From a virus: DNA of 27,205 nucleotides. The notes beneath the pieces are model-generated. The model was not told the origin of the DNA. It was given only the letters and a program-made list of their open reading frames with translations, and ran no database searches. The stretch lies in the IMG/VR virus record IMGVR_UViG_3300046792_000105, positions 1-27,205 of that record. One strand, given 5' to 3'. Below, one piece after another: positions 1-27,205 of the stretch. Position numbers and translations under genes: made by a program. The stretch's first letter is position 1; each line of letters starts with the position of its first letter.

Positions 1-2
1 TC

Positions 3-86
3 CGCCGCGCCCTCACCCGGGCCGGCGTTAAAGAGTGTCAGCACCGGCCCCTGGTGACCCACCACAGGGGCAGAACGCTGGTGTAA
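3..86 (+). CDS. Possible 3' end of the gene upstream of the capsid gene (partial)
   Basis: One plus-strand frame is open from the window edge to a TAA at 84-86 and encodes about 27 residues rich in Arg and His. A second frame is open from base 1 to a TGA at 55-57. Both have high GC at third codon positions, so I cannot say which one is the real gene end. In HK97-type phages a portal or prohead protease normally precedes the capsid gene, but neither peptide is long enough to recognise. If the longer frame is right, its stop codon overlaps the -10-like box at 84-89. Confidence 0.25.
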   Translation, partial: RRALTRAGVKECQHRPLVTHHRGRTLV

Positions 87-89
87 GAT
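84..89 (+). promoter_or_regulatory. Putative -10 box (TAAGAT) of the capsid-gene leader
   Basis: TAAGAT fits the actinobacterial TANNNT -10 pattern and lies 6 nt before the first helix of the conserved leader. The same hexamer occurs at the equivalent place (19947-19952) before the second leader copy. No convincing -35 box is visible here: a GTGACC at 54-59 is 24 nt away, which is too far. Supported mainly by its recurrence. Confidence 0.4.
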
Positions 90-95
90 CGCCAT

Positions 96-204
96 CAGGA
101 CGGAGTAGGCCATCCCGTCCTGGATAGGCCGCAGGGCCGGGGTAATTCCCCCGCCTCCTGGCTGGAGCCCGCCGGGGATCACCATCCCTACGGGCTTCAG
201 GAGG
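96..204 (+). ncRNA. Conserved structured 5' leader, copy A (upstream of the major capsid gene)
   Basis: This leader recurs upstream of the major tail gene at 19959-20048. Visible structure: helix P1 CAGGACGG (96-103) with CCGTCCTG (115-122), loop AGTAGGCCATC; a conserved AGGCCGCAG (126-134) whose GGCC could pair with the GGCC in the P1 loop; helix P2 CGGGG (138-142) with CCCCG (149-153); helix P3 CCTCCTG (154-160) with CAGGAGG (198-204). The P3 interval starts with GCTGGAGCCCGCC (161-173), identical in copy B, and contains further complementary arms AGCCCG (166-171)/CGGGCT (191-196) and GGGAT (175-179)/ATCCC (184-188). The P3 3' arm is the Shine-Dalgarno sequence of the capsid gene, so the fold would block initiation. 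The role as a translational regulator is inferred. The family is not one I can name. Confidence 0.7.
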
Positions 205-209
205 AGCCG

Positions 210-1523
210 ATGGCCAGCGAGGTCACCAAGCGCCTTCGGGACCGCCGCCTCAACGTCTGGGAGCAGTGCAAGGCACTGGCAGACACGGCGGCGACCGAGA
301 ACCGCGCATTTTCTGCGGAAGAGCAGGGCAAGTGGGACGTCCTCAACGAGGAAATGGACACCCTCGACACCCGCATCAAGGCAGCGCTCGACGCTGAGCA
401 GCGCTCCGCCGAGGCCGACCAGGCGTTCAACCGCCTGCACGCCGACGCCGAGGGCAAGAAGATGGCGAAAGACCCGGCCATCAAGATGCTCAACACCGAG
501 CTGCGCAAGTTCCTGCTCGGCGACAGCCGGGGCAACGCGCCTGGTGGGGCCTACGAGGTGGCCCGCCCGGACAACAGCCGCATCAACTGGAACTACGGCC
601 CGGTCAACCTGGCCGAAGTCCGCAGGGCAGAGGCTGAGTACCGGACCCTGGTGTCCACCAACGCCGGCTCGGGCGCGAACCTGGTCCCGACCGACTTCTA
701 CGACCAGCTGATCGCCCACCTGATCGAGGTCAGCGGCATCCTCCAGTGCGGCCCGACCGTGCTGAACACCGCTGGCGGCGAGAACCTCCAGATCCCGAAG
801 ACCACGTCGCACTCGACCGCGACCGCCGTAGCTCCCCAGGCGGGCACGCTGGCGCAGTCCGAGCCGCAGTTCGGCCTGGTCACCCTGGGTGCCTTCAAGT
901 ACGGCATCCTGCTCCAGGTCGCACGCGAGCTGCTAGACGACAGCGGCGTGGACCTCGTGGGGTATCTGGCCATGCAGTCGGGCCGGGCGCTGGGCAACAA
1001 GTTCGGTTCCGACCTGGTGACCGGCACCGGCACCACGATGCCAAACGGCCTGATCTCCACCGCAACGGTGGGCGTCACCGGCACCACCACTGGCAAGGGC
1101 GGCGCTGCCCAGTACGCCGACCTGGTCAACCTGGAGTACAGCGTCATCGCTCCCTACCGCCAGAGCAAGTCCTGCTACTGGCTGGCGAGGGACGCGGCGA
1201 TCGGTGGCTTCCGGCTGCTGCTGGACGGCCAGTCGCGGCCCATTTGGGAGCCGAGCATGGTGCTCGGCAGCCCTGACCTGCTGCTCGGCAAGCCACTTGT
1301 GGCGGACCCGTTCATGCCGGCGGTGGTCACTGGTGGCAAGTCGATCGCATTCGGCGACTTCTCCCAGTTCTTCGTCCGCATCGTCGGACCGGTCCGGTTC
1401 GAGCGGTCGGACGACTTCCTGTTCGGCTCGGACCTGGTCGCCTTCCGCGCCCTGATCCGTGGCGACGGCACGCTGGTCGACCAGACCGGCGCGGTCAAGC
1501 TGTACCAGGGCAACGCGGCGTAG
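210..1523 (+). CDS. HK97-fold phage major capsid protein
   Basis: The 437-residue product forms the icosahedral shell. Residues 1 to about 110 are charged and helical, as in the N-terminal scaffolding (delta) region of HK97-type capsid proteins. The core begins near residue 148 with the characteristic LVSTNAGSGANLVP stretch, followed by a DFYDQLIAHL helix, a tail of short beta segments and an FVRIVGPVRFERSDDFLF strand pair near the C terminus. Length is normal for the family. ATG at 210 is preceded at 5 nt by a perfect AGGAGG (199-204), which is the 3' arm of leader helix P3. No separate scaffold gene is in view, as expected if the N-terminal region serves that role. Assignment rests on overall pattern and on its place ahead of the other morphogenesis genes. 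Confidence 0.92.
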   Translation: MASEVTKRLRDRRLNVWEQCKALADTAATENRAFSAEEQGKWDVLNEEMDTLDTRIKAALDAEQRSAEADQAFNRLHADAEGKKMAKDPAIKMLNTELRKFLLGDSRGNAPGGAYEVARPDNSRINWNYGPVNLAEVRRAEAEYRTLVSTNAGSGANLVPTDFYDQLIAHLIEVSGILQCGPTVLNTAGGENLQIPKTTSHSTATAVAPQAGTLAQSEPQFGLVTLGAFKYGILLQVARELLDDSGVDLVGYLAMQSGRALGNKFGSDLVTGTGTTMPNGLISTATVGVTGTTTGKGGAAQYADLVNLEYSVIAPYRQSKSCYWLARDAAIGGFRLLLDGQSRPIWEPSMVLGSPDLLLGKPLVADPFMPAVVTGGKSIAFGDFSQFFVRIVGPVRFERSDDFLFGSDLVAFRALIRGDGTLVDQTGAVKLYQGNAA

Positions 1524-1528
1524 TTCGT

Positions 1529-1571
1529 GAGTCCCCGCCCGCCCTTCCAAGGGGCCGGCGGGCGGGGACTC
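1529..1571 (+). terminator. Perfect 15-bp hairpin after the major capsid gene
   Basis: GAGTCCCCGCCCGCC (1529-1543) is perfectly complementary to GGCGGGCGGGGACTC (1557-1571) with a 13-nt loop. It lies 5 nt after the capsid stop codon and 5 nt before the next Shine-Dalgarno (AGGAGG, 1577-1582). There is no T-run after it, so it is either a U-less actinobacterial-type partial terminator or a 3' stabiliser that lets capsid mRNA accumulate above downstream mRNA. Confidence 0.7.
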
Positions 1572-1588
1572 ATCACAGGAGGATTAAC

Positions 1589-2161
1589 ATGGCACGGTAC
1601 GACAGCAGCTCGGTGAACGAGCCGGGCCAGTACCCGACTACGGCGTGGAGCAACTTCGGCCTGCCCGAGCAGAACTTCGGCTCGGGCGCACCGGGCAGCT
1701 CTCCCACCTCCAGCCTTGACGACGTGGGTGACACGAACGAGCCTGGCCAGTACCCGGAGCGGGAAACCTTCACGGGTGTGGCGCTCGGTGGCACGGGAGC
1801 ACCGGGCAGCCAGGGCGTGCCCGTGCCCAGCTGGAGTCCCGGCAGTGGCGGTGACTCGGTCGTTTACAGCCAGCCAACGTTCTACAAGGGCCAGCGCGAC
1901 GCCGGCACCTACAACACTGACGAGAACGCCGGCAACCGCGAGTCAACCGCCAGGGGGTCGGTCTCTGGCGAGGCCGACTGGACCCAGGCGAACGACAACT
2001 CCTACGGCCCTGGCTGGAACATGCCCGGCGTCGAAGGCAACACGCCCACCCCGGGTTCGGGCCAGTTCCAGACTGGTGCAGGCAATGTGATGTACGGCGG
2101 CCGGCTCAACGGCACCGGGCACACCAGCAAGCACCCGTCGTGGTCGGGGCCGGGCACCTGA
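1589..2161 (+). CDS. Low-complexity Gly/Ser/Pro-rich small head-associated protein
   Basis: I do not recognise a family. The 190-residue product is rich in Gly, Ser, Pro, Asn and Thr, has no hydrophobic core and looks largely disordered. The heptapeptide NEPGQYP occurs twice (residues 9-15 and 50-56), both times after a Ser/Asp/Thr-rich run, and GAPGS also recurs (about residues 33 and 71). The C terminus is WSGPGT. ATG at 1589 has AGGAGG 6 nt upstream (1577-1582). It directly follows the capsid gene, the usual place of decoration or head-completion proteins, and its many Ser/Thr residues would suit a glycan acceptor, but both ideas are inference. Confidence 0.7.
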   Translation: MARYDSSSVNEPGQYPTTAWSNFGLPEQNFGSGAPGSSPTSSLDDVGDTNEPGQYPERETFTGVALGGTGAPGSQGVPVPSWSPGSGGDSVVYSQPTFYKGQRDAGTYNTDENAGNRESTARGSVSGEADWTQANDNSYGPGWNMPGVEGNTPTPGSGQFQTGAGNVMYGGRLNGTGHTSKHPSWSGPGT

Positions 2162-2454
2162 TGGAAGACCTGACCGGCCGGTTTCCGGCTGGCCTGACGC
2201 CGAGCAGTCAGGCCAGCCCTGGCCCGACTGCCCAGGGTGATCTGCACAAGATGACCAGGTCGGGGCCGGGCACCGATTCGGTCGTGAACATCCCGGACCT
2301 CCTCGATCCCCCGGAGGAGAACCCGAGCAGCGGCCCGGTGATCCCGGTGAGCCACCCGGGCCAGCATTCGCGGGTGGTGGAAATGGAGAACGCCGCTGGG
2401 GCTGGCGGATTCCACACGATCACCATCGGCGGAGTCTGGAAGGAACTGCCCTGA
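2161..2454 (+). CDS. Small head-region protein with C-terminal VWKELP tail
   Basis: A 97-residue Pro/Gly/Ser-rich protein of unknown function. ATG at 2161 overlaps the upstream stop as TGATG, so translation is probably coupled; an in-frame GTG at 2140 would lengthen it by 7 residues but has less support. The central part reads as a proline-rich linker, and the last 20 residues (FHTITIGGVWKELP region) form the only ordered-looking segment. That tail resembles the ends of the next two genes (GMWKQV and PWRQV), suggesting three related small proteins that share a docking peptide. The stop overlaps the next ATG as TGATG. Confidence 0.65.
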   Translation: MEDLTGRFPAGLTPSSQASPGPTAQGDLHKMTRSGPGTDSVVNIPDLLDPPEENPSSGPVIPVSHPGQHSRVVEMENAAGAGGFHTITIGGVWKELP

Positions 2455-2726
2455 TGGCTTTGCCACCCACGCCGCCGCCTTCGTCTTCAACGGTGCCCGT
2501 GTGGCCAGGCGAGTCAATTACGGGCCAGGCCAGCCCGCCGCTGGCGGGCGAGCCCATTCCGCCGCACTATGTCATCGGGGATGACTGGCAAACGTCCTAC
2601 TACGACTCGAACAGCCCGGCCCCGCTAGGTGTCTACGTCAAGATCCCTTCGGGTGAGGTGGACCTGACGACCGGGCGCAGGACGGGCGAGGATTTCCCCA
2701 GCACCGGCATGTGGAAGCAGGTATAG
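2454..2726 (+). CDS. Small head-region protein with C-terminal DFPSTGMWKQV tail
   Basis: A 90-residue protein of unknown function. The first 35 residues are Pro/Ser-rich. The middle (HYVIGDDWQTSYYDSNSPAP and VYVKIPSGEVDLTTG) alternates hydrophobic and polar residues like a small beta domain. The end, DFPSTGMWKQV, closely matches the end of the next gene (DFPSSSPWRQV), so the two are probably paralogues. ATG at 2454 overlaps the previous stop as TGATG. A small virion accessory protein is likely from position; no enzyme motif is present. Confidence 0.65.
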   Translation: MALPPTPPPSSSTVPVWPGESITGQASPPLAGEPIPPHYVIGDDWQTSYYDSNSPAPLGVYVKIPSGEVDLTTGRRTGEDFPSTGMWKQV

Positions 2727-2728
2727 CC

Positions 2729-2914
2729 ATGGCTCAGCCCGTATCGTCGCCTATCACCTCGACCCCCTCCCAGCCAGGCCAGCCGTGGGATGCCGGTTCC
2801 AGCGCTCCCGTTGACGCCTGGGTGACTGTCGATGACAACAGTGGTCCCGCGAGCCTGCAAGGTGGCCAGGTGCAGGGCGACTTCCCCAGCTCCTCGCCGT
2901 GGCGTCAGGTCTAA
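2729..2914 (+). CDS. Small head-region protein, paralogue of the preceding gene
   Basis: A 61-residue protein of unknown function. VDAWVTVDDNSGPASLQGG and DFPSSSPWRQV resemble the second half of the previous gene product, as if this were a shortened copy. ATG at 2729 lies 2 nt after the upstream stop; an in-frame GTG at 2711 inside the upstream gene is possible but less likely. The TAA stop (2912-2914) overlaps the TAG of the minus-strand glycosyltransferase (2911-2913 complement), so the plus-strand head cluster and the minus-strand operon meet with no intergenic space. Confidence 0.6.
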   Translation: MAQPVSSPITSTPSQPGQPWDAGSSAPVDAWVTVDDNSGPASLQGGQVQGDFPSSSPWRQV

Positions 2915-3675
2915 CGCCCTAGCCCGGCCAGGTACCGGGTGAATGCCGGGTACCAGTCGATCTCGTCCCAGCCAGGCTGCCGCTGTGCGTCATAGTGGCG
3001 GCCAAGGAATAGCTCATCGACACCGATGCCCCACTTCTGTATCCAGCGGGCGAAGCATTCGGCGTCGTGGTACGGGCCATTGAAGTTCTGCCGCGTTTCC
3101 AGCACCTCGCCCACTTTCGGTGAGCCATGCCAGAACCGCGCCAGCCCCACGTCGTTGTGCCGCATCTGCCATATGTGCTCGTCATGGACTGACAGCCGGT
3201 CGGGGCAGGTTTGCAGGGCGCGCAGCTCGTAGTCGGCTTCGGGACCACCGATGGCGCGGAACCGTTCATCGAACCAGCCGATGGCGTTGAACCCGGCCAG
3301 CGACTGGAGCTGGATCGTGTCGCCGTGCGGGGCGATGTAGGTGTCGTAGCCACCGATGAGTTTGTCCCATCCGGGCAGTACCACCACGTCATCCTGCGAC
3401 ATCAGGCACCAGTCGCGCTCGGCGAAGGTGTGCCGCATGCACTGGTTCCAGCACCAGGCGATAGAGCCGGTCTCCCAGGAGGAGCGGAAGATATTCCGCC
3501 ATATCTTCACCTGCGGGTAGGTGTCCTCGATCTCGGTGTAGTCCACGGCGGGGTCGTTGGCGATGACGTTCACCGTCTCAAACTGGAATGACTCAAGCCA
3601 GCCGCTGATGGTGGTGCGCAGCGTGGTCAGCCGGCGGAAGCTCACGATCCACAGGGATATCTCGTCAGGCGTCAC
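2911..3675 (-). CDS. GT-A fold glycosyltransferase (GT2-like)
   Basis: A 254-residue putative glycosyltransferase. It opens with ISLWIVSFRRLTTL, the first beta-strand/nucleotide-binding element of GT-A enzymes, and has CLMSQDDVVVLPGWD near residues 92-106, where the DD pair fits the metal-binding DXD motif. GPEADYEL near the middle resembles the acceptor/catalytic acidic stretch seen in GT2-like proteins. It is the last gene of the minus-strand operon. Its GTG start overlaps the stop of the kinase/nucleotidyltransferase gene (GTGA), suggesting that it transfers the sugar or phospho-substituent activated by that enzyme. The product is soluble, with no membrane segment. Donor and acceptor cannot be read from sequence. 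Confidence 0.75.
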   Translation of the reverse strand: MTPDEISLWIVSFRRLTTLRTTISGWLESFQFETVNVIANDPAVDYTEIEDTYPQVKIWRNIFRSSWETGSIAWCWNQCMRHTFAERDWCLMSQDDVVVLPGWDKLIGGYDTYIAPHGDTIQLQSLAGFNAIGWFDERFRAIGGPEADYELRALQTCPDRLSVHDEHIWQMRHNDVGLARFWHGSPKVGEVLETRQNFNGPYHDAECFARWIQKWGIGVDELFLGRHYDAQRQPGWDEIDWYPAFTRYLAGLGR

Positions 3676-5159
3676 GCCAGCTCCTCCAGCAGGGCGGCCC
3701 CGCGTGCCACTAGCACCTCATCGAGCGGCGGTGCGTGCAGCGGGGCGCAGTTCAGCAGGGACAGGGCGGCGATCACCATCACGTCGTGGGGGATCTCGCC
3801 GCCGAGCCATTCCCCCAGCGCGGCCAGATGCTGCGGGCGAACCCGCCAGGGCCTGAAATCCCCCCGCCGGGCCTGCCCCCAGTGGACGATCATCCCCGCC
3901 GCCAGCTTGGCCAGGTCGTAGCGCCGGTCGCCCCACCTGGTTTCGCCGGCGAAGTCTTCCCGCCAGTCGATGCCGGTGAAGCTGCCATCGGGGGAGACGA
4001 CCACGTTGCCGAGGTTGAAGTCGCCGTGGAATGTGACCGGCCGGCACCCTAGTTCCAGCTCGTCCCAGTCGATCCGCGAAACGGCTGCCTCCGCTATCTT
4101 CCGCAGCCCCGGCTGAAGCATCGCCACGCGGCCGAGCGTCTTGACCCGGTAGAACCGGTCACACGCCAGCGACGGGTTGAGGACCATCACCGGATGCCAC
4201 AGATCCCGGTGCGCCCAGTCCAGCAGCCTCGGCACGAGCCCCATGTCGGCCTCGGCGGCCTCATAGGCGGTCACGCCTGGCACGTACTCATAGGCGAGCA
4301 TGTTCGGCCTGGTGTCAGCCAGCTTCGGCACAGCCCCGGCGATCGACTCCTGGCGCTCCACCCGGCGGGTGAGAGAGTCCTGGTCGGCGCGGAACTTGAC
4401 CACCCGCCCGGTGGCGGGCAGCACGTAGGTGACCTCATCCGGCTTGGTCCAGTCATACCCCGACCAGGCCGCGACCGCCTGCATGTAGGCGGCCTCGTCG
4501 CCGATGTCGGTCCATACCAGCCGGCGCACGGCCAGCGCGTGGCGGTCGATCAGCGCCTGCAAGCCACCCGTCACCTGCCGCTCCTGCCCGAGCAGCCCGG
4601 AGTCCATGATCCCGGCCCAGAACGCAGGCAGATCATGGGCCGCGATCATGGCCAGCCCGGTGTAGGCATCGCCCGGCTGTGATGGGGCGGTCTTGTCGTA
4701 GATCGCCGTCGCCGAAGCTCCGCTGGAGCCGATCCGGCACCAGCGTTCAGGCGCGGTGCCAGCCGGGACCGGTGCGACGCCGGCCCAGGAGAGCGTGATG
4801 TCCCACAGCTGATCCGCCTGCCACAGTGTGTCGCATGAGGTGAAGATCAGATCCTCGCCACTCATCATCAGTGGCCGGACCGCGAGCAGCGAATGGCCTG
4901 GGCCACCACCCGGGCTATCCCAGCCCTGTACTGGCGCGAACGCGATCTCCCGGTCCGGGTGTGCCAGTTCCAGGTAGTCCTTCACCTGGGCGGCCCGGTA
5001 GCCGGTGCAGACGATGATCCTCGCGTCAGCCGGGGCCAGGTCTATCTGGTGGGAGATGATGGCCCGGCCATCGAGCGGCACCAGCGCCTTGTGGAGGGCG
5101 TCACCGGCCCGGCCCATCCTGGTGCCAGGTCCGGCGGCCAGGATGACGAATGCGGTCAC
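3672..5159 (-). CDS. Bifunctional nucleotidyltransferase / APH-fold kinase (LicC-LicA-like fusion)
   Basis: The 495-residue protein joins two domains. Residues 1 to about 235 are a sugar-phosphate or choline-phosphate type nucleotidyltransferase: LAAGPGTRMG (7-16), HKALVPL (23-29) and a metal-binding Asp110 in TSCDTLW. Residues about 240-495 are an aminoglycoside phosphotransferase/choline kinase fold: VVKFRAD as the N-lobe lysine element, HGDFNLGN (378-385) as the catalytic loop with Asp380 and Asn385, and GIDW with Asp398 as the Mg-binding Asp. Together they would phosphorylate a small alcohol or sugar and then activate it with CTP or another NTP. The substrate is unknown; choline, another aminoalcohol or a sugar are all possible. 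GTG start overlaps the cupin stop (GTGA), with no Shine-Dalgarno, so translation is probably coupled. Confidence 0.8.
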   Translation of the reverse strand: MTAFVILAAGPGTRMGRAGDALHKALVPLDGRAIISHQIDLAPADARIIVCTGYRAAQVKDYLELAHPDREIAFAPVQGWDSPGGGPGHSLLAVRPLMMSGEDLIFTSCDTLWQADQLWDITLSWAGVAPVPAGTAPERWCRIGSSGASATAIYDKTAPSQPGDAYTGLAMIAAHDLPAFWAGIMDSGLLGQERQVTGGLQALIDRHALAVRRLVWTDIGDEAAYMQAVAAWSGYDWTKPDEVTYVLPATGRVVKFRADQDSLTRRVERQESIAGAVPKLADTRPNMLAYEYVPGVTAYEAAEADMGLVPRLLDWAHRDLWHPVMVLNPSLACDRFYRVKTLGRVAMLQPGLRKIAEAAVSRIDWDELELGCRPVTFHGDFNLGNVVVSPDGSFTGIDWREDFAGETRWGDRRYDLAKLAAGMIVHWGQARRGDFRPWRVRPQHLAALGEWLGGEIPHDVMVIAALSLLNCAPLHAPPLDEVLVARGAALLEELA

Positions 5160-5527
5160 GTGCGGTCATAGTCGTCAGAGATGCGGACAGTATCGGTGCC
5201 GTCGTCGTAGGTGGATATCTCCAGATAGGTCAGCCACCCAGTGACCCGGTGGACGACGCCGGGCCGGATGCGGACCATGGCCCCGGCACCGCTGACACGT
5301 CCCTGATCGGCGGCATAGACGTGGCCTGTGCCGCCGATGATGACCAGCAGCTCGTCCTTGAGTTTGTGGTACTGCTCGGAGGTGCGCTCGCCCATCCGCA
5401 CGGCCAGGTACTTGATTGTGAGGTCATGGCTGGATGCGCCAAGGCAGTGCATGAATCCCCACGGCCGGTGATCCACTTGCTGGCCCGCCATCAGCGCGTC
5501 GAGCAGGTCACCCGTGGGCGATGGCAT
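5156..5527 (-). CDS. Cupin protein, type II phosphomannose isomerase-like
   Basis: A 123-residue single cupin domain. DHRPWGFMHCLG, EQYHKLKDELLVIIGGTGHVY, RIRPGVVHRVTG and the closing TVRISDDYDR follow the order seen in the C-terminal cupin of type II mannose-6-phosphate isomerases (ManC/AlgA-type) and stand-alone relatives. Metal ligands would come from the QYH...E pair and VVHR. It may isomerise or epimerise a sugar phosphate feeding the adjacent kinase/nucleotidyltransferase. The ATG at 5527 has GGGAGG about 9 nt upstream, inside the preceding gene, and overlaps that gene by 20 bp. The frame stays open far upstream, but residues there are of antisense character and I exclude them. Confidence 0.75.
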   Translation of the reverse strand: MPSPTGDLLDALMAGQQVDHRPWGFMHCLGASSHDLTIKYLAVRMGERTSEQYHKLKDELLVIIGGTGHVYAADQGRVSGAGAMVRIRPGVVHRVTGWLTYLEISTYDDGTDTVRISDDYDRT

Positions 5528-6383
5528 CGCGGATCGCCTCCCGCACGTACTGGTCGTCGTAGGGGGCAAGAACATTGGCCACCTTTGGCGTCTCCAGGTG
5601 GTAGCGGAGCGCGGCGCGGGCGCGCTCGAACCCGGTGCCCCGTCCCCCGGTGAACCACCGCTTCCAGGCCCCGGTCCAGTAGGCGAAGTCCAGGATCTGC
5701 TGTCCGTCGTAACATGACAGGGTGCGCAGCCAGGCGTCCACCTCCACGTTGCCGAACTCGGGGGCCACGTTGTAATAGCCGGCGACCTCGTAGGAGGTGC
5801 GCTCACCGGCCCAGTCCAGGTTGTGCGCCTTCACGGCGACCTGGCCGTAGACGCCGGCGATTGCCTTCGCCCGGTCGGGGCTGATCAAGTGCCCGCACTG
5901 CCGGTCGGCCCAGATGTAGCCACCGAACTCGGCGACCGCCGCTGACGGCCTGCACACTTTGGCCGCAGTATCCAGCAGCGCATATAGCCATCCCTGGGTG
6001 TTGCGCTCGCCGCCGATCTCGATGCCGGTCTTGCCGCCGTAGCGCTGGCACAGCCGGGTCAGTTCGATGGGCTGCATGTCCTGCGCCAGCTTGCTGACGT
6101 CGAGATGCAGCACATCGAACCCTGCGTCAACGTCGGCATCGAGGGCGGTGAGCCAGTTGTCGTCAGGGTCACCGTTCTGGTACGGGCCACCGTGGTCCCG
6201 CACCACCTCGGTCTCCCCGCCGCTGAAGATCTTCACTGCCTGCACGAGGGTGGCGCTGTTGTAGCCGGTGTAACCGGGCTCGAATTCACCAACCTGCCGG
6301 CGGGACGCGACGATCTGCGCCACCCGCAGCTTCGCCGCCTCCTCGACCACGCGCCGGGACGCGGCCCCCACGCACAGCTTCAT
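5508..6383 (-). CDS. TIM-barrel protein resembling GatZ/KbaZ tagatose-bisphosphate aldolase subunits
   Basis: A 291-residue predicted TIM barrel. GYTGYNSATL, VVRDHGGPYQ, DAGFDVLHLDVSK, GIEIGGE and VKAHNLDW occur in the order of the GatZ/KbaZ family strands (which read GGYTGMTP, GGDHLGPN, AGFxKIHLDxS). Related class II aldolase-fold proteins also occur in surface polysaccharide loci, so a role in making a sugar precursor is plausible. Catalysis is not proven, since GatZ itself is regarded as non-catalytic. ATG at 6383 has a weak GGTGA 4 nt upstream; a GTG at 6395 adds four residues. First clear gene of the minus-strand operon. Some residue positions may matter for substrate, but the substrate is unknown. 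Confidence 0.6.
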   Translation of the reverse strand: MKLCVGAASRRVVEEAAKLRVAQIVASRRQVGEFEPGYTGYNSATLVQAVKIFSGGETEVVRDHGGPYQNGDPDDNWLTALDADVDAGFDVLHLDVSKLAQDMQPIELTRLCQRYGGKTGIEIGGERNTQGWLYALLDTAAKVCRPSAAVAEFGGYIWADRQCGHLISPDRAKAIAGVYGQVAVKAHNLDWAGERTSYEVAGYYNVAPEFGNVEVDAWLRTLSCYDGQQILDFAYWTGAWKRWFTGGRGTGFERARAALRYHLETPKVANVLAPYDDQYVREAIRDAIAHG

Positions 6384-6560
6384 CGCATCACCCACATGGC
6401 ATCGGTTCCTCGCATTCGCCGCGAGTAGACGGGCAGGATTTCACCGGCCCGGCGCACCAGCACTGATGTCCCCCCGCGTGCCCGTCGTTCAGGACGCAAA
6501 AATGCTTCAGGGTGTGCGGCACAGACGCGATAGTAGCGCAGGCCACCCACGCGGTAACCT
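6384..6560. promoter_or_regulatory. Divergent intergenic region between the two glycan operons; possible small minus-strand ORF
   Basis: This is the only space between the minus-strand operon and the plus-strand operon, so promoters for both should lie here. On the plus strand TAACCT (6555-6560) is 6 nt from GTG 6567, which would suit a leaderless transcript. On the minus strand a 56-codon frame runs from GTG 6550 to a TGA at 6380-6382 that overlaps the aldolase-like ATG (ATGA). Its GC at third positions is only about 60 percent, well below its neighbours, and I recognise nothing in it. I treat the stretch as mainly regulatory. Confidence 0.4.
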
Positions 6561-7247
6561 GTGCCGGTGGAAGCCGCCGAACTGACCATGGTCTGCCCGT
6601 CCCGTGGCCGGCCCGGAAATATTGCGGAACTGGCCATCTGCTGGGAGCAGACCGACGCGAAGGCGCGGCTGCTGGTCCTGGTCGATGACGACGACCCGGA
6701 ACTGGACGGCTACCTATCCCAGCATCTCGATGCCGGGATACAGGTGATCGAGGAGCCCCGCCGACTCGGGCCGATCCTCAACTCGGTCATGCCGGCCATC
6801 GCCCAGCACGGCGGAGCGGTCGGGTTCCTGGGCGACGATCACCGGCCACGCACGCCCGGCTGGGACAAGGCCCTGGTGGATGCGCTGCCCGGCGTCGCCT
6901 ACGGCAACGACCTGTTCCAGGGGCGCAACCTGCCGACCGCCGTGGCGATGTCGGCGGGGATTGTGCAGGCGCTGGGATATTTCGTGCCGCCCGGGCTGAT
7001 GCACCTGTATTTCGATGATTTCTGGCTGACCCTCGGGCGCGAACTGGATTCCCTCACCTACCTGGAGGATGTGATCATTGAGCACATGCACCCAGTGGCG
7101 GGCAAGGCCAGCTGGGACGAGGGATATGTGCGGGTGAACTCGGTGCAGCAGTTCAACACCGACTCCGCCACCTACCAGCGATTCATGACCACCCAGTGGC
7201 CCGGCGACCTAGCCCGGCTGCGGGAAGCAGCGTGGCGCGGTGAGTGA
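6561..7247 (+). CDS. GT-A fold glycosyltransferase
   Basis: A 228-residue putative glycosyltransferase. LTMVCPSRGRPGNIAEL (8-24) is the first strand and nucleotide-binding loop, VDDDDPELDGY (41-51) lies on the second, and VGFLGDDHRPRTPGWD (87-102) carries the DXD-type metal site. HLYFDDFWLTLG is near the acceptor region. Start choice is uncertain: GTG 6561, GTG 6567 and ATG 6588 are in frame and none has a Shine-Dalgarno sequence. TAACCT at 6555-6560 makes a leaderless GTG 6567 attractive. First gene of a seven-gene plus-strand run with overlapping ends; it overlaps the next gene by 8 bp. Donor and acceptor unknown. Confidence 0.75.
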   Translation: MPVEAAELTMVCPSRGRPGNIAELAICWEQTDAKARLLVLVDDDDPELDGYLSQHLDAGIQVIEEPRRLGPILNSVMPAIAQHGGAVGFLGDDHRPRTPGWDKALVDALPGVAYGNDLFQGRNLPTAVAMSAGIVQALGYFVPPGLMHLYFDDFWLTLGRELDSLTYLEDVIIEHMHPVAGKASWDEGYVRVNSVQQFNTDSATYQRFMTTQWPGDLARLREAAWRGE

Positions 7248-7866
7248 GTGGAAGCTGTTCGAGGGGCCGGCCCCATACTTCTCCTCCCCGGAATTCTTCG
7301 CGGCCCACCCCTGGGTGCCGCCGGCAAACCAGGCTGGCCACGCGCAGCGGCAGGCAATGGTCGGCGAGATGGTCAGCTTCGTGCTCACGCAACAGGCTGA
7401 CATCAAGTCGCTGACTGACCTCGGCTGCGGCGACGGCAGCCTCCTGCACCTCCTGCGCGGCCTGCCAGTGGAGGCGTGGGGCTACGACCTGGGTGAGGGC
7501 AACCTGAAGCGTGCCGCCGAACTGGGGCTTGACGTGCGCCGGGCGGATATTTTCAGCGGGCTGGAGTACGGTGACCTGCTCATCGCCTCTGAAGTCGTGG
7601 AGCATCTGGCGGAGCCCGAGAAGTTCCTGCGGGGCCTGCCTGACTGCAAAGCACTGATCCTGTCGTCCCCGTCAGCGGAAACCGGTGAATGGCACTATGA
7701 GCATCACGCATGGGCGTGGGATATGCCCGGCTACGCCGACCTAGTGGAACGCTGCGGCTGGCGGGTGCTGGAGCACCGCGAATGTGACGGCGGGGTCAAC
7801 TGGCACGGTGGCGTGACGCGCCAGCAGCGGTTCCAGGCCATCCACGCGGACCGGGCACCACAGTGA
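7240..7866 (+). CDS. Class I SAM-dependent methyltransferase (first of three)
   Basis: A 208-residue Rossmann-fold methyltransferase. Motif I is LTDLGCGDGS (58-67), the acidic end of strand 2 is GYDLGEGN (81-88), and SEVVEHLAEPEKFL (117-130) is the motif typical of Methyltransf_11/23-type small-molecule or sugar methyltransferases. GTG start at 7240 overlaps the upstream stop by 8 bp. Its SEVVEHL segment is matched by SETAEHL in the next gene, so the two are probably tandem paralogues. Methylation of a sugar hydroxyl or amino group on the glycan is likely from context, but the target is not shown by sequence. Confidence 0.82.
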   Translation: MSEWKLFEGPAPYFSSPEFFAAHPWVPPANQAGHAQRQAMVGEMVSFVLTQQADIKSLTDLGCGDGSLLHLLRGLPVEAWGYDLGEGNLKRAAELGLDVRRADIFSGLEYGDLLIASEVVEHLAEPEKFLRGLPDCKALILSSPSAETGEWHYEHHAWAWDMPGYADLVERCGWRVLEHRECDGGVNWHGGVTRQQRFQAIHADRAPQ

Positions 7867-8399
7867 GGGTGCGGCTACGGCCAGCGTGGAGCCGCGATCA
7901 GCTGATGGCGTTCTGCCCCCGTCCTCACGACCACACGCACTGGCCTGACCACATCGTCAGGGTGGACGACACGATCCAGCTGGCCCGGGACATGGGCGTC
8001 CCCTCCGTGGTCGCCGACCTGGCGTGTGGTGACGCGGCGATCGGGCGGGCGCTCGCCCCGGACCGGCTGATCCTCGGCGATTTCGCGTCCGGCTATGAGA
8101 TCACCGGGATGATCGAGGACACCATTGACATGATCGGGCACGTCGGCATGTTCATCTGCTCGGAGACGGCCGAGCATCTGGACGATCCCGACGCGATGAT
8201 GGTGAAGATCCGGGAGAAAGCCGACTCGCTGGTGTTCTCCACCCCGCTCGCGGAGTTCACCGACATTAACCCGCAGCATTACTGGGGCTGGGATCATGAC
8301 GGGGTGCGGGAAATGCTGGAAGCTGCCGGCTGGGTGCCGGAAATTCAGCGGGACGTGCTGCACCCGCTCGCCCACTTCCAGCTGTGGGGGTGCCGGTGA
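7863..8399 (+). CDS. Class I SAM-dependent methyltransferase (second of three)
   Basis: A 178-residue methyltransferase, shorter than usual. Motif I is ADLACGDAAI (51-60), where Ala replaces the usual first Gly, and SETAEHLDDPDAMM (100-113) matches the corresponding segment of the preceding protein. HWPDH and NPQHYWGWDHDGV add His/Trp-rich segments similar in place to the HAWAWDMPGY of its neighbour. GTG at 7863 overlaps the upstream TGA (GTGA). It probably arose by duplication of the preceding gene and may act on a different position of the same sugar. Confidence 0.78.
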   Translation: MRVRLRPAWSRDQLMAFCPRPHDHTHWPDHIVRVDDTIQLARDMGVPSVVADLACGDAAIGRALAPDRLILGDFASGYEITGMIEDTIDMIGHVGMFICSETAEHLDDPDAMMVKIREKADSLVFSTPLAEFTDINPQHYWGWDHDGVREMLEAAGWVPEIQRDVLHPLAHFQLWGCR

Positions 8400-9145
8400 A
8401 CTTCAGCTCACACAATGTTCTGCTGCCAGATGGGACGCAGACTCTCCTGGGCCAGCCGCTGGTAGCAGTGTCCGGCATATGCCAGATGACATTGCGTGCC
8501 CTGGAACTGGAGTTCGGCCCCGGCCCGCGTTCTGGTATCAGTGTGGCGGACCTGGGCTGCCTGGAAGGCGGGTATACCGCCGAGTTCGCCCGCGCCGGGT
8601 ATGACGCATACGGCATCGAGGCCCGGCAGGAAAACTACGACAATGCGGTATGGCTGAAGGATGCGCTCGGGCTTGAGAATCTGGGCTTTTTTCAGGGTGA
8701 TGTCCGTACGCTACTGCTGGGTACGGAGTTCGACGCCGTGTTCTGCTCTGGCCTGCTCTATCACCTCGACGCCCCGGTCGCGTTCCTGAACCTGCTGGGC
8801 AAGGTCACCCGCCGCATGCTGATCCTGCACACGCACTACTCGATGGAGAACGGCCACCCGGAAGACGCCCACCTGCCCTCCGCTAGCTGGTGTGATCCCG
8901 TCCAGTCGCAGCACGAGGGGCGCACCGGGCACTGGTATCACGAAGCGGCTGGCCGGTGGGAAAGCTACGGCAACACTAAATCGTTCTGGCTATGCAAAGA
9001 CGACCTGCTGCTCAGCCTCCACGAGGCTGGGTTCACGGAGGTGTCCGAAGTGCCTGACTGGCGCGGGCCACTAGGTACCCAGACGGTCCAGGGGTCAGGC
9101 GGTGCCTACCCCGACCATGGCATGTTCGTGGCGGTCAAACCATGA
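8396..9145 (+). CDS. Class I SAM-dependent methyltransferase (third of three)
   Basis: A 249-residue methyltransferase of a different subtype from its two neighbours. Motif I is ADLGCLEGGY (51-60), followed by YGIEARQENYDNA, where Glu binds the SAM ribose, and FCSGLLYHLDAPVAFLNLL, the post-motif II segment. The LHTHYS strand and a long C-terminal insert suggest a specific acceptor. I prefer GTG 8396, which overlaps the previous stop as GTGA and has GGGGG 5 nt upstream; in-frame GTGs at 8384 and 8390 are alternatives. The stop overlaps the epimerase ATG (ATGA). Glycan methylation is inferred from neighbours. Confidence 0.8.
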   Translation: MNFSSHNVLLPDGTQTLLGQPLVAVSGICQMTLRALELEFGPGPRSGISVADLGCLEGGYTAEFARAGYDAYGIEARQENYDNAVWLKDALGLENLGFFQGDVRTLLLGTEFDAVFCSGLLYHLDAPVAFLNLLGKVTRRMLILHTHYSMENGHPEDAHLPSASWCDPVQSQHEGRTGHWYHEAAGRWESYGNTKSFWLCKDDLLLSLHEAGFTEVSEVPDWRGPLGTQTVQGSGGAYPDHGMFVAVKP

Positions 9146-10089
9146 AGGCGCTGATCACCGGCCACTGTGGTTTCATCGGCTGGCATTTCAGGACCAGACT
9201 GGAAGCTGACGGCTGGGAGGTGGACGGCTGTGACATCGCTGCCACCAAGCCCCGTGATGCCCGCGACCTGTTCCGGCGTGATACCGGCCATTATGACCTG
9301 GTGGTGCATTGCGCTGCCGTCGTTGGTGGCCGGCAGGTGATCGAGCACACGCCACTCGACCAGGCGGTCAACCTCGAACTTGACGCGGCCCTGTTCCAGT
9401 GGGCGCTGCGCACCCGTCCCGGCCGGGTGATCTACTTCTCCTCCTCCGCCGCCTATCCGGAGCGTATCCAGCGCAGCGGCCGGATACGGCTCAGCGAGGA
9501 CATGATCGACCTGGATGCCCCCGCCTTGCCGGATGAGCTGTATGGCTGGGTGAAGCTGACGGGCGAGCGGCTGGCCCGGCTCGCCCGGCGCGAAGGGCTC
9601 CCGGTGACGGTGGTGCGCCCGTTCTCGGGCTATGGCGAAGACCAGGACACCGACTACCCGTTCGGTGCGTTCACTGACCGTGCCCGCCGCCATGAAGACC
9701 CGTTCACCATCTGGGGCGACGGGCAGCAGGCCCGCGACTTCGTCCACGTCGATGACGTGGTGAGCGCCACCCTGGCCGTGGCGGAAGCAGACATCGAGGA
9801 GCCCGTTAACATCGGCTGGGGTGAGCCGGTGACGATGAAGGAACTTGCACAGCGGTTCACTAAGGCGGCCGGCTACACGCCGGGATTTAAACTGAAGACA
9901 GGTGCGCCGGCTGGGGTCGGTTACCGCGTCGCTGACCCGGGCCGGATGCGGAAGTTTTACCAGCCGCGTGTCACCCTCGATGAGGGCATACGCCGCGCCC
10001 TGGGAGAATTATGGACCCGCTGGTCTCGGTCATCAGCCCGACCTGGCAGCGGCACGAGTGGCTGTTCGATCGCTGCATCGCCTCGGTGA
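9142..10089 (+). CDS. NAD-dependent nucleotide-sugar epimerase/dehydratase (extended SDR)
   Basis: A 315-residue extended short-chain dehydrogenase. TGHCGFIG (6-13) is the glycine-rich NAD-binding motif, YFSSSAAYP (98-106) supplies the catalytic Ser, YGWVK (134-138) is the Tyr-xxx-Lys pair, and VVRPFSGYG plus ARDFVHVDDV are typical of NDP-sugar epimerases of the WcaG/GalE type. It would epimerise or dehydrate an NDP-sugar for the adjacent transferases. Starts ATGA-coupled to the upstream gene. Normal family end is near residue 290; the last 25 residues (from WTRWS) are basic, unlike the family, and lie out of frame over the first 79 bp of the next gene. This suggests a lost stop codon. Confidence 0.85.
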   Translation: MKALITGHCGFIGWHFRTRLEADGWEVDGCDIAATKPRDARDLFRRDTGHYDLVVHCAAVVGGRQVIEHTPLDQAVNLELDAALFQWALRTRPGRVIYFSSSAAYPERIQRSGRIRLSEDMIDLDAPALPDELYGWVKLTGERLARLARREGLPVTVVRPFSGYGEDQDTDYPFGAFTDRARRHEDPFTIWGDGQQARDFVHVDDVVSATLAVAEADIEEPVNIGWGEPVTMKELAQRFTKAAGYTPGFKLKTGAPAGVGYRVADPGRMRKFYQPRVTLDEGIRRALGELWTRWSRSSARPGSGTSGCSIAASPR

Positions 10090-10631
10090 AGGCGCAGGAG
10101 TACCGCAACATCGAGCATGTGATCGTCTCCGATGGTCCCGACCCGGAGCTGGCCGGACTGATCGCCCAGATGGAGATGCCGGAAAACTATTCGCTGATCT
10201 TCGAGCAGATGTCCCCCAACCCGGACCCCCGGTGGGGGACGCGCGCCCGGCTCCGTGGCCTGGAACTGGCCACGGCTAACCTGATCGCCTACCTCGATGA
10301 CGACGATTCCTACCGGCCGGACCATTGCGCCCAGCTGGTGCGGGCACTGGAACGCCATCCCGAGGCAGGGTTCGCCTACACCCAGATGGCCAGCCACGGC
10401 GGCGTCATCGAGAAAGAGGCCATGGCTATCATCGGCTCGGGCGACCTCGGCCCGTGCTCTATCGGCACGCCCATGATCATGCACCGCCGGGAGCTGCTGG
10501 AAATCTCCACCTGGGGACCGCCCGACTCGATGGAAGACTGGAGGCTGGTGAACCGGTGGATGGAACGGGGCGTCAAGGCCGAGTTCATTCCGTGGGTGAC
10601 AGTGGACGTGTGGCCCAGTGCTTACCGCTGA
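10011..10631 (+). CDS. Family 2 glycosyltransferase
   Basis: A 206-residue GT2 enzyme. VSVISPTWQRHEWLFDRCIASVKAQ (5-29) is the standard opening, HVIVSDGPDPEL follows, and LIAYLDDDDSYRPDH (91-105) carries the DXD metal site. MEDWRLVNRWMERG near 176-189 is in the place of the GT2 ED catalytic base region. No transmembrane segments, so it is a cytoplasmic transferase. It begins within the unusual C-terminal extension of the epimerase (79-bp overlap); ATG 10011 follows GGGAGA about 6 nt upstream. Overlaps the next gene by 14 bp. Confidence 0.85.
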   Translation: MDPLVSVISPTWQRHEWLFDRCIASVKAQEYRNIEHVIVSDGPDPELAGLIAQMEMPENYSLIFEQMSPNPDPRWGTRARLRGLELATANLIAYLDDDDSYRPDHCAQLVRALERHPEAGFAYTQMASHGGVIEKEAMAIIGSGDLGPCSIGTPMIMHRRELLEISTWGPPDSMEDWRLVNRWMERGVKAEFIPWVTVDVWPSAYR

Positions 10632-11649
10632 GCCCCTGTCGGTGTGGGGTATACATGACGCCCAGGCCGAGGGCAACCCGATGCCGACCGGCTGCGGCTA
10701 CTTCCGCATCAAGCTGCCGCTGGAGCAGCTCGGTGCGCACGGGTGGAAGGTGCACGCCCAGGCATTCACCCCACCCGCTGAGGTGGCGAACTACCGGCTG
10801 ATCGTGGGCGAGCGGCTGGACCGTCCTCAGGTGCTCGGGGCCTGGCGACGGCTGCGGCAGAATCACCGCCTCGCCTACGAGATAGACGACAACATATGGA
10901 ACGTCGATGTGACGAACTTCAGCGCCTACAGCGTGTTCACCCGTTACTCGGTCATCGACGCGGTTGAAAGCTCAATCACCGCCTCCGACCTGGTGACCGT
11001 GACCACCGAGCCGCTGGCTGAGGCGGTCCGTGAACATACCAATCATCCCAACGTGAAGGTGATCGGGAACTATCTGCCCGCCTCGGTGCTGACCCTCGAA
11101 CGCAAACGCCGCGATCATGTGACGATCGGCTACGCCGGCGGGTCGAGTCACGCCATGGACGTCTCGATGGTTGCCACGACGGTGCGCAAGGTGCTCGACC
11201 GTGATCCCAGCCTGCGGCTGCACATCGTGGGCGTGGACTACCGGCCCACCTTCGGCCACAACCACGCCTACCACACCCGATGGGTGGATGACCCGGCTGA
11301 GTATTGCCTGAGCATGGGCGAGAACCTGGATTTCGACATCGGGCTCGCGCCGCTCGCGGCCACCCGGTTCAACGAGTCGAAGAGCCACCTGAAGGCGCTC
11401 GAATACGCGGCGATGGGCATCCCCGTCGTCGCCTCCGACTTCGGCCCCTACCCGGGGTTCGTGGTGGACGGCGTCACCGGGTTCCTGGTGCGCAGCAAAA
11501 GCGAATGGCGGGACCGTATCCGTGAGCTGGTGGCTGATGCTGACCTGCGTGAGAGCATGGGGGCCAAAGCCCGCGAGCTGGCTGCCCAGCATACGATCGA
11601 GGGCAACTGGGATAAGTGGGCCGCCGCCTACCAGGAGGTATTGCAGTGA
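10618..11649 (+). CDS. Family 4 glycosyltransferase (GT-B fold)
   Basis: A 343-residue GT-B enzyme. VTIGYAGGSSHAMDV in the middle is the start of the C-terminal Rossmann domain, and SHLKALEYAAMGIPVVASDFGPYPGFVVDGVTGFLV carries the GT4 E-x7-E type donor-binding motif. The N-terminal half (CGYFRIKLPLEQLGAHGW, AYEIDDNIW) fits the acceptor domain. The start is uncertain: GTG 10618 overlaps the previous gene by 14 bp, and GTG 10639 is also in frame. Last enzyme of the plus-strand glycan run, with its stop overlapping the next GTG as GTGA. Specificity unknown. Confidence 0.85.
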   Translation: MLTAEPLSVWGIHDAQAEGNPMPTGCGYFRIKLPLEQLGAHGWKVHAQAFTPPAEVANYRLIVGERLDRPQVLGAWRRLRQNHRLAYEIDDNIWNVDVTNFSAYSVFTRYSVIDAVESSITASDLVTVTTEPLAEAVREHTNHPNVKVIGNYLPASVLTLERKRRDHVTIGYAGGSSHAMDVSMVATTVRKVLDRDPSLRLHIVGVDYRPTFGHNHAYHTRWVDDPAEYCLSMGENLDFDIGLAPLAATRFNESKSHLKALEYAAMGIPVVASDFGPYPGFVVDGVTGFLVRSKSEWRDRIRELVADADLRESMGAKARELAAQHTIEGNWDKWAAAYQEVLQ

Positions 11650-11921
11650 AGGTGAAGCTGATCCAGCAGATGAGCGGCCCCCGCTACGACGGCCGGGACT
11701 GGCCAGACTTTGGTGTCGAGTTCGAGGTGCCCGACGCCGAAGGCCGGGATCTGTGTGCCGGCGGAATCGCGGTGCCGGTGGTGGAGGAGCGCAAGGTGGA
11801 AATCGCCGCGCCGCCGCCTGACCCCACCGTGGAGGTGCGGGCCGAGCCCGAGCCGCCTGTGGAGGAGCCAATCCGGCGTGGCCCAGGCCGGCCTCCGGGC
11901 AGCCTCAACAAGCCGAAGTGA
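11646..11921 (+). CDS. Small protein with C-terminal AT-hook-like motif
   Basis: A 91-residue protein. Residues 1-45 (KVKLIQQMSGPRYDGRDWPDFGVEFEVPDAEG) look like a small beta domain, a Pro/Glu-rich linker follows, and the end is RRGPGRPPGSLNKPK, where the GRPPG core is an AT-hook-like minor-groove-binding element. GTG at 11646 overlaps the upstream stop (GTGA). Such small acidic-to-basic proteins are seen near head genes in actinobacterial phages, but no function is known to me. DNA binding is inferred from the short motif only. Confidence 0.65.
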   Translation: MKVKLIQQMSGPRYDGRDWPDFGVEFEVPDAEGRDLCAGGIAVPVVEERKVEIAAPPPDPTVEVRAEPEPPVEEPIRRGPGRPPGSLNKPK

Positions 11922-11999
11922 GTGCGGGCCACACTGGACCCGATGCGTTAAGCTGATCAGCGAAGGGCCGCGCCCATCGAGTTCAGTGGAGCCTGAACC
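11922..11999 (+). promoter_or_regulatory. Intergenic leader: TAAGCT box and hairpin presenting the Shine-Dalgarno
   Basis: TAAGCT (11949-11954) is a -10-like hexamer similar to the TAAGAT boxes of the two conserved leaders. Just before ATG 12000, GTTCAG (11981-11986) pairs perfectly with CTGAAC (11993-11998), leaving TGGAGC in the loop. The GGAG in this loop is the best Shine-Dalgarno candidate, about 8 nt from the ATG. No -35 is obvious. Confidence 0.4.
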
Positions 12000-12515
12000 A
12001 TGGCACTTGCGCGGGCCTACAAGGTTGGTGTCTTCGACACCTCGACGCCCCTCGCCACGGGCGCGACCGATACGGTGACGACCCCCATCCCGATTCTGTA
12101 CGGGGTGACGACCTCGACGGCGGACTGCTACATCTCCTGCGTCCGGGGCAGCGTCCTGGGTGCGGCAACGTTCCCGGCGAACGCTTCGGTGACGCTGTCG
12201 CTGAACATCAACACGGGCTCGCAGGCCGGCGGGCAGACGGCGCTGGCCCGGCAGCTCACGGGCAACGCGCTCGCCTCCAACATCTTGTGGAAGACGGCGG
12301 GCGGCACCACGGCGGCGGCGATCACCGGCCTGACGATGACCACCGAACTGTGGGCGCAGAACATCCCATTCACGGCGGGCAGCAACTGGGGCGAGTGGTT
12401 CACGCCGGGGTTCGAGATCCCGATCCCGATCTCCACCCAGTTCGCGCTGTTCGTCACCGCGACCTCGGCTGGTACTGGCACCACGTTCCACGGCGAAGTC
12501 GAATACACCGAGTAA
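12000..12515 (+). CDS. Beta-rich putative phage structural protein
   Basis: A 171-residue protein of unknown family. It is Thr/Ala/Gly-rich with regularly alternating hydrophobic strands (SVTLSLNIN, FALFVTATSA, FHGEVEYTE) and no charged helices, as in jelly-roll or fibre-type virion proteins. The final VEYTE strand is like the end of many phage head-fibre or decoration proteins. Two similar-looking proteins are adjacent (this one and the gene from 12519). The assignment as structural rests on composition and position among virion genes. Confidence 0.65.
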   Translation: MALARAYKVGVFDTSTPLATGATDTVTTPIPILYGVTTSTADCYISCVRGSVLGAATFPANASVTLSLNINTGSQAGGQTALARQLTGNALASNILWKTAGGTTAAAITGLTMTTELWAQNIPFTAGSNWGEWFTPGFEIPIPISTQFALFVTATSAGTGTTFHGEVEYTE

Positions 12516-12518
12516 TCC

Positions 12519-13136
12519 GTGTCTTTCCTGACTGGCACCCAGGCCGAGCTGCTATATTCAATGCCCGCGTCGGGCTCGGCGGTCACCGCTGCCGTGATAA
12601 CGGTGATGTCGGGCAGCACGGCGGCGAACCCGGCGTACGCTCTGCCCGCGAACTATTTCAGCGTGCAGAGCGGTACGACGCCGGGGAAAGCGCTGCTGCT
12701 GAAGGGCGGCGGGTCGTGGGCTACCGCTACCGCCGCGCGTACCACCGCCTTCACGGTGGGCCTGGACACCACCGCCGGCACGCTGGGAATCACTCTCGCC
12801 AAAACAGGCACGCTGACTACCGTTGTCCAGGCCACTGCCGCCGCGTTCGACTTCGAGGTACTGGTCACGATGACCGCGCAGGGCGTCGGCGCGACGGCGG
12901 GCACCCTCAATGCGGTCGGCTGGGTGGAATACGGTGTCGCCAACAATGCCGCCACAGGCACGTTCGGTACCTACAGCAGCAACAACGCATCACGGTTCAT
13001 GATCGGCACCCCGCAGACGGCGGTCACGTTCAACACGCTGACCTCGTATTACCTGGAAGTGTTCAACACGTGGGACGCGACCACGAACGCGCCGACGACC
13101 ACCCTTACAAACTTTTACGTCTTCGGCCTACTCTGA
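12519..13136 (+). CDS. Beta-rich putative phage structural protein
   Basis: A 205-residue Thr/Ala/Gly-rich protein, almost free of Lys and Arg and probably all-beta. FDFEVLVTMTAQGVGATAGTLNAVGWVEYG and TNFYVFGLL are strand-like, and the pattern is common in phage appendage proteins with a jelly-roll fold. GTG at 12519 is 3 nt after the preceding stop, with no clear Shine-Dalgarno, so it is probably translated by reinitiation. Its many Thr/Ser side chains make it a possible glycan acceptor, but that is speculation. No enzyme motif. Confidence 0.65.
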   Translation: MSFLTGTQAELLYSMPASGSAVTAAVITVMSGSTAANPAYALPANYFSVQSGTTPGKALLLKGGGSWATATAARTTAFTVGLDTTAGTLGITLAKTGTLTTVVQATAAAFDFEVLVTMTAQGVGATAGTLNAVGWVEYGVANNAATGTFGTYSSNNASRFMIGTPQTAVTFNTLTSYYLEVFNTWDATTNAPTTTLTNFYVFGLL

Positions 13137-13153
13137 CCCGTAAGGGGGTAGTC

Positions 13154-14377
13154 ATGGTTATACGGAAGATCCTCGTGCTGACGACCCCGCTGCTGGTACT
13201 GCTGACCTTCTGTCTGCCCGCTGCGCAGGCTGATATCGGCACGACCCTGTATGACACCGGCCACGCAACGGTGTCCCAGATCCCATCCAATGCACAGATG
13301 GTGGCGGGCGGGGACGCTTGGACGCCGGCCGACTATGCCATGTTCCCGAATGCACAGCACGTCCACATTTCCTGTACCGGCACCAACTACACTGCCGAGG
13401 TCGTCGACTTCGAGACCAAGTGCGTGTTCACCCAGTCGGCGCTGGTGAACTGGGTGCAGCAGCATCAGGCCCTCGGCCTCGGCCCAGGCACCGTCTACAC
13501 CAATCACAACAACATCGCCACCGTGCAGGCCGACCTGGCCGGCTTCAGCTACTACTTCTGGGTGGCCGACCAGACCGGGACAAAGCACACCTACAACGGC
13601 CCGTCCAACGAGATCGCCACCCAGTGGTGCGGTTACGGCAGCGGCACCGACAACTGCCCCGGCTTCCCCGGCACTGACAAGATAGATGAATCGCTGGTAA
13701 CCAATCCAGCGGCGCTGTCAACAGTGAACGTGCCAGTGCTTCGCGGTGAGACCTTGCAGAACAGCGGCACCGGAAATACCGGGTCCACTATCACCGTCAA
13801 TCTGCCAAGTGGCATCCAGGTGGGCGACATGCTCGTCATCTGGATGACATGGAACGGCACCAGCACCAATCCCACCCTCACGGGCTGGACGGGTTACACC
13901 AAGGTCACGAACACAATCGGGATCAAGATGTTCACCCGGGTAGCGGACGGTACCGAGGGGTCGAGTGTGAGTATCGGCTTCGCGCCCGGGTTCAACGAGT
14001 CGCTGATAGCCGCCGACTACGCAGGAGTCAGCTCGGTGACCCCGCTTGATCCGGTGCCACCCAGTTCCGGTCAGATCAACAACGCGAGCACCACCATCAC
14101 GGTTCCCGGCGTGACCACCACGATAGCCAACGATGAGCTGGTGTGGTTCGGCGCGACCACTGGGCCATCCGGGGCCACTCCCGGCGTGATAACCGTCCCG
14201 TCCGGGTTCACCACAGAATCGGCCCAGAACAACACCAGCAATACGATAGGCCGTAACGAGGGCACGATCCTGGCAGACCAGGAACTGGCGACGGCGGGCG
14301 CGACCGGGAACGAGAACGGCGCTTCGTCTACGTCGGTGGTCAACGCTGGCGTGCTGGTGTCGCTCGCCGGCCCGTAA
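13154..14377 (+). CDS. Secreted protein: glycosidase-like domain plus beta-sandwich domain
   Basis: A 407-residue protein. Residues 1-26 form a Sec signal peptide (basic RK, hydrophobic core, AQA cleavage site before Asp27). Residues about 30-185 resemble the GH25/DUF1906-type TIM-barrel domain also seen in the gene at 20521: an opening LYDTG strand, a Tyr/Asn-rich VYTNHNN strand and FSYYFWVAD. Residues about 190-407 form a beta-sandwich of the kind found in phage appendages (VGDMLVIWMTWNG, LTGWTGYTKV, IAADYAGVSSV, TTTIANDELVWFGATTG). ATG 13154 has GGGGG 6-7 nt upstream. A signal peptide is unusual on a late structural-cluster product; it may be exported to act on, or anchor at, the host surface. 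Catalytic residues could not be assigned. Confidence 0.7.
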   Translation: MVIRKILVLTTPLLVLLTFCLPAAQADIGTTLYDTGHATVSQIPSNAQMVAGGDAWTPADYAMFPNAQHVHISCTGTNYTAEVVDFETKCVFTQSALVNWVQQHQALGLGPGTVYTNHNNIATVQADLAGFSYYFWVADQTGTKHTYNGPSNEIATQWCGYGSGTDNCPGFPGTDKIDESLVTNPAALSTVNVPVLRGETLQNSGTGNTGSTITVNLPSGIQVGDMLVIWMTWNGTSTNPTLTGWTGYTKVTNTIGIKMFTRVADGTEGSSVSIGFAPGFNESLIAADYAGVSSVTPLDPVPPSSGQINNASTTITVPGVTTTIANDELVWFGATTGPSGATPGVITVPSGFTTESAQNNTSNTIGRNEGTILADQELATAGATGNENGASSTSVVNAGVLVSLAGP

Positions 14378-14380
14378 ATC

Positions 14381-14431
14381 CCGCGCTGGGCTGACGGCCC
14401 AATAGGAGGCTGCTGTGCCCAGCCTGCGCGG
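14381..14431 (+). promoter_or_regulatory. Leader with two mutually exclusive stem-loops around a Shine-Dalgarno
   Basis: TGGGC (14387-14391) can pair locally with GCCCA (14397-14401), or as GCTGGGC (14385-14391) with the distant GCCCAGC (14417-14423). CCGCGC (14381-14386) is also complementary to GCGCGG (14426-14431). The long-range form encloses AGGAGG (14404-14409) and traps the GTG of the 12-codon ORF. Ribosomes translating that ORF would open the long-range stem. Confidence 0.4.
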
Positions 14432-14453
14432 TACCCGGGGGGCGCTTAGATGA
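14415..14453 (+). CDS. 12-residue leader peptide ORF, translationally coupled to the repeat protein
   Basis: GTG at 14415 has a perfect AGGAGG (14404-14409) 5 nt upstream and encodes MPSLRGTRGALR. Its TGA (14451-14453) overlaps the ATG of the 747-residue gene at 14450 as ATGA. The downstream gene has no comparably good Shine-Dalgarno sequence at the right spacing, so this short ORF probably delivers ribosomes to it. Confidence 0.45.
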   Translation: MPSLRGTRGALR

Positions 14454-16693
14454 CGACCCTGGTCAACAATTTCGAGGGCATCACCCCCAGCGGCACCACG
14501 CTGACCGCTGGGGCGGGTGGCAACACCGGCGGCGTATCCGGCAGCTTCTTCGACACCATCACGATCGTCGCCGGCGGGACGCTCGCCTCCGACTCCACCC
14601 ACGCCGCGCACGGCAACCTGGGTGTTAAGGTCGCGACCGGTGGCACCGCCGGTGGTTCGAGCTGCTCGTGGACGACGTCGCTCACCGGTTCCACAATCCC
14701 CACGGTGTGGTTCCGCGAATACCTGTATTTCACGGCTAACCCCGCCGCTCAGCACCGTGTTTTCGCCGCGCTGGCCGCCGCTGTCTGCGGCAGCATCAAC
14801 ATCAGCACGGCCGGGAAAGTCGTCGCGCAGAACGCCGCCGGGACAGCGGTCCTGACGTCCACCGCCTCGATCCCGCTTAATCAGTGGTTCCGGATCGAAG
14901 GGTTCATCACCGGCGACGCCGCCGTGGGGCAGATCGAGTTCAAGCTGTTCACCACCGCGCTGGACAGCGCCACGGCCGATGAGACGCAGACCTCTGCGGC
15001 GAACCTGAACACGAACGCCGCGATCACCCGGGCAGCGTTCGGCATCACGGGCACGTCGATCGCGAACGCCGGGCCGTACTGGATAGACGACGCTGGCGCG
15101 TCCGACGCCGGCTATCTCGGTCCGGTGGCTTCGCCGCCTGGCCCCGGGACGGCACGGCCCGGTAAGACGTGGCTGCGCAGGTTCCACCACCAGCAGCAGC
15201 AGCCGCCGGTTTCTGTCATCACCGCTGCCGTATCTGGGCCGCCGGTTTACCCGCTCGGTCACCCCATCCAGGCGAAGCAGTACCCGCCACTGCAAGGCGG
15301 GCGTACTAGCAACCGCAGGGGTGTCTTCGCCCAGGCTGGGCCTCCGGTACGGATGTGGGACGGCCCGGTTGCGTCCGTCCAGCCCCGGGTGCCGCCACCG
15401 CGTGGCCGGGTCACTGGCCAGCGTGGTGTCTACGGTCAGGCTGGGCCACCGGTCCGCATATGGACTGGGCCGGTTCAGGCCCGGCCACCGCTTGGGCGCG
15501 GCGGTCACGTCGCCACACGCACCGGCTTCTACGGCCAGAGCGGTCCACCGGTCAGGCAGTGGGACAGCCCGGTCCGCGCACCTATCCCCGCCCCGGTCCG
15601 TGGTGGCAGGGTCGCCAGCCGCGACGGCGTCTTCGCTCAGACTGGCCCGCCGGTCCGGCAGTGGCATGCGCCTGTGGGGGTGGGCCGTCAGCAGCTGCCG
15701 CAGCCCGTCCGTGGCCGGATCGTTACCAGGGCTGGCACCTTCGTCACCGTCGTCACCGGGGCCGGGCCGCCGGTCTACCCGCTGGGCCATCCGGTTCAGG
15801 CGAAGCGCTGGCCTACCCGTGGCGGCTCGGTCACCACCCGCGACGGCGTCTTTGATCAGGCCGGGCCGCCGGTACGGCAGTGGGACGGGCCGGTCCAGGC
15901 CCGCCAGCCGCTGCCAGCCCGTGGCCGTACCAGCAACCGGTCCGGGACGTTCACATTTGTCGCTACCGGCCAGGGGCCACCTGTCTATCCCCTGGGTCAT
16001 CCGGTCCAGGCGAAGCGTCTGCCCATCCGGGGTGGCCAGAACGCCAGCCGCGACGGCACCTTCGATCAGCAGGGGCCAGCGGTCAGGCAGTGGGATGGAC
16101 CTGTCCAGGCCCGTCAGCCACTTCCGCCGCGTGGCCGGGCGCAGGGCAGGGCTGGCACCTTCACGTTCGTCGCCACTGGCCAAGGTCCGCCCATCTACCC
16201 GCTGGGCCATCCGGTTCAGGCGAAGCGCCAGCCGCTGACTGGTGGCCGGGTCGTTCGCCGGGCCGGCACCTTCGCTCAAGCGGGGCCACCCGCCAGGGTC
16301 TGGCATGCGCCTGCCGGTGTCGGCCGTCAGCAGCCACCGCCACCCACCCGGGGACGGACGGGCTCGCAGCGCGGCCCCTACGCCCAGACTGGCCCCAAGG
16401 TCAGGCCGCTCCAGGGACCGGTGCGTGCCCGCCTGCCAGGCCCATACCGGTCCGGGCGCTCGGACTCCACGCTCCTGCCGGCGTTCGCTACCCCGCCACC
16501 ACTGATCTCTGTTGCTACGGGAACCGCAACTGTCAGCGACCCGCGCAGCGGCATCACGTCAGTAGCGGACCCGCGCAGCGGCATCCCCTCGGTGGCTGAG
16601 GCTGCCACTGGCATCACGTCGGCCACCGATCCGCGCAGCGGCATCGCTACCGTCGCCGACCCCAGGGATGGGCCTGGCGGCTCGGTAGGATAA
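14450..16693 (+). CDS. Appendage protein: concanavalin-like N-terminus and Pro/Arg/Gly repeat region
   Basis: A 747-residue protein. Residues 1 to about 225 look like a concanavalin/LamG-type beta-sandwich (NNFEGITPSGTTLT opening, WFREYLYFT, WFRIEGFITGD, PYWIDDAGASD close). Residues 263 to about 670 are a Pro/Gly/Arg/Gln-rich repeat array with two alternating motifs, GPPVYPLGHPVQAKR (4 copies) and GPPVRQWDGPVQAR (8 copies). The last three copies of the first motif are exactly 70 residues apart. Residues 695-744 are five decapeptides of VADPRSGITS type. No transmembrane segment. This suits a long flexible tail or head fibre carrying a carbohydrate-binding head. Translation is coupled to a 12-codon ORF by ATGA. 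Function inferred. Confidence 0.75.
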   Translation: MTTLVNNFEGITPSGTTLTAGAGGNTGGVSGSFFDTITIVAGGTLASDSTHAAHGNLGVKVATGGTAGGSSCSWTTSLTGSTIPTVWFREYLYFTANPAAQHRVFAALAAAVCGSINISTAGKVVAQNAAGTAVLTSTASIPLNQWFRIEGFITGDAAVGQIEFKLFTTALDSATADETQTSAANLNTNAAITRAAFGITGTSIANAGPYWIDDAGASDAGYLGPVASPPGPGTARPGKTWLRRFHHQQQQPPVSVITAAVSGPPVYPLGHPIQAKQYPPLQGGRTSNRRGVFAQAGPPVRMWDGPVASVQPRVPPPRGRVTGQRGVYGQAGPPVRIWTGPVQARPPLGRGGHVATRTGFYGQSGPPVRQWDSPVRAPIPAPVRGGRVASRDGVFAQTGPPVRQWHAPVGVGRQQLPQPVRGRIVTRAGTFVTVVTGAGPPVYPLGHPVQAKRWPTRGGSVTTRDGVFDQAGPPVRQWDGPVQARQPLPARGRTSNRSGTFTFVATGQGPPVYPLGHPVQAKRLPIRGGQNASRDGTFDQQGPAVRQWDGPVQARQPLPPRGRAQGRAGTFTFVATGQGPPIYPLGHPVQAKRQPLTGGRVVRRAGTFAQAGPPARVWHAPAGVGRQQPPPPTRGRTGSQRGPYAQTGPKVRPLQGPVRARLPGPYRSGRSDSTLLPAFATPPPLISVATGTATVSDPRSGITSVADPRSGIPSVAEAATGITSATDPRSGIATVADPRDGPGGSVG
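15236..16461 (+). repeat. In-frame Pro/Arg/Gly repeat array with a 210-bp higher-order unit
   Basis: Type A motif (GPPVYPLGHP) begins at 15236, 15764, 15974 and 16184; the last three are each 210 bp (70 codons) apart. Eight type B motifs (GPPVRxWxxPV or variants) lie between and around them, each followed by a basic RGR/RGG stretch and an RxGxF turn. The later copies are the most alike, which suggests recent duplication of the 210-bp unit. Confidence 0.85.
16532..16681 (+). repeat. Five 30-bp units encoding VADPRSGITS-type decapeptides
   Basis: Starting at Val695, five units of exactly ten codons read VSDPRSGITS, VADPRSGIPS, VAEAATGITS, ATDPRSGIAT and VADPRDGPGG. The array ends four codons before the stop codon of the repeat protein. 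The third and fifth units have diverged. Confidence 0.85.
16686..16691 (+). promoter_or_regulatory. TAGGAT -10 box, probable leaderless promoter
   Basis: TAGGAT matches the actinobacterial housekeeping -10 consensus and sits 8 nt before ATG 16700, inside the last codons of the repeat protein. The downstream gene lacks a Shine-Dalgarno sequence, consistent with transcription starting at or just before its ATG. No clear -35 is visible. Confidence 0.45.
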
Positions 16694-16699
16694 ATCTCC

Positions 16700-16987
16700 A
16701 TGGCTGAATTGTGGCGCGAGCAAGACGGGCTGACCCTGCACAGCCACTGGGACGCAGGCGGCGAATACTGGCTGGAGATCGTCCACGCCGAGCCCCGCGC
16801 CCTGTTCGGTGGCGAACTGCTCCGCATGGCACGCCGGGGCGAGACGATGTCCTGCCTCGAAGTGTCCACTGGCCCGGTTGGCGTCGGCAGCGTCGTCACC
16901 ATCCGCGCCCACGACCGGAACGCGGTCTACCGGCTCACCGAATACGACCGGCAGCACGATATTTATGCAGGTGAGTGGCCGGACTAA
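16700..16987 (+). CDS. Small hypothetical phage protein
   Basis: A 95-residue protein with mixed alpha/beta character, rich in Trp, Glu and Arg. GEYWLEIVHAEPRALFGGELLRMARRGE and GSVVTIRAHDRNAVYRLTEYD are the clearest segments, and the protein ends in EWPD. I recognise no family. It follows the repeat protein by 6 nt and probably starts from a leaderless transcript (TAGGAT at 16686-16691). Position between the appendage gene and the connector makes it a candidate small virion or assembly protein. Confidence 0.6.
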   Translation: MAELWREQDGLTLHSHWDAGGEYWLEIVHAEPRALFGGELLRMARRGETMSCLEVSTGPVGVGSVVTIRAHDRNAVYRLTEYDRQHDIYAGEWPD

Positions 16988-17030
16988 ACTGGCCACAGGT
17001 AGGCCGCGCTGACCCGAGGGTGGCTGCCGC
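16988..17030 (+). other. Short intergenic leader before the connector gene
   Basis: TAAACT (16984-16989) could be a -10 box. It is followed by GTAGGCCGC (16999-17007), which shares the GTAGGCC of the two conserved leaders, but P1, P2 and P3 cannot be drawn. I see it as a weak, possibly chance, resemblance. Confidence 0.25.
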
Positions 17031-17978
17031 ATGGGCGCGACCGTGTTCTTCCAGAACCAGGCTGGCAACGACATCGCCACCCTGGGGATGACCTTCCAGG
17101 TCAATAACGTCAACGCTGATCCCACCGCCGTCACGTGTGTCATCACTGACCCGACTGGCGCGGCCACCACGCACACGGTTGGCGCAGGCCCCTCGCCTGC
17201 CGACATCACCAAGCTGTCCACTGGCGTCTACCAGCTGCTCATCGGCTCCACGATCGTCGGCATGTGGTCATTCCAGTGGACCGGCACCGGCACCGCGTCA
17301 GAGCTGGACGCAGGCACCTGGACGGTCAACCCGGCAGGCACGATCCACCAGTTCTACACCAGCGTGGAGGAGCTGAAGTCCCGGCTGAACATCACCGACA
17401 CGGTCAGCGACTTCGAGCTGGAGCTGGCCGTGCAGGCGGCGGCGAGGTCGGTTGAGAGCTACTGCGGCCGGTTCTTCTACCAGGTGGCCGAGACCCGCAC
17501 CTACATGCCGTATGACATCTGGAGCCTGCCCGTCGATGATCTCGTTTCGGTCACGTCGATGGCCACCGACCAGGACGGCGACGGTGTGTTCGAGCAGTCA
17601 TGGGTGCTGGGCACCGACTTCGAGCTGGCGTTCGGGATGTGGGAGTTCAACCAGAACGTCACTGGCGAGGCCCGTCCCTACACCCAGATCCGGGCGATCA
17701 ACGCGGCCGGCGGCGGGAAGTTCTTCCCCTACACCTGGCCGTTCAGCCGGCTCGACCGCATCCAGATCATTGGCGTGTGGGGCTGGCCCACGGTGCCATA
17801 CCGGGTGAAGCAGGCCACCCTCCAGGTCGCCAGCGAGCTGTTCAAGCTGAAGGACTCACCGTTCGGCCTGGCCGGCACGTCGGAGTTCGGCATGGTGCGG
17901 CTGCCACGGGGCGGCAACCCTTATGTGGCGAGCCTGCTCTGCGACTACGCTAGCCCGATGCACAAGGTCGGGATCTGA
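17031..17978 (+). CDS. Head-tail connector (gp6-like) with N-terminal Ig-like domain
   Basis: A 315-residue protein. Residues 1 to about 103 form a beta-sandwich (VFFQNQAGNDIATLGMTF, VTCVITDPTGA, STGVYQLLIGST, WTGTGTASELDAGTWTVNPAG), like the Ig-type domains fused to phage adaptor proteins. From about 105, QFYTSVEELKSRLNITDTVSDFELELAVQAAARSVESYCGRFF is the helical hallmark of gp6-like head-tail connectors, which sit under the portal ring. The C terminus (VKQATLQVASELFKLKDSPFG) also fits the family. ATG at 17031 is preceded by a weak GAGGG. The stop overlaps the next ATG (TGATG). Role is well supported by pattern, though the family normally lacks so large an N-terminal domain. Confidence 0.78.
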   Translation: MGATVFFQNQAGNDIATLGMTFQVNNVNADPTAVTCVITDPTGAATTHTVGAGPSPADITKLSTGVYQLLIGSTIVGMWSFQWTGTGTASELDAGTWTVNPAGTIHQFYTSVEELKSRLNITDTVSDFELELAVQAAARSVESYCGRFFYQVAETRTYMPYDIWSLPVDDLVSVTSMATDQDGDGVFEQSWVLGTDFELAFGMWEFNQNVTGEARPYTQIRAINAAGGGKFFPYTWPFSRLDRIQIIGVWGWPTVPYRVKQATLQVASELFKLKDSPFGLAGTSEFGMVRLPRGGNPYVASLLCDYASPMHKVGI

Positions 17979-18388
17979 TGGCTGACCTGACCAGCGTCTG
18001 CAACGCGCTCGCCACCGTGCTCGATACGATCCCGGGCCTGCGGGTCAGCTCCGGGTTCACGTCCCAGGTGAACCCGCCGATGGCGATCGTTATGCCACAG
18101 CCGTCCCAGTCGCTGCGGTTCGACACGATGGGCGGCGGGATCAGCTACCTGCTGCGGATCGTGATCCTCGCCCAGTACGTCCAGGACTCCTCCTCGGTGA
18201 ATCAGCTCAACTCCTACATGGCCACCACCGGCCAGTTTTCGATCGCGGCGGTGATCCTGGCTAACCCCCGGCTCGGCGGTGCGGCAGAATCGGTGAACCT
18301 GGACTCGATGAGGGGGTACGGCCTGATGGAATGGGCCGGCCAGCAGTACCTCGGTGCCCAGGGGCTCGTCACAGTGCTGGCCACATGA
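17978..18388 (+). CDS. Tail terminator / tail completion protein candidate
   Basis: A 136-residue protein. LTSVCNALATVLDTIPGLRV is an opening helix followed by PPMAIVMPQP, and SYLLRIVILAQYVQDSSSVNQLNSYM is an alternating beta-strand and helix; this pattern is common to tail terminator proteins of actinobacterial siphophages, which cap the tail tube at the head junction. It follows the connector with a TGATG overlap and is upstream of the major tail gene, as expected for this role. The stop overlaps the next ATG as ATGA. Confidence 0.65.
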   Translation: MADLTSVCNALATVLDTIPGLRVSSGFTSQVNPPMAIVMPQPSQSLRFDTMGGGISYLLRIVILAQYVQDSSSVNQLNSYMATTGQFSIAAVILANPRLGGAAESVNLDSMRGYGLMEWAGQQYLGAQGLVTVLAT

Positions 18389-18618
18389 CGCTGCCCGAGA
18401 TCACCGAGATCCAGCGGTGGCAGGTTAAGCCGGGTGACCGGCTGCTCGCCTACGTGAACCGGGATGAGGTCAGCCAGGAAGAGGCCCGGATGATTGTGGA
18501 CCGGCTGCGGGCTACGCTCAAGCTGCCCGACCTGCCTATCGTGATCGTGACCAGAGAATGGGATTTCGCCGTCATGGGGGTACCCAGCGGCAAGGACGCA
18601 GCCAGAGGAGAATCGTGA
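18385..18618 (+). CDS. Small hypothetical protein
   Basis: A 77-residue protein. IQRWQVKPGDRLLAYVNRDEVSQEEARMIVDRLRATLKLPDLPIVIVTREWDFAVM forms a beta-alpha-beta pattern found in many small actinobacterial phage proteins of unknown function: a VKPGDRLL strand, a helix and a second strand. ATG 18385 overlaps the upstream stop (ATGA); longer frames further upstream are not supported. The stop overlaps the glycosyltransferase GTG (GTGA). Confidence 0.65.
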   Translation: MTLPEITEIQRWQVKPGDRLLAYVNRDEVSQEEARMIVDRLRATLKLPDLPIVIVTREWDFAVMGVPSGKDAARGES

Positions 18619-19685
18619 AGATCCCCAAGCGGGTGCTTATAGTGCACCCCGGGCCGCAGTTTTCCGTCCACGATGTTTTCGCCGGCTGGCAGGAAGCCTT
18701 CATCGAGGCTGGGATCGCCTGCCGGGACTACAACCTTGAGGACCGGATCGCATTCCACGATTCGGCCTACCTCTACACCGGCAAGCACGACGATCAGGGC
18801 AACCCCCAGTTCAAGAAAGCATTCCACGACAAGGCGATGGTTATCGGGGTGTCGGCGAACGGGATCTACGCCACCTGTTTCCAGTGGTGGCCCGACGTGG
18901 TGATCATCGTCTCGGCGTTCTTCATCCCCACTGAGTTCATGGACGTGCTCCGCTCACGCGGTATCAAGGTGGTGCTCCTGTTCACCGAGTCGCCGTATGA
19001 GGAGAAGCGGCAGCTGGAGCGTGCCCGCCACGCTGACCTGGTGCTGCTGAACGACCCACTGCTGATCGGCATGTATGACGAGGAGGGCATTCCCGCCCTC
19101 TACATGCCGCATGCTTACCGGCCTGGGCTGCACTACCCAGGTCCGGGCGAGGACCAGTTCATGACCGACTTCGTCTTCATCGGCACCATGTTCGCCTCCC
19201 GGCAGGAGTTCTTCGGCAAGATGCTGGCGCTCGGGGCGTTCGAGGGGCTCGACACCACGTTCGGCGGCAACTGGGCGACGGTGAAAGAAACCGACCCGCT
19301 GATGAAGCTGCTGTCGCATGAGCGGAAAGAATGCGTGGATAACGCGCTCACCACCCGGATCTACAAGTCCGCCAAGGTGGGGCTCAACATGTTCCGGCGC
19401 GAAAACGACGACGACACCACCGAAGGCTGGTCGGCCAGTCCCCGCGAGATCGAGATGGCCGCGTGCGGGCTGTTTTTCCTGCGCGAGTCCCGGCCCGAGT
19501 CGGACGAGCTGTTCCCCATGCTGCCCACCTACGCCAGCCCGGAGGACGCGGCCGAGCAGCTGCGCTGGTGGCTGGACCATGACGCGGCGCGGGGGATCGC
19601 GGCTATCCAGGCGCGGGCAGCTATCCGCCCCCGTACCTTCGCCGCCAATGTCCAGAAGCTACTTGGTGCGCTGGACGAGCTGTGA
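18615..19685 (+). CDS. CgeB-like GT-B glycosyltransferase in the tail module
   Basis: A 356-residue protein resembling the CgeB/YkvP-type glycosyltransferase group. RVLIVHPGPQFSVHDVFAGW is the first Rossmann strand and loop, DVVIIVSAFFIPTEFMDVLRSRGIKVVLLFTESP is a central strand, DFVFIGTMFASRQEFFGKML begins the second Rossmann domain, and WSASPREIEMAACGLFFLRESRPESDELF is the C-terminal donor-binding segment, where the family reads like REFEAAACG. GTG 18615 has AGAGGAG 4 nt upstream and overlaps the previous stop as GTGA. A long upstream extension is possible but unlikely. It is 7 kb from the other glycosyltransferases, between the tail terminator and major tail genes, so its acceptor may be a tail protein. 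Confidence 0.78.
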   Translation: MKIPKRVLIVHPGPQFSVHDVFAGWQEAFIEAGIACRDYNLEDRIAFHDSAYLYTGKHDDQGNPQFKKAFHDKAMVIGVSANGIYATCFQWWPDVVIIVSAFFIPTEFMDVLRSRGIKVVLLFTESPYEEKRQLERARHADLVLLNDPLLIGMYDEEGIPALYMPHAYRPGLHYPGPGEDQFMTDFVFIGTMFASRQEFFGKMLALGAFEGLDTTFGGNWATVKETDPLMKLLSHERKECVDNALTTRIYKSAKVGLNMFRRENDDDTTEGWSASPREIEMAACGLFFLRESRPESDELFPMLPTYASPEDAAEQLRWWLDHDAARGIAAIQARAAIRPRTFAANVQKLLGALDEL

Positions 19686-19691
19686 GGCGAC

Positions 19692-19928
19692 ATGGATCAG
19701 GCGTGGGCAGAGGGTTACCAGCCGGTAATGTGGTGCGACGCCTGTGGCAGTGACCTGCACCGGGTGGAATGGCTCACCGAGGCCGAGGCGGCTGAGCATG
19801 TCCGCGCCCAGCCCAAGACCCTGGCTAACTGGCGCAGTCTCGGCGAAGGGCCGGTCTCCTTCAAGGCCAAGGGCCGGGTGGTCTACGCCCGCTGCCTTAT
19901 CGACAGATGGATGCTCAACGGGGAGTGA
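19692..19928 (+). CDS. Helix-turn-helix protein, excisionase/MerR-type (HTH_17-like)
   Basis: A 78-residue DNA-binding protein. WLTEAEAAEHVRAQPKTLANWRSLGEGPVSFKAKGRVVYARCLIDRWM (28-75) fits the HTH_17/excisionase family: the first helix EAAEHV, the recognition helix PKTLANWRS, a wing and a C-terminal helix. Residues 14-20 contain a CDACGS CxxC pair that may bind zinc with the Cys/His that follow. It lies 24 nt upstream of the second conserved leader, which makes it a candidate regulator of the leaders. Excisionase activity is not supported because no integrase is in view. ATG 19692 has GAGG upstream. Confidence 0.7.
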   Translation: MDQAWAEGYQPVMWCDACGSDLHRVEWLTEAEAAEHVRAQPKTLANWRSLGEGPVSFKAKGRVVYARCLIDRWMLNGE

Positions 19929-19952
19929 CTTCCCGATTCTTCCCGCTAAGAT
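19925..19952 (+). promoter_or_regulatory. Putative promoter of the major tail gene (GTGACT-N16-TAAGAT)
   Basis: GTGACT (19925-19930) resembles a TTGACT-type -35 and is 16 nt before TAAGAT (19947-19952), a TANNNT -10. The transcript would begin close to helix P1 of the conserved leader (19959). The hexamer TAAGAT also precedes the first leader copy (84-89), which strengthens the case. Confidence 0.5.
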
Positions 19953-19958
19953 AGGGGC

Positions 19959-20048
19959 GACGGAGTAGGCCATCCCCGTCAGGCCGCAGCCGAGGGGAAT
20001 CCCGGTATCCGGCTGGAGCCCGCCATAGAACCCCACGGATACAGGGGA
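19959..20048 (+). ncRNA. Conserved structured 5' leader, copy B (upstream of the major tail gene)
   Basis: Shares with copy A (96-204) the P1 helix GACGG (19959-19963)/CCGTC (19976-19980) with the loop AGTAGGCCATC, then AGGCCGCAG (19981-19989), a P2-like stem GGGG AAT CCC region (19994-20003), and GCTGGAGCCCGCC (20012-20024). Helix P3 is GTATCCG (20005-20011) with CGGATAC (20036-20042): the same position as in copy A but different sequence, still 7 of 7 paired. Here P3 ends just before the Shine-Dalgarno AGGGGA (20043-20048). CCCC (20031-20034) in the P3 loop is complementary to the GGGG of that Shine-Dalgarno, so an H-type pseudoknot could hide it. A regulatory role is inferred. Confidence 0.7.
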
Positions 20049-20053
20049 ACACT

Positions 20054-20473
20054 GTGGCCAGGCTTCATGGAAAGAGCGGCTTCGTCTACATGGCGATCCC
20101 CTCGGGCGGAACGGCCAGCCCGATCGCGTTCCTGACCAACTGGAACATCAACTTCACCGTGGACCAGCCCGAGGTCACGGCGTTCGGTGACGCCAACAAG
20201 ATCTACGTGTCCGGGCTGCCTGACGCATCCGGTGACTTCACCGGGTTCTTCGATGACGCGAGCCGGCAGATCTACACCGCCGCCCGTGACGGTATCGCCA
20301 GGTCGTTCTATCTGTACCCGAACACTGTCGCGGACCCGAACATGTACTGGTTTGGGAACATTTTGCCCGATTTTCAGATTTCGGGTGGAATTTCCGAAGC
20401 GATCTCGATCAAGGCCAACTGGAAGGCCTCGACCGCGATCATCAAATATGCTCCCGTGGAAGGCTTCGGCTGA
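20054..20473 (+). CDS. Major tail protein candidate
   Basis: A 139-residue protein that is probably the tail tube subunit. It starts MARLHGKSGFVYM, which is short and strand-like, then has FLTNWNINFTVDQPEVTAFGD, a segment typical of small tail tube proteins, followed by DFTGFFDDASRQIYTAARD, a conserved helix-containing loop, and ends in KANWKASTAIIKYAPVEGFG. The GTG start has AGGGGA (20043-20048) 5 nt upstream. It lies between the tail terminator and the chaperone/tape measure region, as expected. Its own promoter and long structured leader fit a gene needed in high amounts. Short length compared with many tail tube proteins is the main reservation. Confidence 0.72.
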   Translation: MARLHGKSGFVYMAIPSGGTASPIAFLTNWNINFTVDQPEVTAFGDANKIYVSGLPDASGDFTGFFDDASRQIYTAARDGIARSFYLYPNTVADPNMYWFGNILPDFQISGGISEAISIKANWKASTAIIKYAPVEGFG

Positions 20474-20496
20474 CCGGGCCTGCCTGCTACGCTGCC

Positions 20497-20515
20497 CCCA
20501 GCTAATCCTGGGAGG
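20497..20515 (+). promoter_or_regulatory. Hairpin partly covering a Shine-Dalgarno
   Basis: CCCAG (20497-20501) pairs with CTGGG (20508-20512) around a 6-nt loop. The GGG at the 3' side is part of the GGGAGG (20510-20515) that serves ATG 20521. A TACGCT at 20488-20493 could be a -10 box. The hairpin could reduce translation of the lysin-like gene relative to the major tail gene. Confidence 0.35.
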
Positions 20516-20520
20516 CCGCG

Positions 20521-21246
20521 ATGTCCGTCACTGTCGTTCACGACGCCATCCATGCCAACGTGTCACACCTGCCGCCAGGGATGGCGGCCGGCTATACGAC
20601 CGGCTCGCCGGACATCAAGTGGACTGCGGCCGACTGGCACGCCCACCCAGGTGCGGTGCGGATCGACCAGGACGCGGGTGCCGTGGACGCGACCGCCGAC
20701 GTGCTCGACGTGGAACGCGGCGCGGCCACCAACGGCGAGTCGGCCGGCTGGTACCGCCGGGCGCTGGCCAGCTTCAACGCGGCCACCCGGCCGGGGCAGC
20801 GTCACCCGGCTATCTACACCAGCGCGAGCAATGTGACGCCGCTGGTGAACGCGCTGATCGCTGGCGGGGTCACGTCGGGGCCTGGCCTGTGGGTAGCGAA
20901 CTGGAACCTGTCGGACGCCTCGGCGGTTGCCCTGGTGGTGGCTGCGTCAGGGCCGTACCCGGTGATGGGCGTCCAGTTCGCGTCCGGCCAGTTCTATGAC
21001 ACGAACGTGTTCTCGGGCACCTGGCTGGCCACCGTGTCAGGCGCTGCCCCGCCGCCTGCTGACCCCGGTCCGTTCCGCAAGGAATTCACCGGGCTCAACA
21101 GCTGGGCCTCGGTGGCGAACGCCCGGGGCACGACGGCGGCTCAGCTGATGGGGCTGTCGGCCGCCTCCTACACCGACGCCGATAAGGCGAAGCTCGCGGC
21201 GCTGCGGCCACGGCGCGGCACCCCGTATTACACCAAGAACCGGTGA
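20521..21246 (+). CDS. Lysin-like protein: glycosidase-like domain and LysM-like C terminus
   Basis: A 241-residue protein. Residues 1 to about 170 resemble GH25/DUF1906-type TIM barrels: VVHDAIHANVSHLP at the first strand, AVRIDQDAG, ADVLDVERGAA with candidate acidic residues, HPAIYTSASNVTPLV, GLWVANW and GVQFASGQFYDTNVF. A Pro-rich linker (about 175-185) precedes a LysM-like segment, NSWASVANARGTTAAQLMGLSAAS. The first domain recalls that of the signal-peptide protein at 13154. ATG 20521 has GGGAGG 5 nt upstream. It has no signal peptide, so it may be a virion-associated or late lysin, but catalytic identity needs comparison with known structures. The stop overlaps the next GTG (GTGA). Confidence 0.7.
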   Translation: MSVTVVHDAIHANVSHLPPGMAAGYTTGSPDIKWTAADWHAHPGAVRIDQDAGAVDATADVLDVERGAATNGESAGWYRRALASFNAATRPGQRHPAIYTSASNVTPLVNALIAGGVTSGPGLWVANWNLSDASAVALVVAASGPYPVMGVQFASGQFYDTNVFSGTWLATVSGAAPPPADPGPFRKEFTGLNSWASVANARGTTAAQLMGLSAASYTDADKAKLAALRPRRGTPYYTKNR

Positions 21247-21827
21247 CCGAGGACGAGCTGCGCGAGCTGGCCGGCTACCCCGGCCCGCCCGAGATCACCT
21301 TCGCCGGGATGCAGTGGAAGATCCGCTCCGACCCGCTCGCCGCCCTGCTGCGGTATGTCCTCGCGGACATGAAGTCCAAGCCGGAAGGCGACGACGACGG
21401 GCGCAAATCTCTCGCTGCCATGCACCAGCTGCTGGAAGACTGCCTGGTGGATTTCACCGCGTTCAGCGCCGCCGCGTTCATGGCCAAGGTCACTTTTGAA
21501 GATGTCCAGGCGGCGGCCAGGGCTCTCATCGAATACACCTGCGCCCGGAACTTCTGGCCGGCGATGCGGCTGCTCGGCTATCTCGCTGGCAGCCTGGAGG
21601 AGATCGACGGCACGCTGCTGCGCACGTCGGCGCGGGGCCTGACCAGCCTGACTGCCCGTGAAGCCTGTAACCTGGTGCTGGCGACGTGCCTGGAAGGCCG
21701 TGACGCGGATTCCCGCGAGGAGTTCTTCATCGACCTCAGCTATGAGGGGTCACCGGAGGCTGAGGCCCTGGCGGCACTGCGGGAGTACCGGGCGGCACAG
21801 CAGGAGCAGGAGGCCGGTGATGGCTGA
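21243..21827 (+). CDS. Tail assembly chaperone-like protein, first copy
   Basis: A 194-residue protein. Residues about 18-100 (ITFAGMQWKIRSDPLAALLRYVLADMKS, MHQLLEDCLVDFTAFSAAAFMAKVTFEDVQAAARALIE) match by pattern the chaperone at 22640 (TFKLMGAEYKLAEKVGIWPLMQYSRAIE, HAILEDSVHPDDWGRFQEDMIAKKMEDILQVL). The C-terminal half is helical and ends in a Glu/Gln-rich tail; it may correspond to the second part that siphophages often make by frameshift. GTG 21243 overlaps the previous stop (GTGA). It likely binds the tape measure protein during tail assembly. A second chaperone-like gene in one locus is unusual. Confidence 0.6.
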   Translation: MTEDELRELAGYPGPPEITFAGMQWKIRSDPLAALLRYVLADMKSKPEGDDDGRKSLAAMHQLLEDCLVDFTAFSAAAFMAKVTFEDVQAAARALIEYTCARNFWPAMRLLGYLAGSLEEIDGTLLRTSARGLTSLTAREACNLVLATCLEGRDADSREEFFIDLSYEGSPEAEALAALREYRAAQQEQEAGDG

Positions 21828-22182
21828 CATCGTCTGGGATGCCTACGCGCTGTCGCTGTACTTCCTGGAAGTGGACGCGGCGCTGCTGCCCCGGATCGCC
21901 AGCGAAGTTGAGGACGTGGCGCGTTCGATCGCCCCCATCCGTGGCCGCCGCACCCCCATTCCCCGGTGGGCCAAGAAAGGCTATATCGGTGTGCCTGGCC
22001 GGCTGAAGGCGTCGGTCCAGTCGCATGTGGACAAGGACTACACCGGCCCGTATGCCGATGTTGCCGCCCTGTGGTACGGGCGGTTCCTGGACCCGCCGGC
22101 GCGGCAGATCAAACGGGATATCCCGTTCCTGCCGACAGCGCTGATGTGGACCGTGGACGGGCGCGACTATCACCTGGATTGA
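21820..22182 (+). CDS. HK97 gp10-like tail completion / head-tail joining protein candidate
   Basis: A 120-residue protein. An opening helix (LPRIASEVEDVARSIAPI), a basic GRRTPIPRWAKKGYIGVPGRLKASVQSH stretch, ALWYGRFLDP and a final PFLPTALMWTV recall the helix, GxLxxSI and AxxxExGT...PFLRPA segments of HK97 gp10-type proteins. In most phages this gene sits between the connector and the tail terminator; here it lies after the first chaperone gene, which reduces confidence. ATG 21820 has AGGAGG about 5-7 nt upstream and overlaps the previous gene by 8 bp. Confidence 0.5.
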   Translation: MADIVWDAYALSLYFLEVDAALLPRIASEVEDVARSIAPIRGRRTPIPRWAKKGYIGVPGRLKASVQSHVDKDYTGPYADVAALWYGRFLDPPARQIKRDIPFLPTALMWTVDGRDYHLD

Positions 22183-22192
22183 CGTGAGGCTG

Positions 22193-22453
22193 ATGGACCA
22201 TTCTGCATGCCCTGTCTGCCGCCACCCGGCGGACGATGCTCATCTGGCTAAGTCTCCAGGAGGCTACTGTAGCTACTGCCCTGGCTCGGTGTGCCAGCCG
22301 CCGGGTGGCCGGGGGTTGATGTCCAGGGTCAGGCGGGGCAGCCCGGCGGCGGCTGACAGCAAGGCCCGCAGGCCCTCATCCCCAGGCCGGGGCGCGAACC
22401 CGCAGTACCGGCACCGCAGCTCGATGCTTGAACTGTGTCCCCTCGGCGTGTAA
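22193..22453 (+). CDS. Small zinc-motif protein
   Basis: An 86-residue protein with CPVCRHPADDAH and YCSYCPGSVC near the N terminus (residues 5-34): two CxxC pairs that would form a zinc ribbon. The rest is basic and low in complexity. ATG 22193 has GTGAGG (22184-22189) upstream; GTG 22184 is an alternative. Its 3' part overlaps the minus-strand zinc-motif gene (22273-22548) antisense for about 180 bp, so the real coding part may be only the first 40 codons or so. Function unknown. Confidence 0.45.
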   Translation: MDHSACPVCRHPADDAHLAKSPGGYCSYCPGSVCQPPGGRGLMSRVRRGSPAAADSKARRPSSPGRGANPQYRHRSSMLELCPLGV

Positions 22454-22548
22454 CCGGCGGGGACCGGCAGCGGCCCGTCGTAGGCGAACACGGTGACGGG
22501 CCGTCGCCGTCCCTGGTGCCCGCACACGAGCCTGATCATGGCCGTCAT
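22273..22548 (-). CDS. Small minus-strand zinc-motif protein
   Basis: A 91-residue protein (ATG 22548; ATG 22539 also in frame). MIRLVCGHQG and ELRCRYCGF give a CxH and CxxC pair, as in small zinc-binding proteins of actinobacterial phages, followed by LRALLSAAAGLPRLTLDINPRPPGGW, which has clear helix and strand character. Third codon positions are almost all G or C and the residues are sensible, so I think it is real. It is the only minus-strand gene in the tail module and overlaps the plus-strand zinc-motif gene. Function unknown. Confidence 0.55.
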   Translation of the reverse strand: MTAMIRLVCGHQGRRRPVTVFAYDGPLPVPAGYTPRGHSSSIELRCRYCGFAPRPGDEGLRALLSAAAGLPRLTLDINPRPPGGWHTEPGQ

Positions 22549-22639
22549 GATAGCCTGGCAGCACTTCCCCGGCCTCCGGGTTGAGAACAGGGCGTGCGCA
22601 TAGCACCGCGCCCATCCTCCCCACGCAGGCAGGCCGTAC
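22549..22639. promoter_or_regulatory. Short intergenic region between divergent genes
   Basis: This 91-bp stretch separates the minus-strand zinc-motif gene from the plus-strand chaperone gene and should hold promoters for both. CCCGG and CCGGG around a CCT loop (about 22567-22579) form a small hairpin. A TTGAGA near 22583 resembles a -35 box but no well-spaced -10 follows it. Confidence 0.3.
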
Positions 22640-23038
22640 ATGTCGAACACCCGCAGCACCACGCCGCCGAAGGGCCGCGCGACGCCCGCCCGGCAGTCTA
22701 AGCCTGAACCGGCCACGTTCAAGCTGATGGGGGCCGAGTACAAGCTCGCCGAAAAGGTCGGCATCTGGCCGCTGATGCAGTATTCGCGGGCGATCGAGAC
22801 CGGCGACAACGATGTGGGGAACCGCCGGGCGCTGGCCTCGGCGCACGCCATCCTGGAGGACTCGGTCCACCCCGACGACTGGGGGCGCTTCCAGGAAGAC
22901 ATGATCGCCAAAAAGATGGAGGACATCCTCCAGGTGCTCGACGCGGTCATGGGCGCTGTCCAGGTCGCTGGCTCCAAGCGCACCCGCAATGGCCGCGCCA
23001 ATGGCCGCGCTGCCGCCCAGGCAGAGATCGTTACCTGA
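22640..23038 (+). CDS. Tail assembly chaperone (upstream of tape measure)
   Basis: A 132-residue protein directly upstream of the tape measure gene. A Pro/Lys-rich N-terminus is followed by FKLMGAEYKLAEKVGIWPLMQYSRAIE and AHAILEDSVHPDDWGRFQEDMIAKKMEDILQVLDAVM, the pattern of siphophage tail assembly chaperones (PEEW..F motif and helix). It would bind the tape measure protein and help polymerise the tail tube. Many phages add a second reading frame by a -1 frameshift: the AAAAA at 22910-22914 is not a full slippery heptamer, and neither shifted frame downstream encodes a sensible domain, so none is called here. The ATG lacks a strong Shine-Dalgarno. Confidence 0.75.
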   Translation: MSNTRSTTPPKGRATPARQSKPEPATFKLMGAEYKLAEKVGIWPLMQYSRAIETGDNDVGNRRALASAHAILEDSVHPDDWGRFQEDMIAKKMEDILQVLDAVMGAVQVAGSKRTRNGRANGRAAAQAEIVT

Positions 23039-23066
23039 CCCGCTGACCGGCCGCAGGAGGTAAGCG

Positions 23067-26000
23067 ATGCCAGACGCCTTCGCGCTGGCCAACGCCTTCG
23101 TGCGGATCAGGCCCACCTCCGATGGATTCCGCCCCGAGGCTGACAAGCAGCTGAATATCGCCATGGCGGGGATGGACCGCAAGGTCAAGATAGGTGCGCA
23201 GACCGATGCGGCGAAGCTGGCCGCCACTGATCTGCGTGCCTATCTGGACACGCTGACCAAGCGGATCTATGAGCTGCGCCTGAAGGTGAGCGACCCGGGG
23301 GTGGCGGCGCAGCTCACCCGCACCGTGCTGCTGCTGAACCGGCTCGATAAGCGGATCACCCCGGAGATCACGCTGCTCGGCGCGACGAGGGCGCAGGCGC
23401 AGCTGCTGGGTGTGGAAGCGGCAGCGCAGCGAGCCGAGAAAGGTATGCAAGATGCGAATGTGACGACCGCCCGGTTCACCGGCTTGTGGGGCCTGCTGAC
23501 CAACAAAACGAAGATCCCCCTGTTCGGCGGGCAGAGTTTTGGCTGGATACCGAAACTCGTTGTGGGCATCGGTGCGCTGCACCTGATCGTTGACGTGCTC
23601 GCTGAAGTCCTGGCGATCATCATCCCGGCGACCCTTGCTCTCGGAGCGTTCGCCCTGGCCGGCTCGGACTCGTTCAAGAATGTCTTCCGTCAGGTGCAGA
23701 ACATGCACACAGCGATGGACGCGACGGGGAAGACGATCCCGCCGTTTACCCGCAACCTGGAGAAGATGCACGAAGCGGTCCGGCCGGATGTGTACCAGCT
23801 GTTCGGTGAGGGACTGGCGATCGTCAACGCCAAGACCGGCGAGTTCAACAAGCTGGCGACGGGGACTGCCCGCGTCCTGGATAACCTCGCCGCCCGGATC
23901 GCCGTCGCCGTCAAGAGCGGCGGCTTCTCGGTTTTCATGCGTAACGCCGTCGATGACGTGCAGCAGCTCGGCAACGTGTTCGGGAACCTGTTCGGCATTA
24001 TCGGCAACCTGCTTCATGCCATGCCCGGTATCGCCCAGATACTGCTCACCGCGACCCAGAACGCCACTGGTTTCATTGAGAAGCTGACCTCCACGGCTGT
24101 TGTACAGAAGATCGCTAACTTCGGGCTGATCGGTCACGGGGCGCTCGTCTATGTGGGCCTGGGTGCGACGATCGCCGGCAAGGCCATCGCGGCTGGTATT
24201 GGCGGGCTTGCGGGGCTGGCCCTGAAAGGCGGCCAGTCGCTGACCAAGATGGGCGGCGCTGGCGTCAAAGCCGGCGATGCCATGTTCAAGTTCGCGGGCA
24301 AGCTCAAGGGCCTGGCCGGCTTCCCGTGGGGCTGGGCGGCAGCCGCCGCGATCGTTGTCGGCTTCCTGGCCGTCAAGCTCATCACCGCAAAGGACGCGAC
24401 GCAGAGCTGGCTGGACTCGCTTCAGAAGACCCTGATGGCGGAGAACGCGGTCACCGGGTTTATGCAATTGCAGGCAGACCAGGTCATAGTGTCGCGTCAC
24501 CTGGCGGCGGCGCAGATAGAAGTGCATCACGCCATGACCAATGTGGCCAACGACACCAGGGTGGTCGCGGGCCGGGCCGGCATGATGAACATCACCATGG
24601 AAAACGCGGTAAAGAAAAGCAGCGACCTGGCGGCCGGCCAGCGGCAGCTGAGCAATGAGTCGAACCTTTACAACAGCCGGCTGGACCGGCTGGCGATCGG
24701 GCTCGGCGGTGTGGGTGAGGCGCAGGGTTTCCTGATCGCCTCGGGCGTCACGATGGGTGACATGCTCAAAACGGGTACCCATCAGTGGCTGATGATTTTG
24801 CAGCAGGTGGAGGCTACCCGGGCCGGCTACATGGCCATGGGCCAGCAGGGGAATGTCCTCCAGCAGGACATTAACGTGCTGAACCTGTCCATGTCGGACC
24901 AGTTCAAGTCCATGCAGAACCTCAACTCGGCGTGGGACACGATCATCGGGACCATGACCGGCGGTGAGTCGGCCTTCATCACCTTCGAGCAGGACATCCT
25001 TTCCGTCAAGGAGGCTTTCCATCAGGTCGGTGGCTCCTCGCGGCTTGTGACGAAGACCTTTGATGCGGTCACGGGGAAGGCGAAGACGGTCCACGTCAGC
25101 ATGGATGGCCTCAGTGCGGCCAGTCTTCAGCTGCGCCAGACCTGGCAGACCGCGTTCAGTGGGGCGCAATCACTGATCGACTCGCTGCGGCTGATGTCCT
25201 CCCTGTCCCCCGGCGGTTTCCCGCAGGTCAAGGAGGCGATGAAGCTCATGATCGCCCAGCTGATACCGCTGGGTAAGCACGCCCACTGGAGCCGTGATGA
25301 GCTGAGGCTGCTCGGCCAGGAGGCGGGCATCAAGGGTGTCAAGAGCTTCAAGGATCTAACTAAAGGGCTAGGTGACACCCATGATGCCGGCAAGAGGCTG
25401 GACAAGCTGGTCGCTGGCATGGGTGGCAACATCCAGGACCTGGCGAAAGACGCCTCGGCCCTCGCCGGCACCCTGAAGCAGGATCTGATCAACAGGTTCG
25501 TTGAGGCGAAGATCGCCGCCAGCCATGCGGGTAAGGACATCAACACCCTGGCCGGCGACATCGTCAACAACTCCTCGGCGGGCAAGCGGTACCACGACGC
25601 GACCGTGCTGTATAAGGACTTCCGTCAGGCGGGGATGGACGCGAAGACGGCGCAGCGCCTGATCGAGACGATGACCGGCCAGATCTTCAAGATCCCCAAG
25701 AGCCATCACACCACCATCACCGCCGAGGCGTTCGCCAAAGGACTCCTCAAGTACAAGATGGCGATCCCCGGCGAGAAGCGGGCAGACACCGGGGCACTGG
25801 AGTTCCATGCACGCGGTGGCCAGATTCGCGGGTGGGGCAGCCGGGACACCGTCCCCGCCATGCTGACCCCTGGCGAGGTGGTCGTGCCGAAGCCGATGGT
25901 CAACGCCGGCGCGGTGGATCACCTGCGTGGCCACCTGCCCGGCTTCGCCAGTGGCGGGTTCGTCAGGGCGGGAAACAACGTGGGCCGTGTCGTGCCGTTT

Positions 26001-27020
26001 ATGGATAAGGCGGACATGAAGTTCGAGAAGGCGGCTACGTCGGCGTTCGTCAAGGCGGCATGGAATGCGCTGAAGGCTGCCGTCAAGGCCGCCGCGACCG
26101 GGTCGGGCGGCTCTATCGCCGCCTACGCCAAGTCGTTCCTGGGGCGCATCCCGTACGTATGGGGGGCCAGGACGCTGGGGCCGGCGGGCGCAGACTGTAG
26201 TGGATTCGTCCAGGCCATCTATAAGCATTTCGGGATCAACGCGCCCGGCACCTCGGAGTCGCAGGGCCAGTGGGTGAAGCGCGGGCCACCCCAGCCGGGT
26301 GGCCTGGCGTTCTACATCAGCTCGGTCGGCGGCCCGCCCCCAGGCCACGTCGCCATGGTCTCCAACACCCCCGGCAAGGTCATCAGCCAGGGCGGCGGGA
26401 TGGGACCGCAGTGGATGGGGCTGCACGCGATGCCGCTGATGTTCACTGGCGTTCCCCCGGGCGGGTTCGGCGGGGTGGGAGCCGGCCGGTCGCTGCGGGA
26501 AACCCAGCTGTCTTCGCTATGGCGTCAGGCGGGCGGCGCGAGCAGCCTCGCGCACCTCATGGGCGCGATTGCCATGGCCGAATCGGGTGGCCGGACGAAC
26601 GCCCACAACGCGTCCGGTGCGTCGGGACTGTGGCAAATCATGCCAGGCAGCCAGCGGATCGGCGGGAACCTGTTCAACCCGATGATCAACGCGGAGAACG
26701 CGGTCGCCATCTACCGCGCCCAGGGCCTGCGGGCCTGGTCCGCTTACACCAACGGTGCCTACCTGTCGTTCATGAATAAGGGCGGCATGGTCAAGAGCTT
26801 CGATAAGGGCGGCTGGCTGATGCCGGGCGCGACGATGGCGATCAACCGGACCGGCCGGCCCGAGCCGGTCGGCGGCCACACCACCATCATCGTGAAGGTG
26901 GACCCGGTTATCGCCGCTTCCACCCCGGACCGCAAGCTCGGCCAGGCCATCGCTGAGCACGTCAAGATGCACACCAAGGGCGGCGGCCGGCTCTACCCAC
27001 CGGGAGTGACACCGAAATGA
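23067..27020 (+). CDS. Tape measure protein with NlpC/P60 and lytic transglycosylase-like domains
   Basis: A 1317-residue protein that sets tail length and is probably ejected through the tail. N-terminal coiled segments (ADKQLNIAMAGMDRK, QLTRTVLLLNRLDKR) precede hydrophobic helices at about 155-200 and 419-437. Gly/Ala-rich helices dominate to about residue 900, and GGEVVVP-like motifs (GEVVVPKPMVNAG) follow. Residues about 1015-1115 are an NlpC/P60 domain: Cys1044 in ADCSGFVQ and His1094 in PGHVAMV, 50 apart as usual. Residues about 1150-1225 are SLT/goose-lysozyme-like, with Glu1172 in AMAESGG and GASGLWQIMPG. These could open the host wall during DNA entry. ATG 23067 has AGGAGGT 5-6 nt upstream. 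Confidence 0.92.
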   Translation: MPDAFALANAFVRIRPTSDGFRPEADKQLNIAMAGMDRKVKIGAQTDAAKLAATDLRAYLDTLTKRIYELRLKVSDPGVAAQLTRTVLLLNRLDKRITPEITLLGATRAQAQLLGVEAAAQRAEKGMQDANVTTARFTGLWGLLTNKTKIPLFGGQSFGWIPKLVVGIGALHLIVDVLAEVLAIIIPATLALGAFALAGSDSFKNVFRQVQNMHTAMDATGKTIPPFTRNLEKMHEAVRPDVYQLFGEGLAIVNAKTGEFNKLATGTARVLDNLAARIAVAVKSGGFSVFMRNAVDDVQQLGNVFGNLFGIIGNLLHAMPGIAQILLTATQNATGFIEKLTSTAVVQKIANFGLIGHGALVYVGLGATIAGKAIAAGIGGLAGLALKGGQSLTKMGGAGVKAGDAMFKFAGKLKGLAGFPWGWAAAAAIVVGFLAVKLITAKDATQSWLDSLQKTLMAENAVTGFMQLQADQVIVSRHLAAAQIEVHHAMTNVANDTRVVAGRAGMMNITMENAVKKSSDLAAGQRQLSNESNLYNSRLDRLAIGLGGVGEAQGFLIASGVTMGDMLKTGTHQWLMILQQVEATRAGYMAMGQQGNVLQQDINVLNLSMSDQFKSMQNLNSAWDTIIGTMTGGESAFITFEQDILSVKEAFHQVGGSSRLVTKTFDAVTGKAKTVHVSMDGLSAASLQLRQTWQTAFSGAQSLIDSLRLMSSLSPGGFPQVKEAMKLMIAQLIPLGKHAHWSRDELRLLGQEAGIKGVKSFKDLTKGLGDTHDAGKRLDKLVAGMGGNIQDLAKDASALAGTLKQDLINRFVEAKIAASHAGKDINTLAGDIVNNSSAGKRYHDATVLYKDFRQAGMDAKTAQRLIETMTGQIFKIPKSHHTTITAEAFAKGLLKYKMAIPGEKRADTGALEFHARGGQIRGWGSRDTVPAMLTPGEVVVPKPMVNAGAVDHLRGHLPGFASGGFVRAGNNVGRVVPFMDKADMKFEKAATSAFVKAAWNALKAAVKAAATGSGGSIAAYAKSFLGRIPYVWGARTLGPAGADCSGFVQAIYKHFGINAPGTSESQGQWVKRGPPQPGGLAFYISSVGGPPPGHVAMVSNTPGKVISQGGGMGPQWMGLHAMPLMFTGVPPGGFGGVGAGRSLRETQLSSLWRQAGGASSLAHLMGAIAMAESGGRTNAHNASGASGLWQIMPGSQRIGGNLFNPMINAENAVAIYRAQGLRAWSAYTNGAYLSFMNKGGMVKSFDKGGWLMPGATMAINRTGRPEPVGGHTTIIVKVDPVIAASTPDRKLGQAIAEHVKMHTKGGGRLYPPGVTPK

Positions 27021-27142
27021 GCGAACCGCAGAACATCATCGGGCAGATCGTGGTGACCGCTGAGATCGAAGTCACCCATGCTGAGCCGCAGGAGGAGGTG
27101 GAGAGTGACACCGGGGCTGTCGATAACGAACCTGGCGAATAA
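27017..27142 (+). CDS. 41-residue acidic small protein
   Basis: ATG 27017 overlaps the tape measure stop codon (ATGA). The 41 residues are strongly acidic, with Glu and Asp throughout the second half, and I recognise no family. It contains the strong GGAGGAGG (27091-27098) that serves the next gene, which starts inside it in another frame and overlaps it by 38 bp. It may exist mainly to couple translation. Confidence 0.5.
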   Translation: MSEPQNIIGQIVVTAEIEVTHAEPQEEVESDTGAVDNEPGE

Positions 27143-27205
27143 ATGGCTCGACATGCTCGGCGCGTCCGCGTTCACCGCACCGGCCGCGTTCTGGGTCAAG
27201 CTCCA
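27105..27205 (+). CDS. Start of a tail fibre-like gene (truncated by window end)
   Basis: GTG 27105 has GGAGGAGG (27091-27098) 6 nt upstream. The first 33 codons read TPGLSITNLANKWLDM then LGASAFTAPAAFWVKL, the standard opening of a common phage tail-fibre-type family (LSNxLxNKLLDxLLxGTxFTxPxxVYVxL). The rest is outside the window. It would follow the tape measure gene, as is usual for distal tail and fibre genes. Confidence 0.65.
   Translation, partial: MTPGLSITNLANKWLDMLGASAFTAPAAFWVKL

Follow-up and report, generated by a model that had tools for sequence, protein, structure and literature searches.

The nut sites of phage lambda (boxA and boxB) set a linear box beside a conserved-loop hairpin near the starts of operons, where they act on early genes with the N protein. 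In phage T7, the structured leader of gene 10, which encodes the major capsid protein, affects the expression of that single gene. The coat-protein operators of the ssRNA phages MS2 and PP7 are hairpins whose loops are conserved and whose stems are free, and the operator overlaps the start codon. The put RNA of phage HK022 is approximately 70 nt long, contains two stem-loops and occurs as two similar copies, putL and putR, at two promoters of the phage, with putL located just downstream of its own (PMC9378689). It acts in early operons, where it binds E. coli RNA polymerase without a protein factor and suppresses pausing and termination via the zinc-binding domain of the β′ subunit. In Cluster K mycobacteriophages, the SAS/ESAS elements carry the 13-bp GGGATAGGAGCCC at the RBS of non-structural genes, with little support for RNA hairpins (PMC3203893). 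The control of capsid and tail protein dosage in tailed phages of high-GC Gram-positive hosts is poorly known.

The window analyzed here, the entire 27,205-nucleotide stretch of IMG/VR virus record IMGVR_UViG_3300046792_000105, carries one and the same three-hairpin RNA element twice, at 98–176 and 19959–20024. The full element is about 75–80 nt long, and the gap from its 3′ end to the start codon is about 32–45 nt. The features of the two copies and their downstream genes are as follows.

84–89, + strand: TAAGAT −10-like box of the capsid copy; predicted transcript start at about 96–98
98–120, + strand: P1 hairpin of the capsid copy, GGACGG [AGUAGGCCAUC] CCGUCC
126–134, + strand: unpaired box AGGCCGCAG of the capsid copy
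135–155, + strand: P2 hairpin of the capsid copy, of variable sequence, GGC-C-GGGG [UAAUU] CCCC-C-GCC
157–176, + strand: P3 hairpin of the capsid copy, CCUGGC [UGGAGCCC] GCCGGG
191–204, + strand: CGGGCUUCAGGAGG, pre-SD and SD, complementary to CUGGAGCCCG (162–171) as an alternative to P3
210–1523, + strand: major capsid protein gene, HK97 type (PF05065, E = 1.8e-52; phrog_10)
19947–19952, + strand: TAAGAT −10-like box of the tail copy
19959–19980, + strand: P1 hairpin of the tail copy, GACGG ... CCGUC
19981–19989, + strand: box AGGCCGCAG of the tail copy
19990–20004, + strand: P2 region of the tail copy (CCGAGGGGAAUCCCG)
20010–20024, + strand: P3 of the tail copy, a short stem, CGGC[UGGAGCCC]GCC
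20054–20473, + strand: probable major tail protein gene (phrog_10528, E = 1.7e-10)

An initial annotation of the window had proposed that the two leaders share sequence blocks in the same order, each after a TAAGAT box, and this was confirmed at 84–89 and 19947–19952. The 17-mer ACGGAGTAGGCCATCCC is exact at 100–116 and 19960–19976 and has no other window site at up to three mismatches (0.17 matches expected in shuffles at that threshold), and the order ACGGAGTAGGCCATCCC, AGGCCGCAG, GGCTGGAGCCCGCC is identical in both copies. The third hairpin is present with the TGGAGCCC block as its loop, and in the tail copy it closes with only about three standard pairs. The same annotation described a common G-rich/AAT/C-rich P2 stem; the hairpin exists, but its sequence likeness is not the conserved feature, as P2 is free to vary in both sequence and length. 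Across copies, the P1 loop UAGGCCA and the P3 loop UGGAGCCC are near-invariant, P3 has the consensus CCUGGC[UGGAGCCC]GCCRGG, and GGCCG of the AGGCCGCAG box is invariant in 15/15 copies of the first alignment. The GGCC in the P1 loop and linker, both invariant segments, could possibly form a pseudoknot or a dimer. GGCUGGA and GGCCGCA bear what we take to be a weak resemblance to 16S h45, which would amount to mimicry.

The three-hairpin leader is an undescribed RNA family. Rfam 15 gave nothing at the gathering threshold in the window or in 14 related loci, and its best sub-threshold matches were chance-like miRNA/6C models, in agreement with the annotation, which recognized no matching named family. 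Searches of INPHARED revealed no match to the element by blastn or to the tail protein by tblastn. A capsid-protein scan of 84,980 genomes found no relative, and an element pattern scan of 84,980 genomes returned three matches, all without P1/P3, below 16 bits and chance-like. No description of a three-hairpin leader was found in the open-access literature.

The nearest described system is HK022 put, which the window element resembles in size, promoter-proximal position and the presence of two similar copies. However, put has two stem-loops in early operons, whereas the window family combines three hairpins with a linear box and belongs to late operons in another phage group. The two have no known shared sequence, the window element being known from sequence comparison. 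The likeness to lambda nut lies in a box and a conserved-loop hairpin near the operon start, but no boxA-like sequence was recognized in the window element. Unlike the window family, the T7 gene 10 leader is not known to have an element shared between head and tail. The MS2/PP7 operators have the same combination of conserved loops and free stems, but the window element lies at least 30 nt upstream of the start codon. SAS/ESAS are comparable in that one actinophage carries copies of a leader element ahead of several of its genes (PMC3203893); identity with them was rejected because sequence, position and gene class all differ and the pairs of the window family covary.

Relatives of the window were gathered by exact and gapped pattern scans of IMG/VR and by scans that used the capsid and tail proteins as guides. 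The contigs are fragments, identical ones were merged by sequence only, and most are near-identical; counts rest on 17 distinct full-length elements read upstream of homologues. A covariance model search, as the initial annotation had suggested, separated family members clearly from other sequences. The model (R1) was built from ten copies with the window tail copy left out, and it detected this copy at 45.2 bits (E = 1.1e-6 over 547 kb), which places it in the three-hairpin family and substantiates the claim that the element is duplicated within one genome. Over the 547 kb, held-out copies scored 42–71 bits and the next candidates 17 bits, with none between, while the best score on 531 kb of unrelated loci, picked for sharing short patterns, was 23.8 bits. 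The 17-mer alone is not diagnostic because four of its 31 exact matches in IMG/VR (L005, L008, L021, L023) lack the other blocks and have no model score.

RNAalifold applied to the first MAFFT alignment recovered P1 and P3 unprompted. Among the 17 distinct copies, both sides changed in 5/6 pairs of P1, with 95% of cells paired, and both sides vary in 5/6 modelled pairs of P2 (82–87% of cells paired); P3 is nearly invariant in sequence, with 97% of cells paired. The whole alignment has standard pairs in 92% of pair cells and double-sided change in 11 of 18 pairs, counts that lean towards structure because the alignment was fitted to the model. Compensation in P1 is visible by eye, as in GGACGG/CCGUCC, AGAGCGG/CCGCUCU, GACGGCG/CGCCGUC, and GGAGCG/CGCUCC. 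The covariation score was 0.312; shuffles gave 0.148 ± 0.017, slid controls reached no more than 0.113, and all covariation measures exceeded all 500 shuffles and all slid controls. The annotated structured leader of cis-acting type is thus borne out by covariation in 17 copies and by held-out detection. Compensatory changes in P1 and P2, together with near-invariant loops, indicate a function at the RNA level, which argues that the leader would act as RNA and not as a DNA operator. This covariation also makes compensatory-mutation tests straightforward.

A DNA-level element, serving a phage transcription factor as operator or as downstream promoter element, could explain the near-fixed distance to the −10 box and the retention of AGGCCGC near +1 in the reduced forms described below. 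What is seen, however, stems that change in sequence yet remain complementary around fixed loops, is the opposite of a dimeric DNA site, and we consider a DNA-level element very improbable. It is scarcely credible that the copies reflect a functionless recent duplication or chance similarity: carriers are confined to one contig clade, as this would predict, but the pairs covary, the copies have diverged to 42–45 bits with the structure kept, and the downstream genes differ.

Full copies were located before the capsid gene in the window, L001, L013, L019, L065, L066, L083, L104, L108, L158 and L179, and before the tail gene in the window, L020/L084 and L178. They also precede a third late gene, of MSFYTGTQ type in L068/L073/L077 and of MAAIDNAQ type in L083; its product gave a low-confidence all-beta model, for which the PDB yielded no confident match. 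A contig of 27.9 kb (G007) holds three copies, lying before the capsid gene (5829), the third gene (16648) and the tail gene (26986), while G001 (55 kb) and G002 hold two each and G012 (108.7 kb) holds one. The initial assignment as leader of the major capsid and major tail genes stands for both genes, the latter as probable, but the element is not confined to them, given the third-gene copies and the AGGCCGC reduced leaders at two or more further late promoters of the window. This distribution over capsid, tail and two different third genes indicates that the element tracks promoters and not one gene.

Among matches with a listed identity, full copies accompany capsid proteins at least approximately 76% identical to that of the window. 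Relatives at 63–72% capsid identity have other leaders at the capsid gene, which shows that the three-hairpin element is not indispensable, and in some relatives the full element is absent at the tail gene; both points count against the reading favored below. We take the carriers to be one clade of uncultivated soil siphophages, actinophage-like in their GC content, their SD and their partial matches to Streptomyces phages.

Inspection of 18 elements showed a TANNN(T/C) box ending 6–9 nt upstream of P1 in all 18, and in the window each copy starts 6–8 nt past its TAAGAT box. A consensus −35 was looked for and not found. The position of the −10-like box places the predicted transcript start at P1 or within about 2 nt of it, and each copy should therefore occupy the 5′ end of its transcript. 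These putative promoters and start sites would also suit a 5′-end mRNA stabilizer, in which the +1 hairpin shields abundant late mRNAs from 5′-dependent decay, and the downstream genes do encode abundant proteins. We regard this as improbable, since a generic stabilizer has no need of conserved loops, the linear AGGCCGC box, or hairpins 2 and 3, yet these are the most conserved parts.

Two reduced leaders, both conserved in related contigs, were identified at other positions in the window, each with a TAARCT box, 9–10 nt, AGGCCGC and a start codon within about 50 nt.

11949–11998, + strand: reduced leader of TAAGCT, 9 nt, AGGGCCGC (11964–11971) and hairpin GUUCA[GUGGAGCC]UGAAC, preceding the ORF at 12000–12515
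16985–17007, + strand: reduced leader of TAAACT, 10 nt and AGGCCGC, preceding the head-tail adaptor gene at 17031–17978

Dinucleotide shuffles gave an expectation of 0.11 such leaders on the window + strand, and the one at 16985–17007 is kept in the related contigs L086 and L088. Counting two full and two reduced leaders, at least four putative late promoters of the window share AGGCCGC past the predicted start; thus, the box of the full element recurs in the reduced form. Several relatives have only a −10 box, 7–8 nt, AGGCCGC and a short hairpin at the tail gene. A further segment of the window, at 20488–20520, contains TACGCT, a CCCAG/CUGGG hairpin and AGGCCGC abutting the ATG at 20521, and is possibly another leader variant. 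The window ORFs at 12000–12515 and 12519–13136 had no family matches; the product of the latter, with a low-confidence all-beta model and weak lectin-like matches only, is perhaps a head decoration or fibre protein.

In most capsid-gene leaders, CUGGAGCCCG of P3 is complementary to CGGGCUUCAG beside the SD, and a P3-to-pre-SD helix, with differing 3′ partners, is present in the MFE fold of most leaders of the capsid and third genes. The z-scores of this duplex range from −1.0 to −3.5 in the capsid-gene leaders. Such pairing potential in many capsid-gene leaders would suit translational control, against a nut/put-like reading. In a translational operator or enhancer, the ribosome or a phage or virion protein would read the leader, and P3 would switch with the CUGGAGCCCG/CGGGCUUCAG helix reaching the SD, thereby setting the translation of abundant virion proteins. 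Several observations make this rather unlikely. The SD opening energy was not raised relative to 70 control genes (median 4.0 versus 5.1 kcal/mol, p = 0.81). Because this comparison showed no loss of SD accessibility, an SD-sequestering operator or switch was rejected as the main reading and survives only as a rival. The tail leaders have little of the long helix, random RBS segments used as controls often pair with P3 about as well, and the 5′ side of the helix is invariant, so that no true covariation stands behind it.

Our leading reading, held tentatively and as a close call, is that the element is a promoter-proximal, cis-acting leader of late mRNAs that a trans factor reads in a nut/put-like manner. 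Each late promoter would place the three-hairpin RNA at the very start of the transcript, where the invariant loops and box would be recognized by a trans partner, either the RNA polymerase or an RNA-binding protein of the phage that works together with it. Elongation or expression could thereby rise across the long operons for head and tail, which would then be co-ordinated through their common leader; both the partner and the co-ordinate control are inferential. We lean towards a nut/put-like function because the element goes with promoters and not with particular genes, leaves 32–45 nt between itself and the start codon, and does not reduce SD accessibility. A predicted 5′-end position combined with that gap fits a nascent-transcript tag or a stabilizer better than a start-codon operator, and our preference for transcription over translation is accordingly one of anatomy only, as we would judge it. 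Intrinsic terminators as antitermination targets were rejected, as they are no commoner in the window than in shuffles; this leaves no visible obstacle for an antiterminator, with Rho-dependent ends as possible ones. A compact RNA tag common to head and tail operons is a testable handle on the dosage of capsid and tail protein and a possible expression tool.

In more distant capsid homologues (47–66% identity), two or three hairpins stand in tandem within the leader of the capsid gene, about 50–200 nt upstream of it (L118, L122, L125, L126, L129, L131, L134, L136, L137, L139, L141, L146, L148, L154–L157, L160). Their outer stems are free and reach up to 9 bp, the core is YA-NNN-CGNNA-N′N′N′-A, and the inner helix covaries. 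The outer stem was used in picking, and its pairing is therefore biased; the third inner pair, which the first pick did not demand, covaries all the same. A model of these hairpins (R2) found 2–3 copies per contig in nearly all positives, in the capsid leader, on contigs of up to 62 kb, and matches outside the capsid leader only at chance-like scores. The family is not in Rfam, and its hairpin looks like a protein-binding RNA operator. Confinement of these operator-like hairpins to the capsid gene is what capsid-specific control predicts and favors the translational alternative.

RNA control at capsid leaders may be general in this phage lineage, with differing RNA modules. An unrelated second hairpin family at the same location suggests either an arms race between RNA and protein or control at the capsid leader that was invented more than once. 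It is conceivable, though we lean against it, that capsid leaders, with the three-hairpin element in the window and the tandem hairpins in its relatives, are fast-diversifying RNA recognition sites for cognate phage factors, and that one such site was duplicated into the tail operon and further late operons, building a late-gene RNA regulon; if so, this would possibly be the first RNA system of nut/put type that acts on late genes in actinophages. That the window P1 loop UAGGCCA is a reduced form of UAGGCCGACAGCCA is speculation. Upstream of the capsid gene in L112, L113, L115, L116, L117, L124 and L159, at a capsid identity of about 60–72%, lies a third leader type, in which the first hairpin has an AGCCC-like loop and CCUCCUGC...GGCCGAGG forms the second.

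Between the capsid and tail genes, the window encodes glycosyltransferases and a nucleotide-sugar epimerase (about 6561–11650 and 18558–19685), possibly a virion glycosylation cassette.
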